Source: Halovenus carboxidivorans | Lineage (GTDB): Archaea; Halobacteriota; Halobacteria; Halobacteriales; Haloarculaceae | Assembly (NCBI RefSeq): GCF_009831575.1 | Contig: NZ_WUUT01000001.1 | Location: forward strand, 62,001-126,000 | DNA: 64,000 nt | Direction: 5' to 3' | Shown: one piece after another, positions 1-64,000 of the stretch | How positions within the stretch are numbered: the stretch's first letter is position 1 | Layout of the letters: every line of letters begins with the position of its first letter | Translations under genes and position numbers: made by a program | Notes under the pieces: model-generated | The model's input: the letters and a program-made list of their open reading frames with translations, nothing else | Told to the model about the DNA's origin: nothing | Databases searched by the model: none

Positions 1-1539
<1,539 letters not shown>

Positions 1540-1560
1540 CCCGAAGGAGTGGGCGGGCGG

Positions 1561-1566
1561 TTTTTT
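1561..1566 (+). terminator. T-run terminator after maeB
   Basis: Six consecutive T residues in a GC-rich context, 22 bases past the maeB stop codon. Haloarchaeal transcription commonly ends at such T-tracts. Confidence 0.5.
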
Positions 1567-1593
1567 CGCCACCGGAAGACTCGCCGTCCTCGA

Positions 1594-2052
1594 TTAGTTC
1601 GCGTACTCGAACAGTACCGACGCGAGCAGGAACACGGCGAGTCCGGCCGCGACGCCGGCGCCGCCCCCGAGCAACACGTCCTCGAACGCGAGTCGACCGG
1701 CGAGCATCCCGATTGCAGCGGCCTCCAGACCGGCACCGAAGGCGGCCGTTCGGGCGCCGCTTGACTCCTCCTCGCGGTGTGCCGCCGTGACCGCTTCCCC
1801 GACCTCGTCGCTCTCCGACTCGGCTTCCTGTTGCTGCTGGAGGAGCCACGGCAGCAGGAAGAACGATCCGACGCCCGAGAGCAACCCGACCGTCAGCCCG
1901 AAGACCAGCCAGTTGCTCTCGAAGAGGAAGTAACTGACCGCCGTCAGCGCGAGGAAGTTCCCGACGCTCGAAGCGACGCCGATGAGCCGTACGACGTTCT
2001 CGCTGAGTTCCTCCGCTCCGCTGTCTCCGACGCCGACCGGTTCACCCGACAT
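1594..2052 (-). CDS. Four-helix membrane protein, function unknown
   Basis: This 152-residue protein has about four hydrophobic segments: two in the first half (around RLIGVASSVGNFLALTAVSY and WLVFGLTVGLLSGVG), a short acidic loop containing a poly-Gln run (LLQQQQEAESESDE), then two more near the C-terminus. I placed the start at MSGEPVG (cat at 2050-2052). The frame stays open further upstream, but that stretch is Arg-rich and antisense-like in composition and runs into trm1. It lies downstream of trm1 on the same strand, 64 bases away, and may be co-transcribed. I do not recognise a family; it is plausibly a conserved haloarchaeal membrane protein. Confidence 0.72.
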   Translation of the reverse strand: MSGEPVGVGDSGAEELSENVVRLIGVASSVGNFLALTAVSYFLFESNWLVFGLTVGLLSGVGSFFLLPWLLQQQQEAESESDEVGEAVTAAHREEESSGARTAAFGAGLEAAAIGMLAGRLAFEDVLLGGGAGVAAGLAVFLLASVLFEYAN

Positions 2053-2116
2053 ACACGCCGCTATCAGTTCGATCACAAAAACAGCTCCCTCGCGTTTCTC
2101 GAAGAGAAACGACCGC

Positions 2117-3223
2117 TCAGAACAGCGGCCCCGTGGCGGTCCGCATCTCCGGAACCGAGGCTGTCGTCTTGAACGTCGTCCCGCCGTAGTGGGTGCGTGA
2201 GGCCTCGAATCCGGCCGCTCGCAGCGCCTCCAGGAAGTCGTCCATCGCGGGCGCGGGCTCGCCCCACTCCTCACAGAGTCGGTGCTGGTCGTAGTGCGTT
2301 GGCTCGTCGAGTTCCGCCCCGAGACGGTCGATCAGGTCCCGAGCCTGCTCGGCCGTGCCCATCTCGCCGCCGACGGCCGCCTTGACCGCGGGGAGGAACT
2401 CGGGGTCACAGATGCGCTCCAGCCAGACCGGTCCGGCCGTCGTTATCGCACTGCCGCAGTTCGGACACGCCTCGGGCGGGTCGGAGAGCAGTCCCGCCTC
2501 GCTGTCGCGGTACAGACAGTGCTCGCAGTGGTAGATGAACCCCAGTCCTTCGACGACGGCGTTGGCGTCGCGAGCGCCGCGGTCCAGTTCGAGGTAGGTC
2601 CGCACGTAGTGTTTGGTGGCGTGAGTCAGGATCGGTCGGACGGCGATGTCGTAGCGAGCGCCGGTCCGGGCCAGCCCCGAGAGGAGGATCCGCACCCCCA
2701 TCTCGGCGTGGTACTCGGTGTTTCGCGGGACGGCGCTGTAGGAGCGGACGCCGCTCTCGAAGTGTGCGCCACACAGCGGTGCCGTGTCGGTCGCGGTCAC
2801 ACAGAGGAGGTTGCGGGTCCCCTGAAAGGCGGCGTCGGCGAAGGGAATCGGCGTCCCGAACGGATCCAGATCGACTACGTCGAAGTACTCCTCGTGCAGG
2901 AGGGCGTTGACATCACGCTGGACCGTCTCGGCGTCGAGGTCGTTGCGTGCGAGGTTCGACTCACAGAGGTCGAGCGCGTCGCTGTCGACGTCACAACAGG
3001 TCACCTCCCAGCCGTCGGCGGCGGCCCGGACCCCTCGAATTCCGCTCGCGGTCATCGCGTCGAGATACGTCTCCGCCCGGGGTTCGCGCTCGCGGTAGGC
3101 GCGCAGGACGGCGAGCGTCAGGTCTCGGTTGAGTTCCTGGACGGGGTTGAAAAAGACCCCGTCACCGACGCCGTCCTCCTGTTCCGGGACTTCGATTTCG
3201 ACGGCCCCCTCCCGAACGTCCAT
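2117..3223 (-). CDS. trm1: tRNA (guanine(26)-N(2))-dimethyltransferase
   Basis: Trm1 uses S-adenosylmethionine to make N2,N2-dimethylguanosine at position 26 of many tRNAs. The 368-residue length fits archaeal Trm1. Visible marks are the SAM-binding start ([17 protein letters not shown], about residues 54-70), the catalytic DLDPFGTP motif near residue 117, and a C-terminal zinc-binding part with CEHC and CPNC pairs (about residues 233 and 253). It sits 41 bases downstream of a small membrane-protein gene on the same strand. A weak TATA-like gttttca lies about 26 bases before the ATG, so it may also have its own promoter. Confidence 0.95.
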
Positions 3224-3264
3224 GTCGTTACTGGCCGGGCCAGCGTGAAAACCGATGCGATCCG

Positions 3265-3795
3265 CTACGGGTCGTCCGGCCCGGCCGCACTCTCGTTCCT
3301 ACCGGCGACGCGGTCGGCAAGCAACTCCGCGGTCGGATCTAGACTCGCGTACAGGCGCGCGGCGACGATTGCCACCGCCGGGAGCGCGAGCAGGAGAAAC
3401 ACCAGATCGTACAGCCAGCCGACGCCGCCGACGAGCGGCCTGACCGTGCCGGACAGCCCCGCGTGAGCGATCAGCACCGCCGCGAGCACGGTCAGCCAGT
3501 AGACCAGCGACGCGGCGTTTTCGACGATATCGGCGGGTCCGTCGAGACTCATTCGCGCGAGCGCCGCGAGCCTTGGCGCAACCGACAACAGCAGTGCGAC
3601 GACGGCCAGCGAGACGACGGACCCGATCAGCGCCGCGAACGTCACGGGCGTGCGCGGAACGAGTCGGCCGACGCCGGGCAAAAGCGTCAGCAGGTACGCG
3701 ACGAAGACCAGCGACCCCGCACCGAGCAGAATCTTGCTCACCGCTCTGACTGTCTCGCGTTCGACCGTTCCGTCGGAACTGTCGTGCGTGATCAT
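3265..3795 (-). CDS. Four-helix integral membrane protein, function unknown
   Basis: The 176 residues contain four clear hydrophobic segments (about residues 23-45, 52-75, 92-113 and 128-148), a short hydrophilic N-terminus and a polar C-terminal tail ([10 protein letters not shown]). The start MITHDSSDG is supported by a TATA-like box on the minus strand around 3826-3834, roughly 33 bases upstream. It is followed by trm1. The middle ([19 protein letters not shown]) resembles generic haloarchaeal four-helix proteins, but I cannot assign a function. Confidence 0.72.
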
Positions 3796-4015
3796 GGCTC
3801 CATCCGACCGGAGGGGTGGACGACCAATATACGTACCAAACCGTTGATGCGATTTTCCGACGATTCAGTTCTGTTCGAACTGTTTAGCGCGCTCGAATCG
3901 TCGCCGGACGCGGCCAGTCGGCCGAAACAGGATCCCGGTGCGTTTCCACCACGAAAGGGGGAATTTGGGGTGAGAGGGTCTCTACCGCGGGAAATGCTCC
4001 CACTCCTGCCGCGAG

Positions 4016-4025
4016 GTTTATATCT
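4016..4025 (+). promoter_or_regulatory. TATA box for the DUF457-type gene
   Basis: gtttatatct is centred about 29 bases before the GTG at 4050, which supports a leaderless transcript and that GTG start. The rest of 3796-4015 shows no gene that I can support. Confidence 0.65.
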
Positions 4026-4049
4026 ATTGACACCGAAGTTCTGCAAACT

Positions 4050-5039
4050 GTGTTCATCGGACACGCGCTTCTGGCCTTCGCCCTCGCGGTGCTGATCGCG
4101 GAGTGGCGAGGCTGGGACACCCGTCAGGCCTTCGCGCTCGGTATCGCGACCGGTGCGTTCGCCGCCCTGCCCGATGTCGACGTGCTCTACGCCGCCGTTG
4201 CGGCCGATCCGACGAAGTTCGTCGCCGGGGCCGCCGTTCGCCCGGAAGCGTTCTGGGGGCCCGCAAACGAGGCTCATCGACTGATGACCCACTCGCTCGT
4301 GGTCGCCGCCCTCGCCGGCCCGGCCTTCGGACTCTGGACGCTGCGCTCCGAGCGCGGCTGGCGACGCGGAGCGGCGGCGCTGGCGGCGGTTGTGCTCGCG
4401 GCGCTGGTCGCGGTCGCCGGCCTGACCAGCGGACTGGTCGGGGCGTTCGTCGTGGGTGCGTTCGTTCTCGTCGGGGTCGTCCTCGCCGAGGCGGCGCGCT
4501 CACGGCTGGCGCTCAGCCCCCGGATCGTCGCGCTCGCGGCGACGGCGGGCATCGCCTCGCACCCGTGGGGCGATCTGGTCACCGGCGAACCGCCGGCGCT
4601 GTTCTATCCGCTGAACGTCTCGCTGTTGAGCGAACGTATCCTGTTGAGCAGTGATCCCACACTGCACCTGCTCGGTGCCTTCGGGCTCGAACTGGGAGTC
4701 GTGGCGCTGGCCGTCGGCGTCGTCGCCCGGCAACTGGAGTACGAGCCCCACCGACTGATCGACCGACGGGCGCTGCTCGGCGTCGCCTACGGGGTTGCGG
4801 CCGTCGTCATGACGCCGCCGACGATTCATCTCTCCTATCGGTTCGTCGGTTCCATTCTGGCCGTCGGCGGCGTCTGTGGCGTCGCCCACCCCTCCGTTCG
4901 CGGCTGGTATCCGCTCCGGACCGTCCTCGACAGGCTGGTCGGGACGACCGAGCGGGCGCTCCGGACGGTCCTGACCACGCTGACGGGTATCGCAATCGCG
5001 CTGGTGAGCTACGGCGCGGTCTATCTCGCGATCAGCTGA
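4050..5039 (+). CDS. Membrane-bound metal-dependent hydrolase family protein (DUF457/YdjM type)
   Basis: This 329-residue polytopic membrane protein starts at GTG. The N-terminus MFIGHALLAFA followed by GIATGAFAALPDVD is the hallmark of the YdjM/DUF457 family. Further conserved polar residues lie in HRLMTHS (about residue 73) and SHPWGDLVTGE (about residue 171), placed as expected for the family's putative metal site. The remainder is a series of hydrophobic helices. The family is annotated as inner-membrane metal-dependent hydrolases, but no substrate is established. The TATA box at 4016-4025 fits this start. It is followed 47 bases later by a pair of membrane-protein genes. Confidence 0.85.
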   Translation: MFIGHALLAFALAVLIAEWRGWDTRQAFALGIATGAFAALPDVDVLYAAVAADPTKFVAGAAVRPEAFWGPANEAHRLMTHSLVVAALAGPAFGLWTLRSERGWRRGAAALAAVVLAALVAVAGLTSGLVGAFVVGAFVLVGVVLAEAARSRLALSPRIVALAATAGIASHPWGDLVTGEPPALFYPLNVSLLSERILLSSDPTLHLLGAFGLELGVVALAVGVVARQLEYEPHRLIDRRALLGVAYGVAAVVMTPPTIHLSYRFVGSILAVGGVCGVAHPSVRGWYPLRTVLDRLVGTTERALRTVLTTLTGIAIALVSYGAVYLAIS

Positions 5040-5086
5040 CCCACTCGCCCCAATCGATTAAGAGTGCGGCCGTCGAACAGGAAGCT

Positions 5087-5710
5087 ATGAGTACTTCGCT
5101 CTCAGATTTGCTGGCCGAGCGCCGTCGCAACGCGACGATTAGCTGGGCGTTGCTCGGTATCGCGGCACTCTCCGGGGTCGGCGGGGTGATCGTGACGGGG
5201 CCGTTGTGGTCGGTGTTCGCGGTCGTGATCGTGTTGCTCGGTCTCCTCCCGCCGATTGCGTACCGCTCGCGGTACGTGATGCTGCCCTGGGAGGTGCTGG
5301 CCATGGCGACGCTCCCGCTGGTCGGTATCGCCGTCGGCACGCAGCGGCTGTCGAGTCCGCTGATCGCGTATCTGGCCATCGCGGCCGTCGGACTGGTCAT
5401 TGTCGTCGAACTCGACTCCTTTACGTCGATTCGGATGTCCCCCGGGTTCGCAATCGTCCTGGTCGTCGCCTCGACGATGGCTGCCTCGGCGCTGTGGGCG
5501 ATGCTCGAATGGTACGCCGCGATTGCCCTCGACCGCCCGTTCAATCTCACCAACGACGAACTGATGATCGAGTTCCTCTACGCCGCGTTGGCCGGCTTCG
5601 CGGCGGGCGTGACCTTCCGGACGTATTTCAGGCGGTACGTCTCGCCGTCCGACCGTGTGCCCGAGGAACTCGAAGATTCCATCGAGGAGGTGAGCTATGT
5701 CGACAATTAG
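5087..5710 (+). CDS. Polytopic membrane protein, first of an overlapping related pair
   Basis: The 207 residues form about six hydrophobic helices after a short basic N-terminus (LLAERRRNA). Near the C-terminus is ALWAMLEWYAAIAL followed by NDELMIEFLYAALAGFAAG. The same pattern (LW-LLE, then a D-rich helix, then G-rich helix) occurs in the next protein, which suggests homology. Its last 14 bases overlap the start of that gene, so the two are probably translationally coupled. The second member resembles YjdF/DUF2238 proteins; function is unknown for both. Confidence 0.75.
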   Translation: MSTSLSDLLAERRRNATISWALLGIAALSGVGGVIVTGPLWSVFAVVIVLLGLLPPIAYRSRYVMLPWEVLAMATLPLVGIAVGTQRLSSPLIAYLAIAAVGLVIVVELDSFTSIRMSPGFAIVLVVASTMAASALWAMLEWYAAIALDRPFNLTNDELMIEFLYAALAGFAAGVTFRTYFRRYVSPSDRVPEELEDSIEEVSYVDN

Positions 5711-6347
5711 CCGGATTCTCCCGAACGAGCGCCGACAGCGCCAGCTCACGCGGGGGATGGAGCTTCTGTTGATCGGGTTGCTGTTCATCGGTATCGACCG
5801 CGGCAACGTCGGGATCATCGTCAACACGACCGCGTCGCTGGTCGTCGTCCAGCTACCGGCCATCCTCGAACGGGACTTCGACCTGACGATGGACCCCCAG
5901 CTCGTGCTGTGGATCACGGCGGCGGGCTTTCTCCACGGTATCGGAATCGTCGGGATTCCGGGCGTGAGCCGGTCGTTTTACACGAACATCTGGTGGTGGG
6001 ACCACCTCACCCACTCGCTATCGGCGTCGGTCGTCGCCGCGGCCGGCTACGCCACCGTCCGGGCCGTCGACCTGCACTCCGACGAGGTCGGGATTCCGTC
6101 GCGGTACATCGGGGTCGTCCTGCTGATTTTCGTCCTCGCTTTCGGCGTGCTCTGGGAACTGCTCGAGTTCGCCATCGGCGTCACCGCAGACGCGGCCGGG
6201 ACGCGGACGATTCTCACGCAGTACGGCATCGAGGACACGCTGAAGGATCTCACGTTCAACTCCATCGGCGGCGTGATCGTCGCCATCTGGGGCGGACTCT
6301 ACCTCTCCGATCTCTCGACGGCGATCAGCGAGAAACTCGCCGAGTGA
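5697..6347 (+). CDS. YjdF/DUF2238-like membrane protein
   Basis: The 216 residues comprise about six helices. The segment WWWDHLTHSLSASVVAA (about residues 100-116) and the later LWELLEFAIGVTAD with DLTFNSIGGVIVAIWG are the features shared with YjdF/DUF2238 proteins, where the polar His and Glu residues lie within membrane segments. The start overlaps the preceding gene by 14 bases. A T-run at 6365-6370 follows the stop. Membrane location is clear from sequence; biochemical role is unknown. Confidence 0.78.
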   Translation: MSTISRILPNERRQRQLTRGMELLLIGLLFIGIDRGNVGIIVNTTASLVVVQLPAILERDFDLTMDPQLVLWITAAGFLHGIGIVGIPGVSRSFYTNIWWWDHLTHSLSASVVAAAGYATVRAVDLHSDEVGIPSRYIGVVLLIFVLAFGVLWELLEFAIGVTADAAGTRTILTQYGIEDTLKDLTFNSIGGVIVAIWGGLYLSDLSTAISEKLAE

Positions 6348-6364
6348 CCGGCGGTCGTAACCTC

Positions 6365-6370
6365 TTTTTT
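6365..6370 (+). terminator. T-run after the membrane-protein pair
   Basis: Six T residues 18 bases after the stop at 6347. It could end the upstream transcript; it also lies about 26 bases before the start of the small ORF at 6393 and so could act as that gene's TATA-like element. Confidence 0.4.
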
Positions 6371-6392
6371 GTTGGCCGACAGATCCTCCGAC

Positions 6393-6509
6393 ATGAACAC
6401 CATCATCGTCGTCTCGATTCTGGGGCTCATTCTCGGCTTCATCTTCTTCGTCTATCTAATGATCCGCCGGACGACCGAGGAGTTCAAACGCGGCATGAAC
6501 AGCGAGTAG
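6393..6509 (+). CDS. Small single-pass membrane protein (38 aa)
   Basis: The ORF encodes a hydrophobic helix (VVSILGLILGFIFFVYLMI) followed by a charged tail RRTTEEFKRGMNSE. This is the composition of a genuine one-helix membrane protein with a cytoplasmic basic anchor, not of a random GC-rich frame. A T-rich TATA-like element lies about 26 bases upstream. It sits alone between the membrane-protein pair and the aminopeptidase, on the same strand. Small proteins of this shape are common in haloarchaea; no function is known to me. Confidence 0.62.
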   Translation: MNTIIVVSILGLILGFIFFVYLMIRRTTEEFKRGMNSE

Positions 6510-6562
6510 ACCGCAACTGCCGGAACCAAAACGGTTTGCCGCTGCCGCCCTCTCTATCCGGT

Positions 6563-7645
6563 ATGGATCCACGCGTTCGCGACCACGCAGAGACGATTGC
6601 AACGCACTCTGTCGACCTGCAGGACGGCGACAACGTCGTCATCGCCGCCCCGCCGGCAGCGGAACCGCTCGCCGTTGCTCTCCACGAAGTAATCGGCGAC
6701 CACGGCGCGAATCCGGTCGCACTGAACGGAAACGACCGGTTCAGTCGCGCGTATCTGCGCGCACGCGACGACGACTTCGAGACGCCGGACCACGAACTCG
6801 CCCTGATCGAGGAGACAGACGTGTTCATCGCCATCCGAGCCAACGAGAACGTCACCGAGACCAGCGATGTCAGCCCCGAGACCAACGCCGCCTACTCCCA
6901 GGCGAGACAGCCGATTCTGGACGAACGGCTCTCCAAGCGCTGGTGTCTCACCCAGTATCCCGCCCCGGCGAACGCCCAACTGGCGGAGATGAGCACCGCC
7001 GCCTACGAGAACTTCGTCTGGGAGGCCATCAACAAGGACTGGGTGGCGGTTCGGGAGTACCAACAGCAGATGGTCGAGATTCTCGACCCCGCCGACGAGG
7101 TCCGGATCGTCTCCGGGGAGACGACCGACGTGACCATGTCGATCAGCGGGAACCCGACGCTGAACGACTACGGCGAGAAGAACCTCCCCGGCGGCGAGGT
7201 CTTCACCGCCCCGGTTCCCGACAGCGTCGACGGCGAGGTGCTGTTCGACAAACCGCTCTATCACCAGGGCCGGGAGGTGACCGATGTCTACCTCGAATTC
7301 GAGGACGGGAAAGTCGTCGACCACGCCGCGGAGAAAAACGAGGACGTGCTGACGGAGGTGCTCGAAACCGACGAGGGGGCGCGCTATCTCGGCGAACTCG
7401 GAATCGGCATGAACCGAGATATCGACCAGTTCACCTACAACATGCTGTTCGACGAGAAGATGGGCGACACCGTCCACATGGCCGTCGGCCGCGCATACGG
7501 AGAGACCGTCGGCGAGGGCAACGAACAGAACCAAAGCGCCGTCCACGTCGACATGATCGTCGACATGTCCGAGCACTCCCGCATCGAGGTCGACGGCGAA
7601 GTCGTCCAGCGAGACGGCACCTTCCGGTTCGAGGACGGCTTCTGA
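6563..7645 (+). CDS. M29-family aminopeptidase (leucyl/thermophilic aminopeptidase type)
   Basis: The 360-residue length and motifs fit peptidase family M29 (AmpS/aminopeptidase T), two-metal exopeptidases that remove N-terminal amino acids in the cytoplasm. Visible features are IVSGETTDVTMSISG (about residues 180-194), a NLPGGEVFTAP stretch, the metal-binding ELGIGMNRDI segment (about residue 279), the helix around DEKMGDTVHMAVGRAYGETVGEGN, and HVDMIVDM near the C-terminus. I chose MDPRVRDHAE as the start; the open frame further upstream is Arg-rich and overlaps other genes. It lies 53 bases after a small membrane protein and before a kinase-like gene. Confidence 0.92.
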   Translation: MDPRVRDHAETIATHSVDLQDGDNVVIAAPPAAEPLAVALHEVIGDHGANPVALNGNDRFSRAYLRARDDDFETPDHELALIEETDVFIAIRANENVTETSDVSPETNAAYSQARQPILDERLSKRWCLTQYPAPANAQLAEMSTAAYENFVWEAINKDWVAVREYQQQMVEILDPADEVRIVSGETTDVTMSISGNPTLNDYGEKNLPGGEVFTAPVPDSVDGEVLFDKPLYHQGREVTDVYLEFEDGKVVDHAAEKNEDVLTEVLETDEGARYLGELGIGMNRDIDQFTYNMLFDEKMGDTVHMAVGRAYGETVGEGNEQNQSAVHVDMIVDMSEHSRIEVDGEVVQRDGTFRFEDGF

Positions 7646-7721
7646 GTTCCGCGGCGAGCCGTCTCCGCCCCGACGCTCCGCTTTCGTGTCAACAATCACC
7701 ATAGTCGCCGGAGAACACCCG

Positions 7722-7729
7722 GTTTTTAC
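7722..7729 (+). promoter_or_regulatory. TATA box for the kinase-like gene
   Basis: gtttttac is centred about 26 bases before the ATG at 7752. This favours that ATG over the in-frame GTG at 7686, which lies upstream of the box. Confidence 0.6.
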
Positions 7730-7751
7730 ACCTGGCGCGCCACCCCGCGAT

Positions 7752-8369
7752 ATGGTCGAGCAAGGAACGCAGGTGTCGCCGATCGACGCAAATCTGTTCG
7801 TGACGGTGTCCGGTCCGCCGGGTTGTGGTGCGACCTCGCTGTGTACGCGACTGGCCGAGGCACTCGATTGTCCGTACGTCTCCGGCGGGGAGATCTTCCG
7901 CGACATCGCCGAGGAACGGGGGATGGGACTGACGGAACTGAGCGCGAAAGCCCAGGAGTCCGACGAGATCGACCGCGAGCTGGACCGCCGGCTTCGCTCG
8001 ATCGCCGAGAAGTGGGGGGCCTCGAACAAGCCGTTCGTTCTCGAATCCCGACTCGCCGGCTGGCTCGCCGGCGAACGAGCAGATCTGCGGATATACCTCA
8101 ACGCTCCCGAGGAGGTGCGCAAGGACCGGATCAGCGACCGCGAGGAGACCGCCGCCGAGATGAGCGTCCGCGAGGTCAACGAGGCCGGCCGCTACCAGGC
8201 CTACTACGACATCGACCTCGACGACCGCACCTTCTACGACATGCACGTCAACACCGCCCGCTGGAGTCAGGAGGGGGTCTTCCGCATCGTCAGCGCCGCC
8301 ATCGAGGGGTACGATCCGGAGAGCGACGAGGGGTCGTTCCCGACGCCGCCGGTCGATTTCGACCTATAG
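7752..8369 (+). CDS. Cytidylate kinase-family protein with degenerate P-loop
   Basis: The 205 residues follow the fold order of archaeal (d)CMP kinase: a P-loop strand VTVSGPPGCGATS at 17-29, VSGGEIFRDIAEERGM, then DRRLRSIAEKW, the LESRLAGWLAGERADL core, and a C-terminal YYDIDLDD...NTARW segment. The invariant Walker A lysine (GPPGxGK) is replaced by Ala27, with no lysine nearby, so normal ATP-dependent kinase activity is doubtful. A canonical cmk presumably exists elsewhere in the genome. The 3' end overlaps convergent dtdA by 6 bases. It may be a divergent nucleotide-binding or regulatory paralogue (inference). Confidence 0.8.
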   Translation: MVEQGTQVSPIDANLFVTVSGPPGCGATSLCTRLAEALDCPYVSGGEIFRDIAEERGMGLTELSAKAQESDEIDRELDRRLRSIAEKWGASNKPFVLESRLAGWLAGERADLRIYLNAPEEVRKDRISDREETAAEMSVREVNEAGRYQAYYDIDLDDRTFYDMHVNTARWSQEGVFRIVSAAIEGYDPESDEGSFPTPPVDFDL

Positions 8370-9725
8370 CTCGAACTCGACCTCGCGCTCGGTGCGGACC
8401 TCCTCGGGGGGAATCGTCCGACCGTCGACCTCGACGGCCTCGCCGCTGGCCAGCCGGCCGAACGCCGGCCCCTCCGAGAGCCCGAAGGTCTCGGCCTTCT
8501 CGGGGTCGAACCGCTCCGTTCTGGCGACGATTCGATCCCCCCGGTGCTCGATTTCGTCGTACCGCTCGGTGAGCAGGTCGGCGAGGTCGTCGATGATCGC
8601 CTCGCGGTCCTCGTCGGCGAGGACGACCGTCCCTGTCGGCCGGGTTCCCCCCTGTTCCGTCTGGAAGGCGACCGTCGCCTCGTCGATTCGCTCGTAGACC
8701 GTCTCCCGGTCGATCCCGCAGACCTCGTCGATCAGGTTCTCCGGCAGTGAGTCGACGGTAAACGCCGTGTCGTCGTGTGTCTGTGCCTGCTTGCCGAACC
8801 GAAGGCCCTGCTCGACGGTTCCGACCGCCTCCTCGACGGCGGCGACCAGATCGAGGTCCACCCCGTCGGTTTCCCGCACCCACGTCTCCGTCACCGGACG
8901 GTAGCCGTACTCCTCGATTATCTCGACCAACTCCGGCTTGCTGCCCTCGACGAGTCCGTACGCGGCGGCGCTCTGCTCGAAGGCTCGCTCGACGACGGCA
9001 CGTCTGTCCGCCTCGCTTTCGATTGCGTCGAGCCCCCAGTCGACGGCGACGTGGCCGACCGCCCAGTCGGTCTCTCGGGTGATGCGCTCGAATCGTGGAG
9101 TGTAGTGGCCGCCGCCGAACCCCACGAGGTGGCGCCGACGCTCGTTCCCCGAGTCGTCCGCTCCGTCGGCCGGCTTGTCTGGATCGACCCCGCGGAGGTC
9201 GAGAATCGCCTTCGCGGCCGCACGACAGGCGGCCTCGTCGGCCCACTGTGGCTCCGCGCTGCCGACTTCGACGAACATCGACGGCGCGCCGACCGCCGAC
9301 GGGCCGTGGTGGGTTCCCTCCATGCCGACTTCGTACTCCTCGGGAGCGTGTTCGCGCATCGCCGCGAGGACGGCGTCGTGGGCGTTCGGACAGGCCCGTG
9401 CGAGTTCGTTGTCCTCCCCGCCGTGTTCCGCCGGCCCGACGTTGCCGGTGTGGTGTGCGGTCAGAAGCGGGCCGGTATCGCCGCTGTGGCGAGAGGCGAA
9501 GACGAGCAGATCGGGGTTCTCGAAGGCCTCGGCGGGGCGGTCGAGACGGAGATGCCACTCGTCGAACTCGCGGATAGCCGCGCCGTCAGTCCGGTAGACG
9601 GTTCCGCCGCCGCCGGCGTCGGGACGGCTCTCGTCGGTGACCTGTTGCCACTCGGTGACAGTCCGTAACTGTTCGCCGATGTTGACGGAGGCGGAATCGG
9701 CGCGGGAGACGACGATACCGAGCAT
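8364..9725 (-). CDS. dtdA: D-aminoacyl-tRNA deacylase (DTD2 type)
   Basis: DtdA hydrolyses D-amino acids mischarged onto tRNA, protecting translation. The archaeal/plant DTD2 (GEK1-like) family is recognisable from FASRHSGDTGPLLTAHHTGN (about residues 76-95), GMEGTHHGPSAVG (about residue 133) and the LVGFGGGHYTPRF motif (about residue 200). The His and Gly-rich motifs form the family's metal-dependent active site. The 453 residues include a haloarchaeal C-terminal extension of about 150 residues beyond the usual core (VTETWVRETDGVDLDL onward). It is convergent with the kinase-like gene and divergent from the liv operon, with 108 bases between. Confidence 0.92.
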   Translation of the reverse strand: MLGIVVSRADSASVNIGEQLRTVTEWQQVTDESRPDAGGGGTVYRTDGAAIREFDEWHLRLDRPAEAFENPDLLVFASRHSGDTGPLLTAHHTGNVGPAEHGGEDNELARACPNAHDAVLAAMREHAPEEYEVGMEGTHHGPSAVGAPSMFVEVGSAEPQWADEAACRAAAKAILDLRGVDPDKPADGADDSGNERRRHLVGFGGGHYTPRFERITRETDWAVGHVAVDWGLDAIESEADRRAVVERAFEQSAAAYGLVEGSKPELVEIIEEYGYRPVTETWVRETDGVDLDLVAAVEEAVGTVEQGLRFGKQAQTHDDTAFTVDSLPENLIDEVCGIDRETVYERIDEATVAFQTEQGGTRPTGTVVLADEDREAIIDDLADLLTERYDEIEHRGDRIVARTERFDPEKAETFGLSEGPAFGRLASGEAVEVDGRTIPPEEVRTEREVEFEL

Positions 9726-9799
9726 ACCGCAACTGGGGGGTCACCGCTCGAAAAGGTTGCCATCCGGCTCCCGATTGTGCCGGCTCCGGCGGCTTCGCA

Positions 9800-9810
9800 A
9801 AGGTTTACTG
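9800..9810 (+). promoter_or_regulatory. TATA box of the livHMGF operon
   Basis: aaggtttactg is centred about 29 bases before the livH ATG at 9834. Confidence 0.6.
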
Positions 9811-9833
9811 GGGACGGACAGGATACCAAACAT

Positions 9834-10931
9834 ATGTCCACACGCACGGAACAGGATCTCAGCCAACTCCTCCGGCAGTTTCTGCTTCCCGCGACGCTGG
9901 TCGTCGTCGCCGGTCTGCTCGTCGTCGATCTGTTCAGGCGGCTGGTGACCGGCGCGGTCGGGACCGCGACGCTGGCCACGTTTCTGTGGGACGGCGTCGT
10001 CTTCGGTATGGCGATCGGTCTCGCGGGGATCGGGCTCGCGATGACGTACAGCATCCTCAAGTTCGCGAACTTCGCACACGGAGATTACATCACCTTCGGT
10101 GCCTTCGCCGGCTGGATGGTCACCTTCGTCGTCGCCGGACTGGGCGATTTCAGTCTCGATCTGCTCGTCCTCGTCAGCGGGGAACTGTCCGTCGCCGACA
10201 TCGGGATCAACGTCCTCGCCACCCCCCTGGCGATCGTGCTCGGACTCGTCGTCGCGGCTGCGGCGACGGCCGCGCTCGCGCTCGTCGTCGACCGGATCGT
10301 TTTCAAACCCATGCGAGACGCCGACGGCATCTCGCTGTTGATCGCGAGCGTCGGCGTCGCCCTGGCGCTTCGACACGTGCTTTTGCTCGTGTTCCAGGGG
10401 TCGAGCCGAACGCTCACGACCGATGTCGCTTCCGTCTCCGTCTCCGTCGGTGACGGAGCGGTCGCGTTCGGCGCACACGAGGTGACACTCGTCGTGCTCG
10501 CGGCCGTGTTGATGATCGGAACCCACGCGCTCCTGCAGTACACGAAACTCGGCACCGCGATGCGCGCGATGGCCGACAACGAGGACCTCGCTCGCGTGAC
10601 CGGCATTCCGACCGAGCGGGTCGTCCGGACGGCCTGGCTGCTCGGCGGCGCTCTGACCGGCGCGGCCGGCTTTCTCATCGCGCTCGAATCCGGCACGATG
10701 AACACCTCGTTCGGCTGGGAACTGCTGCTCGTGATCTTCTCCGCGGTCATCCTCGGCGGGATCGGCTCGGTGTACGGTGCGATCGCCGGCGGGCTGATTA
10801 TCGGCGTTGCGAGCCGCCTGTCGCTGATCTGGCTGCCGAGCGAACTGATCCTCGCGGGCGCGTTCGGCGTGATGATCGTCGCGCTGCTGGTCAAACCACA
10901 GGGGCTGCTCGGCGGGGTGAAGACGGTATGA
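9834..10931 (+). CDS. livH: Branched-chain amino acid-type ABC transporter permease LivH
   Basis: LivH is one of two permease subunits of the hydrophobic amino acid uptake (HAAT) ABC importer family. The 365 residues contain the LivH opening GIGLAMTYSILKFANFAHGD (about residues 63-82), a central TKLGTAMRAMADNEDLARVTGI coupling segment (about residues 237-258) that meets the ATPases, and a C-terminal ILGGIGSVYGAIAGG helix. I chose MSTRTEQ because a TATA box lies 29 bases upstream and the preceding in-frame codons are Ser/Pro/Gln rich with no homology. It overlaps livM by 4 bases (ATGA), so the operon is translationally coupled. Branched-chain amino acids are the default substrate; urea or amides are possible in this family. 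Confidence 0.95.
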   Translation: MSTRTEQDLSQLLRQFLLPATLVVVAGLLVVDLFRRLVTGAVGTATLATFLWDGVVFGMAIGLAGIGLAMTYSILKFANFAHGDYITFGAFAGWMVTFVVAGLGDFSLDLLVLVSGELSVADIGINVLATPLAIVLGLVVAAAATAALALVVDRIVFKPMRDADGISLLIASVGVALALRHVLLLVFQGSSRTLTTDVASVSVSVGDGAVAFGAHEVTLVVLAAVLMIGTHALLQYTKLGTAMRAMADNEDLARVTGIPTERVVRTAWLLGGALTGAAGFLIALESGTMNTSFGWELLLVIFSAVILGGIGSVYGAIAGGLIIGVASRLSLIWLPSELILAGAFGVMIVALLVKPQGLLGGVKTV

Positions 10932-12238
10932 GCGAGCCGACAGAGACGCCCGCGACACGTCTACTCGCCTGGCTGACCGACGGCGACCTCCGACTGCTGT
11001 CCGTGCTGACCGTGTCGCTGTTCGTCCTCGTCTGGGTGCTCTCGTTTTTCTCGGGCATTCGAGAGCCCGGCCGGATTCTGAGCCAGATCCAGGGCGTGGC
11101 GTTTATCGCCGTCCTGTACGTGATGCTCGCGCTGTCGCTGAACCTACAGTGGGGGTACACCGGCCTGCTCAACCTCGGCGTGGCCGGGTTCATGGCGATC
11201 GGCGTCTACACGATGGCGCTGCTCAGCATGCCGACCAGCGCCGCCGTTCCCGGGCTCGGTCTGCCGCTGTGGATCGGCATCCCCGGCGGCGTGCTCGTCG
11301 CGTCGCTGTTCGGGGCGCTGGTCGCTCTGCCGGCGATCCGGCTGCAGGCGGATTACCTGGCGATTGTCACCCTCGCGTTCAGCGAGATCGTTCGGCTGGT
11401 CATCCGCTCACAGGAGGCGGCCTCCTTTACCATCGCCGGCACCCGACTCGGCACCGGCGGCACCGACTCCCTCGCACTGCCGACGAGTCCGGTCAAGGTG
11501 TTGCTCTACGAGGATCCCAGCCAGCCGGCGGCGATCGCCGCCGCCTCCCCCACGCCGCTCGGTGATATCCTGTTCACTGCCGGCGAGCAGATCGGCGCGA
11601 GTCCGGCGGTCATGGAATCGCTCGTCTACACCGTCTTCCTGCTCGTGATCGCGGTGGCGTTCTTCTGGCTGGTCAGCCGGATCGCCAACTCGCCGTTCGG
11701 TCGCGTCCTCAAGGCGATCCGCGAGGACGAACTCGTCGCCAGTTCCCTCGGTAAGGACACCCGCCTGTTCAAGATCAAGGTCTTCGCGCTGGGCAGCGGC
11801 ATGATGGGGCTGGTGTCGATTCTCTGGTTCCTCGAACGGGGCAGCGTGACGCCAGCGACGTTCGTCCCCGATCTCACGTTTTTCGTCTTCGTCGCGCTCA
11901 TCCTGGGTGGCTCGGGATCGAACATGGGCGGCGTCATCGGCTCGCTCGTCTTCGTCGTTCTCCTGCTGGAATCGCCGCGGTTCATCCGCCGGATCATCCG
12001 CGAGAGCTTCGATCCGCCGGCCCCTCCGGAGACGATTTTCGACGCCCTCAGCGGCGTCGACCCCCTGCTCGGCTACTTCACCTCCCAGGAGAGTATCTCC
12101 GCACTCCGGTTTATCCTGCTCGGGATCATTCTCGTCTATCTCATGCAGCAGCGGCCGGACGGACTGCTCGGCCACCGAACCGAGGTCGCCTCGAACGTCG
12201 ATCTGGCCGACCGACAACAGACGGAGGAGGAATCATGA
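10928..12238 (+). CDS. livM: Branched-chain amino acid-type ABC transporter permease LivM
   Basis: The second permease, 436 residues. Marks are LALSLNLQWGYTGLLNLGVAG (about residues 67-86), AIRLQADYLAIVTLAFSEIVRL, the coupling segment SPFGRVLKAIREDELVASSLGKD (about residues 255-277) and LILGGSGSNMGGVIGS. It contains a periplasmic-side insertion between helices (about residues 180-220) rich in Thr, Pro and Ala, which is longer than in typical bacterial LivM. It overlaps livH and livG by 4 bases on each side. It forms the membrane channel with LivH and takes substrate from the LivK-like lipoprotein encoded by the convergent gene. Confidence 0.95.
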   Translation: MSEPTETPATRLLAWLTDGDLRLLSVLTVSLFVLVWVLSFFSGIREPGRILSQIQGVAFIAVLYVMLALSLNLQWGYTGLLNLGVAGFMAIGVYTMALLSMPTSAAVPGLGLPLWIGIPGGVLVASLFGALVALPAIRLQADYLAIVTLAFSEIVRLVIRSQEAASFTIAGTRLGTGGTDSLALPTSPVKVLLYEDPSQPAAIAAASPTPLGDILFTAGEQIGASPAVMESLVYTVFLLVIAVAFFWLVSRIANSPFGRVLKAIREDELVASSLGKDTRLFKIKVFALGSGMMGLVSILWFLERGSVTPATFVPDLTFFVFVALILGGSGSNMGGVIGSLVFVVLLLESPRFIRRIIRESFDPPAPPETIFDALSGVDPLLGYFTSQESISALRFILLGIILVYLMQQRPDGLLGHRTEVASNVDLADRQQTEEES

Positions 12239-13053
12239 CAGCACAGCAATCGCGGACGGCCGACGCCGACAGCGAGACGGACGCGATTCTGTCGGTGCAG
12301 GATCTCCGGAAGAGTTTCGGCGGGATCACCGCCGTCGACGGCGTCTCCTTCGAGATCGAACCCGGATCGATCACCGGGTTGATCGGCCCGAACGGGGCGG
12401 GCAAATCGACGACGTTCAACCTCATCAGCGGCGCATACACGCCCGACAGCGGGACGATCGTCTTCGACGGGACTGACATCACCGGCTACCGCCCCGACCG
12501 CGTCGCCACGCGAGGGCTCGTCCGGTCGTTCCAGATCGCCCGCGAACTCCCGGAGATGTCCGTTCTCGAAAACGTGATGCTCGCGCCACAACACCAGCTC
12601 GGCGAAACGCTGTACCGCTCGGTGCTGCCCGGGTTCCGTAGCGGCGTCGAAACACAGGAGCGAGAGCTGCGAGAGCGCGCCTGGGAGACGCTGGAGTTTT
12701 TCGAGATCGACCATCTCGCGACCGAAAACGCCGGGAACCTCTCCGGCGGGCAGCGTAAGCTACTCGAGATGGCCCGCGTGCTGATGACCGACCCCGAGAT
12801 GATCCTGCTCGACGAACCGCTCGCCGGCGTCAATCCGACGCTGGAACAGAAACTGATCGAGCGGTTGCACGAACTCAAAGCCGACGGCTACACCTTCCTG
12901 TTCGTCGAACACGACATGGATATCGTCATGAACAACTGCGATCCGATCATCGTGATGCACCAGGGACAGAAACTCGCCGAGGGCGCTCCCGAGACGATCA
13001 AGGAGGACGACCGGGTGCTCGAAGCGTACCTCGGCGGGGAGGTGGAACAGTGA
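12235..13053 (+). CDS. livG: Branched-chain amino acid-type ABC transporter ATPase LivG
   Basis: The 272-residue ATPase carries Walker A GPNGAGKST (about residue 48), the signature LSGGQRKLLEMARVLM (about residue 166), Walker B MILLDEPLAGVNP (about residue 185) and the switch His in VEHDMDIVM. The long insertion between Walker A and the signature (VRSFQIARELPEMSVLENVMLA) is typical of LivG rather than LivF. It hydrolyses ATP on the cytoplasmic side to power import. ATGA overlaps join it to livM and GTGA to livF. Confidence 0.95.
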   Translation: MTAQQSRTADADSETDAILSVQDLRKSFGGITAVDGVSFEIEPGSITGLIGPNGAGKSTTFNLISGAYTPDSGTIVFDGTDITGYRPDRVATRGLVRSFQIARELPEMSVLENVMLAPQHQLGETLYRSVLPGFRSGVETQERELRERAWETLEFFEIDHLATENAGNLSGGQRKLLEMARVLMTDPEMILLDEPLAGVNPTLEQKLIERLHELKADGYTFLFVEHDMDIVMNNCDPIIVMHQGQKLAEGAPETIKEDDRVLEAYLGGEVEQ

Positions 13054-13754
13054 GCCTCCTCTCCGTTCGCGATCTCGACGCCGGTTACGGCGAACTGCAG
13101 GTGCTCGACGGCGTCGATATGGACGTCGAGGACGGGGAGTACGTCGCCATCGTCGGCCCGAACGGCGCCGGCAAGTCGACGGTGATGAAATCGGTATTCG
13201 GGCTGACCGACTACATGGGCGGAGAAATCGTCTTCGACGACGAGGACATCAGCGGACTCCGACCCGATCAGATCATCACGCGCGGGATCAACTTCGTCCC
13301 GCAGTCGGACAACGTCTTCCCCGGCCTCACGATCAGAGAGAACCTCGAGATGGGGGCGTACATCCTCGACGAGGTCCCCGAGGAGCGCATCGAGGCGGTC
13401 TACGACCGGTTCCCGATCCTGGAAGAACGCGAAGACCAACTCGGCGGCTCGCTGTCGGGCGGCCAACAGCAGATGCTCGCGATGGGGCGAGCGCTGATGC
13501 TCGATCCCGACCTGTTGTTGCTCGACGAGCCAAGCGCCGGCCTCGCCCCGGATCTGGTTCAGGAGACCCTCGACCGGATCGACCGGATCAACGACTCCGG
13601 CACGGCGGTCCTGATCGTCGAGCAGAACGCAAAAGAGGCACTCAAGCGGTGTGATCGCGGCTACGTCCTCGTTCAGGGCCAGAACCGCCACGAAGACACC
13701 GGCGAAGCCCTGCTGAACGACCAGCAGGTCAGAGACGACTTTCTCGGTGGCTGA
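13050..13754 (+). CDS. livF: Branched-chain amino acid-type ABC transporter ATPase LivF
   Basis: The 234-residue second ATPase of the importer starts at a GTG that overlaps the livG stop by 4 bases. It shows DAGYGELQVLDGVDM near the N-terminus, Walker A GPNGAGKST (about residue 33), the signature LSGGQQQMLAMGRALM (about residue 134) and Walker B LLLLDEPSAGLAP (about residue 154), then VEQNAKEAL with Gln after Glu at the switch position as is usual in LivF. It is the last gene of the operon; the convergent livK-like gene ends 4 bases beyond it. Confidence 0.95.
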   Translation: MSLLSVRDLDAGYGELQVLDGVDMDVEDGEYVAIVGPNGAGKSTVMKSVFGLTDYMGGEIVFDDEDISGLRPDQIITRGINFVPQSDNVFPGLTIRENLEMGAYILDEVPEERIEAVYDRFPILEEREDQLGGSLSGGQQQMLAMGRALMLDPDLLLLDEPSAGLAPDLVQETLDRIDRINDSGTAVLIVEQNAKEALKRCDRGYVLVQGQNRHEDTGEALLNDQQVRDDFLGG

Positions 13755-13757
13755 CGA

Positions 13758-15011
13758 TCAGCCGGTGATCGTCCGGAGCGATTCCAGCGCGGGATCGCCG
13801 TTCTCGTCGGTCGTCCACCGGAAGTACTCGTAGACCGGCGTCGCGACATCGCCGTTCTCGTCGAACTCGATCGGCCGGGAGACGCCGCGGTACTCGATCT
13901 CGTCGCCGTTGCCGGCCATCTCGACGCCTTCGACGAGATTCTCCGCCGTCACGGTCTCGCCGCCGGGCGCGGCGACGCCGGAAATCTCCGCTCTGATCGC
14001 GTTCGGATCGTCCCCGTCGGCAGCGGCGTACGCGAGACACAACACTGCGGCGGCGTCGTACGCCTCGCGGACGAAGATCCCGTCCTGATCGACCTGCTGC
14101 TGGTAGGCGTCGAGTCCGCTCGCGACGTCGTCGCTGATTCCGGGTCCGGTTCCTCTGACGTTCGAGAACGTCTCGACGTCCTGTCCGGAGTTGACCGGCA
14201 GGGTCGCGGACTGGAGGCCGTCGGGCACGAGAATCGGCAGATTCGGCTGGTCGAACTCCTGATAGAAGTCACGGAAGATGACCTGGCCCTCCTCGGGGAA
14301 CCCGACGATGTATAGCATGTCCGGGTTGCCGGAGAGCGCCTGCTGGAGCTGTGAGGTGTAGCTGTCCTGTGTCGGGTCGATCAGGAGTCGTTCCTGTACC
14401 GTTCCGCCGTCGTCGGTGAACGACTGGACGAACTGCTCGGCCAGACCACGCCCGTACGCGTCGTCACGGGCGATCGTCGAGACGCTGTTGGCGCCGATGT
14501 CGTTTCTCGCGATCTGTGCTGCCACCGTCCCCTGGAAGGCGTCCGACGGGGTCGTCCGCCAGAGCAGATTTCCGTCGATATCCTCGTCGAGCGTGGAGTA
14601 CTCGACGGCCGTGCTCGCCGGCGTCATCTGGATGACGCCCTCTTCGAGGGTGACATCCCGGGCGACCGGGAGGCTGACATCCGAGGCCAGCGCCCCGACG
14701 AACATCGGGTATCCGCTGTCGACGAGCGCCTGCGCCCCGTTGATGCCGGACTCCGGACTCGTCTCTGTGTCCTCGAAGGCGGTGTCGACTTCCCAGTCGT
14801 TGTCGGCGTCGTTGATCAGCCCCGGGACGGTCTCTGCGCCTCCCCGGATCGGCGGGCCGAGTTCCTCTAACCCCCCGGTGATGCCCATCAGCAGACCGAG
14901 TTCGATTGTCGTGCTACTACTCGAATCGCCGCCGGTACAGCCTGCGAGCGCCAGGGTGCTCGCAGCGCCCATCCCGGCCAGAACCTCGCGTCGTTTCGGC
15001 TTCCGTCGCAT
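13758..15011 (-). CDS. livK: Branched-chain amino acid-type ABC transporter substrate-binding lipoprotein
   Basis: The 417-residue type I periplasmic-binding fold protein is the likely ligand binder for LivHMGF. The N-terminus MRRKPKRREVLAGMG then TLALAGC combines a twin-arginine motif with a lipobox (Cys at about residue 25), so it is probably exported folded by Tat and lipid-anchored at the cell surface, as usual for haloarchaea. It continues with ELGLLMGITGGLEELGPP, typical of the Peripla_BP_6 family. I chose MRRK because a strong TATA box lies 24-33 bases upstream; the frame stays open to 15152 but without sense. It has its own promoter although it is convergent with and abuts the transporter operon, so binder and permease levels may be controlled separately. 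Confidence 0.93.
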   Translation of the reverse strand: MRRKPKRREVLAGMGAASTLALAGCTGGDSSSSTTIELGLLMGITGGLEELGPPIRGGAETVPGLINDADNDWEVDTAFEDTETSPESGINGAQALVDSGYPMFVGALASDVSLPVARDVTLEEGVIQMTPASTAVEYSTLDEDIDGNLLWRTTPSDAFQGTVAAQIARNDIGANSVSTIARDDAYGRGLAEQFVQSFTDDGGTVQERLLIDPTQDSYTSQLQQALSGNPDMLYIVGFPEEGQVIFRDFYQEFDQPNLPILVPDGLQSATLPVNSGQDVETFSNVRGTGPGISDDVASGLDAYQQQVDQDGIFVREAYDAAAVLCLAYAAADGDDPNAIRAEISGVAAPGGETVTAENLVEGVEMAGNGDEIEYRGVSRPIEFDENGDVATPVYEYFRWTTDENGDPALESLRTITG

Positions 15012-15034
15012 ATCGGCTGGTCGTTTGCGGCGAG

Positions 15035-15044
15035 TATATATAAA
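15035..15044 (-). promoter_or_regulatory. TATA box of livK
   Basis: On the minus strand the box reads TTTATATATA and lies 24-33 bases before the ATG at 15011, indicating a leaderless transcript. Confidence 0.75.
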
Positions 15045-15184
15045 TCCTGACCAACGATTAGGCGACGTAGTTCTACGATTTTGCCCCGTAAGCCCGCCTT
15101 TTGTCGACACTTGTGCTATTCTGGCTCGACGGTGGCCGGGCCGAACAATCATATGCCCGCCGGTCCCATCTCCGACAACGACCG

Positions 15185-17818
15185 ATGTCGAGACGCAGTT
15201 ACAACAGCGCGCAGGTCCAGGAGTACTGGCAACACGCGTGGGATCGGGAGGATGTCTACGAACTGACCGAGACCGACGATCCGACCTACGTGCTCGGGAT
15301 GTTCCCCTACACGTCGGGCACCCTCCACATGGGCCACGTCCGAAACTACGCGATCACGGACGCCTACGCCCGATACCGTCGGATGTGCGGTGACGACGTG
15401 CTCCACCCGATGGGCTGGGACGCGTTCGGACTGCCCGCGGAAAACGCCGCACACGAACGGTACACCGACCCCGAATCCTGGACCGACGCCTGTATCGACC
15501 AGATGCGCGAGGAGATGGAGACGCTGGGGTTCGGCTACGACTGGTCCCGGGAGATCACGACCTGCGAGCCGGAGTATTACCGCTGGAACCAGTATTTCTT
15601 CCGGAAGTTCTACGAGGAGGGGCTGGTCGAGTACAAGGCCGCCGACGTGAACTGGTGTCCGGACTGCGAGACGGTGCTGGCCGACGCGCAGGTCGTCGAG
15701 ACCGACGACGGCGACGTCTGCTGGCGCTGCTCGACGCCCGTCGGTCGCCGGGAACTCGATCAGTGGTTCCTGACGATCACCGACTACGCCGAGGAACTGC
15801 TCGACGGCCTCGACGACCTGGAGGGGTGGCCCGACAGCGTCCGGGAGATCCAGCGCAACTGGATCGGCAAACAGGAGGGCGCGACCGTCACCTTCGATAT
15901 CGACGGCGAGTACGACACCGGGCGCGTCGAGGCCTTCACGACCCGTCTCGACACCGTCTACGGCGCTACCTACCTCGCGCTCTCGCCGGGCCACGACCTC
16001 GCGCGCGAACTGGCCGAGGAGGACGACGACCTCGCCGCCTACATCGAGGACGCCCGGACGGACGACGTCGCGGAACTCTCGGGCGTCGAGACGGACGCCA
16101 CGGCGATCAACCCCGTCAGCGGCGACGAGATTCCGGTCTACGTCGGCGCGTACGTGCTCGAAGATGTCGGCACCGGCGCGGTGATGGGCGTGCCGGCGCA
16201 CAACGAGCGCGACCACGCCTTCGCGAGCGAGCACGACCTTCCGGTCCGGCAGGTCATCGAACCGGTCGACGACCACCGCGTCGACCTCGACAGCGAACCG
16301 TTCACCGGGCAGGGGATGCTCACGGACAGCGGTCCCTACGACGGCCTGGCGAGTGCGGCCGCCCGCGAGCAGATTCTCGACGACAGCGACGCGGTCGAGA
16401 CCGACACCACCTACCGCCTGCGGGACTGGCTGATCTCCCGCCAGCGGTACTGGGGGACGCCGATTCCGGTCGTCCACTGCGAGGACTGCGGCCCGGTGCT
16501 CGTGCCCGAGTCCGATCTGCCGGTCGAACTGCCGGAGTTCGTCCAGAGCCGCGGCAACCCCCTCGAAGAGTCGACCGAGTTCGTCGAGACGGAGTGCCCG
16601 GACTGTGGCCGCCCGGCCGAACGCGAGACCGACACGATGGACACCTTCGTCGACTCCTCGTGGTACTTCCTGCGGTATCTCTCGCCGGACCTCGACTCCG
16701 CTCCCTTCGACGCCGAGACGGCCGACGAGACGCTGCCGGTCGACGTCTACGTCGGCGGCGAGGAGCACGCGGTGTTGCACCTGCTGTACATCCGGTTTTT
16801 CGCCCGCGCGCTCGCGGACGTCGGCCTGCTCGACACCCGGGAACCGGTCGAGCGACTCATCAACCAGGGGACGGTGTTACACAGCGGCGAGAAGATGTCC
16901 AAGACGAAGGACAACGTCGTCAGCCCCCACGAGTACGGCGCGGAGACGACCCGGCTGTTCGTGCTCTCGGCGGCCCATCCCGAGCAGGACTTCGAGTGGA
17001 CGGCCAGGGACGTGAACAGCTCCTACGACCTCCAGCAACAGCTGTACGGGATGGTCGCGGAGTTCACCGAACGGGCCGTGGTGCGCGAGCAGCGCCAGTC
17101 ACACGACGAGTACGTGGCCAGAGAGATCGACCGGACGATCCAGGCCGTCTCCGAGCACTACGACCGGTTCCGGTTCCACCGCGCGGTGAGCGAGATCCGC
17201 ACCCTGGCGGCGCTGCTCCGGCAGTACCGGGAGTTCGAGACGCCACACGAGGCGGTCTACCGCCGCGGGCTGAGCGTTCTCGCTCGCCTGATCGCTCCCA
17301 TCGCCCCGTATCTCGGCGAGGAGATGTGGAACATGCTGCGCGGGGAGGGGCTGGTCGCCCAGGCGGACTGGCCCGAACCGGAGCACGAGGTGGGCCACGC
17401 CGACATCGAGCGCCGGATCGTCGAACAGCTACGCGACGACGTTCGGGACATCGTCGAGGTCGCTGCCATCGAGGATCCCGCGGAGATCGACGTCGTCGTG
17501 GCGCCGGACTGGAAGTACACCGCATACGAGATCGCGCGCGAGGCCGACGAGACGGACGCGCTGGTCGGCAAGATCATGGAGCGGGAGTCGATGCAGGCGG
17601 TCGGCACCGCCGCACAGCGCTACGCCGCCGACCTCCAGGACCGCCAGCAGGAACTCCGGCCGGTGCTCGATCCCGAGGCAGAACTGGCCCTGCTAGAGCG
17701 GGCCTCGTGGCTGCTGGGTGACGAGTTCGAGACGACCGTCACCGTCCGCCAGGCCAGCGAAGGCGGGGAGTTCGCCGACAAGGCCAAACCCGGCAAACCG
17801 GCGATTCACATAGAGTGA
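15185..17818 (+). CDS. leuS: Leucyl-tRNA synthetase (bacterial-like arrangement)
   Basis: LeuRS charges tRNA-Leu. The 877 residues contain the HIGH motif variant TLHMGH (about residues 47-52), a zinc-type [10 protein letters not shown] and CWRCSTPVG pair (about residues 156-180), the CP1 editing domain with [15 protein letters not shown] (about residues 256-270), and KMSKTKDN (about residue 572). The catalytic core and the order of zinc insert and editing domain look bacterial rather than archaeal. Haloarchaeal LeuRS enzymes are known to be of bacterial origin, with adaptations for archaeal tRNA-Leu. I chose [15 protein letters not shown] as the start because homology begins there; upstream in-frame codons overlap the livK promoter region. 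Confidence 0.95.
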
Positions 17819-17966
17819 GCGCCCCCCGCCCCTGACGGCGAGTCGGTCGCGGGCCAGGTTCGCTCTCCCAGTCCCGACACGATTCATTGGTCAGAACGCC
17901 GAGAAGTTTCCGCGGTCGTCCGGAGAGACAGACGATTTACCGACTGGAAAGCTCTGTCGCGGGTGA

Positions 17967-20207
<2,241 letters not shown>

Positions 20208-20239
20208 GCCGACACTCGGCCCCGCTGGCACGCTCGTTT

Positions 20240-21247
20240 TCAGATTCCCTGCACGGTCTCGATCACCTGGGTCGACTCCAGGACCATCCACAGCAGGAAC
20301 AGCCCGTAGAGACCGAGAAAGCCGTACGCCTCCACGTCGGTCAGTTCGAGATCCGTCCGGGTGAAGACGATGAACACCAGCGTCGCGACCATCAGAAAGC
20401 CCATCGTCGGCACCGCGACCAGGAAGCTAATCGTCGCCGATCCGGCGAGGAGAACGCCGAGCGGGATCGCAACGAGCAGGTTGAACGTGTTGCTGCCGAG
20501 GACGTTCGTGAGGCTGGTCACGCTGTCGTCGTTGCGGGCGGCGCTGACGCTGACGAACGCGTCCGGGAGGCTGGTGCCGGCCGCGATGACCGTCACGCCC
20601 CACAGGAACGTCGGCGTGTCGAACAGCGCCCCCAGTGAGAGCGCGGCCCGGATCAGTCCCTCGACGCCGATGGCGATCACCACCAGCGACACCAAAAGCG
20701 TCCCCCACTGCTTGATGGGGCGCACGTCGGGAGAGCTCTCGGTCACCTGCTCGCTGGCGTCCTGCTGGTGGAGGAAGAGATAGATGCCGTAGGTGACCAG
20801 CGGGAGCAACACGAGCGTCGGCGTCAGTATCGCCTCGGAGTTGCTCCCGCCCGGGACGTACGTCGCCCCGAGCGCGAAGGTCACGAAGAGGACGAGCACG
20901 CTTATGACGTAAAACTGTGCGTCCTTGTGGACGAGGCTGCGTGTCGACTCCAGTTCCTCGCTGAACAGCGCGGACAGCGCCGGAATCACGAGCAGGTTGA
21001 AGATTGCGCTGCCGACGATTGCCCCGACACCGAGGGAGAACTCACCGTGGACGGCGGTACTGATGAGAATCGAACTGATCTCCGGAAAACTGGAACCGAC
21101 GGCGACGACGACGGCCCCGTGGATGGCCAGCGGCAGGCCGTAGTACTTGCTGAGCAGCCGCGCGGCACCCTCGAAGTACTCGCTGCCCTTCCAGATGACG
21201 ACCACAGCGACGGCCGCGAGTCCGACTGATCCGGCGAGTCCTGGCAT
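20240..21247 (-). CDS. Sodium/calcium exchanger family (CaCA) protein
   Basis: The 335-residue protein has two homologous halves of about five helices each. Each half carries an alpha-repeat: GAVVVAVGSSFPEISSILIS with GSAIFNLLV in the first (about residues 45-100), and GVTVIAAGTSLPDAFVSVSAARN with GSNTFNLLVAIP in the second (about residues 215-262). These acidic residues bind the exchanged cation in CaCA antiporters. It exchanges Na+ or H+ against Ca2+ or a related ion across the membrane; ion specificity cannot be read. GTG at 21250 precedes ATG at 21247; I use the ATG because a TATA-like element around 21271-21279 lies about 27 bases upstream. Confidence 0.9.
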   Translation of the reverse strand: MPGLAGSVGLAAVAVVVIWKGSEYFEGAARLLSKYYGLPLAIHGAVVVAVGSSFPEISSILISTAVHGEFSLGVGAIVGSAIFNLLVIPALSALFSEELESTRSLVHKDAQFYVISVLVLFVTFALGATYVPGGSNSEAILTPTLVLLPLVTYGIYLFLHQQDASEQVTESSPDVRPIKQWGTLLVSLVVIAIGVEGLIRAALSLGALFDTPTFLWGVTVIAAGTSLPDAFVSVSAARNDDSVTSLTNVLGSNTFNLLVAIPLGVLLAGSATISFLVAVPTMGFLMVATLVFIVFTRTDLELTDVEAYGFLGLYGLFLLWMVLESTQVIETVQGI

Positions 21248-21294
21248 CACTCTCCCTTCTCAGCCCGCGATGAAAATAGCTTCCGCGTCGACGG

Positions 21295-22437
21295 TTAGTC
21301 GAGCAACTGGTCGGCAATCGTGTTCCGCAGCACCTCGCTGGTCCCCTCGTAGATCTCGTTGATCTTGGCGTCGCGGAGGAACCGCTCGGCGGGGAAGTCC
21401 TTGACGTAGCCGTAGCCGCCGTGGATCTGGATGCCCTCGTTGGCGACCTCGCGCGATACTTCGGAGGCGTACAGTTTCGCCTGGGCGGCCTCCTTGCGGA
21501 ACTCCTCGCCGTTCATCTTCAGGTCGGCGGCCCGGTGCATGAGCATCCGCGCGGCCGAAATCTTCGTGTCCATGTCCGCGAGTTTGTGCTGGATCGCCTG
21601 GAAGTCGCTGATCGGCTGGTCGAACTGCTCGCGGTCCTGGGCGTACGCGAGCGCCTCGTCCAGCGCCGCCTGCGCGATGCCGACCGAGCGGGCGGCGATG
21701 GTGATCCGGCCGCCGTTGAGCGTCTTCAGCGCCTGAATCATCCCTTCGCCCTCCTCGCCGATCCGGCGGGACTCGGGGATGGTCAGATCGTCGAAACGGA
21801 GTTCGGCGGTCGGACAGCCCTTGTCACCGAGTTTCTCCTCCGTCCCTTCGACGATGAACCCGTCGTCCTCCTCCGGCCGAAGGATGAACGAGGAGATGCC
21901 CTTCGCGCCGGCGTCCTCGTCGGTCTTCGCGAAGACGACGACCGTGTCCGCGACCGACCCGTTCGAGATCCAGAGTTTGCCGCCGTTGATGACGTACTCG
22001 TCGCCGTCCTTCTCCGCGACGGTCTCCATCGCCGGCGCGTCACTGCCCGCACCGGCTTCCGAGAGCCCGAAGGCACCGATCTCCTGGCCCTCCGCCAGCG
22101 GCGTCAGATACTCCTCTTTCTGGGCCTCGCTGCCGAAGTCGTAGATCATGTTGCAGGCCAGCGAGATGTGCGCCGCGACGATGGTCCCGACGCCGCCGCT
22201 GCCCCGGGAAATCTCCTCCAGCGCGGTCGCGTAGGCGTGATAATCCAGCCCGGCACCGCCGTACTCCTCGGGGATCGGCATCCCCATCAGGCCGAGACTC
22301 GCCATCTCGTCGACCAGTTCCCAGGGGAACTCGTCCGCTTTGTCGATCTCGGCCGCCCGGGGTTTGATCTCCTCGTCGACGAACTCGGAGACCATGTCCT
22401 CGATCTGCTGATGTTCAGTATCTTTCGTGAAATCCAT
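21295..22437 (-). CDS. Acyl-CoA dehydrogenase
   Basis: The 380-residue flavoprotein introduces the alpha-beta double bond in acyl-CoA. It shows the acyl-CoA dehydrogenase signatures GAFGLSEAGAGSDAPAM (about residues 124-140), GGYGYVKDFPAERFLRDAK (about residues 342-360) and the IYEGTSEVLRNTIA end (about residue 364), where the catalytic Glu of short- and medium-chain enzymes lies in YEGTSE. Length is standard. Chain-length or branched-chain specificity is not determined; the Liv uptake genes upstream make a branched-chain role conceivable but unproven. A minus-strand TATA-like GGATTTATTG at 22461-22470 lies about 28 bases before the ATG. Confidence 0.93.
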   Translation of the reverse strand: MDFTKDTEHQQIEDMVSEFVDEEIKPRAAEIDKADEFPWELVDEMASLGLMGMPIPEEYGGAGLDYHAYATALEEISRGSGGVGTIVAAHISLACNMIYDFGSEAQKEEYLTPLAEGQEIGAFGLSEAGAGSDAPAMETVAEKDGDEYVINGGKLWISNGSVADTVVVFAKTDEDAGAKGISSFILRPEEDDGFIVEGTEEKLGDKGCPTAELRFDDLTIPESRRIGEEGEGMIQALKTLNGGRITIAARSVGIAQAALDEALAYAQDREQFDQPISDFQAIQHKLADMDTKISAARMLMHRAADLKMNGEEFRKEAAQAKLYASEVSREVANEGIQIHGGYGYVKDFPAERFLRDAKINEIYEGTSEVLRNTIADQLLD

Positions 22438-22460
22438 ATTGACGCATACTACTGGGAAAC

Positions 22461-22470
22461 CAATAAATCC
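22461..22470 (-). promoter_or_regulatory. TATA box of the acyl-CoA dehydrogenase gene
   Basis: The minus strand reads GGATTTATTG, centred about 28 bases upstream of the ATG at 22437. Confidence 0.6.
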
Positions 22471-22489
22471 ACGATTATGGCCACCCCAA

Positions 22490-24109
22490 TCAACTCACGT
22501 CGGGAACGGTGAACCTGACGGTCGTCCCGTCGGCCGTCTCGAAGGAAAGCTCTCCGCCGACTGTCGTCACCGCCCACTTGAGTTGCCACAGCCCGAGTCC
22601 GGTCCCGTGCTGCAACGGCGTCTCTGTCCCCGCATCGATCGAGTCCAGTTCCTGTTCCGGAATCCCGCTTCCGTCGTCGCTCACGAGGACGGCGTAGCCG
22701 TCCCCGTCTGCTTCGATGACCACCTCGACGGTCGAACTCGCGTAGCTGACAGCGTTTTCGAGCGCACTTTTCAGGGCGGCTTCGACGGCCGCTCGGTCCG
22801 TGGTCACTACCGCCGTCTCCGGATGGTCGACCCACACCGAGAGGCCGTCAGTTTCGGGCTCGACCGTTTCGTACTGCGTCTCGAAGACCTCGACGAGATC
22901 GACCTCCTGTACCGTCGATTCCGAGAGGAAGCGATCGATCGTCCGTGCCTCGTAGCCGAGGTCACGGATCTCGTCGGCGGTCTCGGTGATCGTGTGGACG
23001 TGCTGGTTCGGCCGGTCGTCTCGGAGCACCTCCGCGTGGCTCTTGATCACGTCGATCTTGTTGCGGAGGTTGTGCCGGAGGACGCGGTTGAGCACGGCCA
23101 ACCGCTGTTCGCGTAGCTGTCGGTCCGTCACGTCACGTAGACTGAGCACGGCACCGAGTTCGGTGTCTCCGTGGGTGAGTTCCGAGACCTGCGGGTCGTA
23201 CTGCCGTCTCCCGGCTGTCGTCTCCAGTGAGATGGTCTCCCGCGTTCGGAGGTCACCGGGGCCCTCGCCCAGGCCCTCGGTTACTGGTTCTCCGAGTATC
23301 TCCGGTCTGTTCACCCCGAGTATCTCGACGACACGCGGATTACACTCGACGACCGTCCCGCGGTCGTCGACGACGAACACGAGGTCGTCGGTCTCCTGGA
23401 TGATCTCGCGGGTCCCGACCGTCTCGACGGCGGGGACCCGATCCAGAACCGAGTCCCGAGCGAGGACAGCCCACAGCGCCGCGGTACTGACGCTCAGCGA
23501 CGCCGCGTACACCGCCGGCCCGAGTACCGTGGCGCTCTGTTGCAAGTTGGTGACGGAGTTCAGTGCGAGCACGACGAGCACCGGTGCGGCCGCGAGCCCG
23601 ACCCCCTCGCGGAGCGAGAGATGGACGTACGACCGCGCCGCCTGCACGACCAACACCGCACCGAACGCCGCCAGCGCGAGTGTATAGAGCAGGACGAGCG
23701 ACCCAATCGCGTTCGCGACGCCGGAGATGCCGCTGCCGACGAAGCCCCAGACGAAGTTCATCACGAGTCCGGCAAACGGGAGATACAGCGCGGCGACGGT
23801 CCGACGCCCGATCCTGTCGGACCGGCCGGTGTACACGAGCGCGAACAGGAACCACGGCACCGTCGACAGCGCCCAGCCGGTGAGTCCGAGTTGTGTCCAC
23901 AGCGGCGTCACGGTCGGATTCGACGAACTCTCCCAGACGCCGACGACGGCGCTACAGACGGCTCCGAGACCGAGCACGACGGCAAACGTGGCCAGTAGCT
24001 TCGCCCCGGGCGCGTCGGATCGCCCGCTGAGCACGGACCCGAGCACGACGAGCGCAACCCCCGAACTGGCGACGACTGCGAACAACGCCGTGAAGACGAC
24101 GGCCATCAT
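22490..24109 (-). CDS. Membrane histidine kinase (7TM sensor-PAS-kinase)
   Basis: The 539 residues start with about seven hydrophobic helices (residues 1-215), matching the histidine-kinase N-terminal 7TM sensor domain. A PAS domain follows (about 225-325: ETDDLVFVVDDRGTVVECNP), then the haloarchaeal phospho-acceptor helix LRHNLRNKIDVIKSHAEVL (His at about residue 342) and an ATPase domain with the N-box ALENAVSYAS, the G1 box VSDDGSGIP and the G2 box HGTGLGLW. No response regulator is adjacent. ATG codons at 24109 and 24106 both fit the TATA-like element near 24131-24138. It resembles the kinase at 37458 domain for domain. Ligand and partner are unknown. Confidence 0.9.
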   Translation of the reverse strand: MMAVVFTALFAVVASSGVALVVLGSVLSGRSDAPGAKLLATFAVVLGLGAVCSAVVGVWESSSNPTVTPLWTQLGLTGWALSTVPWFLFALVYTGRSDRIGRRTVAALYLPFAGLVMNFVWGFVGSGISGVANAIGSLVLLYTLALAAFGAVLVVQAARSYVHLSLREGVGLAAAPVLVVLALNSVTNLQQSATVLGPAVYAASLSVSTAALWAVLARDSVLDRVPAVETVGTREIIQETDDLVFVVDDRGTVVECNPRVVEILGVNRPEILGEPVTEGLGEGPGDLRTRETISLETTAGRRQYDPQVSELTHGDTELGAVLSLRDVTDRQLREQRLAVLNRVLRHNLRNKIDVIKSHAEVLRDDRPNQHVHTITETADEIRDLGYEARTIDRFLSESTVQEVDLVEVFETQYETVEPETDGLSVWVDHPETAVVTTDRAAVEAALKSALENAVSYASSTVEVVIEADGDGYAVLVSDDGSGIPEQELDSIDAGTETPLQHGTGLGLWQLKWAVTTVGGELSFETADGTTVRFTVPDVS

Positions 24110-24215
24110 CGGGCGTTATCGGAGAACCGATAAAAACCCCCTTGCCGGGTGCCGCGACCGGAAACGACCCCAGTCCGGGGGAATAGTTACCACGTCCCCG
24201 TGACAACCGGGGGAC

Positions 24216-25232
24216 ATGCCCAGACTCGATTTCGCTCACGAGACCGGTGCACACTGCGGTTCGACCTCGTTGCGCGACCTGTCGACGTACTACGGCTGGG
24301 GGTTCGACGAGGCGACCTGTTTCGGCCTCGGTGAGGGGCTCGGGTTCTCCTATCTCGACCTGCCGGAGTCGCCACACCGGGCGATTTTCGGCCGAACCGG
24401 CTGGCTCGAACGGGCGTTTTTCGAGAACTGCGCCGTCGAGCACACGATCCACGAAGGGGAGCGCTTCGCGGACGCGTGGGCGGCGATCACCGCCCGCATC
24501 GACGACGGCGACCCGGTGATGATCTTCACCGACCTGTACTATCTGGACTACTACGGGACCGACACCCACTTCGCGCCGCACTCGCTTCTGGTCGTCGGCT
24601 ACGACGACCGCGACGGCGGCCACGTCCACCTCGCCGACAGCGAGTTCGCGGAGATTCAGCGACTCCCGACGGACCGACTCCGCGAGGCGCTGACCTCGGA
24701 CCACGTCGTCCCCCTGCAGTGTCGGTATCTCACCGTCGACGACCCGACCGTGACGGTCGACTTCGAGACGGCGGCGACGAACGCTCTTCGGGAGACAGCC
24801 ACCTACATGCTCGACCCCTCCGAGAGTCACCGCCACTCGAAGTACTTCAGCGGCCAGGGAGTCGCCGAAATCGCGGCTTTCGCGGAGGAGCTACCGGAGT
24901 GGGGCGACCTGCCCGACCCCTCCTGGACGATCCGGTTTGCCTACCAGAACATCGAGCGCCGCGGGACCGGAGGCGGGGCCTTCCGACGGCTGTTCGCGGC
25001 GTTTCTGAAGACGGCGGCCGACCGAGTCGGGATTCCCGACGACGCGCCCGGAGAGATGACCGACATCGCGGACGACTGGACGGCGCTCGGCGAGACGCTC
25101 CGGGAGGCCAGCGAGACGGACGACTCCGACCAGCGGCGGGAACTGCTCGCCGAGGCCGGCGAGCAGGCTCGGGCCCTCGGAACCCGGGAGGCGGAATTTC
25201 ACCGGATGATCCGTGACGCGCTCGGGGAGTAG
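24216..25232 (+). CDS. BtrH-like (BtrH_N/DUF4872) protein
   Basis: The 338-residue cytoplasmic protein begins with the BtrH N-terminal domain: HCGSTSLRDLSTYYG (Cys at about residue 14) and a later FAPHSLLVVGYDDRDG (His at about residue 128), a Cys/His pair arranged as in papain-like C39-type folds. The second half matches DUF4872-like regions that usually follow BtrH_N. In butirosin synthesis BtrH transfers an acyl group from a carrier protein to an amine. No carrier protein or aminoglycoside pathway is nearby, so the substrate here is unknown; an acyl- or peptidyl-transfer role is only an inference. A TATA-like aatagttac lies about 30 bases upstream. Confidence 0.75.
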   Translation: MPRLDFAHETGAHCGSTSLRDLSTYYGWGFDEATCFGLGEGLGFSYLDLPESPHRAIFGRTGWLERAFFENCAVEHTIHEGERFADAWAAITARIDDGDPVMIFTDLYYLDYYGTDTHFAPHSLLVVGYDDRDGGHVHLADSEFAEIQRLPTDRLREALTSDHVVPLQCRYLTVDDPTVTVDFETAATNALRETATYMLDPSESHRHSKYFSGQGVAEIAAFAEELPEWGDLPDPSWTIRFAYQNIERRGTGGGAFRRLFAAFLKTAADRVGIPDDAPGEMTDIADDWTALGETLREASETDDSDQRRELLAEAGEQARALGTREAEFHRMIRDALGE

Positions 25233-25236
25233 CCAC

Positions 25237-26115
25237 TCAGGAGCCAGCGGCGGCGGTGTCTCGACCGCTCTCTGACTCCCCGCTGGCGAGCGCCTGGATG
25301 TCGATTTCCGCCAGGACGGACGGCATCGTCCCCGTCTGTGCGTACTCGTACAGTGCCGTCTTGCTGACTGCGTGTGCGGCCGCTCGGACGACCAACAGCG
25401 CGAAGACGAGTCCCAGCGCGAGCAGGACGACAGCGCCGAACGCGACCGCCGGCAGACCCGCCGCGGCGACCGCGACGAGACCGACAATCGTCGCGACGAC
25501 GGCCAGCGCCGACAGCAGATCGATCCCGAAGGAGGCGGTCAGGCTCTCGCCCCACACGTCGTAGAAGGTGTCCGCGCTCTCCTCGAACATCCCCCCGATT
25601 CCGGTGTCGGTAAACACCATCACGGGGACGACGAAAAACGTCAGGACCACCCACGAGGCCTGGAGAATCGTGGAGACGAACCACGCGATTCGGCTGTCAC
25701 TGCTCTCTAAGATTTCGATGACCACCCCGAACACCGAACTGATGACCCCCCAGACGACGATCTTCGATTTGATCCGCCAACTGGCGGCGAATCCGCTCCG
25801 TATCGAGGGCTGTTCCCCCCGGAGGACGCGGGCGGTCTCGTGGACCAGCGCGGCGTTGAAAAACGTGCTGAGCACCGCCGCGACGAAGTAGCCGACGGCG
25901 ACGGTCCCGAGCCACCAGTAGCCGTTCAGAATCTCCTCGCCGACGCCGGAGACGACGGCGAACACCGACAGCCCGACCACACCTCCGACGAAGAAGACGA
26001 CCGGCGACACCGCCGAGAGCAGCGGAAAGACGAGCAGTTTCGGATGGGCACGAAGCACCCCGAAACTCCGGCGCATCGTCAGTAGACCGGTCTTGAGCGT
26101 CTGTACGAATCCCAT
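25237..26115 (-). CDS. DUF6159-like polytopic membrane protein
   Basis: The 292 residues start with a short amphipathic segment (GFVQTLKTGLLTMRRSFGVLRAHPKL) then about six hydrophobic helices. The pattern of paired helices with STFFNAALVHETARVLRGEQPS (about residues 84-105), in which a small-residue helix carries an N-A-H set, resembles the DUF6159 family. The C-terminal ALYEYAQTGTMPSV is also characteristic. It is convergent with the BtrH-like gene (4 bases apart). Function is unknown; no signal or catalytic motif is visible. Confidence 0.72.
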   Translation of the reverse strand: MGFVQTLKTGLLTMRRSFGVLRAHPKLLVFPLLSAVSPVVFFVGGVVGLSVFAVVSGVGEEILNGYWWLGTVAVGYFVAAVLSTFFNAALVHETARVLRGEQPSIRSGFAASWRIKSKIVVWGVISSVFGVVIEILESSDSRIAWFVSTILQASWVVLTFFVVPVMVFTDTGIGGMFEESADTFYDVWGESLTASFGIDLLSALAVVATIVGLVAVAAAGLPAVAFGAVVLLALGLVFALLVVRAAAHAVSKTALYEYAQTGTMPSVLAEIDIQALASGESESGRDTAAAGS

Positions 26116-26182
26116 ACTCGTCGGACACCCGGTGCTGTGTTAGTAGTTGTGTCTGGCCGAGCGGTATCCAGGCGGCGGGTCG

Positions 26183-26458
26183 TTACGGTCGCTCCGACCT
26201 CTGCGTCCGGCGACGGACCGCCGCGACCGCGAGCACGACCGCAGCGACCACGCCCACCAGAAGTTGTCGCCGCGTCAGAAGCGACCCGTCACCCTCGGCC
26301 GACGCCTGGTCGGTCCGGGTGTCGGCCGCCCGTTCCCCTCCGGTGTCGGTCGGTCGCTTATCTCCGGTCTCGGCAGTCTGTCTCCCTCGGGTGCGCGGTC
26401 GGTCGTGTGACTCGACCCCCAGGCGCTCTTTCAGATACGGCGTGAAGACGACGGGCAT
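26183..26458 (-). CDS. Small tail-anchored-like membrane protein (91 aa)
   Basis: The ORF starts MPVVFTPYLKERLGV, continues with a long hydrophilic, Thr/Asp/Arg-rich stretch, and ends with one hydrophobic helix (QLLVGVVAAVVLAVAAV) preceded by TRR and followed by RRRTQRSERP. One C-terminal helix with flanking Arg suggests a membrane anchor. A minus-strand TATA-like TTATATCC lies around 26481-26488, about 26-30 bases upstream of the chosen ATG, which favours it over the ATG at 26497. Coding status is moderately supported; function is unknown. Confidence 0.55.
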   Translation of the reverse strand: MPVVFTPYLKERLGVESHDRPRTRGRQTAETGDKRPTDTGGERAADTRTDQASAEGDGSLLTRRQLLVGVVAAVVLAVAAVRRRTQRSERP

Positions 26459-26515
26459 ACGATCAGTACGGCCCGAAGCGGGATATAACCGCGTCAAAAA
26501 GACGCTACGCGGTCG

Positions 26516-28180
26516 TCAGTCGTCGGCCTCTTCCGGAGCGGCCTCCTCGGAGACCTCCTCCTGGAGGAGTTCGTCCTCCTGTCCCTCGTACATCTCGCGG
26601 AGATCCTTCTTCGAGAACTTGCCCGTCGCCGTCTTCGGAATCTCGTCGATGTACTTGAAGCCGTCCGGGAGCCACCACTTCGGATACTCCTCCAGCAGCA
26701 TCTCTTTGAGTTCCTCGGTCAGCGCGTCGTTGTCGACCTCGTCCGGCGTGACGACCATCGCGACCGGCCGCTCGGACCAGCGCTCGTGGGGGACGCCGAT
26801 CACTGCCGCCTCGGTCACGTCGTCGTGGGCCATGATGGCGTTTTCCAGTTCCTGGCTGGAGATCCACTCGCCGCCGGATTTGATCACGTCGCCCGCCCGG
26901 TCGACGATTTCGATGTAGCCGTCCTCGTCGACGGTGACGATGTCGCCGGTCTTGAGCCAAGAGCCCTCGAAGTCCTCCTCGTTGGCCTCGGGACGCTCGA
27001 AGTACGACTGGGTGACCCACGGCCCGCGGACGTACAGTTCGCCGAAGTCCTCGCCGTTCCAGGGCACCTCGTTGCCGTCGTCGTCGACGACCTTGAACTC
27101 CAGGCCGGGGACGATCAGGCCCTGTTTGGCCTTGACGTTGAACTGCTGTTCTTTCGGTGCGTCTTCGAGATCCGACTTCAGGTTGGCGACGGTGCCGATC
27201 GGCGACATCTCGGTCATGCCCCACGCGTGGACGACCTCGACGCCGAGTTCGTCGAACTGCTCGATCAGCGCCTTCGGCGCCGCCGACCCCCCGATGATGA
27301 CCCGTTCGAGCGAGGAGAGATCCACCTCGTTGTCCTCCATGTACTCGAGCAGACCGAGCCAGACCGTCGGAACCCCCGCAGTGAGCGTGACCTCTTCTTC
27401 CTCGATGAGCCGAGCGATGTCCTCGGGGTCCGGCGACGGGCCGGGATAGACCTGCTTCGCACCGGCCGCCGTCGCCGAGAACGGCATCCCCCAGGCGTTG
27501 ACGTGGAACATCGGGACGACCGGCATCAACACGTCCGAATCGTCGATTCCCAGCGCCTGGGGCACCATCGTCGCCATCGTGTGCGACCACAGCATCTGCT
27601 GGGTGTACTCGACTCCTTTCGGCATCCCCGTCGTGCCGGAGGTGTAACACATCCCCGCCGGCTGGTCCTCGCTCAGTTCGGGGAACTCGTAGTCGGTGGA
27701 CTCGTCACCGATAAAGGACTCGTAGTCCGTGACGGGTTCGATGGAGAGGTCGGGCACCTCGGACCCCATGACGACGAACTGCTCGACGCTGGAAAAGGAG
27801 TCCTCTTCGTAGGCGGAGTCGAGTTTCTCCGCCAGCGACGGATCGACGAAGATGACCTTGTTCTGGGCATCGCTGACGATGTGCTGGATGTGCCCGTCCG
27901 GCAGCAGCGGGTTGATGGTGTGTAGCTGGGCACCGATGTTCGGCACCGAGAAGTACGTCTCGAAGTGCCGGTCCGTGTTCCAGCAGATGGTCCCGATCCG
28001 GTCCCCCTCTTCGACCCCCGCGTTCTCGAGCGCGTTCGCGAGCTTTCGGACGCGGTCACCGTACTCGTCGTAGGTGTACCGCTTCATGCCTTCGTGGGTA
28101 CGGGCGACGATTTCCTTCTCCGGGAAGACGTTTTCCGCACGCCACAAGAACGGTGTCAGTGTCTGTTGATGTCCAGTCAC
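26516..28180 (-). CDS. Long-chain fatty acid-CoA ligase (AMP-forming)
   Basis: The 554-residue ANL-superfamily enzyme activates carboxylic acids to acyl-AMP and then acyl-CoA. Motifs are the P-loop-like YTSGTTGMPKGVEYTQ (about residues 177-192), HAWGMTEMSP (about residue 319), LKTGDIVTVDEDGYIEI (about residue 415) and the catalytic lysine of the C-terminal KTATGKFSKKDLR (about residue 520). I chose the GTG that gives MTGHQQTLTPFLWRAE, because a TATA-like box (28202-28212, minus) lies about 28 bases upstream and homology begins there; the further open frame to 28636 is antisense to the thioesterase gene. It is divergent from that thioesterase, consistent with shared control of acyl-CoA metabolism. 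Confidence 0.92.
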   Translation of the reverse strand: MTGHQQTLTPFLWRAENVFPEKEIVARTHEGMKRYTYDEYGDRVRKLANALENAGVEEGDRIGTICWNTDRHFETYFSVPNIGAQLHTINPLLPDGHIQHIVSDAQNKVIFVDPSLAEKLDSAYEEDSFSSVEQFVVMGSEVPDLSIEPVTDYESFIGDESTDYEFPELSEDQPAGMCYTSGTTGMPKGVEYTQQMLWSHTMATMVPQALGIDDSDVLMPVVPMFHVNAWGMPFSATAAGAKQVYPGPSPDPEDIARLIEEEEVTLTAGVPTVWLGLLEYMEDNEVDLSSLERVIIGGSAAPKALIEQFDELGVEVVHAWGMTEMSPIGTVANLKSDLEDAPKEQQFNVKAKQGLIVPGLEFKVVDDDGNEVPWNGEDFGELYVRGPWVTQSYFERPEANEEDFEGSWLKTGDIVTVDEDGYIEIVDRAGDVIKSGGEWISSQELENAIMAHDDVTEAAVIGVPHERWSERPVAMVVTPDEVDNDALTEELKEMLLEEYPKWWLPDGFKYIDEIPKTATGKFSKKDLREMYEGQEDELLQEEVSEEAAPEEADD

Positions 28181-28201
28181 ACTATACCACTGGGCACACT
28201 C

Positions 28202-28212
28202 CCAAATAGTGT
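28202..28212 (-). promoter_or_regulatory. TATA box of the fatty-acyl-CoA ligase gene
   Basis: The minus strand reads ACACTATTTGG, centred about 28 bases before the GTG at 28180, and so decides that start. Confidence 0.55.
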
Positions 28213-28277
28213 TTTCTGAACGTCTGAACGAAAAACCGCTCATGACCGTGGTTTTATCAGGGGGTTTCGATGTGAGG

Positions 28278-28287
28278 AACTTTACTC
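28278..28287 (+). promoter_or_regulatory. TATA box of the thioesterase gene
   Basis: aactttactc is centred about 27 bases before the ATG at 28310. The 129-base gap 28181-28309 is therefore a divergent promoter region. Confidence 0.55.
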
Positions 28288-28309
28288 CCCGAGTGAGACT
28301 GTCACAGGT

Positions 28310-28732
28310 ATGCACGACCTCTACGAGAACGACGTCCGCTTCGAGGAGACCGACGCGCAGGGAATCGTCTTCTACGGCAACTACGTCACCTACCAGGACG
28401 AAGCCTTTACCGAGTATCTCGACGCCATCGGATTCGACTACCAGAGCTTCGAGGACCGAGACTGGGACGTCCACGTCGTCAACGTCGAACTCGATTACCG
28501 CGGTTCCGCGGAGTTCCGGGATCGCCTGGTCAACGCCGTGCGGATCAGCGCGATCAGCGAGTCCAGCCTCACCTTCGAGTACGAGTGCCGACGCAAGGCC
28601 GACGACGAACTGCTCGCGGAGGGGTCGGTCACCCACGTCGCCGTCGACGAGTCCGGCTCCCCGACGCGGATTCCCGACGAGTTCCGCGACGCCGTCGTGG
28701 AGTTTCAGGACGAACCGCCCGAGCCGGTCTGA
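28310..28732 (+). CDS. Acyl-CoA thioesterase, 4-hydroxybenzoyl-CoA thioesterase (hot-dog) family
   Basis: The 140-residue single hot-dog domain hydrolyses an acyl-CoA to the free acid and CoA. The N-terminal FEETDAQGIVFYGNYVTYQDEA (about residues 10-31) is the 4HBT active-site signature, with the catalytic Asp in TDAQG. The rest (VNVELDYRGSAEF, FEYECRR) fits the beta-sheet of the fold. It is divergent from the acyl-CoA ligase. Physiological substrate is not readable; YbgC-like housekeeping hydrolysis or fatty-acid turnover are both possible. Confidence 0.88.
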   Translation: MHDLYENDVRFEETDAQGIVFYGNYVTYQDEAFTEYLDAIGFDYQSFEDRDWDVHVVNVELDYRGSAEFRDRLVNAVRISAISESSLTFEYECRRKADDELLAEGSVTHVAVDESGSPTRIPDEFRDAVVEFQDEPPEPV

Positions 28733-28736
28733 GTTC

Positions 28737-30188
28737 TCAGCTCTCGGCGAACGGATACTCCGCGGCCCACGGGCGAGCCTCCTCGATTGCAGTTGCGACT
28801 GCCAGCACGTCGGCCTCCGCGTAGCGGCGACCGACGATCTGCAGCCCCACCGGAAGCCCGTCGTCGGTCCGGCCTGCCGGCACCGCCGCCACCGGATGGC
28901 CGGTCATGTTGAACACCCAGGTGAGCATCTGGTCGGTCGGCACGCCCATCACCTCCTCCCCGTCGATCTCCGTCGGGTAGCCGTCGGCGAGATCACGGCT
29001 GTACGGCGGGACGGTGAGTGTCGGCGTGACGAGCACGTCGTACTCGTCGAGGACGGCCTCGATTGCGTCGTAGGCGGCGGTCCGCGGGACGTTCTGTAAC
29101 TGGGTTTCGAGCGCGTCGGCACTCTTTCCGAGGGCAATCGTCGACGGAACGGTGTCGACGACATCGGCGGTCTCGAAATCGATGCCGAACCGCTCCTCGA
29201 TCTGCGTGGCGATGGCGGCGAAGGACAGCCCCACCTGTGCCATGTACGCCTCGCTCAACTCGGCGTAGGAGGGGAGGTCCGGATCGCGCTCGTCGACGGT
29301 CGCGCCCGCGGACGCGAGGTCGTCGACGGCACCGCCGACGGTCTCTCGCACCTCGGGGGCGACTGGCTGGAGGTCGAGATCCGGGCTGTACGCCACCGAG
29401 AACTGCGCGGCCGGCCGGTCGATCCGGTCGCTGACCGGCGGCGTCTCGGGCACGCTGAAGGGGTCTCGATCGTCCGGTCCCGCGAGCAGATCGTACGCCA
29501 GCGCCACGTCCTCCACCGAGCGAGCCAGCGGGCCGAGCACCAGAAACGGCGAGTGGTCGTTGAACCGGTCCAGCCCCTCGCTGTCGGAGGGCACGCGTCC
29601 GAAGGTCGGTTTGATGCTGGCGACGTGACAGCAGGAAGCGGGCACGCGCAGCGAGCCACCGATGTCCGATCCGGTGGCGATGGTCGTCAGTCCGGCCGCG
29701 AGCGCGGCCGCCGACCCCCCGGAGGACCCGCCTGCCGAGTGCCCGTCGTCGAACGGCGTCGGCGTCGAGCCCTGCAGTCTGTTGTCGGTCTTGATCGTGT
29801 GTCCGAGCGCGGGGGTGTTCGTCGTTCCCAGGATGACCGCTCCGGCCGCTTCCAGCCGTTCGACGGTCACGGAGTCGGTTTCAGCGACGTGGTCGGACAG
29901 CGGGGCCAGCCCCAGCGTGTTCCGGACGCCGGCTTTCCGCTGCATGAGGTCTTTGATTGCCACCGGAACGCCGTGCAGGGGGCCGAGACTCTCGCCCGCC
30001 TCGGCGGCCTCGTCCGCGCGACGGGCCTGTTCGCGCGCGGAGTCTTCGATCACCGTCACGAAGGCGTTCAGTTCCTCGTGGTCGGCAATCCGGTCGAGGT
30101 GGGCGTCGAGTACCGTCTCTGCGGACAGCTCTCCGGCCCGAATCGCGTCTGCGAGTGCGGTCGCGGATGCGCCGATCGGATCGTCCAT
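28737..30188 (-). CDS. Amidase (amidase signature family)
   Basis: The 483-residue amidase hydrolyses carboxamides using a Ser-cisSer-Lys triad. The lysine lies in PVAIKDLMQRKAG (about residue 79), the cis-Ser in the glycine-rich GGSSGGSAAALAAGL (about residues 152-166), and the nucleophile in ATGSDIGGSLRVPAS (about residues 171-185). The C-terminal GHPVAAVPAGRTDDGLPVGLQIVGRRY is family-typical. It is not GatA: it stands alone, without gatB or gatC. Substrate is unknown. Confidence 0.9.
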   Translation of the reverse strand: MDDPIGASATALADAIRAGELSAETVLDAHLDRIADHEELNAFVTVIEDSAREQARRADEAAEAGESLGPLHGVPVAIKDLMQRKAGVRNTLGLAPLSDHVAETDSVTVERLEAAGAVILGTTNTPALGHTIKTDNRLQGSTPTPFDDGHSAGGSSGGSAAALAAGLTTIATGSDIGGSLRVPASCCHVASIKPTFGRVPSDSEGLDRFNDHSPFLVLGPLARSVEDVALAYDLLAGPDDRDPFSVPETPPVSDRIDRPAAQFSVAYSPDLDLQPVAPEVRETVGGAVDDLASAGATVDERDPDLPSYAELSEAYMAQVGLSFAAIATQIEERFGIDFETADVVDTVPSTIALGKSADALETQLQNVPRTAAYDAIEAVLDEYDVLVTPTLTVPPYSRDLADGYPTEIDGEEVMGVPTDQMLTWVFNMTGHPVAAVPAGRTDDGLPVGLQIVGRRYAEADVLAVATAIEEARPWAAEYPFAES

Positions 30189-30244
30189 GCCCGTACCGAC
30201 CGGCGGTCAGCACATAAACGTCCGGGCGGCTGTCACCGCGAGAC

Positions 30245-30811
30245 TCAGAAGGGCGCTTCGGGGTCAGTGCCGCGCTCTACCGTCGGTTCGGGAACCTCCG
30301 CGTCGGTTTCGACGGCGTCGATCTCGCCGGTCTCCTCGTACTGTCGTTCCATCTCGGCGAGTGCCTCGTTGACCGCCTCGCTCTGCTGGTGGGTCTCGGC
30401 GACGCGCACCCGGACGAGATCGTACCCGTGCCGGTCCGACAGCGCGTTCCACGCCCGGAAGGAGCCTTTCGTGAGCGTGTCGCTCTGCGGGCAGAACTCC
30501 GTGGTCGGGGAGAACTCCGCCCGAAGCACCGACGGGTCCTCGGCGTCGACGGCGTATCGATAGCCCGCGTCGGAGTGGCGCGTGTCCCGGTTCAACTTGG
30601 CGAGATTGTAGCCGAAGGTCATATCGTAGACGCCCCGCTCCTCGAAGATCTCGGCCGTGAGTCGGTGAAACTCGACGTGACGCCGCCCGTCGAGCACGTC
30701 GTGGCCCAGCAGAAACGATCCCGGCTCGGGGATGTGCTCGGGATCGAAACTGTCCTCGTCGGTGAACTCGGCCTCGTCGTCCCCGCCGATGATCGAACGG
30801 ATTCCTCTCAT
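30245..30811 (-). CDS. Conserved haloarchaeal-type protein of unknown function
   Basis: The 188-residue soluble acidic protein begins MRGIRSIIGGDDEAEF. Its core (HIPEPGSFLLGH, HVEFHRLTAEIFEERGVYDMTFGYNLAKLNRDTRH, TEFCPQSDTLTKGSFRAWNALSDRH) looks constrained rather than random, with an FCPQ motif near residue 120. The tail (VETDAEVPEPTVERGTDPEAPF) is likely disordered. The frame stays open upstream to 31087, but that part is antisense to the TRAM gene and lies beyond the promoter region, so I start at the MRG ATG. It is divergent from the TRAM-domain gene. I do not recognise the family. Confidence 0.7.
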   Translation of the reverse strand: MRGIRSIIGGDDEAEFTDEDSFDPEHIPEPGSFLLGHDVLDGRRHVEFHRLTAEIFEERGVYDMTFGYNLAKLNRDTRHSDAGYRYAVDAEDPSVLRAEFSPTTEFCPQSDTLTKGSFRAWNALSDRHGYDLVRVRVAETHQQSEAVNEALAEMERQYEETGEIDAVETDAEVPEPTVERGTDPEAPF

Positions 30812-30937
30812 ACCCGAATCCAGGGTTCGGATTCCGACAGCAGTTGTCCCGAACATATTCGAGCCGCTCGCGTCGGCTCGCGCACCCGTATTCCTGCAAA
30901 AATTAATGATAGTACCGCCCGAACAGGGAAGCAGTAC

Positions 30938-31360
30938 ATGGTGGAGATTCCTGACTCTCTGCAGAGTTTGTTCACCGCGACCGTCGAAGAGCACGAGGAT
31001 CGGTATTACGTCGAGATTCCGAACTCGGAGATCGAACACGAGGCGGCCGCGCCCGGCGAGACCTACCGAATCGCTGTACTCCCGCACGACGCACGGACAG
31101 ACGACCGCCCGGAACCCGACACCGAGCCCGACGAGTCGACCGCCGCGGAGCCTCGACCGGAACCGCCGGTCGACGAGGGGGAGGTCCGCACCGTCGAGGT
31201 CGAATCCGTCGGCGACCAGGGCGACGGCATCGCGAAAGTCGAACGCGGCTACGTCGTCATCGTCCCCGGTGCGGAACCGGGCGAACGACCGACCGTCGAG
31301 ATCGAACAGGTCAAACAGAACGTGGCCTTCGCCCGCGTCGTCGACGGACAGGCGGCCTGA
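30938..31360 (+). CDS. TRAM domain-containing protein
   Basis: The 140-residue protein ends with a TRAM domain (residues about 78-138: EVESVGDQGDGIAKVERGYVVIVPGAEPGERP), a beta-barrel that binds RNA, as in tRNA-modifying enzymes and small archaeal TRAM proteins. The first ~50 residues (MVEIPDSLQSLFTATVEEH) form a haloarchaeal N-terminal module seen in such proteins, linked by an acidic Pro/Glu-rich spacer. Single TRAM proteins of other archaea are reported to act as RNA chaperones in the cold (family knowledge). The frame is open further upstream, but AT-rich promoter-like sequence (around 30897-30910) lies between. Confidence 0.85.
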   Translation: MVEIPDSLQSLFTATVEEHEDRYYVEIPNSEIEHEAAAPGETYRIAVLPHDARTDDRPEPDTEPDESTAAEPRPEPPVDEGEVRTVEVESVGDQGDGIAKVERGYVVIVPGAEPGERPTVEIEQVKQNVAFARVVDGQAA

Positions 31361-31368
31361 GACGTTCG

Positions 31369-32829
31369 TTAGTACGTCCGTGCGAAGTAGGCGGTCTCCT
31401 CGGCTTCCTCACCGCAGATCGCACACTCGTCGTGGATCGGCTCTTCGTCGCGGTCCAGCGGTACCATCACGATTTCGGCCGCAATTGCCTCTTTGATCGG
31501 CTCCTCGCAGTCCTCGTCGCCACACCAGCCACACTTCACGTAGCCGCCGTGCTGACCGATGGTGCCGAGGATCTCCTCGCGGCTCTCGGCCTCGCGGGTT
31601 GCACCCTCCAGGGTCTCCTCGGCGCTGGCGTACAGTTTCGCGAAGATCGTCTCCAGATGCTCGTCGACGGTCTCGTCGAGGCCCTCCCGGTCGACGCTCT
31701 CGCTCTCGCCGTCCGGGCGGTGGACCAGCGTCGCGGTCCCCTCGTCGACCTCGTTGGGTCCGACCTCGATCCGCAGCGGGACGCCCTGTAGCTCCCACTC
31801 GTTGTACTTGAAACCGGGGTTGCGGTTCTCGCGGTCGTCCAGGTGGACCCGGACGCCCGCCTCCGCGAGCGTCTCCTCGATTTCGGCGGCGTAGTCGATG
31901 ACCGCCTCCTTGTTGTCCTCCTGCCAGATGGGGACGATGACGACCTGTTCGGGGGCGAGCGTCGGCGGCAGCACCAGCCCTTGATCGTCGCTGTGTGTCA
32001 TGATCAGCGCGCCCATCGCCCGCCAGGACAGCCCCCACGAGGTCGTGTGCGCGGTCTGGTCGTTCTGGTCCTCGTCGGCGTAGGTGATGTCGAAGGCCTC
32101 GGCGAAGGAGGTGCCCAGATAGTGGCTGGTCGCGCCCTGAACGCTCTTGCCGTCAGGCATCAGCGCCTCGATTGTCGTCGTCGTGTGTGCGCCGGGGAAC
32201 TTGTCGTGTTCGGGCTTGCGGCCGACCAGCGGCGGAATGGCGAGGACGTCTTCGTAGAGCCGCTGGTACTGCTCCAGTCGCGTCATCGTCTCGTCCCACG
32301 CGTCCTCCATGTCGCGGTGGGCGGTGTGGCCCTCCTGCCAGAGGAACTCCTTGGTCCGGAAGAAGGGCTTGGTCTCGGTCGCCTCCCACCGAACGACAGA
32401 ACACCACTGGTTGAGACGCATCGGCAGATCCCGATGCGAGCGGATCCACTGGGACATAAACGGCGCGATGATCGACTCGCTCGTGGGTCGGACCGCGAGT
32501 CGCTCCTCCAGTTCGTCGTACCCTCCGTGGGTCACCCACGCCACTTCCGGATCGAACCCCTCGACGATATCTTTCTCCCGTTCGAGATAGCTCTCGGGGA
32601 TAAACAGCGGAAAGTAGGCGTTCTGGACGCCGGTCTCCTTGAACCAGCCGTCGAGATAGTCCTGCATCCGTTCCCAGACCGCGTAGCCGCGGGGCTTGGT
32701 GACGATAAAGCCGCCCATCGGTGCGTAATCGGCCAACCCGGCCTTCTGGACGACCTCCGCGTACCAGTCGCCCGTGCTGTGTTCTTTCGACTCGGTGATC
32801 CCGAGTTCCTGGTGTGACTCCTCGCTCAT
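31369..32829 (-). CDS. proS: Prolyl-tRNA synthetase (archaeal/eukaryotic type)
   Basis: ProRS charges tRNA-Pro. The 486-residue class II enzyme has motif 2-like PMRLNQWCSVVRWEATETKPFFRTKEFLWQEGHTAH (about residues 137-172), motif 3-like SWGLSWRAMGALIMTHSDDQGL, and the anticodon-binding domain LPPTLAPEQVVIVPI. The C-terminal zinc-like region has CGWCGDEDCEE and CAICGEEAEET and ends in Tyr, the hallmark of the archaeal/eukaryotic form. ATG codons lie at 32838 and 32829; the latter fits the TATA box at 32851-32860. Confidence 0.95.
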   Translation of the reverse strand: MSEESHQELGITESKEHSTGDWYAEVVQKAGLADYAPMGGFIVTKPRGYAVWERMQDYLDGWFKETGVQNAYFPLFIPESYLEREKDIVEGFDPEVAWVTHGGYDELEERLAVRPTSESIIAPFMSQWIRSHRDLPMRLNQWCSVVRWEATETKPFFRTKEFLWQEGHTAHRDMEDAWDETMTRLEQYQRLYEDVLAIPPLVGRKPEHDKFPGAHTTTTIEALMPDGKSVQGATSHYLGTSFAEAFDITYADEDQNDQTAHTTSWGLSWRAMGALIMTHSDDQGLVLPPTLAPEQVVIVPIWQEDNKEAVIDYAAEIEETLAEAGVRVHLDDRENRNPGFKYNEWELQGVPLRIEVGPNEVDEGTATLVHRPDGESESVDREGLDETVDEHLETIFAKLYASAEETLEGATREAESREEILGTIGQHGGYVKCGWCGDEDCEEPIKEAIAAEIVMVPLDRDEEPIHDECAICGEEAEETAYFARTY

Positions 32830-32850
32830 ACCGCTCATTCACGCCGCCAC

Positions 32851-32860
32851 CAATAAACCA
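32851..32860 (-). promoter_or_regulatory. TATA box of proS
   Basis: The minus strand reads TGGTTTATTG, centred about 26 bases before the ATG at 32829. Confidence 0.6.
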
Positions 32861-32972
32861 ATGCTGTTTTGCTCCCCGACGGGCGGCCGAAAGATTTCCC
32901 GGCGAACTCTGTTGGAAAATTTACACAGCATTTATGTCTGCCAAGAGTCATGTTTCGGGTGAGGTGTCCACG

Positions 32973-33053
32973 ATGGATCTGGGCATCGACTCCGAGAACG
33001 GTTCGCTGTGGGAACGGCTCAAGCGACTGTTCAGCCGCGGTTCCGGAGACTGA
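32973..33053 (+). CDS. Possible small protein (26 aa)
   Basis: The ORF MDLGIDSENGSLWERLKRLFSRGSGD combines an acidic head, an amphipathic basic helix and a Gly/Ser tail, which is unlike the Arg/Ala/Pro composition of chance frames here. A purine-rich gtgaggtg lies about 7 bases before the ATG, and an AT-rich ttacacagcatttatg upstream could serve as promoter. An in-frame ATG at 32934 would give 39 residues. It is followed by a TCGAT-TTTT-ATCGA hairpin at 33085-33098 that could terminate transcription. Coding is uncertain. Confidence 0.4.
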   Translation: MDLGIDSENGSLWERLKRLFSRGSGD

Positions 33054-33152
33054 CGGAACCGCGCTCCGGAGTCGTCGCGTACCCTCGATTTTTATCGACA
33101 GATCGGTTCCGATCAGCACCGCGTCTCGACAGCGCCGCCGCTAGCCGAGCAG

Positions 33153-33176
33153 AAAAAAGACAGCGAGAACGCTGTC
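33153..33176 (-). terminator. Hairpin plus T-run terminator of aceA
   Basis: On the minus strand a perfect 7-bp stem, GACAGCG-TTCT-CGCTGTC, is followed immediately by a run of six T, starting about 25 bases after the isocitrate lyase stop. Confidence 0.6.
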
Positions 33177-33200
33177 TCGGAGAATCGTCAGTATCCGTCG

Positions 33201-34271
33201 TCAGTCGTCGTTGTCGCTGGTGATGACGGCTTCTTCCTCGTCGTCGCTGAAGCCGGCGGACTCCTCCTGTCGCTTCTTGGCTTCCGGATCGTACTGCGCC
33301 TCGATCTCCTGGAAGCGCGGGACGAAGGAGAGTTCGTGGTGGCTCTCGGTCGGGTGGCCGAGGTAGCGGTCTTCGAGGTCCCACTGGGCCTGTTCGTCGT
33401 TTTCGGCGATGTTCTTCATGTCCTCGTAGACGGCGTGTGCGCCACTGTGCAGGGCGTACAGCGTGATGAACTGGTACTTGTAACCGAGGTCGCCCAGCTC
33501 CTCGAACGTGAGCGGGTCCTCCTCCTCGCTCCAGGCGAACGAACTGGAGTAGTTGAACGCCAGTTTCAGATCGGGGTGGGTCTCGTGGATCTTCTCGGCG
33601 TACTTGACGGCGTCCTCGCGCGAGGGGTCCGGCATCTCGGGCCAGACCAGGTCGACGCCACAGTCGGCGTAGAGTCGACCGCGTTCGAGGTGTTCCTCCC
33701 AGTCACCGTTGGCCGAGCCGTAGGCGTCGGTCCGGGCGATGATGATGGTGTCGTCGTCCTGCTTGGCGTCGACCGCGGCGGAGAACCGCGCTTCGGCGTC
33801 CTCTCGCGAGATGATCTGCTTGCCGGCGATGTGACCGCAGCGTTTCGGCGTCGTCTGGTCCTCGATGTGGACCGCCGCGACGCCCGCTTTCTCGTACTCC
33901 CGGACCGCTCGGCGGACGTTGTGGATGCCACCGTAGCCGGTGTCACAGTCCGCGATGATCGGCAGGTTCGTCGCCTCGACCTGCCGCTTCGCGTTCTCGA
34001 CCATCTCTCGCATGTCGACCATCTCCAGATCCGGGAAGCCGAACTGGCCCAGCACCGTGGAGTAGCCGGACATGTAGACCGCATCGAGACCGGCCATCTC
34101 GGCCAGTCGCGCGTCGAGTGCGTGGTAGGTACCAGGCGCGAAGACGAAATCCTGGTTGTTCAGTTTGTCTCGCAGTTCTCGGGCCGCATCGTTGTCGACA
34201 TCACGGATGTAGGGATCCGTGCTCTGGACTCGGGACGCAACTTCGTCGATTCCGTCGTTATCTTGTGTCAT
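33201..34271 (-). CDS. aceA: Isocitrate lyase
   Basis: AceA splits isocitrate into glyoxylate and succinate, the first step of the glyoxylate bypass needed for growth on acetate or fatty acids. The 356-residue length matches the short haloarchaeal form. Motifs are [26 protein letters not shown] (about residues 46-71), [10 protein letters not shown] (about residue 105) and the active-site Cys in [10 protein letters not shown] (about residue 144), where the usual Lys-Lys-Cys is Lys-Arg-Cys. The C-terminus (residues ~325-356) is an acidic tail. Malate synthase is not in the window. The upstream 5' leader holds an inverted repeat (34286-34304). Confidence 0.94.
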
Positions 34272-34285
34272 AGTTGGTATGTAGT

Positions 34286-34304
34286 GTCGCGTTTCAGGCG
34301 CGAC
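34286..34304 (-). repeat. Inverted repeat in the aceA leader
   Basis: A perfect 6-bp dyad GTCGCG-TTTCAGG-CGCGAC lies 15-33 bases before the aceA ATG. It is placed within the predicted 5' leader and could be an operator or an RNA hairpin. Confidence 0.45.
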
Positions 34305-34586
34305 TCGCTTGGCGTCTGTTCGGAATCGGTGCGAGTAGAAAAACGTTATGAAAGATCATGATAAATGGGCCTTATACTCTTTATTTGGGTCCGAGTGCCG
34401 TTCCTGTCGAACGTTGACATGGGGCGTTAGACGGCTGTTACCACGGGTTTTTGCCGGCGGTTCACATTCCGTTCGTCCGCAGGAATCGTCTCGTGGTGAG
34501 ACGCGTCCGCCATCTCGATAGCAGGGCCGTTCCGGACGATTCGTCGTATCGTAGCGTCCGACTCGCCTGCACCCGTCGAAAGCACC

Positions 34587-34594
34587 GTTTAAGT
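34587..34594 (+). promoter_or_regulatory. TATA box of ilvD
   Basis: gtttaagt is centred about 28 bases before the ATG at 34618. Confidence 0.55.
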
Positions 34595-34617
34595 TCGCCG
34601 GGTGCCACCGAGGAACT

Positions 34618-36354
34618 ATGAGCAGCGACGAGGAGCCATCCGAGGAGTTCCGCTACGAGAAGGATCCGGACCTGCCGAGCAACGAGGTGACACAGGGGGC
34701 CGACAAGGCCCCGCACCGCGCGATGTTCCGGGCGATGGGCTACGACGACGAGGACCTCTCCGCGCCGATGATCGGCATCGCCAACCCGGCCGCGGACATC
34801 ACCCCCTGTAACGTCCACCTCGACGACGTGGCAGACGCCGCCTACGAGGGCGTCGACGACGCCGGCGGGATGCCAATCGAGTTCGGGACGATCACCATCT
34901 CCGACGCGATTTCGATGGGAACGGAGGGGATGCGCGCCTCGCTGATCTCCCGGGAGATCATCGCCGACTCGGTCGAACTCGTCGCCTTCGGCGAGCGGAT
35001 GGACGGACTGGTCACCATCGGCGGCTGTGACAAGAACATGCCGGGGATGATGATGGCCTCGATCCGCGCGGATCTGCCGAGTGTCTTCCTCTACGGCGGG
35101 TCGATCATGCCCGGCGAACACGACGGCCGCGAGATCACGATCCAGAACGTCTTCGAGGGGGTCGGAGCCGTCGCCGACGGCGACATGTCCCCGGAAGAAC
35201 TCGACGAGATGGAGCGCAACGCCTGCCCGGGTGCCGGCTCCTGTGGCGGCATGTTCACCGCCAACACGATGGCCTCCATCTCGGAGGCGCTCGGCTTCTC
35301 GCCGCTCGGCAGCGCCTCGCCCCCGGCGGAGGACGAGGCCCGCTACGCGGAGGCTCGCCGCGCGGGCGAACTCGCAATCGAGGCCATCGAAGCCCAGCGC
35401 AAACCCTCCGATTTCCTCTCCCGGGAGTCCTTCGAGAACGCCATCGCCCTGCAGGTCGCCGTCGGCGGATCGACAAACGCCGTGTTGCACCTGCTCGCGC
35501 TGGCCGCGGAGGCGGGGGTCGACCTCGACATCGAGACGTTCAACGAGATCAGCGCGCGCACGCCCAAAATCGCCAACCTCCAGCCCGGCGGCGAGCGCGT
35601 GATGAACGACCTCCACGAGGTCGGCGGCGTGCCGGTCGTCCTGCGGGAACTGCTCGACGCCGACCTGCTACACGGCGACGCGCTGACGGTGACCGGCGAC
35701 ACCATCGCCGAGGCGGTCGAACGGATCGACCCGCCGGCAATCGAGGATCTTGACGCGGACTTCCTGCACACGGTCGAGGACCCGATCCACGAACGCGGCG
35801 CGATCCGTATTCTCACGGGCAATCTCGCGCCCGACGGCGCGGTCATCAAGATCACCGGCGAGGACCACCTCCGCCACGAGGGCCCGGTCCGGGTCTTCGA
35901 GCGCGAGGAGGACGCCATGGAGTACGTCCAGGAGGGTAACGTCGAGTCCGGCGACGTGATCTGCATCCGAAACGAGGGGCCGCGGGGCGGCCCCGGGATG
36001 CGGGAGATGCTCGGAGTCACCTCTGCCGTCGCGGGCCAGGGTCACGCCGAGGACGTTGCGCTGTTCACCGACGGCCGCTTCTCGGGTGCGACCCGCGGCT
36101 TCTCCATCGGCCACGTCGCGCCGGAAGCCTACGTCGGCGGTCCGATCGCCGCGCTGGAAGACGGCGATACCGTCACCATCGATATCGACGAACTGGAGCT
36201 GTCGGTCGACCTCTCCGACGAGGAAATCGAGAATCGTCTCGACGACTACGACACGGAGCCGGCGTACGACAACGGCGTGCTGGCGAAGTACGTCCGGGAC
36301 TTCGGGTCGGCGGCAAACGGTGCGGTGACGAATCCGGGCGCGCAGTGGGACTGA
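34618..36354 (+). CDS. ilvD: Dihydroxy-acid dehydratase
   Basis: IlvD dehydrates 2,3-dihydroxy acids in the penultimate step of valine and isoleucine synthesis and uses an Fe-S cluster. The 578 residues show the iron-sulfur cysteines in CNVHLDD (about residue 64), [12 protein letters not shown] (about residue 137) and [17 protein letters not shown] (about residues 202-218), plus the C-terminal [20 protein letters not shown] (about residues 482-501). Length is standard. It is monocistronic here; ilvBNC and leuABCD are not in the window. A TATA box at 34587-34594 supports the start. Confidence 0.97.
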
Positions 36355-36405
36355 CCGAGAGCCAGCGGTTCGGCTCGGACTGACTCTTTTCGAGGCACCA
36401 GCGAT

Positions 36406-37323
36406 TCACTCGACGGTCGCCGCGAGCACGAAATCCGGGTGGTCCGCAATCTCGACGTGGTGAGCGGCCCCGTCGGAGACGTACCGCGCCGTCTCGGGGA
36501 TCAGCACCCGCGTCGTCTCGGCGCCTCGCTCGGCGGCGTCGGCGGCGATCGCGTCGAGCAGTCGGCCGGCCGCCTCGGTGTCGGCCCACGCTCCGAGGCC
36601 GTACTCCGCAAGCCGCTGGGTGCCGTCGTCGGTCTCCTGGTCCTCGACGCGGGTGAGATAAGACAGCGCTCGCGTCCCGTTCTCCCCGCCGACGGTCAGC
36701 AGGCGGTCGTCGTCGGCGGCCTCGGCGAGTATCGACGGCGTCAGTTCTCGCAGCGCCCACGACTCCACGGGATCGAGCGCCAGCCCGCGGAGGTGGTCCC
36801 GCGCGCCGCTCGCCGTCCAGTACGTCCAGGCGGCGTCGGGGCTACCGCGGTAGCTGTCGAGGTCGTCGACGGCGGCGCCGTCCGGTTCGGGATGGAGCCA
36901 CCGGAACTCCGTCGTCGGCTCGTAGCCCAGCGCGCGGGACTGGCCGAGTCCGGCCTGATTCCAGGAGAAGACCATGTTCCGGACCACAGTTGCGCCGCGG
37001 TCGCGCGCCCACGCGAACAGTCGGTCGTTGATCGCCCGGCCGATCCCCTCGCCGCGAAAGTCCGGGTTGACGCGCATTCCCTGTGCCCAGCCCTCTCGCG
37101 AGGACAGCAACACGACCTGTGCGATCCCGGCGATCTGGTCGCCCGCGTCGGCGACGATCGTCTGTCTCCGGTCGCCGCCGATCCACTCGTGATAGACGTC
37201 GGGCAGGTAATCCGAGACCTCGACATCGAGATCGGACCAGGTCTGTTCGGTGAACGCGACGACCCCCTCGTAATCGTCCTCGGTCGCCGGACGGTACTCG
37301 ATCTCCGCTGTCGAACGCGACAT
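36406..37323 (-). CDS. GNAT-family N-acetyltransferase
   Basis: The 305 residues contain an N-terminal GNAT domain (residues ~10-150) with the acetyl-CoA pyrophosphate loop in GMRVNPDFRGEGIGRAIN (about residues 92-109), preceded by the IAGIAQVVLL strand, and a C-terminal region (about 200-300) ending RVLIPETARYVSDGAAHH that looks like a second, degenerate GNAT half. It transfers an acetyl group to an unknown amine. It is convergent with ilvD and has no obvious operon partner. Confidence 0.83.
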   Translation of the reverse strand: MSRSTAEIEYRPATEDDYEGVVAFTEQTWSDLDVEVSDYLPDVYHEWIGGDRRQTIVADAGDQIAGIAQVVLLSSREGWAQGMRVNPDFRGEGIGRAINDRLFAWARDRGATVVRNMVFSWNQAGLGQSRALGYEPTTEFRWLHPEPDGAAVDDLDSYRGSPDAAWTYWTASGARDHLRGLALDPVESWALRELTPSILAEAADDDRLLTVGGENGTRALSYLTRVEDQETDDGTQRLAEYGLGAWADTEAAGRLLDAIAADAAERGAETTRVLIPETARYVSDGAAHHVEIADHPDFVLAATVE

Positions 37324-37424
37324 ACCGGCGGTACGGTCGGGCGAGACTTGAAACCGACTTTCCCCCAGCGTTTCTGGTAATCCGAACGGAAAGACAGGAC
37401 GAGAGATATTTTCGGCCAGTACCG

Positions 37425-37437
37425 ATTTATAATATAA
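37425..37437 (+). promoter_or_regulatory. TATA box of the second membrane histidine kinase gene
   Basis: atttataatataa is centred about 27 bases before the ATG at 37458. Confidence 0.7.
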
Positions 37438-37457
37438 TCATCTAACGGACTAATCGG

Positions 37458-39197
37458 ATGTGGGAACCGACGACTGAGTTTGCCGTTCTCCAACTGTTCT
37501 TGCTCGGCGGCCTGTGTGTCTCTGCTGGATTTCTCGGCTACTGTCTACAGCACCGGGAGAAACGCGGCGTCACCTCCCTCGTCGTGCTGTTCACCGGAGT
37601 CGGCATCTGGATCCTCTCGGAGTTGATCCAGATCCAACTCCGGGGTGCCCCGTACGCAGGATTCGGGATGGCCGTCCGGATTCTCGGCATCGAGGTGACC
37701 GTCGTCGGTATGCTGTTTCTGGGTCTCGAATACACGGGTCGTGAGCGGTATCTCGACTGGCGACTCGCCGCGCTGTGTTCGGTCGTCCCGATCATCGAAG
37801 TGGCGCTGGCGCTGTTCCCGTCACGGGCGGTCCTGTTCGAGACGCGGCTCAACGACGCCGTCCCGTGGGGGTACGAACTGATCCAGACGCCGCTGTTTCT
37901 CGCTCACACGGCCTACTCCTACCTGTTCATCTTCGTCAGCCTCGGTCTGCTCGCCGCGATGATGCTCCGGGCGAACACCGGCTACCGCAGACAGCTCGCC
38001 GCGGTCTTCGTCGCCATCCTCTTTCCGACCGCCGTCAACGTCGCCTTTCATTTCGGTCTCTCGCCGTTCGATCTCACGCCGGTGAGTTTCGTCGGCACGG
38101 CCGCAGTGTTGATGTTCGCGACCTTTCGCCTCCGTCTGCTCGATACCATCCCCGTAGCGCGACAGACGGTACTCGAGGAGATGGAGGACATGGTGGTCGT
38201 CCTCGACGAAGACAACGACATCATCACCACAAACAGCGCGGCACGCCGGCAGTTCGGCCTCGACTCCTCGCCGGCCGGCCAGTCCGCGAGCGAACTGTTC
38301 GGCCCCGAGGCGGTCGATCAGATCATCTCGGAGGACGACCAGCAACTCGATCTCACGGTCGACGGCGAGACGCGCGTAATCAACGTCAGCAGTTCGCCGA
38401 TCACGGACTACCGCGACAATCTCCTCGCGCGTGTCGTCGTCTGCCGGGATATCACCGAACAGCGCGAGCAGGAACGACGGCTCCGCCGACGCGAGGAGGA
38501 ACTCGAACTGCTCAAAGACCTCCAGAGCCGGTTTCTGCGCCACAACCTGCGCAACGAACTGAACGTCGTCCGGGCCAACGCAGAACTGCTCGCAGACATG
38601 GACGACCCCCAGCAGCGCGCCCGCTACGAGACCATCGTCGAAAAAACCGACCGGATTCTCGACTGGAGCGCCAAAGCGCGGCTCATCGAACAACTGATCG
38701 AGACCGATAACCGGATCACCTGTGATCTCTCCGAGCAGATCGACTCCCTGCTCGCGGATCTTCGCGATGCCTATCCGGAGGTGAGCTTCGAGTTCGAGAC
38801 CGACCGCCCCGCAACGGTGGCTGCGGCCCCGCAGATCAGCCACGCGCTCCGAAACGTCCTCGACAACGCCGCTCGATACAACACCGCCACAGAGCCTCGG
38901 GTCCGGATCAGTATCGACCGGGACGGTGACGGGATCTGTCTTCAGATCGCGGACAACGGCCCCGGTATCGACCGCCACGAGATCGAAGCCCTGCGGGACG
39001 AGCGGGAGACCCAACTCCGCCACGGCACCGGCCTCGGCCTGTGGCTGGTCTACTGGGTGATGGACAAATCCGACGGCGACCTCTCCTTCGAGGTCGACGA
39101 CGGCACGACCGTGATCCTCACCTTCGAGCCTGCAGAGCGAGAAGCGCCGCCTGCCGCCGACAAACAGCCGCTGACCGCCGACGGCGGCGAACAGTGA
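37458..39197 (+). CDS. Membrane histidine kinase (7TM sensor-PAS-kinase)
   Basis: The 579 residues have the same plan as the kinase at 22490-24109: seven hydrophobic helices (about residues 10-230), a PAS domain (VVLDEDNDIITTNSAARRQFGL, about residues 250-340, ending TEQREQERRLRRREEELE), the phospho-acceptor helix LRHNLRNELNVVRANAELL (His at about residue 362) and an ATPase domain with VLDNAARYNT, IADNGPGID and HGTGLGLW motifs. A charged coiled-coil linker separates PAS from the kinase. No response regulator is adjacent. It ends one base before the convergent hydrolase gene. Confidence 0.9.
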   Translation: MWEPTTEFAVLQLFLLGGLCVSAGFLGYCLQHREKRGVTSLVVLFTGVGIWILSELIQIQLRGAPYAGFGMAVRILGIEVTVVGMLFLGLEYTGRERYLDWRLAALCSVVPIIEVALALFPSRAVLFETRLNDAVPWGYELIQTPLFLAHTAYSYLFIFVSLGLLAAMMLRANTGYRRQLAAVFVAILFPTAVNVAFHFGLSPFDLTPVSFVGTAAVLMFATFRLRLLDTIPVARQTVLEEMEDMVVVLDEDNDIITTNSAARRQFGLDSSPAGQSASELFGPEAVDQIISEDDQQLDLTVDGETRVINVSSSPITDYRDNLLARVVVCRDITEQREQERRLRRREEELELLKDLQSRFLRHNLRNELNVVRANAELLADMDDPQQRARYETIVEKTDRILDWSAKARLIEQLIETDNRITCDLSEQIDSLLADLRDAYPEVSFEFETDRPATVAAAPQISHALRNVLDNAARYNTATEPRVRISIDRDGDGICLQIADNGPGIDRHEIEALRDERETQLRHGTGLGLWLVYWVMDKSDGDLSFEVDDGTTVILTFEPAEREAPPAADKQPLTADGGEQ

Positions 39198-39770
39198 TCA
39201 CTCGAACGCGACCGAATCCAGCGTCGTCACCTCACCGAACAGCCAGTCGGCGTGATCGAGCGCGTACTCCCGGTCGTCCTCCTCGATGAAGCCGATTGCG
39301 TCCTCGACGAGCACCGGCCGGTAATCGCGCAGGCCGGCGCTGCCCGCGGTGTGCAACACGCAGACGTTGGCGAGCGTGCCGCCGAAGACGAGGTTGTCGA
39401 TGTTGTGCGCGGAGAGGTACCCCTCCAGTTCCGTCTCGTGGAAGGCGTCGTAGGTGTGTTTGACGACGATGTGGTCCTCCTCGCGCACGTCGAGGCCGTC
39501 GACGAGTTCCGCCTCCCAGGAGCCCTCGACGACGTGTTCGCCCCAGCGCTCGAACTCGTCGTAGTAGTGGGCGTCCTCGAACTGCTCGGGCGGGTGCACG
39601 TCTCGCGTGTAGACGATCTGTGCGCCGGCCTCGCGGGCCCGCTCGACTAGCTCCCCGCAGGGCTCGATTGCCTCCTCGCTACCCGGCGCGTACAGACTCC
39701 CGTCGGGGTGACAGAACCCGTTTTGCATGTCGACGATTACCACTGCCGTCCGGTCGGGATCGAAGCTCAT
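39198..39770 (-). CDS. Isochorismatase-family cysteine hydrolase, probable nicotinamidase
   Basis: The 190-residue protein has the Asp-Lys-Cys triad of the family: Asp in VVIVDMQNGF (about residue 14), Lys in IVVKHTYDAF (about residue 105) and Cys in GGTLANVCVLHTAGSAGLRD (about residue 138). The middle (TRDVHPPEQFEDAHYY then WGEHVVEGSWEAEL) matches the metal-binding and lid region of nicotinamidases, which turn nicotinamide into nicotinate. A nicotinate phosphoribosyltransferase gene lies 1.4 kb downstream, supporting NAD salvage, though other amides remain possible. The ATG at 39770 fits the TATA box at 39795-39804 better than the one at 39797. Confidence 0.85.
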   Translation of the reverse strand: MSFDPDRTAVVIVDMQNGFCHPDGSLYAPGSEEAIEPCGELVERAREAGAQIVYTRDVHPPEQFEDAHYYDEFERWGEHVVEGSWEAELVDGLDVREEDHIVVKHTYDAFHETELEGYLSAHNIDNLVFGGTLANVCVLHTAGSAGLRDYRPVLVEDAIGFIEEDDREYALDHADWLFGEVTTLDSVAFE

Positions 39771-39794
39771 ACTCGACAGTTCGTGATCGAGGCA

Positions 39795-39804
39795 CATAAA
39801 AATC
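39795..39804 (-). promoter_or_regulatory. TATA box of the nicotinamidase-like gene
   Basis: The minus strand reads GATTTTTATG, centred about 28 bases before the ATG at 39770. A separate cttatttcc near 39827 sits about 27 bases before the divergent lipoprotein gene at 39857. Confidence 0.6.
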
Positions 39805-39856
39805 GAAACCGGGCCGAACGCGGTGCTTATTTCCTTCGCGTCCCTCGCTCCGAGTA

Positions 39857-41164
39857 ATGTCCCGCCGCGCTCGCGCGCTGCTCGTCGCCGTTGCGCTCGT
39901 GGTCGTCTTCGCTGGCTGCAGTACGATCCTCCCCGGCGGCACCACGGAGCGGACGGTCCCCGACGGCTACGGCGAGGTCGGCGGTATCAGCTACGACGAC
40001 GACATCAACGTCGACCCCGAAGACGGGCTGAGCGAGGCGGAACTCGAACGCCACGTCAACCGGACGATGGCCCGGATCGAAGCCGTCCGGAAACTCAACT
40101 ACGACCACCCGGTCGACGTCAGGGTCATCAGCCGCGAGGAGTACCGCAGCCAGCGCGATGCCCGGCATCCGACGAACCCGGCCTGGAACAACCAGATCTG
40201 GCGGGCGCTGTTTCTCGTCGGCAACGACCGCGACGCGACCGAGGCCGTCGACGAGGCCTTCGGTGAGGCCGCGCAGGGGTTCTATCGGCCCGGGACGAAC
40301 GAAATCGTCGTCCTCAGCGACAGCGAGACGACCACGGTCGATCAGCAGACGCTGGTCCACGAACTGACTCACGCGCTGCAGGACCAGCGGTTCGGCCTCG
40401 AAGTGGGCCAGTCGACCCGCGACGAACAGGCGGCGTACAACACGCTCATCGAGGGCGAGGCCGACCTCGTCGCCCACCTGTATCTCTCCGAGTGGTGCAA
40501 GCAGTGGGACTGCCTCCGCCCCGAGGAGGCCGCCGGAGCGGAGGCCGAGGATCCGCCCGACCTCCCCGAGGAGATCGCACTGGTCGTCGCCCAACCGTAC
40601 CGCCAGGGGCCGAGCTACGTCCAGGAACTCAAGCAGTCGGGGGGCTGGGAGGCGGTCAACGAGCGCCACAGGAACCCGCCGCGGACGACCGCCCGAATCA
40701 TCGACGACGACGGTGTCTCGAAGCCGACCGAGATCACCGTCCCCGACCGGTCGACGGCCGAGTGGAACCGGTTCGACCAGGAGCCGACCGGTGACACGCT
40801 CGGGGCCGCGTCGCTGTACGCCATGCTGGCGGCAAACGGCGTCGCCGACAACGAGGACCCGCGGAGCTACGCCCACCCGGCCGTCGAGGGATGGACCGGC
40901 GACCGGATCGTGCCGTACCGAAACGGTGGGGAGTACGGCTACGTCTGGGAACTCGCCTGGGAGTCACCAGCGGAGGCCGAGGAGTTCGCCGACGCTTTCC
41001 GGCGGGTTCTGGACAGAAACGGCGGCCTGGCCCGCGGCACGAACGACTTCGTGATCGAGGCGGGAGCGTTCGAGGGGGCCTATCGGCTGACCGTCGACGG
41101 CAACCGCGTCCGGATCGTCGGCGGCCCCGACAGAGCGGCCCTCGATCAGATCCACGCCCGCTGA
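39857..41164 (+). CDS. Hvo_1808-type surface lipoprotein with metalloprotease motif
   Basis: The 435-residue protein starts with a signal peptide and lipobox (VALVVVFAGC, Cys at about residue 21), so it is a lipid-anchored surface protein. At about residues 168-178 the sequence HELTHALQDQRF holds the HExxH zinc-protease signature, and an acidic residue of EGEAD about 30 residues later could be the third ligand. The remaining part resembles the Hvo_1808 family of haloarchaeal surface proteins. Protease activity is inferred only from the motif. It lies between the two putative NAD-salvage genes, without overlap. Confidence 0.82.
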   Translation: MSRRARALLVAVALVVVFAGCSTILPGGTTERTVPDGYGEVGGISYDDDINVDPEDGLSEAELERHVNRTMARIEAVRKLNYDHPVDVRVISREEYRSQRDARHPTNPAWNNQIWRALFLVGNDRDATEAVDEAFGEAAQGFYRPGTNEIVVLSDSETTTVDQQTLVHELTHALQDQRFGLEVGQSTRDEQAAYNTLIEGEADLVAHLYLSEWCKQWDCLRPEEAAGAEAEDPPDLPEEIALVVAQPYRQGPSYVQELKQSGGWEAVNERHRNPPRTTARIIDDDGVSKPTEITVPDRSTAEWNRFDQEPTGDTLGAASLYAMLAANGVADNEDPRSYAHPAVEGWTGDRIVPYRNGGEYGYVWELAWESPAEAEEFADAFRRVLDRNGGLARGTNDFVIEAGAFEGAYRLTVDGNRVRIVGGPDRAALDQIHAR

Positions 41165-41212
41165 CGGTACCGTGTCCCAATCTTTTCCACGATACCTGCC
41201 GAACGGTTCGGT

Positions 41213-42358
41213 ATGACGAGTTTCGATATGCTCTCGCCGGAGACGATTGCGGCGGGGGATGCCACCGACGCCTACTTCGACCGCACCGTCGAGGCGCTGG
41301 AACACGCCGGCAACAACCCCCACGTCGTCGCGGAGGTGACCGCCTCGCAGTTTCCCAGCGGCGACTGGAACCTCTTCGCCGGGATCGAGGACGCCGCCCA
41401 TCTGCTCGCGGGCCGTGCCGTCGACGTCGACGCTCTCAGGGAAGGACGGCTGTTCGACGGCGGCCCGGTGATGCGAATCGAGGGGCCGTATCTCGAATTC
41501 TGTCGGCTCGAAACCGCCCTGCTCGGCTTTCTCTCCCATCCGACCGGGATGGCGACCGCGGGTCTGGAAACCCGCGTCGCCGGCCCCGACTCGCTGGTGT
41601 TGAGTTTCGGGAGCAGACACATCCATCCCGCCCTCGCGCCGATGCTCGAACGCGCCGCGCTCGTCGCGGGCCTGGACGGCATCTCGAACGTCGCCGGGGC
41701 AGAGACCCTCGGCCGAGAGGCCGGCGGGACGATGCCGCACGCGCTTATCATCTCCTTCGGCCGCGGCAACCAGGAGCAGGCCTGGCGGGCCTTCGACGAG
41801 GGCGTCGATCCGGACGTTCCCCGGATCGCCCTCTGTGACACCTACTCCGACGAGGTCGAGGAGTCGTTGCGGGCGATTGCGGCCATCGACGACCTCGACA
41901 GCGTCCGGATCGACACCACCTCCTCGCGGCGGGGTGACTTCAGACACATCCTCCGGGAACTCCGCTGGAAACTCGACGCCCGCGGCCACGAGGACGTCGG
42001 TATCTTCGTCAGCGGCGGGATCGATCCCGAGTCGATCCGCGAACTCCGGGATCTCGTCGACGGCTTCGGCGTCGGCAGTCACATGACCGACGCCGACCCG
42101 CTGGATTTCGCCCTGGATATCGTCGAACGCGAGGGCGAACCCGCGGCCAAGCGCGGGAAACTCGACGGCCGAAAACAGGTCTACCGGACGCCCGACGGCG
42201 GCCACCACATCGGTCTGGCCGACCGCGACGGCCCGGAGGACGGCGAACCGCTGCTGAAGCCGCTCATCCGCGACGGCGAGATTGTCAGAGAGTTCGACAT
42301 CGACGAAGCCAGCGAGCGGGCGTTGGAAGACGCCGAAACCGTCGGATTCGGTGGCTGA
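41213..42358 (+). CDS. pncB: Nicotinate phosphoribosyltransferase
   Basis: The enzyme joins nicotinate and PRPP to make nicotinate mononucleotide. The 381 residues are the archaeal short form: an N-terminal part with ETIAAGDATDAYFDRTVEAL (about residues 8-27), the substrate loop around VSGGIDPESIRELRD (about residues 264-278), IDTTSSRRGDF (about residues 232-242) and GFGVGSHMTDADPLDFALDIVE (about residues 283-304). The absence of a quinolinate-type signature and the nearby nicotinamidase-like gene favour the salvage role. Confidence 0.9.
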   Translation: MTSFDMLSPETIAAGDATDAYFDRTVEALEHAGNNPHVVAEVTASQFPSGDWNLFAGIEDAAHLLAGRAVDVDALREGRLFDGGPVMRIEGPYLEFCRLETALLGFLSHPTGMATAGLETRVAGPDSLVLSFGSRHIHPALAPMLERAALVAGLDGISNVAGAETLGREAGGTMPHALIISFGRGNQEQAWRAFDEGVDPDVPRIALCDTYSDEVEESLRAIAAIDDLDSVRIDTTSSRRGDFRHILRELRWKLDARGHEDVGIFVSGGIDPESIRELRDLVDGFGVGSHMTDADPLDFALDIVEREGEPAAKRGKLDGRKQVYRTPDGGHHIGLADRDGPEDGEPLLKPLIRDGEIVREFDIDEASERALEDAETVGFGG

Positions 42359-42961
42359 TCAACAGACCGGCTTGGGATTCATCCCCAGCGACTCAAGCGT
42401 CTCGAAGTACTCGTCGTAGGCGGCCTCGATCACCGCTGTCGCTCCGTCTTCCGCCTGCTCGTACTCCTCGTCGGAGTCGCAGGCGTCGTCGATAGCGTCC
42501 AGCGCGGCCTCCCGGATCGCCTCGTAGTCGTCGCCGAACGAGCGGAACGTGCTCGCGGTCCCTGGCTGTGCCTGACCGGTGAAGTAGCCGCTCGACTGCG
42601 TGCTCTTGCGCTCGACGACCAGCGACCAGCCGACGGTCGCGCCGAGACGTTCGATCTCCCCCTCGGCGTCTCCCAGCGCCTCGACGACCGCCGGCGGGTC
42701 GCCGGCCTCGTGCTCGCCGAGTTCGTCGACGAGGTCGGCGTACTGTTCGCGCAGGTACTCGGCGGCGTCGGCGAACACCTCCCCTTCCCATCCCTCGAAG
42801 GTCTCGATTGCGGTCGCGGCGCTGTCGGCGGCCGCCCGGAGGATGGGGTCGGCGTCCATCTCGCCCTCGGTGTCGGCGTACAGCGACTTCGAGGAGCCGA
42901 GTCGGGAGAGTTCGGTCTGTAACTCCTGTTCGAGCGTGTCGAGCAGTTCGGCGCTATCCAT
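42359..42961 (-). CDS. Conserved helical protein of unknown function
   Basis: The 200-residue acidic protein, rich in Ala, Glu and Asp, is predicted to be mostly helical (for example ELLDTLEQELQTELSRLG, DAAEYLREQYADLVDELGEHE, YEAIREAALDAIDDACDS). A less acidic central patch (GWSLVVERKSTQSSGYFTGQAQPG, about residues 110-134) looks like a loop or binding site. It ends MNPKPVC. The stop abuts the convergent nicotinate phosphoribosyltransferase stop with no gap. It looks like a genuine haloarchaeal protein, but I cannot assign a function. Confidence 0.72.
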   Translation of the reverse strand: MDSAELLDTLEQELQTELSRLGSSKSLYADTEGEMDADPILRAAADSAATAIETFEGWEGEVFADAAEYLREQYADLVDELGEHEAGDPPAVVEALGDAEGEIERLGATVGWSLVVERKSTQSSGYFTGQAQPGTASTFRSFGDDYEAIREAALDAIDDACDSDEEYEQAEDGATAVIEAAYDEYFETLESLGMNPKPVC

Positions 42962-43113
42962 ATCCGCAGTTTGCCCGCCGGCTGTTTGTAACCATCGGGA
43001 TTGGTGCCCACCGCCGGCTGAGTCCCGGCTCGCGGACAGATGTCTCCGTGTCGCCCCGTGGTACCGCGACCCTCGGAAGGGTTATCCCCGGTGGCGGCCA
43101 ACGTTTGGGTGTA

Positions 43114-43320
43114 ATGGCACACGGTAAGGTTGATTTCTTCAACGACACAGGCGGTTACGGTTTCATCTCGACTGACGACGGCGACCTCGACGAAGACGAA
43201 GATGTCTTCTTCCACATGGAGGATGTCGGCGGTGAGGATCTGACGGAAGGGACCGAAGTCGAATTCGACATCGAGTCCTCCCCGAAAGGCCCACGCGCAG
43301 CGAACGTCGTTCGACAGTAA
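43114..43320 (+). CDS. cspA: Cold-shock domain protein
   Basis: The 68-residue nucleic-acid-binding beta-barrel has both RNP motifs: VDFFNDTGGYGFIST (residues 5-19) and DVFFHMEDVGG (about residues 30-40). An acidic insert (DDGDLDEDED) lies between the strands, as in haloarchaeal Csp. It binds single-stranded RNA or DNA, acting as an RNA chaperone. The frame is open upstream to 42808, but Csp homology begins at MAHGKVDFF. A TATA-like ggttatcc near 43080 lies about 34 bases upstream. Confidence 0.95.
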   Translation: MAHGKVDFFNDTGGYGFISTDDGDLDEDEDVFFHMEDVGGEDLTEGTEVEFDIESSPKGPRAANVVRQ

Positions 43321-43454
43321 CGAACTCGTCGCTTCCAGCGACTCCGATTTCTCAATTTCTCAGCCACCGCCAGCGGCGGTGTCGATCACAGCCGTCTCGT
43401 GGCGGTCCTTGACACACCCATACGATTATTATAACAGGCTATTCAACGGCCTGT

Positions 43455-46136
43455 ATGCCAGTCTCTCGTTCCGTCACGGTCCTGCACGTGGACGACGACT
43501 CCAATTTCGGCGATCTCGTTCAGACTGTCCTGACGCGAGAACGGGAGACCTTCGAGGTTCTCACGAAGACCGACCCGGAACAGGTGCTTCCCTGCCTCGA
43601 CGCGACCGCGGTCGACTGCGTCGTCAGCGATTACGACCTGCCGGGGATGAACGGGCTCGAACTGCTCGAAGTCGTCCGGACGGAGTACCCGGACCTCCCG
43701 TTCATTCTCTTTACCGGTAAGGGGACGGAGGAAGTTGCCAGCCGAGCGATCTCCGCCGGGGTGACGGATTACCTCCAGAAGCAGGGCGGTACGGACCAGT
43801 TTACCGTCCTCGCGAACCGTATCGAGAACGCGGTCGAATCGAACAGACACCGGCAGGAAGTCACCGAGACGAACCGCCAGTTCGAGGCCGTCCTGGAGAC
43901 GATGTCGGCGGTGGTCTTTCTCAAAGACGAGCAGGGACAGTACCTGCTCGCCAACGACGCCTTCCGGGATCTGTTCGCTCTCGACGACGACGTCGACATC
44001 ACGAACATCACCGACGAGGACCTGTTTCCGCCGGCGCAGATCGAGAAATATCAGGCCGACGACCGCGAGGTGTTCGAAACCGGCAGCGTGGTCGAGACCG
44101 TCGAGGAGGTCCCGACCGACGACGGGGTCCAGATCAACCTGACGCGGAAGTCGCCGGTCTACGACGAAAGCGGCGAGGTCACTGCTATCTGTGGAGTCAC
44201 GACCGACATCACCGAACAGAAACGCCGCGAGGAGACGATTCGAACGCTCAAGGAGCGCTTCGAGCTCGCCGTCGAGGGCGCACATCTCGGCGTGTGGGAC
44301 TGGGATCTCACGACAGACGCCGTGGAGTTCAACGAGCAGTGGGCGGAGATGCTCGGCTACTCCCTCGACGACATCGACCCGACCCTCGACGCGTGGGAGC
44401 GACGCGTCCACCCCGACGACCTCCCGGCCGTCGAGGAGGCCCTGGAGGCGCACAAAAACGGAGCGACCGAATACTACGACACCGAACACCGGATGCGAAC
44501 GGCCAGCGGCGACTGGAAGTGGATCCGCGACGTGGGCCAGATTTTCGAGCGCGACGACGACGGAACGCCGCTGCGGGCGGTCGGCATTCACATCGACATC
44601 GACGACCGCAAACGGGCGGAACGGGCGCTCAGAGAGGAGCGAGATCTGTTCACGAGCGGCCCCGTGGTCGTGTTCAGATGGGAGCAGACGGCGCGGTTGC
44701 CGGTGAACTACGTCTCCTCGAACGTCACTGATGTCTTGGGATACGACGCCGAAGCATTTCTCTCCGGGCGGTTGCGGTTCGCAGACATCGTCCACGAGGA
44801 GGACCGGGGCCGCGTTCTCCGACACCAGCACGACGGCCAGACGGGGTCGTTCACGCGGGATCCCTACCGCGTCAGGACGAAATCGGGCGGCGTTCGATGG
44901 GTGCTGAGCCAGACGGTCGAACTAGACGGTGACGGAACCGCCGAGCGGATTGGGTACCTCATCGACGTCACCGAGCGACAGCGTACCGAACAGCAACTCG
45001 ACGAGTACGCCAGCACGTTCGACCAACTGCAGGAGACGACCGGTGATCTCCTCCGCGCGACGACACCCGAGGAGGTGGCGGAAGTCGCCGTCGACAGCCT
45101 CGAAACGGTCTTCGAGTTCGATGTCGCCTGTCTCTGGCTGGCGGACGAACACCGGCAACTCGAACCGGTCGCACAGACGACCCGCGGGGACGACCTGATC
45201 GGGCAGGTTCCGACCTACTCCGCCGACACCGAGTCGCTCTCTTGGGCGGCCTACGACGAGCAGACGATCCGGAAAATCGACGACACGCACGCCCACGAGC
45301 GCCGCCACAACCCCGATACTTCCATCAGAAGCGAACTCATCGTTCCGCTGGGGGAGTTCGGCGTCCTGAACATCGGATCGAGGACCACCGGAGCATTCTC
45401 CGACCGAGATGTTACCCGCGTCGACCTCTGGGCGGACACGATCCAGTCCGCGCTGGCCAGGGTTGACCAACTCCAGCAACTCAAGCGCCGGGAGGCGGAA
45501 CTCCAGGCGGAGCGTGACCGTCTCGACGAGTTCGCCAGTTTCGTCTCTCACGACCTCCGGAACCCGCTGAGCATCGCCTCTCTCCGTCTCGAACTGGCGA
45601 TGGAAGAGTGCAACAGCGATCATCTCCGGGACGCACAACAGGCCCTCGACCGGATGGACGGGTTCATCGAAGACCTACTGACGCTCGCGAAGCAGGGCGA
45701 TACCATCGGGGAGACGGAACCGATCGACCTCCAGCATCTCGTCTCCCGCTGCTGGAGCGGTATCGAGTCGGACGCGGCCGACATCGAAATCAGGGACGCG
45801 GTGGTCCTCGAAGCCGACCGTAACCGACTCACGAGCCTGATCGAGAACCTGCTCACGAACGCGGTCACCCACGGCCCCGACGGCGTTCGGATCACCGTCG
45901 GGGCGCTTCCGGAGGAAGCCGGTTTCTACGTCGCCGATGACGGTGAGGGGATTCCGGAAGCGGACAGCAAACAGGTGTTCGAGAGCGGGTACTCGACAGA
46001 TGCGGACGGCACCGGCATCGGGCTGGCTATCGTCGAGCAGATTGCGGACGCACACGGCTGGGACGTTCGCCTGACGGCGAGTGAGACCGGAGGTGCGCGC
46101 TTCGAGATCACGGGCGTCGAACTCGTCGACGAGTGA
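43455..46136 (+). CDS. Multi-domain hybrid sensor histidine kinase (REC-PAS-PAS-PAS-GAF-HisKA-HATPase)
   Basis: The 893 residues form a soluble sensor. Residues ~8-125 are a receiver domain (HVDDDSNF acidic pair, phospho-Asp in VSDYDLPGMNG, Lys in FTGKGTEE). PAS domains follow at about 140-260 (VLETMSAVVFLKDEQGQYLL), 270-395 (HLGVWDWDLTTDAVEFN) and 398-515 (FRWEQTARLPVNYVSSNVTDVLGYD). A GAF domain covers about 525-675. The HisKA box is ASFVSHDLRNPLSIASL (His at about residue 696), and the ATPase motifs VADDGEGIP and GTGIGLAIVEQIA are intact. The N-terminal receiver suggests a phosphorelay input. No transmembrane segment is present. It probably has its own promoter (cgattattataac, about 30 bases upstream). 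Confidence 0.92.
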   Translation: MPVSRSVTVLHVDDDSNFGDLVQTVLTRERETFEVLTKTDPEQVLPCLDATAVDCVVSDYDLPGMNGLELLEVVRTEYPDLPFILFTGKGTEEVASRAISAGVTDYLQKQGGTDQFTVLANRIENAVESNRHRQEVTETNRQFEAVLETMSAVVFLKDEQGQYLLANDAFRDLFALDDDVDITNITDEDLFPPAQIEKYQADDREVFETGSVVETVEEVPTDDGVQINLTRKSPVYDESGEVTAICGVTTDITEQKRREETIRTLKERFELAVEGAHLGVWDWDLTTDAVEFNEQWAEMLGYSLDDIDPTLDAWERRVHPDDLPAVEEALEAHKNGATEYYDTEHRMRTASGDWKWIRDVGQIFERDDDGTPLRAVGIHIDIDDRKRAERALREERDLFTSGPVVVFRWEQTARLPVNYVSSNVTDVLGYDAEAFLSGRLRFADIVHEEDRGRVLRHQHDGQTGSFTRDPYRVRTKSGGVRWVLSQTVELDGDGTAERIGYLIDVTERQRTEQQLDEYASTFDQLQETTGDLLRATTPEEVAEVAVDSLETVFEFDVACLWLADEHRQLEPVAQTTRGDDLIGQVPTYSADTESLSWAAYDEQTIRKIDDTHAHERRHNPDTSIRSELIVPLGEFGVLNIGSRTTGAFSDRDVTRVDLWADTIQSALARVDQLQQLKRREAELQAERDRLDEFASFVSHDLRNPLSIASLRLELAMEECNSDHLRDAQQALDRMDGFIEDLLTLAKQGDTIGETEPIDLQHLVSRCWSGIESDAADIEIRDAVVLEADRNRLTSLIENLLTNAVTHGPDGVRITVGALPEEAGFYVADDGEGIPEADSKQVFESGYSTDADGTGIGLAIVEQIADAHGWDVRLTASETGGARFEITGVELVDE

Positions 46137-46200
46137 GGCGGTCGTGCGCGAGCCCGACAGTACCGTCCGATACTTGTGGCTGGCTCCCCTACTGCTGGTG

Positions 46201-46446
46201 ATGGCAAATCTCGAACTCTACGAACTCGAAGGCTGTCCGTACTGCGCGAAAGTAATCGACAAACTCGACGAACTGGGTCTCGAATACGAGTCGCATATGG
46301 TTCCGCGCTCGCACAGCGAGCGTGACGAGGTGAAGGAGGTCAGCGGCCAGACCGGCGTCCCCGTGCTCGTCGACAAGGACAACGGCATCGAGGGGATGCC
46401 CGAGAGCGACGACATCGTCGAGTACCTCGAAGAGACCTACGCCTGA
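46201..46446 (+). CDS. Glutaredoxin-like protein
   Basis: The 81-residue thioredoxin-fold protein has the redox motif CPYC (residues 12-15, in [18 protein letters not shown]) and [12 protein letters not shown] with the cis-Pro (about residue 53), then [11 protein letters not shown]. This is the glutaredoxin/GST N-terminal layout, with dithiol active site for thiol-disulfide exchange in the cytoplasm. Haloarchaea use gamma-glutamylcysteine rather than glutathione, so the physiological thiol partner is uncertain. An open frame extends upstream to 46081, but it overlaps the kinase and lacks homology. Confidence 0.9.
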
Positions 46447-46513
46447 TTCTCCGCCCCGTTGCGGGGCGTTCCGTTTCGGACGACCTTTCACGACGCCCGG
46501 CGTAGCGACGGCT

Positions 46514-47131
46514 ATGTTCGAGACACGACCGGACCGGGACAGCGAAATCGTGCTGGCCGGCCGTTCCAACGTCGGGAAATCGACGCTGATGCGGGAGATC
46601 ACCGGTCACACCTTCGACACCGGACAGCGACCGGGCGTGACCCGCGCGCCGAACCACTACGACTGGGCACCCGAGAGTTTCGTCCTCACCGATCTCCCCG
46701 GCTTCGGATTCATGGAGGGGGTTCCCGAGGACGTTCAGGAGGAGATCCGGACGGACATCGTCCGGTACGTCGAGGAGTACGCCGACCAGATCCTCGTCGG
46801 CGTGATCGTTCTCGACGGCAAGGCCGCAATCGACATCATCGACCGCCACACCGGGCCGGACTCGATTCCGCACACCGTCGAACTGTATCACTTCTTCCGG
46901 GACGTGGGCATCCCGCCGGTGCTCGCGGTCAACAAGATGGACAAGGTCGACGACAGAGACGAGCGACTGAACGAGATTGCCGACCGGTTCGGACTCCTCC
47001 CGCCGTGGCAGCAGTACGACGAGACGATTGCGCCGATCAGCGCCAAACGAGGCAGCGTCCAGCCGCTGTACGACGCGATCCGAACCCATCTGCACGACGC
47101 CGAGCGTGACGACCTGTTCAAGTTCTTTTGA
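46514..47131 (+). CDS. engB: EngB-type GTP-binding protein
   Basis: The 205-residue TrmE-Era-EngA-EngB-Septin family GTPase has G1 GRSNVGKST (about residues 17-25), the G2 Thr in [13 protein letters not shown]3 DLPGFGFM (about residues 59-66), G4 NKMD (about residues 139-142) and G5 SAK (about residue 176). EngB/YsxC/YihA acts in large-subunit ribosome assembly in bacteria; haloarchaeal orthologues are annotated the same way. A T-run terminator follows 21 bases after the stop. Confidence 0.93.
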
Positions 47132-47152
47132 TCCGGCGTGGCTCGCGTGTGA

Positions 47153-47159
47153 TTTTTTT
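47153..47159 (+). terminator. T-run after engB
   Basis: Seven T residues follow the engB stop by 21 bases. The same tract lies about 27 bases before the ATG at 47183, so it could also serve as that gene's TATA-like element. Confidence 0.5.
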
Positions 47160-47182
47160 GACTCGACCGCGAACGGCCTGCG

Positions 47183-48046
47183 ATGGCACCAGCGGAGCCA
47201 CGGGTGGGAATCGTCACGGGTGAGGCTGCACCGGAGTTGACCGAAGACGGCCAGGCGTTGCTCGCGGCGCTGCAGGAGATGGGTGTCGACGCTGTCCCGG
47301 TACAGTGGACGGCCGACCACGGGTGGAGCGAGTACGAGGCGCTTCTCGTGCGGTCGTGTTGGGGGTACCCCGACCAGATCGAGCGGTTCCGGGAGTGGAT
47401 CGAGACTGTCGCCGACGCGGACGTGCGGGTGTTCAATCCCGTCGATTGCCTCCGATGGAACCATCACAAGTTCTACATGCGGGATCTCGCTCGCCGCGGC
47501 GTCGCCGTAATCGAGACGGCGTTTCTCGACCGGACGGCCGACCGTACTCCGGCGGCGGTCGCGGCCGACCGCGGCTGGTCACAAGCGGTCCGGAAGCCGG
47601 CAGTCGGAACGAGTTCGGAGGAGGTGAGCCGATTCAGTCCCAGCGATCCGCCGACAGAGCCTCTCGACGGTGACGTTCTCGTCCAGCGGTTCGCGCCGGA
47701 AATCGCCGATGGCGAGCGCTCGCTGGTCTTCATCGCGGGGGAGTTCAGCCACAGCTGGCTCTCGATTCCCGATGCCGACGATTTCCGCAGTCACAACCAG
47801 TTCGGCGGTCGGACGAAACCGTTCGACCCGCCGGCCGGGATCCTCGACGACGCGCGGGACGTACTCACTGCCGCGGCGGACGAACTCGACAGAAGCAGCG
47901 ACGACCTGCTGTACGCCCGTGTCGACGGGGTCGACCGCGACGGTCGGCTGTTGTTACTCGAACTCGAACTGATCGAACCGTATCTCGGACTGCAGCGCGG
48001 CGACGCAGTTGAGCGGTTCGCGTCGGCTCTCACAGAGAGACTCTGA
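47183..48046 (+). CDS. ATP-grasp protein (DcsG-like)
   Basis: The 287-residue ATP-grasp ligase-type protein resembles the DcsG/RimK-like group. The N-terminal part has VRSCWGYPDQIERFREWIE (about residues 56-74) and FNPVDCLRWNHHKFYMRDLARRGV (about residues 84-107). ATP-binding residues include Lys in AVRKPAVGTSS (about residue 140) and the loop FIAGEFSHSW. The C-terminal metal-binding part is YARVDGVDRDGRLLLLELELIEPYL (about residues 246-270). The family couples a carboxylate to an amine or cyclises substrates (DcsG makes D-cycloserine). No biosynthetic partner is adjacent, so the substrate is unknown. Confidence 0.85.
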   Translation: MAPAEPRVGIVTGEAAPELTEDGQALLAALQEMGVDAVPVQWTADHGWSEYEALLVRSCWGYPDQIERFREWIETVADADVRVFNPVDCLRWNHHKFYMRDLARRGVAVIETAFLDRTADRTPAAVAADRGWSQAVRKPAVGTSSEEVSRFSPSDPPTEPLDGDVLVQRFAPEIADGERSLVFIAGEFSHSWLSIPDADDFRSHNQFGGRTKPFDPPAGILDDARDVLTAAADELDRSSDDLLYARVDGVDRDGRLLLLELELIEPYLGLQRGDAVERFASALTERL

Positions 48047-48152
48047 ACTGCCCGCTGTCAGGCGGTGATCGATCGCCGGAGGCGAGGCTGTCGAGAACTG
48101 CGGTCCGCACAACACGGTGGCATCAGTGCACGACGGCCACGGAAAATGCTAG

Positions 48153-48446
48153 TTAGGCAACGTTGAACCCTTTGTCTTGGAGGAAATCCTCGACCCGGCC
48201 CAGGTGGTTGCCCTGGAGTTCGATCTGGTCGTCGTCGACGGTCCCCCCGCACGCGAACTTCGATTTCAGGTCCGACGACAGACTGTCCATATCGACGTCG
48301 TTGGGGTCGAAACCTTCGATGATCGTTACCTCTTTCCCGTAACGGCGCTCGTCGATGCGGATGTTGATCTCCTGGGAGTCTTTGGCCACGTCCTCGCAGA
48401 CGCAAAGCTCCTCGGGCAGCCCGCACGTCGAGCAGACTTCCGACAT
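48153..48446 (-). CDS. Translation initiation factor eIF1/SUI1 family protein
   Basis: The 97-residue protein begins with a [14 protein letters not shown] cysteine cluster (about residues 5-18), followed by the SUI1 fold with [21 protein letters not shown] and [22 protein letters not shown] (about residues 62-83), the typical SUI1 signature. It takes part in start-codon selection on the small ribosomal subunit. The ATG at 48446 is preferred over one at 48509 because it fits the TATA box at 48471-48480. Confidence 0.95.
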
Positions 48447-48470
48447 TACAGTTCGGCTGTACGAAACGGA

Positions 48471-48480
48471 TATATTAAAC
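48471..48480 (-). promoter_or_regulatory. TATA box of the eIF1/SUI1 gene
   Basis: The minus strand reads GTTTAATATA, centred about 29 bases before the ATG at 48446. Confidence 0.7.
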
Positions 48481-48521
48481 ACTGTCGGGTAGGAGCGTCG
48501 ACGGCTCAAATCCGCGATCTC

Positions 48522-49208
48522 TCAGGACCGCCCCTCTCGCAGTCCCCTCAGCCACGTTCGGAGCCACCGCCCGAACTGCTTTCCGGGCACGGCCAACAGC
48601 AGGAGCAGTTCGCCCCGTGGCTCGCGGGGTCGGGCACCGTAGACGTGGTTGAGCATGAGATAGGTGATGATCCCGAGCGCGAGACTGAGAATCCACGCCC
48701 CGCCGGCGATCCGTCCGACCAGTTCCTTACGGGTGTCTTTCAGTTCCGCGAAACTGTGGGTCAGCCCCAGCACGACCGCGTAGATCACCACGGGCACGGA
48801 GACGACCGACAGCACGATGTGGACCGCGAGCATCACCAGGTATGCGCCGTAAACCAGCGAGGGCGCGCCGACGATTTCGCGCTCGAAGCCGCCGCCGACC
48901 TTCGTCAGGTAGACGGCCAGAAACAGCAAGATCAGCGAAAACGCCGTCAGCATCGCGGCGCGGTGTTTCCGGTACTGTCCGTTCTTGACGAAGTACACGC
49001 CGGCGAGCAAGGCGACGAGTGCGAGCGTGTTGATGATCGCGATCAGGTGTGCCGCCAGCCGGACCCCCTCAGCCGAGAGACTCGGATAGAAGTCGAAGAC
49101 ACCGGCGAACGTGCCGATGACGAAGACGTAGCCGATCACCGACAGCACGGCGGTCACGGCGAGCGGGCGGGCCTTGACACCATCGCGGATCTCGGTTGCG
49201 ACGGCCAT
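48522..49208 (-). CDS. DUF420 family membrane protein
   Basis: The 228-residue protein has six or so hydrophobic helices. The core AHLIAIINTLALVALLAGVYFVKNGQYRKHRAAML (about residues 53-87) and MLAVHIVLSVVSVPVVIYAV (about residues 126-145) have the spaced His residues typical of DUF420. DUF420 members include CtaM-like proteins needed for cytochrome c or quinol oxidase maturation (family knowledge). The C-terminal tail (KQFGRWLRTWLRGLREGRS) is basic and amphipathic. No oxidase gene is adjacent. Confidence 0.85.
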   Translation of the reverse strand: MAVATEIRDGVKARPLAVTAVLSVIGYVFVIGTFAGVFDFYPSLSAEGVRLAAHLIAIINTLALVALLAGVYFVKNGQYRKHRAAMLTAFSLILLFLAVYLTKVGGGFEREIVGAPSLVYGAYLVMLAVHIVLSVVSVPVVIYAVVLGLTHSFAELKDTRKELVGRIAGGAWILSLALGIITYLMLNHVYGARPREPRGELLLLLAVPGKQFGRWLRTWLRGLREGRS

Positions 49209-49290
49209 ATCAGAAGGAGGGGCTGCGGAATAAACTGTCTTTGGATACGACCGCCGTCACTCCGCGGCCCCGTCGGAGGCGCTGGCGCCG

Positions 49291-50625
49291 TTACTCCCCG
49301 GTGCCGTCGTAGGCGGTGATCGCCTCGTAGACGCGATCCGCGCCCCAGGAGACCGTCTCGGCGGGGATGCGCTCGTCGCCGCTGTGGACCAGATCGAGGA
49401 AGGGCAGATCGCCCAACTGCATCGGCGTGAAGCCGTAGCTCTGTACGTCGACTGCCGCGAGGTGGCGGCCGTCGGTCGCGCCGGCCATCAACAGCGGAAT
49501 CGCGACGGCGCCGGTCTCGGATTCGAGAATCTCCGCTAACTCGTCGAAGTAGCTCAGATCCGCCGCCGGGGGGCCGGAGTCAAAGCGGATGATCTCGTAC
49601 TCGGGTTCCATCCCGGTCAGTTCGGTCAGTTCTTCGATCACGTCCTCCGGCTTCTCGCCGGGGACGAGCCGACAGTCCAGCGAGACCGTCACCGCCTCGG
49701 GGACGACGTTCTGTTTGTCGCCGCCGTGGACCTTGGTGACGTTGGCGGTGTTGTGCAGGATTGCGTCGAACATCCGGGCCTCCTCGCCCATCTCGTCGAG
49801 AATCTCGTCCGTCCGCTCGGGGTCGAGCAGTCCCCGGAACTGCTCGGCGCGGTCGCCGTCGAGTTCCTCGGCGATGGACTCGATCATCTGCTCGGCGCTG
49901 GGGGTGATGTTCACGGGCAGTCGGTTCCCGTCGACGGCCTCGACGTAGCGGGCCATCTTCCCCATCGCGGTGTCCGGCGTCGGGAACGAGGCGTGACCGC
50001 TGTTGCCCCGGAAGGTGGCTTCGAGCCAGCAGACCTGTTTCTCGTTGGTCTGGATCGGGTAGGTCTCCGCGCCGGCGACGTCGAACTCGAAGCCGCCGAA
50101 CTCCCCGAGCGCGTACTCCACGTCCTCGAACAGGTCGGGGTGTTCCTCGACCAGCCAGCCGAGGCCGTCGTCGCCGCCGGCCTCCTCGTCGGAGACGATC
50201 AACACCAGCACGTCTCCGGCCGGGGTCGTGTCCGCGGCCGCGAGCCGACAGGCGGCCGCGAGGTACATCGCCACCCCGCCTTTCATGTCGAGCGTCCCGC
50301 GCCCCCAGATGTAGCCGTCCGCTCGGGTCCCGCTGAACGGATCGTGGGTCCACTCCTGGTTGGTCGTCGGAACCACGTCGACGTGACCGTACAGCATCAG
50401 CGGCGCGGCGTCGCCGCCCGGAATCCGGGCCAGCAGGTTCGGCCGGTCCGGGTCGCGGGCGTAGGTCTCCGTCTCGATTCCGTACGCCGACAGGAGGTCG
50501 TCGATCCACTCGATACACTCGCGTTCGTCGCCCGGCGGATTGACCGTCTCGAAGCGGACGAGATCGGCCAACAGTTCGGCGGGCTCTTCGTGGCGGTCCG
50601 TCGTGACCGCCGGTTCGGGTGTCAT
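49291..50625 (-). CDS. M20-family peptidase (ArgE/DapE type)
   Basis: The 444-residue zinc aminoacylase or peptidase carries the M20 metal motifs: LYGHVDVVPTTNQEW (His at about residue 86), WGRGTLDMKGGVAMYLAA (Asp at about residue 118), VSDEEAGGDDGLGWLV (about residue 151) and GATDGRHLAAVDVQSYG (about residue 395). The GHASFPTPDTAMGKM dimerisation region is present. It hydrolyses an N-acyl amino acid or a small peptide; DapE, ArgE and carboxypeptidase activities cannot be separated by eye. In haloarchaea the LysW-type arginine route uses a different deacylase. The upstream open frame is Arg-rich and antisense-like, so I start at MTPEPAV. Confidence 0.88.
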   Translation of the reverse strand: MTPEPAVTTDRHEEPAELLADLVRFETVNPPGDERECIEWIDDLLSAYGIETETYARDPDRPNLLARIPGGDAAPLMLYGHVDVVPTTNQEWTHDPFSGTRADGYIWGRGTLDMKGGVAMYLAAACRLAAADTTPAGDVLVLIVSDEEAGGDDGLGWLVEEHPDLFEDVEYALGEFGGFEFDVAGAETYPIQTNEKQVCWLEATFRGNSGHASFPTPDTAMGKMARYVEAVDGNRLPVNITPSAEQMIESIAEELDGDRAEQFRGLLDPERTDEILDEMGEEARMFDAILHNTANVTKVHGGDKQNVVPEAVTVSLDCRLVPGEKPEDVIEELTELTGMEPEYEIIRFDSGPPAADLSYFDELAEILESETGAVAIPLLMAGATDGRHLAAVDVQSYGFTPMQLGDLPFLDLVHSGDERIPAETVSWGADRVYEAITAYDGTGE

Positions 50626-50738
50626 GCCCGACCCGTGGGCCGGCGGGCACATAGATGTCCGGGTCTCGGACGCGGGGGTCCCGGCCGACGGCGTCGCTGG
50701 CCGACGACACTCGGTTGTCGAGGCCCGGCCCTCTCCGG

Positions 50739-51692
50739 CTACCGAAACCGATCCAGCCCGCTCTGTCGGCGCTGTCGCCCCTCCGGCTCCGGCTCCCACG
50801 GCGACCGCGTCGAGCGGATCTCGTCGAGATCGATCTCGGGTGGCTCGGCCGGCTCGAACCCCTCGCAGTCCTCGCCGCAGGTCCGTGCCGCGTCGACGAC
50901 GCCACCCTTCCACGGGCAGATTGGCAGACCGTCCTCGTCCGGTTCGATCCGGCTGCACGGCGGCAGATCGTAGCTCCGCCAGCCCTTGCCGTAGGCCCGC
51001 TCGGCGACGCGGCGGCGCTGGCGCTCGATCTCTTCCGGGGTGACGACCGCGATATCCGTCCGCGCGCTCCGCCGGTCGAGCAGTTCCACCCCCGGCTCCC
51101 CGACCGGTAGCTGCTCGGGTTCGCGGATCACCTCGCGCTCGCCGCTGTCGGGATCGAACCGCCAGATCCCGACCGGGTCCGGAATTCGGTTCTCGTGTGC
51201 CCCCGTGACGTAGGATTCGGTCGCGAGGACGACCTGGTCGAGCAGGGCGAGTTTCACGTCCGTGAGCAACTGCCGTTCGAGCGCGCCGGGCGACCCAAGG
51301 TCGGGCTTGTTCTCGATGCCGAGCAGACGGCCGTACCAGTCGGGATAGCGGGTCGTCTGCCGGACGTACGTCTGTCCGCCGCGTCGTTCGCGCTCGAAAA
51401 ACCCGCAGTCGACGGCCGCCGCACAGACCTCCTCGGCGCGTTCGGGGTGGCCGTCGTAGACCTCCGGCCAGGGGCGGGCGGTCCCCGGACCGACCGCGCT
51501 CTCGATGGCCGCCGGCGGGATCGTCTCCTCCGTGATCGCGGCTCGCTCGTCGAACTCGGGGCCGGGTTCGACCGCGACGATGTCCATCACCCGCGCCCCG
51601 TGACAGGAGGTGCCGAGCTGGCGGCTCAGTACCTCCGCACGCTGGCGTTCGAGGTGGGCACACAGCGATAGCTCGAAGCCGAACTCCTGCAC
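50739..51692 (-). CDS. DUF5787-like protein, candidate PD-(D/E)XK nuclease
   Basis: The 317-residue protein starts at GTG (MQEFGFELSLCAHLE). Asp37 in VMDIVAVEPG and Glu127-x-Lys129 in GIENKPDLG, followed by QLLTDVKLALLDQVVLAT, give the D...ExK order of PD-(D/E)XK nucleases. A C-terminal cysteine quartet (246, 259, 272, 276) could hold a metal or Fe-S cluster. The overall sequence matches what I know as DUF5787, a family restricted to haloarchaea. The nuclease assignment is my inference, not an established function. The gene has no nuclease or helicase neighbour; a zinc-finger membrane protein lies upstream on the same strand. Confidence 0.75.
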   Translation of the reverse strand: MQEFGFELSLCAHLERQRAEVLSRQLGTSCHGARVMDIVAVEPGPEFDERAAITEETIPPAAIESAVGPGTARPWPEVYDGHPERAEEVCAAAVDCGFFERERRGGQTYVRQTTRYPDWYGRLLGIENKPDLGSPGALERQLLTDVKLALLDQVVLATESYVTGAHENRIPDPVGIWRFDPDSGEREVIREPEQLPVGEPGVELLDRRSARTDIAVVTPEEIERQRRRVAERAYGKGWRSYDLPPCSRIEPDEDGLPICPWKGGVVDAARTCGEDCEGFEPAEPPEIDLDEIRSTRSPWEPEPEGRQRRQSGLDRFR

Positions 51693-51733
51693 GCGGCCAC
51701 GTAGCGGCCGCGCCCGCAAAACCGCTTCGCGAC

Positions 51734-52378
51734 TCAGCCGGTCGTCACGTTCACGACGATGTCCTGCCCCTCGCCGTTGGCCGCTGCGGACTCGTCAGCG
51801 ACGCCGGCGACCTCGTGTGTCCCCGGTTCGACGGCCTCACCGTCGACTTCGATGTCGATGCTCGTGTTGGGGTTGTCCTCGCTGTAGGTCGTCCCGTCGT
51901 AGGTCAGTTCCGTCCCGTCGTCGTTGACTTCGACCCCGAGCGTGCCGAGCGCGTACTGGAGGGTCACGCCCCGGGCGTGTTTGTGCCAGACGGCGGCGCC
52001 GTACTCCTGTTGCTCGTTGCCGTGGAAGTGAAAGGCTCCGTCGGCCCCGGCGAACTCGGCGCTGGTCAGGTCGAGCCGTTGCCCGTCGATGGTGATCTCC
52101 ATCGTCCCGTGTTCGTGGACCGCGCCCTGATCGGTCGGCCCCTCGCCCGAGCCGCCGACGATGAGATAGCCGGTCAGCCCGACCGCCAGGAGCATGACGA
52201 CGCTCAGCCCCGCCAGGCCGATCGTGGCGTTGCTCGGCCCGGAGTCCGACCCGCCCCGCATCGAAGCGACCCGCCGCTGGTCGATCCGGGTCAGCTCCCC
52301 CTCGTGTTCCTCGGCCAGGTGGCGGAGATAGGCGTCCTCGTCGCTGAAACTGTCCGCACAGTAGTCGCACTCGGGCAT
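51734..52378 (-). CDS. C2H2 zinc-finger, single-pass membrane protein
   Basis: The 214 residues begin with a C2H2 finger (Cys4, Cys7, His20, His25, in CDYCADSF and LRHLAEEH), followed by a basic linker (RIDQRRVASMRGG) and one transmembrane helix (about residues 51-74). The outer part (about 75-214) is acidic and has clustered His (HEHGTMEIT, FHFHGNEQQ, VWHKHARG), which could bind a metal. The orientation, with the finger inside, is inferred from the basic linker. It shares strand with the nuclease-like gene. Function is unknown. Confidence 0.8.
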   Translation of the reverse strand: MPECDYCADSFSDEDAYLRHLAEEHEGELTRIDQRRVASMRGGSDSGPSNATIGLAGLSVVMLLAVGLTGYLIVGGSGEGPTDQGAVHEHGTMEITIDGQRLDLTSAEFAGADGAFHFHGNEQQEYGAAVWHKHARGVTLQYALGTLGVEVNDDGTELTYDGTTYSEDNPNTSIDIEVDGEAVEPGTHEVAGVADESAAANGEGQDIVVNVTTG

Positions 52379-52475
52379 CGTACAGTCGTTCCCGCTCTGG
52401 TCAATAATAGCTGTCGCCTGGCCCGGATACCGCGGCCGACACCAGTATTATCTTCCGCCCGCGACAGATACGGCC

Positions 52476-53678
52476 ATGGACGAACGAGCCTACCGGTTCG
52501 AGTACGACCCCGGAACCATCAGACAGGGCCGCGGCTGTGTCGAGGCGCTGAGCGACGAACTCGCCGGCCTCGGCTGTGAGCGCGCGATGGTCGTCTGCGG
52601 ACAGACCGTCGGATCGACCGAGGCGGTCATGGGTCCGATCACCGACGGTCTCGGAGACCGACTCGCGGGGATTTTCGACGAGACGACACCGAAGAAGCGA
52701 CTCTCGACGGTCTTCGACGGCGCACGGCGAGCGGCGGACCTCGACGCCGACGCCCTCGTCGCCGTGGGCGGCGGCAGTAGCCTCGACGTGGCCAAGGGGA
52801 TCAGCGCCGTCGCCGCCTCGGAATCCGGCACCGAGGCCATTGCCGACCAGTTCGAGGCGGGCGGTCTCCTCCCGGTGCCCGACGCCGACCTGCTACCGAT
52901 GGCCGTCGTCCCGACGACGCTCGCCGGAGCGGACCTGTCGATCATGGGCGGGATCACCGCCCACCCCGCCGAGGGACTGGTCGACGAGCCGGTCGGCGGC
53001 GGCATCATGGATCCGCGGCTGATGCCCGCCGTGGCCTGTTACGATCCCGACCTGCTGGAGACGACTCCCCGGGACATTCTCGCGGCGTCGGCCATGAACG
53101 GCTTCGACAAGGGGATCGAATCGCTGTACGCCGCCAACGCGACGCCGGTGACCGACGCCGCCGCGGTCCGCGGGCTCTCGCTTCTGTCCGAGGCGCTGCC
53201 GACGCTGTCGGACGAGCCGGAATCGTGGGCGAGTTCCGACATCTTGGAGGGAATCGTCCTCGTCCAGTACGGCATCTCACGGCCGGGCGGTACGACGCTG
53301 TCGCTGATTCACGCCTTCGGTCACGGACTGACCGCCCACAGCAGCGTCCAGCAGGGCGCGGCCCACGCGATGGTCGCACCGCACGCCCTGGCGTATCTCT
53401 TCGAGCACAGCGACGGCCGCCGCGACCTGCTCGCCCGTGCCTTCGATGTCGACGCCGACGGCCGCGACGACCTGGCCGCCGGCATCGTCGAGGAGGTGGT
53501 GACCGTCCGCGACGCGCTGGCGCTCCCGGCCCAACTGCGCGAAATCGACGATCTGGACCGCGACGACCTCGAGGCCGTCGCCCAGACGACGATAGACGAC
53601 TCGCTGATGGGCAACTGTCCGCCCGACCTCGACGCGACCACCGAAGACTTACTCGCGGTGCTCGAATCCGCGTGGTGA
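52476..53678 (+). CDS. Iron-containing alcohol dehydrogenase
   Basis: The 400-residue class III (iron) alcohol dehydrogenase-like protein has VAVGGGSSLDVAKG (about residues 95-108) for NAD(P) binding. The metal-ligand region VPTTLAGADLSIMGGIT (about residues 145-161) and HAFGHGLTAHSSVQQGAAHAM (about residues 276-296) supplies the usual His ligands; here the ligand-position Asp is GADLS. It oxidises or reduces an alcohol, but the substrate is unknown. The stop is followed 3 bases later by the ATG of a threonine-synthase-like gene, so the pair is probably one operon. Confidence 0.88.
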   Translation: MDERAYRFEYDPGTIRQGRGCVEALSDELAGLGCERAMVVCGQTVGSTEAVMGPITDGLGDRLAGIFDETTPKKRLSTVFDGARRAADLDADALVAVGGGSSLDVAKGISAVAASESGTEAIADQFEAGGLLPVPDADLLPMAVVPTTLAGADLSIMGGITAHPAEGLVDEPVGGGIMDPRLMPAVACYDPDLLETTPRDILAASAMNGFDKGIESLYAANATPVTDAAAVRGLSLLSEALPTLSDEPESWASSDILEGIVLVQYGISRPGGTTLSLIHAFGHGLTAHSSVQQGAAHAMVAPHALAYLFEHSDGRRDLLARAFDVDADGRDDLAAGIVEEVVTVRDALALPAQLREIDDLDRDDLEAVAQTTIDDSLMGNCPPDLDATTEDLLAVLESAW

Positions 53679-53680
53679 GC

Positions 53681-54775
53681 ATGAGCGCCGAGACCACCTA
53701 CGTCTGCCCGTCCTGCGGGTCCCGCTTCGAACCGGCCGCCGATCGGTGGCGGTGTGACTGCGGCCACCCGCTCAGGTTCGCCGACCCGCCGGCTCCCGAG
53801 GCCGACTCTCCGCCCGCACCCGACCGCGACCGGGGGCTGTGGGCCTTCGAGGAGTTGCTCGCGGTCGACCGGCGGGTCACCCTCGGCGAGGGGTGGACGC
53901 CGCTGGTCGACGCCCCCGAGCGCGCCGTCGAGTACAAACTCGACTGGCTCTTTCCGACCGGGAGCTTCAAGGACCGCGGCGCGGCGACGACCATCTCGCA
54001 CGCGCTGGAACTCGGCGTCGACCGCGTCGTCGAGGACTCCTCGGGCAACGCCGGCGCGGCCATCGCCACCTACGCCGCCCGCGCCGGCATCGACGCCGAG
54101 ATATTCGTGCCCGCGGACGCCAAACCCGGCAAACTCCGGGCCATCGAACGGACGGGCGCGACCGTCAGACGGATCGAGGGCGACCGGGCCGCCGTCACCG
54201 AGGCGTGCATCGACGCCGTCGAGGGGGGCGATCCGGCGTGGTACGCCAGCCACGCGTGGAACCCGGCCTTCTTCGAGGGGACGGCGACGGTCGCGTACGA
54301 ACTCGCCGCACAGCGAGGCTGGACCGCCCCGGATGCAGTCGTGACGCCGCTGGGTCACGGCACGCTGTTTCTCGGCGCGTATCGCGGGTTCGCCCGACTG
54401 CACGAGGCGGGCTGGATCGACGGCCTCCCGCGGCTCTACGGCGTCCAGGCCGCCGGCGTCGCGCCGATCGTCGAGAGCCGCCACGGCGAGGCGGCCGCGG
54501 CCGGCGAGAACAGCCTCGCAGACGGGATCCAGATCACCGACCCGGTCCAGCGGTCGGCGATCACCGAGGCGGTCGACCGCAGCGGCGGCGACGTGCTCGC
54601 GGTCGACGCCGAGACGACCGAAGCGGAGTACGACCGCCTGCACAGACAGGGGTTGTACACCGAACCGACCTGTGCGGTCGCGCCGGCGGCGATGGACTCC
54701 CTCCGCGAGCGCGGCGCAGTCGCCCCGGACGAGGATGTCGTCGTGGCGCTGACCGGGAGCGGTCTGAAAACGTAA
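53681..54775 (+). CDS. PLP-dependent threonine-synthase-like enzyme
   Basis: The 364-residue fold-type II PLP enzyme starts with a zinc-ribbon (YVCPSCGSRF and WRCDCGHPL, residues 7-30). It then has the PLP lysine in PTGSFKDRGAATT (about residue 95), the substrate loop DSSGNAGAAIATYAA (about residues 122-136), VTPLGHGTLFLGAYRGF for phosphate binding, and VALTGSGLKT at the end. The SFKDRGA/SSGNAG signature belongs to threonine synthase and relatives. A canonical threonine synthase may exist elsewhere, so this may act on a different phosphorylated substrate. It starts 3 bases after the alcohol dehydrogenase stop. Confidence 0.88.
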   Translation: MSAETTYVCPSCGSRFEPAADRWRCDCGHPLRFADPPAPEADSPPAPDRDRGLWAFEELLAVDRRVTLGEGWTPLVDAPERAVEYKLDWLFPTGSFKDRGAATTISHALELGVDRVVEDSSGNAGAAIATYAARAGIDAEIFVPADAKPGKLRAIERTGATVRRIEGDRAAVTEACIDAVEGGDPAWYASHAWNPAFFEGTATVAYELAAQRGWTAPDAVVTPLGHGTLFLGAYRGFARLHEAGWIDGLPRLYGVQAAGVAPIVESRHGEAAAAGENSLADGIQITDPVQRSAITEAVDRSGGDVLAVDAETTEAEYDRLHRQGLYTEPTCAVAPAAMDSLRERGAVAPDEDVVVALTGSGLKT

Positions 54776-55204
54776 CTACTCGGTGAGCCGTGCGAGCGCG
54801 TCGGCGGCCGTCTCGGTGGCGGTGTAGCCGCGCTCGCCGGCGACCGTGGTCTCCTCGATCAGCCCCGCGGCCTGCAACTCCGCCAGCAGTCCGTGGAGGT
54901 CGCTCTCGCAGAACTCGTATGCCGAGAGCAACTGCCGGACGCCCATCGGGCCCTCGGTGTCGAGTTCGAGCAACACTGCGAGGGCGCGGTCGTCGTGGAC
55001 GGCCGACAGCAGCGTCCGAACCTCCTCGGGAACCGGCGCGAGGATCGCATCGAGCGCCGACGCGTCTTCGAGGCCGGTGAGTCGGTCGTTCGGGACGTGT
55101 TCGCGCTCGCCGGTCTCGACGTTGCGGACCAGACTCGACTCGCTGGAGCGTTTCAACAGCAGATACCGCGTCCCGGAGTCGTCTTCGACGGGACGGCGGC
55201 TCAC
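54776..55204 (-). CDS. Winged-helix-like small protein
   Basis: The 142-residue protein starts at a GTG that overlaps the upstream stop by 4 bases (GTGA). The N-terminal part (RYLLLKRSSESSLVRNVETGEREHV) looks like a small beta domain. The second half (VRTLLSAVHDDRALAVLLELDTEGPMGVRQLLSAYEFCESDLHGLLAELQAAGLIEE) has the pattern of a winged-helix fold, with an LLSAYEFCESDLHGLLAEL recognition-helix-like region. It may be a regulator or a protein-binding wHTH. It is translationally coupled to the next membrane protein gene upstream. Confidence 0.75.
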   Translation of the reverse strand: MSRRPVEDDSGTRYLLLKRSSESSLVRNVETGEREHVPNDRLTGLEDASALDAILAPVPEEVRTLLSAVHDDRALAVLLELDTEGPMGVRQLLSAYEFCESDLHGLLAELQAAGLIEETTVAGERGYTATETAADALARLTE

Positions 55205-55734
55205 GACTCACCACCTCGGCCGCGTTCGGCCGGGCCGTCACCGCCCGTCGGGGCGGGGCCGACCGACTCGCTCGCCCGGTCCGGATGCTCCGTCGCCGGG
55301 GTCGACTCGTCCGGGTCGTCTGTCTGTCCGGTCGGCTCGAACTCCTCGGACTCGATGCGGGCCTTGCTGGTCCGGTACCGGTAGGCCCCGTACGCGACGA
55401 GCACGCCGCCGAACGCGAGCAGTTCCGTCCCGAGCGTCGGCCTGTCTCCGAGCGTGAGAAACAGCGCGCCGAGCGTGAGGCTGATCAGCGAGAACTTGAC
55501 GACCAGTACCAGCCGCCAGAACAGTCGACGGAGTTCCGGGTCGACGTCGTCGTAGCTGACGTCGCTGAGATCCTCCGGCTCGGGCGGTTCGGGGACCGAC
55601 GGCGACGTATCGAACGTCCCTTCCTGGTACGGCGCGGACGGATCGTCCGGATCGAGTTGCTCCTCGCCGTACTCCGTCTCGGACTCCTCGGGCTCGAAGA
55701 ACTCGTCCGGATCGCCGTCGAAAGGGTCGCTCAC
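55201..55734 (-). CDS. Two-helix membrane protein with long acidic tails
   Basis: The 177-residue protein begins with a GTG (VSDPFDGDPDEFFEPEE) and has an acidic N-terminal segment of about 70 residues. Two hydrophobic helices follow (LFWRLVLVVKFSLISLTLGALFLTLG and LLAFGGVLVAYGAYRY), then a long acidic Pro/Thr-rich tail. The GTG is preferred over the ATG at 55758 because a minus-strand T-rich TATA-like element (gattttttg, near 55756-55764) lies about 26 bases before it. Its stop overlaps the next gene's start (GTGA). Function is unknown. Confidence 0.7.
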   Translation of the reverse strand: MSDPFDGDPDEFFEPEESETEYGEEQLDPDDPSAPYQEGTFDTSPSVPEPPEPEDLSDVSYDDVDPELRRLFWRLVLVVKFSLISLTLGALFLTLGDRPTLGTELLAFGGVLVAYGAYRYRTSKARIESEEFEPTGQTDDPDESTPATEHPDRASESVGPAPTGGDGPAERGRGGES

Positions 55735-55773
55735 GGCCACCAGTAGTGTGCCGAACAAAAAATCCGTTCTGAT

Positions 55774-55956
55774 TTACCGCATCTCCCCGATTTCGAACGC
55801 GCGGTCGGACTGGAGCCACGCGAGCGGTCGCTCGGTGTCGTACAACACCACCCCCTCCGCCGTCTCGTAAGTCCCGGTCGCGTCGAGCGTCCCGTCCGAA
55901 GACGACTGTCTCTCGGTCGCCGATGCCCCCGCCACTGGGTCGGTGCGCTCGCTCAT
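55774..55956 (-). CDS. Small acidic protein (60 aa)
   Basis: The ORF encodes a Ser/Thr-rich acidic N-terminus, then the compact segment TYETAEGVVLYDTERPLAWLQSDRAFEIGEMR. The latter looks like a conserved core found in small haloarchaeal proteins (YDTERPLAWLQSD). A minus-strand TATA-like ATATGTCACG lies about 25-30 bases upstream (around 55980-55990). It lies in the same direction as its neighbours. Function is unknown. Confidence 0.6.
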   Translation of the reverse strand: MSERTDPVAGASATERQSSSDGTLDATGTYETAEGVVLYDTERPLAWLQSDRAFEIGEMR

Positions 55957-56038
55957 GCTACGTACTGTGGCATGGCATACCGTGACATATACTTTCGGGC
56001 CGTGGCAGATTTGACATCTCGGTCTGCCGTACCGCTAC

Positions 56039-56428
56039 TCACGCACCGCCGAGCAGTCGCCAGAGCGCGTCGGCGACGAGCAGGTACAGCGGTCTGAGGA
56101 AGTAGTTGACCATCCCGACCAGCCCGACGAATCCGCCGAGGGCCTGTAGCTCCGCCGGCGGTCCGCCGAGGCCGACCAGCACGACCGGGACACACACCGC
56201 GGCACCGAGCCAGCTATCCCGGGCGTACCAGCCGAGGTCGTAGCCGGCGACGGTCGGAAGCGCTCGGAACTGATCGCGCACGGCCCAGAGTCCGGCCGCG
56301 AGCGCTGCTAGCCCGACCGCGACCGGGAGGGTCGCGCCGACGCCGGCCAGTCCGGGTCCGATGAGCAGGAAGCTCCCAACGAGCAGGATGTATGTCGCCC
56401 GCCGTGAGCGGAGACGCCAGTCGTCCAT
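56039..56428 (-). CDS. Small membrane protein, function unknown
   Basis: The 129-residue protein has about four hydrophobic segments (ATYILLVGSFLLIGPGLAGV, TLPVAVGLAALAAGLWAV, SWLGAAVCVPVVLVGLG, ALGGFVGLVGMVNYFLRPLYLLV). The N-terminus MDDWRLRSRR is charged. It is divergent from the BrkB gene, with 87 bases between. No family was recognised. Confidence 0.65.
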   Translation of the reverse strand: MDDWRLRSRRATYILLVGSFLLIGPGLAGVGATLPVAVGLAALAAGLWAVRDQFRALPTVAGYDLGWYARDSWLGAAVCVPVVLVGLGGPPAELQALGGFVGLVGMVNYFLRPLYLLVADALWRLLGGA

Positions 56429-56484
56429 ATCGACACAGTCGTGAGCAGGCCCCTAATCGCTGTCGAACCGTCCGTAGTGACAGA

Positions 56485-56493
56485 GTATATACT
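56485..56493 (+). promoter_or_regulatory. TATA box of the BrkB-fusion gene
   Basis: gtatatact is centred about 27 bases before the GTG at 56516, supporting a leaderless GTG start. Confidence 0.65.
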
Positions 56494-56515
56494 ACTCTCG
56501 TCCCACACCGATACT

Positions 56516-57883
56516 GTGAACCACAAACGTGTCACCGCGGATCTGCGCGCGCTCGTTGGTGTTGTACAGACCCGCCAACTCCCGTTTCTGGCCGCCGCGA
56601 TAGCCTACTACGCGTTTCTCTCGATCGTGCCGCTGTTGATCGTCGGCGTGACAGTGGCGGCGGCGGTCGCCGGTGACGCGATTGCGACCGAGGTGCTGGA
56701 CTCGCTCAACGAGTTTCTGACGCCGTCGACGGCGGATCTCATCGAGGAGACGCTGGTCGGTGGCTCCGGGCGCGGCGGCGTCACCGCCGTCGGTCTCGCC
56801 GTGTTACTCTGGGGTGGATTGCGCGTCTTCCGGGGGCTCGACATCGCCTTCTCGCGGATCTACGGCGAGAAGAGCCCGAAGTCTCTCCCCTACCAGGTCC
56901 GTGATGCGCTGCTCGTGTTGCTCGGCATCGGGCTGGCAATCGCCGGGACCGCCGCGTTGGGCGCCGTCGTCTCGCTGGTCGACCTTCCCTTCGCAGAGAT
57001 CACGAGCACCCTCGGGCTGGTCGTCGTGCTGACTGCGGTGTTTTTTCCGATGTACTACGTCTTCCCGGGACAGGAGATCAGCGCCGGGGACGCACTGCCC
57101 GGCGCGGTCGTCGCGGGGCTGGGCTGGACGGTTCTCGGTGCCGGATTCGGGCTGTACGCGGCTAACGCGGGCTCGCTGCAACTGTACGGCGTGCTCGGCG
57201 GCGTGTTGCTGTTGCTCATCTGGTTTTACTTCGGCGGGCTGATTATCCTGCTCGGCGCCGCGGTCAACGTCGTCCGCTCCGAGCGCGACGAAGACCGGCA
57301 ACTACAACAGGGGCCGCTACGAGAGGGCATGCAACGGAGTATGACTGAGGCTGACGGGCCGACTGACGAGGATAGTCCTCGCGGTGACAGTGAGACCGAC
57401 GACGTGGATCGGACAGCAGCGCCCTCCGCCGGCGCGCCGGGAGACGTCCCCTCCGGCGACGACCCCGGTGACGGCTCGGGTGATCCCGACGGACCGACCG
57501 GTCGGCGCGACCCCGACGTGAGCGCTCGTGTCACCCAGGAGGATATCGACGAACTCCGGCGCGAACTTGACCGGATGGAGCGTCGACTCGAAGAGCGCAC
57601 TGTCGGCCGCGACGAACTCGAAGCCAACCTGAAACGATACGTCCGCAAGCGCTCGCGACGCGGGCACGCGGCCGGGTGGGGGCCGTACCTCGTCCTGCTG
57701 TACGGCACCGCCATGACCCTCGGCGCGTTCTACTTCCTCAGCAGCGGCTTCGCGGTGCTCGCGATGCTCATCATCTGGCTGTCGACGCTGGGGCTGTACG
57801 CGCTGATGGTCGTCGTCGGGATGACCGTCAAGGGCGCACAGCTACCCGGCCGCCTGCTCGATACGATCAGAAACTTCCGTTAG
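56516..57883 (+). CDS. YihY/BrkB family membrane protein with extra C-terminal membrane domain
   Basis: The 455 residues begin at a GTG (MNHKRVTADLRALV). Residues 1-255 are a YihY/BrkB domain, with FLAAAIAYYAFLSIVPLLIV (about residues 25-44), VFRGLDIAFSRIYGEKSPKSL and YGVLGGVLLLLIWFYFGGLIILLGA. A long acidic, Pro/Gly/Asp-rich linker (about 255-336) leads to a charged coiled coil (EDIDELRRELDRMERRLEER, about 339-378) and two further hydrophobic helices (about 388-437). The BrkB family function is debated. The added module is not part of the usual family. Its last 4 bases overlap the convergent carbonic anhydrase. Confidence 0.83.
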   Translation: MNHKRVTADLRALVGVVQTRQLPFLAAAIAYYAFLSIVPLLIVGVTVAAAVAGDAIATEVLDSLNEFLTPSTADLIEETLVGGSGRGGVTAVGLAVLLWGGLRVFRGLDIAFSRIYGEKSPKSLPYQVRDALLVLLGIGLAIAGTAALGAVVSLVDLPFAEITSTLGLVVVLTAVFFPMYYVFPGQEISAGDALPGAVVAGLGWTVLGAGFGLYAANAGSLQLYGVLGGVLLLLIWFYFGGLIILLGAAVNVVRSERDEDRQLQQGPLREGMQRSMTEADGPTDEDSPRGDSETDDVDRTAAPSAGAPGDVPSGDDPGDGSGDPDGPTGRRDPDVSARVTQEDIDELRRELDRMERRLEERTVGRDELEANLKRYVRKRSRRGHAAGWGPYLVLLYGTAMTLGAFYFLSSGFAVLAMLIIWLSTLGLYALMVVVGMTVKGAQLPGRLLDTIRNFR

Positions 57884-58473
57884 TGCTGTCGTTCGCTGAT
57901 CTCCTCGGCGACGCGCTCGCCGGGACGGCGGAGTTCGCCCGATTCGACCTCGTAGACGTAGCCCGTGATCGTCACGGAGTCGGGGATGAGTTCGGACTGG
58001 CGGAGATACTCGACCTGTGCGGCGCAGGCTTCGTCGATATCGTCGGTCATCTTGACCCACTCCATCACGTCCGCGTCACCGATGTTCAACTCCGGCAGGG
58101 AGGGATCCAGATCCACCTCGTCCAGATCGCCGGCCTCGGCTTCGAGGCCGTCGCGGATCGCCTCGTCGGGCGCGCTCATCATCCCGCAGTCGGTGTGGTT
58201 GATGACGATGATCTCCTCCGTGTCGAAGAAGTTCACCGTCAGCGCCGCCGACCGGATCACGTCGTCGGTGACCTTCCCCCCGGCGTTGCGGTAGATCTGT
58301 GCGTCCCCGAGTTCGATCCCCAAGGCCTCCTCGACGGGGATGCGCTCGTCCATACAGGCGACGACCAGCAGATTCTCGTTCGTCGGGATCCCCTCGCACC
58401 GGCGGCGCGCCCACATGTTGCGTTCGTCGACCGATTCGTCGACCTGCTCGTGTACGTGCTCTGAGTCGGACAT
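57880..58473 (-). CDS. Beta-carbonic anhydrase
   Basis: The 197-residue enzyme interconverts CO2 and bicarbonate. The zinc ligands are visible as the first Cys with Asp-Arg in VVACMDERI (about residue 39) and the His-x2-Cys in INHTDCGMM (about residues 92-95). The YRNAGGKVTDDVIRSA stretch (about residues 60-75) is the usual beta-CA core. I start at MSDSEHVHEQV (cat at 58471-58473); a TATA-like cataacc near 58498 on the minus strand fits. Further upstream frame is unsupported. Confidence 0.93.
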   Translation of the reverse strand: MSDSEHVHEQVDESVDERNMWARRRCEGIPTNENLLVVACMDERIPVEEALGIELGDAQIYRNAGGKVTDDVIRSAALTVNFFDTEEIIVINHTDCGMMSAPDEAIRDGLEAEAGDLDEVDLDPSLPELNIGDADVMEWVKMTDDIDEACAAQVEYLRQSELIPDSVTITGYVYEVESGELRRPGERVAEEISERQH

Positions 58474-58848
58474 CACCCAACTGTTGGGCCGGACGACGGT
58501 TATGCCTGTCCTCCGTATCCCCCCGTTACCGGGAGCTACGACGCTGTCTCGGCGATTCGTCAGCGTGTTGTCCGGCCGGAGCGACACCGTGGGAACTCCT
58601 CTCGAAGACGCGGAGTCTCGGAAGATATTTGTACGTGCCACAAAGAGAGACAGCTACATGACGCGGACCCACACACAGGATCGCTTCCTGGCTCGCAGTC
58701 GCGGGTCCGTACAGCCTCTCATTCTGCGGCGACGACGGCCGGGCCGTTAGGCCCGCATCAACACACTTCATCTCCGGTCTGAAACGTTTTCCAACAACCG
58801 CCCACAGTCGGGTTCCGGGGCGGACATCTCTCACCCGACACAGCTACC
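58474..58848. other. Intergenic region before argG
   Basis: A 375-base region. It holds the carbonic-anhydrase promoter on the left and the argG promoter on the right (possible TATA element gaaacgtttt around 58782-58791). In the middle, a TATA-like agatatttg (58623-58631) lies about 31 bases before an ATG at 58658 that opens a 30-residue Arg-rich frame ending at 58750. A perfect hairpin CGGGCC-GTTA-GGCCCG (58740-58755) spans its stop. Whether this is a peptide or an RNA is not clear. Confidence 0.35.
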
Positions 58849-60066
58849 ATGTCAGAACAAGGATCAGAACGCGTCGCGCTCGCCTTCTCCGGTGGGCTCG
58901 ACACCACAGTCTGTGTACCGCTGCTCGAAGAAGAATACGGCTACGACGAAGTTGTCGGCGTTACGGTCGACGTCGGCCAGCCCGAAAAGGAGTTCGACGA
59001 GGCCGAGGAGACCGCCGCTGCGCTGGATCTCGAACACTACGTCGTCGACGCCAAAGCGGAGTTCGCGGACCTCTGTATGCGCTCGGTCAAGGCAAACGCC
59101 ACCTACCAGGGCTACCCGCTCGGGACCGCCCTGGCCCGGCCGGTCATCGCCGAGGCCATCCTGGAGGTCGCTCGCGAGAACGACTGCACGGCGCTGGCGC
59201 ACGGCTGTACCGGCAAGGGCAACGACCAACTCCGGTTCGAGGCGGTCTGGCGTGACTCCGAGATGGAGGTCATCGCGCCGGTCCGCGAACTCGGGCTGAC
59301 CCGCGAGTGGGAAAACGAGTACGCACAGGAGCGCGGGCTGCCCGTCGAAGGCGGCTCCGAGGGCCGCTACAGCATCGACACGAACCTCTGGAGCCGGTCG
59401 GTGGAGGGCTCGGAACTGGAGGATCCGGCGACGATTCCCGAAGACGACATCTACGACTGGACGGACAACCCCAGCGGCAAGGACGCCGAACTCGTGGAAC
59501 TGGAGTTCGAGGACGGCACGCCCGTCGCGCTGGACGGCGCCGCCATCGAGCCGGTCGACCTCATCGAGACGCTCAACGAACGGGCCGGTGCTCACGGCGT
59601 CGGCCGGACCGACATGATGGAAGACCGGATGCTCGGGCTCAAAGTTCGTGAGAACTACGAGCACCCGGCCGCGACGGTGCTGCTGACGGCCCACGAGGCG
59701 CTCGAACAGCTCGTTCTCACCCAGGAGGAACGGCAGTTCAAACAGCAGATCGACCAGCAGTGGGCCCAGAAGGGCTACCAGGGTCTCGTCGACGCGCCGC
59801 TCGTCGGGGCGCTGGAAGGGTTCATCGACACCACCCAGGAGCGTGTCACCGGGACGGTGACGGTCAAACTGGAGGGCGGGCACTGCCGGCCGGTCGCCCG
59901 CGAGAGCGAGTACGCGGTCTACAGCGAGAGCGCGGCCTCGTTCAACGAGGAGGACGTCACCGGCGGCATCACCCAGGAGGACGCCACCGGCGTCGCGAAG
60001 TACCACGGCTTCCAGTCCCGCCTGGCGAACCGCGCGATGAAACGCGCCCGCGAGAACGACGAGTAA
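58849..60066 (+). CDS. argG: Argininosuccinate synthase
   Basis: ArgG joins citrulline and aspartate with ATP to form argininosuccinate, the seventh step of arginine synthesis. The 405-residue enzyme has the PP-loop LAFSGGLDTTVCV (about residues 10-22), ALAHGCTGKGNDQLRFE (about residues 118-134) and YSIDTNLWSRS (about residues 174-184). It is the first gene in the arg operon and is followed by argH with one base between. Length and motifs are standard. Confidence 0.97.
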   Translation: MSEQGSERVALAFSGGLDTTVCVPLLEEEYGYDEVVGVTVDVGQPEKEFDEAEETAAALDLEHYVVDAKAEFADLCMRSVKANATYQGYPLGTALARPVIAEAILEVARENDCTALAHGCTGKGNDQLRFEAVWRDSEMEVIAPVRELGLTREWENEYAQERGLPVEGGSEGRYSIDTNLWSRSVEGSELEDPATIPEDDIYDWTDNPSGKDAELVELEFEDGTPVALDGAAIEPVDLIETLNERAGAHGVGRTDMMEDRMLGLKVRENYEHPAATVLLTAHEALEQLVLTQEERQFKQQIDQQWAQKGYQGLVDAPLVGALEGFIDTTQERVTGTVTVKLEGGHCRPVARESEYAVYSESAASFNEEDVTGGITQEDATGVAKYHGFQSRLANRAMKRARENDE

Positions 60067-60067
60067 C

Positions 60068-61546
60068 ATGACAGACCCCGAGGAGCACGGCGACGCGGAC
60101 GACGGCGGCGACAGCGTCGTCCGCCGCGAACGGTTCAGCGGCGGCCCGGCCCGGGAGTTTCTCTCCTCGCTGTCGGCCGACGAGCGGATCTTCGCGGCCG
60201 ATCTGGCCGTCGACCGCGCCCACGTCGTGATGCTCGCCGAGCAGGAGATCATCGGCCCGGACACCGCCGGCGAGATTCTGCGAGCACTCGCGGCGGTCGA
60301 GCAGGCGGGCCACGAGGACCTGCCCGAGGGCGAGGACGTCCACGAGGCCATCGAGACGGCGGTCATCGACCGCGTCGGCCCGGAGGGCGGACGGATGCAC
60401 ACCGCCCGCTCCCGGAACGACGAGGTGGCGACTTGCATCCGATACCGCCTGCGCGAGGACGTGCTCGAACTGATCGAGACGGTCGTCGAGGCCCGCGAGC
60501 AGTTGCTGGACGTTGCCGCCGAGCACACCGAGACGGTGATGCCCGGCTACACCCACCTCCAGCCAGCACAACCGACGACCGTCGCCCACTGGCTGTGCTC
60601 CTACGAGAGCGCGCTGGCTCGTGATACGGCTCGGCTGATCGATGCCTACGAACGAACCAACCAGTCCCCGCTGGGCGGCGCCGCCTTCGCGGGGACGCCG
60701 TTCGACATCGACCGCGAGCGCACCGCCGAACTGCTGGGCTTCGACGGCCTGGTCGAGAACGCGATGGACGGCGCGTCGGCGCGGGATTTCCTCGTCGAGA
60801 CGACCGCGGCGGTGACGGGGCTCGCGACGACGCTGTCCGGCCTCGCCGAGGACGTGGTGACGTTCGCCAACCGCGGGCACGTCGAAGTCGCCGACGAGTA
60901 CGCCTCGACGTCGAGTATCATGCCACAGAAGAAGAACCCGGACACGCTCGAACTCGTCCGGGGGCGGACCGGCGACGCGACGGCGGGGTTGAACGGCCTG
61001 TTGACGACGCTGAAAGGCCTCCCGCGGGCGTACAACCGCGACCTCCAGCGCGCCGGCCGCCACGCCTACGACGCCATCGACTCCGTGACCGCCTCGACGG
61101 AAGTCGCGGTCGGGGCCGTCGTCACCGCGGAGTGGCCCGCCGACGACCTGGCAGACGCCGCGGGCGAGGGCTTCTCGACCGCCACGGGCGTCGCAGACCG
61201 ACTCGCACAGGCGGGGATTCCGTTCCGCACCGCCCACGAGATCGTGGCACGGGCCGGCGAGGCGGCCGACCCCGACATCGAGGCAATCGGGGCCGCCGTC
61301 GAGGCCGAACTCGGCGAGTCGCTGGAGGAGGTGGCCGACCGCGAGGCAATCGAGGCCGCACTCGACCCCGAGGAGAGCGTTCGGATGCGTGACTCCCGGG
61401 GCGGTCCGGCACCGGCGGCGCTGCGCGCTCACCTCGACCGCGTTCGTGAGGACCTCCGCGCGGACCAGGAGGTGCTCGCGGACCGCCGAGAATCGATAGC
61501 GGCGGCGGCGACGACGCTCGACTCGGAGGTGAACCGGTATGTCTGA
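60068..61546 (+). CDS. argH: Argininosuccinate lyase
   Basis: ArgH splits argininosuccinate into arginine and fumarate. The 492-residue fumarase/aspartase-family protein has HTARSRNDEVATCIRYRLRE (about residues 113-132), GYTHLQPAQPTTVAHWL (about residues 160-176) and the signature SSIMPQKKNPDTLELVRG (about residues 283-300), with the catalytic Ser in SSIM. It begins 2 bases after the argG stop, so they are co-translated. A 161-base gap with a new promoter follows before argW. Confidence 0.97.
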   Translation: MTDPEEHGDADDGGDSVVRRERFSGGPAREFLSSLSADERIFAADLAVDRAHVVMLAEQEIIGPDTAGEILRALAAVEQAGHEDLPEGEDVHEAIETAVIDRVGPEGGRMHTARSRNDEVATCIRYRLREDVLELIETVVEAREQLLDVAAEHTETVMPGYTHLQPAQPTTVAHWLCSYESALARDTARLIDAYERTNQSPLGGAAFAGTPFDIDRERTAELLGFDGLVENAMDGASARDFLVETTAAVTGLATTLSGLAEDVVTFANRGHVEVADEYASTSSIMPQKKNPDTLELVRGRTGDATAGLNGLLTTLKGLPRAYNRDLQRAGRHAYDAIDSVTASTEVAVGAVVTAEWPADDLADAAGEGFSTATGVADRLAQAGIPFRTAHEIVARAGEAADPDIEAIGAAVEAELGESLEEVADREAIEAALDPEESVRMRDSRGGPAPAALRAHLDRVREDLRADQEVLADRRESIAAAATTLDSEVNRYV

Positions 61547-61572
61547 ACCGCCCCGGCCCCTCCGGGCCGAAT

Positions 61573-61684
61573 TACCTAAAATTTGATATAGTCTCGCGGG
61601 ATCTGCCAAAATACCTCTCTTGAAGCGTTTAGTGCCGTTTCTGTACCTAAACACAATGTGATATATTCGACGGGTTTAAGTAAT
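61573..61684 (+). promoter_or_regulatory. AT-rich promoter and repeated motif before argW
   Basis: An AT-rich island in a GC-rich genome. Two direct copies of TACCTAAA (61573-61580 and 61644-61651) are each followed by TGATATA after 3 and 7 bases. A dyad GTTTAG-N14-CTAAAC spans 61627-61652. A TATA box tttaagtaat (61675-61684) lies about 29 bases before the argW ATG. This suggests a regulated promoter of its own inside the arg cluster. Confidence 0.6.
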
Positions 61685-61707
61685 ATCGTTCGTTATACGC
61701 GAGTACA

Positions 61708-61887
61708 ATGGCAGACACAGTGACCGCAGAAGATCCGATCACAGGCGAGGAAATCGAGGTGCCGGCAGACGTCGAAGTCGGCGAGATCATCGACAGCCCG
61801 GTGACGGGCGCGGAACTGGAAGTAATCAGCGTCGATCCGGTCGAACTGGAGGAAGCGCCGGAGCTGGAAGAAGACTGGGGTGAGTGA
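61708..61887 (+). CDS. argW: LysW-type amino-group carrier protein for arginine synthesis
   Basis: The 59-residue protein carries the biosynthetic intermediate on the side chain of its C-terminal Glu. It ends in EEDWGE, the diagnostic LysW/ArgW tail. The first ~35 residues align with the LysW zinc-ribbon, but the cysteine pairs are replaced (EDPITGEE and SPVTGAE where CxxC motifs are expected), so it has no zinc site. The neighbours argX, argC and argB confirm its role. The TATA box at 61675-61684 supports the start. Confidence 0.93.
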   Translation: MADTVTAEDPITGEEIEVPADVEVGEIIDSPVTGAELEVISVDPVELEEAPELEEDWGE

Positions 61888-61935
61888 CGTGACCAGCGCT
61901 GGCGGTTACAGCCGCCGTCGGGCACGGAGACAGCT

Positions 61936-62835
61936 ATGAACGTTGGAATCTGTTACTCACGGATCCGTCGCGACGAGAAACTGTTACTCTCGGAACTGCG
62001 GGACCGTGGCCACGAGATCGAGAAGATCGATGTTCGCAAACAGACGTTCAGTCTCTCGGAGCCGCCCGAAGCCTTCGCGGACGTGGACGTGCTCGTCGAC
62101 CGCTGTCTGGCGACGAGCCGGAGTCTCTACACCACGCGGTTCGCCGAGGCCTACGGGATTCCGATCGTCAACAGCGCCGAGACCGCCGCGATCTGTGCGA
62201 ACAAGGTCAGAAACAGCCTCGCGCTCGAACGGGCGGGCGTCCCCACGCCCGCGACGGACGTGGCGTTCACCAAGGAGTCGGCGATGGACATCGTCGAGCG
62301 GTTCGGCTACCCCTGCGTGCTCAAGCCGGTCATCGGCTCGTGGGGGCGGCTGATGGCGAAACTCGACTCCGAGTCCGCGGCCGAGGCCATCTTCGAGCAC
62401 AAGGAGACGCTGGGCCACTACGAACACAAGGTCTTCTACATTCAGGAGTTCGTCGACAAGCCCGGCCGGGACATCCGCGTCGTCGCGCTGGACGGCGAAC
62501 CGGTCGGCGCGATGGTCCGCAAGTCCGACCACTGGCTGACCAACGCCGCCAAGGGTGCCGAAACCGAGGAGTTCGAGTTGGACGACGAGGCCCGCGAACT
62601 CGTCGCCGAGGCCAGCGCGGCCGTCGGCGGCGGCCTGCTGGGCGTCGACCTCATGGAGACAGGGGAGCCGCAAGGCTCCCAGTCGAGCGGGCAGGATGCC
62701 CGCGAGAGCGGATACACCGTCCACGAGGTCAACCACAACGTCGAGTTCAAGGCGCTGAACGAGGCCGCCGACGTGGACGTGCCGGCGGCGGTCGTCGACT
62801 GGCTGGAAGACACCGTCGCGGGGGTGGAGTCATGA
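61936..62835 (+). CDS. argX: Glutamate-LysW ligase ArgX
   Basis: ArgX (LysX family) is an ATP-grasp ligase that attaches glutamate to the C-terminal Glu of ArgW. Its 299 residues contain the RimK-like features NSAETAAICANKVRNSLALE (about residues 78-97), the ATP-binding PCVLKPVIGSWGRLMAK (about residues 121-137), YIQEFVDKPGRDIRV (about residues 166-180) and the metal-binding end LLGVDLMETG...YTVHEVNHNVEFKALN. Between METG and YTVHEVN lies an in-frame 16-residue insertion (residues 243-258) that other LysX proteins generally lack and that is encoded by two hairpins. The stop overlaps the argC ATG (ATGA). Confidence 0.93.
   Translation: MNVGICYSRIRRDEKLLLSELRDRGHEIEKIDVRKQTFSLSEPPEAFADVDVLVDRCLATSRSLYTTRFAEAYGIPIVNSAETAAICANKVRNSLALERAGVPTPATDVAFTKESAMDIVERFGYPCVLKPVIGSWGRLMAKLDSESAAEAIFEHKETLGHYEHKVFYIQEFVDKPGRDIRVVALDGEPVGAMVRKSDHWLTNAAKGAETEEFELDDEARELVAEASAAVGGGLLGVDLMETGEPQGSQSSGQDARESGYTVHEVNHNVEFKALNEAADVDVPAAVVDWLEDTVAGVES
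62662..62709 (+). repeat. In-frame 48-bp insertion of two perfect hairpins in argX
   Basis: Two perfect 7-bp stems: gggagcc-gcaa-ggctccc (62663-62680, GNRA-type loop) and gcgggca-gga-tgcccgc (62687-62703). Together with flanks they encode residues 243-258 (GEPQGSQSSGQDARES), a polar segment where the ATP-grasp fold needs only a short turn. Confidence 0.7.
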
Positions 62836-63869
62836 CCTACACCGCGAGCGTCGTCGGCGGCAGCGGATTCACCGGCGGCGAGTTGCTCCGCCTGCTCGCC
62901 GGCCACCCCGAGTTCGAGGTCGTCCAGGCCACGAGTCGCTCGAAGACCAACAAGACGGTCGGCCACGCCCACCCGAACCTCCGGAACCTGGATCTGCGCT
63001 TCTCCAGCCCCGAGGAACTGGAGTCGGTGGACGTGCTCTTCGCCGCGACGCCACACGGCATCTCGATGGAGTCCATCGACCGCTTCCGGGACGCGGCCGA
63101 CACCGTCGTGGATCTCTCGGCGGATTTCCGGCTGTCCTCGGAGAGTCGGTACGACGAGTGGTACGACGGCCACGAGCGGCCGGAACTGCTGGCGGAGTCG
63201 GTCTACGCGCTACCCGAACTGAACCGCGAGCAGTTGCCCGGCGCGGATCTGATCGCCGCCGGCGGCTGTAACGCGACGGCGACAATCGTCGGCCTGCTCC
63301 CGCTGGTCGAGGAAGAGATTCTCACCGGTGACGAGCAGGTCGTCGTCGACGTGAAGGTCGGGTCGAGCGAGGGCGGCGCCGGCGGCGGCGAAGCGTCCTC
63401 ACATCCCGAGCGCTCGGGCGTCGTCCGCCCGTACGCGCCGACGGGACACCGCCACGAGGCCGAGATCGAGGAGTTCCTCGGCCTGGACGTGTCCTTTACG
63501 GTCCACGCGGTCGACATGATCCGCGGCGCCTCGGCGACCTGTCACCTGTTCCCCGGCGAACCGGTCTCGAAAAGCGACCTCTGGCAGGCGTATCGGGGCC
63601 GGTACGCCGACGAGCCGTTCGTGGACATCGTCGCCGGCGGTGGCGGCGTCTACCGCTACCCCGAGCCGAAGTCCGTCGCGGGCTCGAACCGCGCGGAGGT
63701 CGGCTTCGAACTCGACGCCTCGAACAAGCGCGTCGTCGCTTTCTCGGCCATCGACAACATGATGAAAGGCTCGGCCGGGCAGGCGGTCCACGCCGCCAAC
63801 ATCGCGCTCGGTCTGGAGGAGACGAAAGGACTCGAACTCACCGGGTTCCACCCGGTTGGTGCGCCATGA
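62832..63869 (+). CDS. argC: LysW-linked N-acetylglutamyl-phosphate reductase-type enzyme ArgC
   Basis: ArgC (LysY-type) reduces the carrier-bound gamma-glutamyl phosphate to the semialdehyde using NADPH. The 345 residues have the Rossmann start VVGGSGFTGGELLRLLAGHPEF (about residues 8-29), the catalytic Cys in AGGCNATATIVGLLPL (about residue 140), SSEGGAGGG and YPEPKSVAGSNRAEVGF (about residues 272-288). It overlaps argX by 4 bases. A 29-codon open frame bridges its stop to the argB start. Confidence 0.95.
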   Translation: MTYTASVVGGSGFTGGELLRLLAGHPEFEVVQATSRSKTNKTVGHAHPNLRNLDLRFSSPEELESVDVLFAATPHGISMESIDRFRDAADTVVDLSADFRLSSESRYDEWYDGHERPELLAESVYALPELNREQLPGADLIAAGGCNATATIVGLLPLVEEEILTGDEQVVVDVKVGSSEGGAGGGEASSHPERSGVVRPYAPTGHRHEAEIEEFLGLDVSFTVHAVDMIRGASATCHLFPGEPVSKSDLWQAYRGRYADEPFVDIVAGGGGVYRYPEPKSVAGSNRAEVGFELDASNKRVVAFSAIDNMMKGSAGQAVHAANIALGLEETKGLELTGFHPVGAP

Positions 63870-63955
63870 CGGGGCGGTTCGCGACGACTTCCGGAGGACG
63901 ATCCGACGGCCGCGACTTCCGACGGCACGCTCATCTCCGGAGGGGATTCGCGTGA
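63866..63955 (+). other. Micro-ORF bridging argC and argB
   Basis: An ATG at 63866 overlaps the argC stop (ATGA) and the frame runs 29 codons to a TGA (63953-63955) that overlaps the argB GTG (GTGA). The product is Arg/Gly-rich with no recognisable fold, so it may serve only to carry ribosomes across the gap. Confidence 0.3.
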
Positions 63956-64000
63956 CCGTCGTCGTCAAAATCGGCGGCGCCCGCGCGGTCGACCCCGCGG
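63952..64000 (+). CDS. argB: LysW-linked acetylglutamate kinase-type enzyme ArgB (5' part)
   Basis: ArgB (LysZ-type) phosphorylates the carrier-bound glutamate. Only the first 16 codons lie inside the window: GTG start, MTVVVKIGGARAVDPA, with the KIGG amino-acid-kinase N-terminal motif. A purine-rich ggagggg (about 63939-63945) lies about 7 bases before the GTG and could serve as ribosome binding site. Position after argC fits the arg operon order. Confidence 0.88.
   Translation, partial: MTVVVKIGGARAVDPA

What the first reader, a model, noticed from the sequence alone, without database searches (positions are those of the whole stretch)
62662..62709. Twin-hairpin palindromic insertion inside argX, kept in frame
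Two back-to-back perfect stems (7 bp with a GCAA loop, and 7 bp with a GGA loop) make a 48-bp block whose product GEPQGSQSSGQDARES splits the C-terminal ATP-grasp core between METG and YTVHEVN. It is a multiple of three, and argX is otherwise intact. This looks like a small palindromic element, analogous to the coding palindromic elements of Rickettsia, which inserts into genes without destroying them. It may move, or act at RNA level.
Basis: partly seen in the sequence, partly recalled or inferred. Interest (0 to 1): 0.72.

Follow-up and report, generated by a model that had tools for sequence, protein, structure and literature searches.

The report
Class-wide in-frame twin-hairpin repeat in haloarchaea
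A short double-hairpin DNA repeat, scattered through almost all salt-loving archaea, has repeatedly inserted into working genes, including this arginine-biosynthesis gene, where it reads as a tolerated acidic surface loop; this resembles the 'coding palindromes' so far described mainly from Rickettsia.

Summary
Two adjacent 7-bp stems sit at 62663-62680 and 62687-62703 inside an intact argX/lysX. The net insertion is 42 nt against the common short form, not 48, and lies in a disordered turn of the ATP-grasp core.

It belongs to a family. A covariance model built from repeats found elsewhere scores this insert 26.1 bits (scaled E about 0.004 for the whole genome). The architecture is two hairpins with tandem G.A mismatches and GNA-type loops. 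The family occurs in 97 of 116 sampled Halobacteria genomes, with 10-16 copies in this one; outside the class, 1 of 69 genomes gave a borderline hit.

Stems vary but stay paired. Copies are single, tandem or nested. Within genes, 52 of 52 copies are sense and 43 of 52 use the one acidic frame; away from stop codons orientation is random (55:59). On the argX tree the twin hairpin needs 11 changes at one site, and Natrialba chahannaoensis has a 45-nt insert that two congeners lack.

Best reading: a dispersed, transposase-less palindromic element, kept in genes only where it encodes a tolerated acidic linker. The mobilising agent is unknown; IS200-type transposase is not required. It works like Rickettsia palindromic elements but is a separate, apparently undescribed archaeal family.

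The parts
61936..62835 (+). argX/lysX host gene (299 aa, intact ATP-grasp ligase)
   Evidence: Open frame; TIGR02144 LysX above cut-off; phmmer to 3vpd and 1uc8
62662..62708 (+). twin-hairpin element as delimited by covariance model R1
   Evidence: 26.1 bits, E 1.8e-7 over 161 nt, filters off
62663..62680 (+). hairpin 1: 7-bp stem GGGAGCC/GGCTCCC, GCAA loop
   Evidence: Sequence and hairpin scan, fold
62683..62707 (+). hairpin 2 with outer pairs TC/GA and flanking GA (62685-62686) and GA (62704-62705), a symmetric tandem G.A mismatch
   Evidence: Sequence; fold with 2x2 loop; aligned to the same columns of R1
62687..62703 (+). hairpin 2 core: 7-bp stem GCGGGCA/TGCCCGC, GGA loop (GNA type)

Best explanation
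The segment is one copy of a class-wide family of roughly 45-65-nt twin-hairpin repeats of Halobacteria: two adjacent hairpins, usually interrupted by symmetric tandem G.A mismatches and closed by GNA-type loops. SHOWN: members are interspersed, tandem or nested in most Halobacteria genomes; their stems differ but stay complementary; inside genes they lie in one orientation and mostly one reading frame; the same turn of ArgX has been filled or left empty repeatedly among relatives. INFERRED: the repeats are copied to new places as a folded single strand by an unidentified host- or trans-encoded activity; insertions into genes survive only at exposed turns, termini or stop codons, and only in the orientation and frame that give an acidic, hydrophilic linker or rebuild the stop codon. 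In ArgX the segment is then a tolerated, disordered loop with no essential part in catalysis.
For: Membership of the window copy: R1 score 26.1 bits, the best in the window. Family: 120 of 194 genomes by DNA, 97 of 116 by model, 1 of 69 outside the class. Pairing: 96% of cells standard, 12 of 18 pairs with changes on both sides, 0 of 500 shuffles; ten argX inserts all with two perfect stems of different sequence. Orientation 52:0 in genes, 20:2 near stops, 55:59 elsewhere; frame 43 of 52, the frame with the lowest charge and hydropathy. Recurrent gain or loss at one ArgX site: 11 changes; 45-nt presence/absence in Natrialba. Dispersal and nesting. Insert in a disordered turn with intact core.
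Against: No insertion event was seen between strains, no target duplication and no mobilising enzyme. The window copy is a compact, divergent member and is lost with default filters; its significance for the whole genome is only moderate (about 0.004, scaled). Model E-values are rough. In the own genome the located copies are all intergenic. Part of the family size could reflect array expansion and gene conversion rather than transposition.
Confidence: 0.77

Rival explanations
1. An RNA element: the hairpins act in the mRNA (stability, 3'-end formation, pausing, protein binding to tandem G.A motifs), and selection on RNA keeps them in sense orientation.
For: All in-gene copies and 20 of 22 near stop codons are sense. 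Conserved G.A mismatches on both arms only make sense in a folded strand.
Against: Copies away from stops are random in orientation, 55:59. The sense bias is explained by peptide charge, frame and stop-codon restoration. Most ArgX work without the element. No Rfam match.
Confidence: 0.12
2. A REP/REPIN- or PATE-like element moved by an IS200-type (Y1) transposase.
For: Hairpin-based, high-copy, nested in other palindromes, as SMR-A elements nest in PATEs in Haloquadratum (PMC3119063). Y1 transposases are common in the class (81 of 116).
Against: Twelve genomes with 20 or more copies have no PF01797 match; no correlation (Spearman -0.15, p 0.10).
Confidence: 0.12
3. One ancient insertion in ArgX inherited vertically, with compensatory changes in the stems and many losses.
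For: The window genome, LUM.6 and SHR40 are neighbours on the tree and all carry twin hairpins; Natrialba, Natrarchaeobius and Halobiforma inserts are 98-100% identical.
Against: The twin label needs 11 changes, at least 5 forced by strong branches; close pairs differ (Natrialba, Halostella/QS_9, Halorussus); the same repeats are dispersed elsewhere in the genomes.
Confidence: 0.12
4. Ordinary loop-length variation with a chance GC-rich hairpin.
For: 23 ArgX carry 6-11-residue non-hairpin linkers at the same turn; a pair of 7-bp stems occurs by chance somewhere in about 18% of such windows.
Against: Synonymous recoding gives twin stems in 3 of 5000; ten different argX inserts all have two perfect stems; match to an independent dispersed family.
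Confidence: 0.04

Closest known systems
Rickettsia palindromic elements (RPE-1 to RPE-3) and Wolbachia palindromic elements
   Same: Palindromic repeats found both between genes and in frame inside genes without destroying them, encoding a conserved peptide at tolerated surface sites (PMC3767692; PMC10969869)
   Different: RPEs are 100-150 bp and bacterial; this family is about 45-65 nt, two hairpins with tandem G.A mismatches, GC-rich, and found in Halobacteria
Double-hairpin elements of fungal and algal mitochondrial DNA
   Same: Two adjacent hairpins, dispersed, regarded as mobile (own knowledge; papers naming them appear but were not read)
   Different: Organellar; not known to me as regular in-frame, sense-only coding insertions; no G.A architecture tested
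PATEs and small mobile repeats (SMR-A) of Haloquadratum walsbyi
   Same: Transposase-less haloarchaeal repeats with palindromes, nesting in other repeats, mobilisation partly unexplained (PMC3119063)
   Different: SMRs are 80-110 bp with terminal inverted repeats; PATEs carry near-terminal IS605-type palindromes; no in-frame coding copies were found in the passages read
REP/BIME/REPIN elements
   Same: High-copy imperfect palindromes, often intergenic and clustered
   Different: REPs are extragenic and associated with RAYT transposases; here many copies are coding and Y1 transposase is dispensable
Coding palindromes in Nematomorpha mitochondrial genes
   Same: Stable inverted repeats inside functional coding sequence (PMC6649704)
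   Different: There the arms encode conserved protein regions; here the palindrome is an added segment in a tolerated turn

Membership tests
Halobacteria twin-hairpin repeat family (defined here, model R1) | Significant match to the covariance model over both hairpins | tested here: met
   26.1 bits over model positions 1-62, E 1.8e-7 for 161 nt; about 0.004 scaled to the genome
Halobacteria twin-hairpin repeat family (defined here, model R1) | Tandem G.A mismatches in both hairpins and GNA loops | tested here: inconclusive
   The window copy has G.A only around hairpin 2 and a GGA loop; hairpin 1 has a GCAA tetraloop and no G.A
Rickettsia palindromic elements | In-frame insertion in genes that keep working, with dispersed copies | tested here: met
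   argX intact, dispersed copies, 52 in-gene copies; that the proteins work is inferred
Rickettsia palindromic elements | Length 100-150 bp | tested here: not met
   47 nt here, mostly 50-65 nt in the family
REP/REPIN elements | Association with RAYT (Y1) transposase | tested here: not met
   Twelve genomes with 20 or more copies lack PF01797
REP/REPIN elements | Extragenic location | tested here: not met
   The window copy is coding; 52 of 201 located copies are coding
SMR/MITE elements | Terminal inverted repeats at both ends of one unit, with or without target duplication | tested here: not met
   Two separate hairpins and no long end-to-end inverted repeat; no target duplication seen in the Natrialba pair
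Rfam families | Match to any curated family | tested here: not met
   No match at E up to 1 in ten loci carrying elements, the argX region (L009) included
Double-hairpin elements of mitochondria | Shared sequence or descent | not tested
   No mitochondrial sequences compared

The most novel reading that the evidence does not exclude
Haloarchaea carry an active, class-wide palindromic mobile element with no Y1-transposase requirement that acts as a general source of new in-frame acidic loops and tails in essential proteins: an archaeal counterpart of Rickettsia coding palindromes, spread by a still unknown copying mechanism acting on folded single-stranded DNA.
Probability: 0.4. Interest if true: 0.85.

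Novelty: new variant of a known kind. Interest (0 to 1): 0.68.

Why it matters
In-frame palindromic elements that modify proteins have been described mainly from Rickettsia and Wolbachia, and a 2024 review only speculates that other prokaryotes share the process (PMC10969869). Here is a family present in most genomes of an archaeal class, with natural empty and filled sites, hosts whose relatives have solved structures, and genetically tractable host organisms. It makes testable how short palindromes spread without an obvious transposase and how halophilic proteins gain acidic loops. It also warns annotators that such segments in haloarchaeal proteins are repeat-derived.

Tried and rejected
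Search of the own genome with the 88-nt argX segment: no close second copy, only weak partial matches, so copies are recognisable only by structure. Pattern GAGCGG..CCGCGAG in the own genome: 64 hits against 41 in the reversed control, too loose, but it led to a 53-nt tandem array at C1:363.6 kb. Plasmids: 6 records with matches; phages: none, so the family is not obviously spread by them. Rfam: nothing. Y1-transposase dependence: rejected. Horizontal spread of the argX insert among Natrialba, Natrarchaeobius and Halobiforma (insert 98-100% identical, flanks 79-87%): only suggestive, because some flank windows are equally conserved. Clean empty site for an intergenic block of G007: boundary not clean. 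Counts of G.A hairpins in two 200-kb samples were too small for statistics. Other R1-like hits in the window (51120, 13825, 39628, 63166) score 13.7-17.3 bits, lie in coding sequence and lack the twin-hairpin fold: taken as chance. Literature searches for a haloarchaeal description found only PATEs and SMRs; most subscription papers are not covered.

Full report
1. What is there. The window segment contains two perfect 7-bp stems, GGGAGCC(GCAA)GGCTCCC at 62663-62680 and GCGGGCA(GGA)TGCCCGC at 62687-62703. It folds at -34.1 kcal/mol, z = -4.8. The gene is an intact LysX/ArgX (TIGR02144 above cut-off) between a small LysW-like carrier gene and argC. Two adjacent 7-bp stems are not rare in a GC-rich 64-kb stretch (22 of 120 Markov-3 simulations have one). 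For this peptide, however, random synonymous coding gives twin stems in 3 of 5000 cases.

2. The site in ArgX. Of 90 haloarchaeal ArgX, 53 have a short turn (typically METGDSYTVHE), 23 a plain linker of about 6-11 residues, and 14 a twin-hairpin insert at the same turn. The net insertion here is 14 codons (42 nt), matching the 14-residue gap against Thermus 3vpd. AlphaFold2 puts residues 245-256 in a disordered turn (pLDDT below 50) between two strands, with the rest mostly confidently folded, pTM 0.82. Ten different twin inserts examined all have two perfect stems of different sequence. On a tree built without the insert, the twin label needs 11 changes, at least 5 of them forced by strong branches. 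The clearest empty site is Natrialba: N. chahannaoensis has a 45-nt insert, while N. hulunbeirensis and Natrialba SSL1, about 92% identical in the 300-nt left flank and 85-87% in the right, have none.

3. The family. The argX insert of isolate QH_10_67_22, used as a 62-nt DNA query, matched 120 of 194 Halobacteria genomes, some with arrays of 60-62-nt units. Aligned members share an architecture. Hairpin 1 is about 7 bp, then GA/GA, 2 bp and a GNA-type loop. A short linker follows. Hairpin 2 is 2 bp, GA/GA, GCGGG/CCCGC, GA/GA, 2 bp and a GNA-type loop. In 21 members 96% of pair cells are standard and 12 of 18 pairs show changes on both sides, with 0 of 500 shuffles as good; these members were chosen by similarity, so the test is strongest for the variable hairpin 1. 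The G.A positions are mismatches only in a folded strand, so conservation of GA in both arms argues that a folded single strand (DNA or RNA) matters at some step; this is inference. GNA triloops such as GCGAAGC are known as unusually stable DNA mini-hairpins (own knowledge).

4. Distribution. Model R1 hits 17 of 18 genomes of the genus, 97 of 116 of the class, and 1 of 69 genomes from other classes of the phylum at a borderline E of 1e-4. Counts are lower bounds because only a limited number of candidates is scored per genome. The window's own genome has 16 hits at E up to 0.1; the nine places fetched are all intergenic, so argX is the only coding copy recognised there. The argX insert itself needs the unfiltered search and scores 26.1 bits, E 1.8e-7 over 161 nt, which scales to about 7e-5 for the window and 0.004 for the genome. 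It is a compact member without the inner G.A pairs. A related compact intergenic copy in the same genome reads GCGAACGGGCAGTGCCCGTGAG (L211), against TCGAGCGGGCAGGATGCCCGCGAG in argX.

5. Coding copies. Of 201 located copies, 52 lie in genes (about 36 different genes) and all are sense. Within 25 nt of a stop codon 20 are sense and 2 antisense; elsewhere 55 and 59. In 43 of 52 the reading frame is the one giving E-x-[ED]-R-S-E-x-S type peptides. Computed on 113 intergenic copies, that frame is the only one without net positive charge and is the most hydrophilic of the six. Copies abutting stop codons often complete the stop with their first base (TA+GCGAGG). Selection on protein and stop codon therefore explains the orientation bias without an RNA role. 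Hosts include an ABC ATPase, ScpA, an M20 peptidase, a CheA-like kinase, MutS, a class I aminoacyl-tRNA synthetase and a prolyl oligopeptidase. In the arginine cluster they also include ArgX in many lineages, ArgC in two Halobaculum species with H. gomorrense empty, and ArgH in Halorussus litoreus (L044).

6. Mobility. Identical 60-62-nt units occur in different contexts and genomes. One element sits in the apical loop of another (L246), and a nested element is present in the argX of isolate LUM.44 (L055). A 498-nt block of repeats in G007 is replaced by 40 nt in two relatives of about 95% identity. Against a Y1-transposase mechanism, 12 genomes with 20 or more copies have no PF01797 match. 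No phage copies and few plasmid copies were found. No target duplication was seen. Dispersal is therefore well supported; its mechanism is open.

7. Known relatives. The behaviour is that of Rickettsia palindromic elements, the two-hairpin anatomy that of mitochondrial double-hairpin elements (own knowledge), and the setting that of haloarchaeal PATEs and SMRs. It fails the defining length of RPEs and the transposase link and extragenic location of REPs. I found no description of this family in the open-access library, which does not cover all literature.

8. Limits. The location sample is drawn from strong matches, tandem copies are not independent, gene calls come from a simple codon-score finder of my own, and strain-level movement was not seen directly.

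Noticed in passing
L083 and L097, 2873-2940 (Halobaculum), empty in L089: Full-type twin-hairpin element forms the N-terminal tail of ArgC in two Halobaculum species and is absent in H. gomorrense.
   Followed up: partly
L044, 816-870: Halorussus litoreus ArgH carries an element-like in-frame insert (GHASEASVTSSQAKRSDGV) within a conserved stretch, so argH, argX and argC of the same cluster are each hit in some lineage.
   Followed up: partly
L153, L157, L160, L165, L176 (and L178 nearby): The N-terminus of a ScpA-type protein, right after the start codon, carries one to three elements in several genera: a recurrent hot spot.
   Followed up: partly
L055, argX insert: The argX insert of isolate LUM.44 looks like one twin-hairpin element inserted into the second hairpin of another.
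   Followed up: partly
L210, 2039-2098 (own genome C1:363585-363697): Tandem array of 53-nt twin-hairpin units directly downstream of a gene in the window's own genome.
   Followed up: partly
L229-L231 and L242: Larger composite intergenic blocks (100-500 nt) of many G.A hairpins, several ending in a T-rich GAGGGCTTTC-like sequence that might be a terminator.
   Followed up: no
L154, 1502-1561 and 2769-2828: Two copies within a longer repeat of more than 100 nt flank a small two-gene cassette that looks like a toxin-antitoxin pair.
   Followed up: no
window 61708-61887: Small acidic carrier protein gene of the LysW type (ends EDWGE) between argH and argX.
   Followed up: no
L039/L010, end of the 5.1-kb contig: ArgX of isolate LUM.6 ends in an aberrant sequence (YYGHQVKQQQQLK), probably an assembly error at the contig end.
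   Followed up: no
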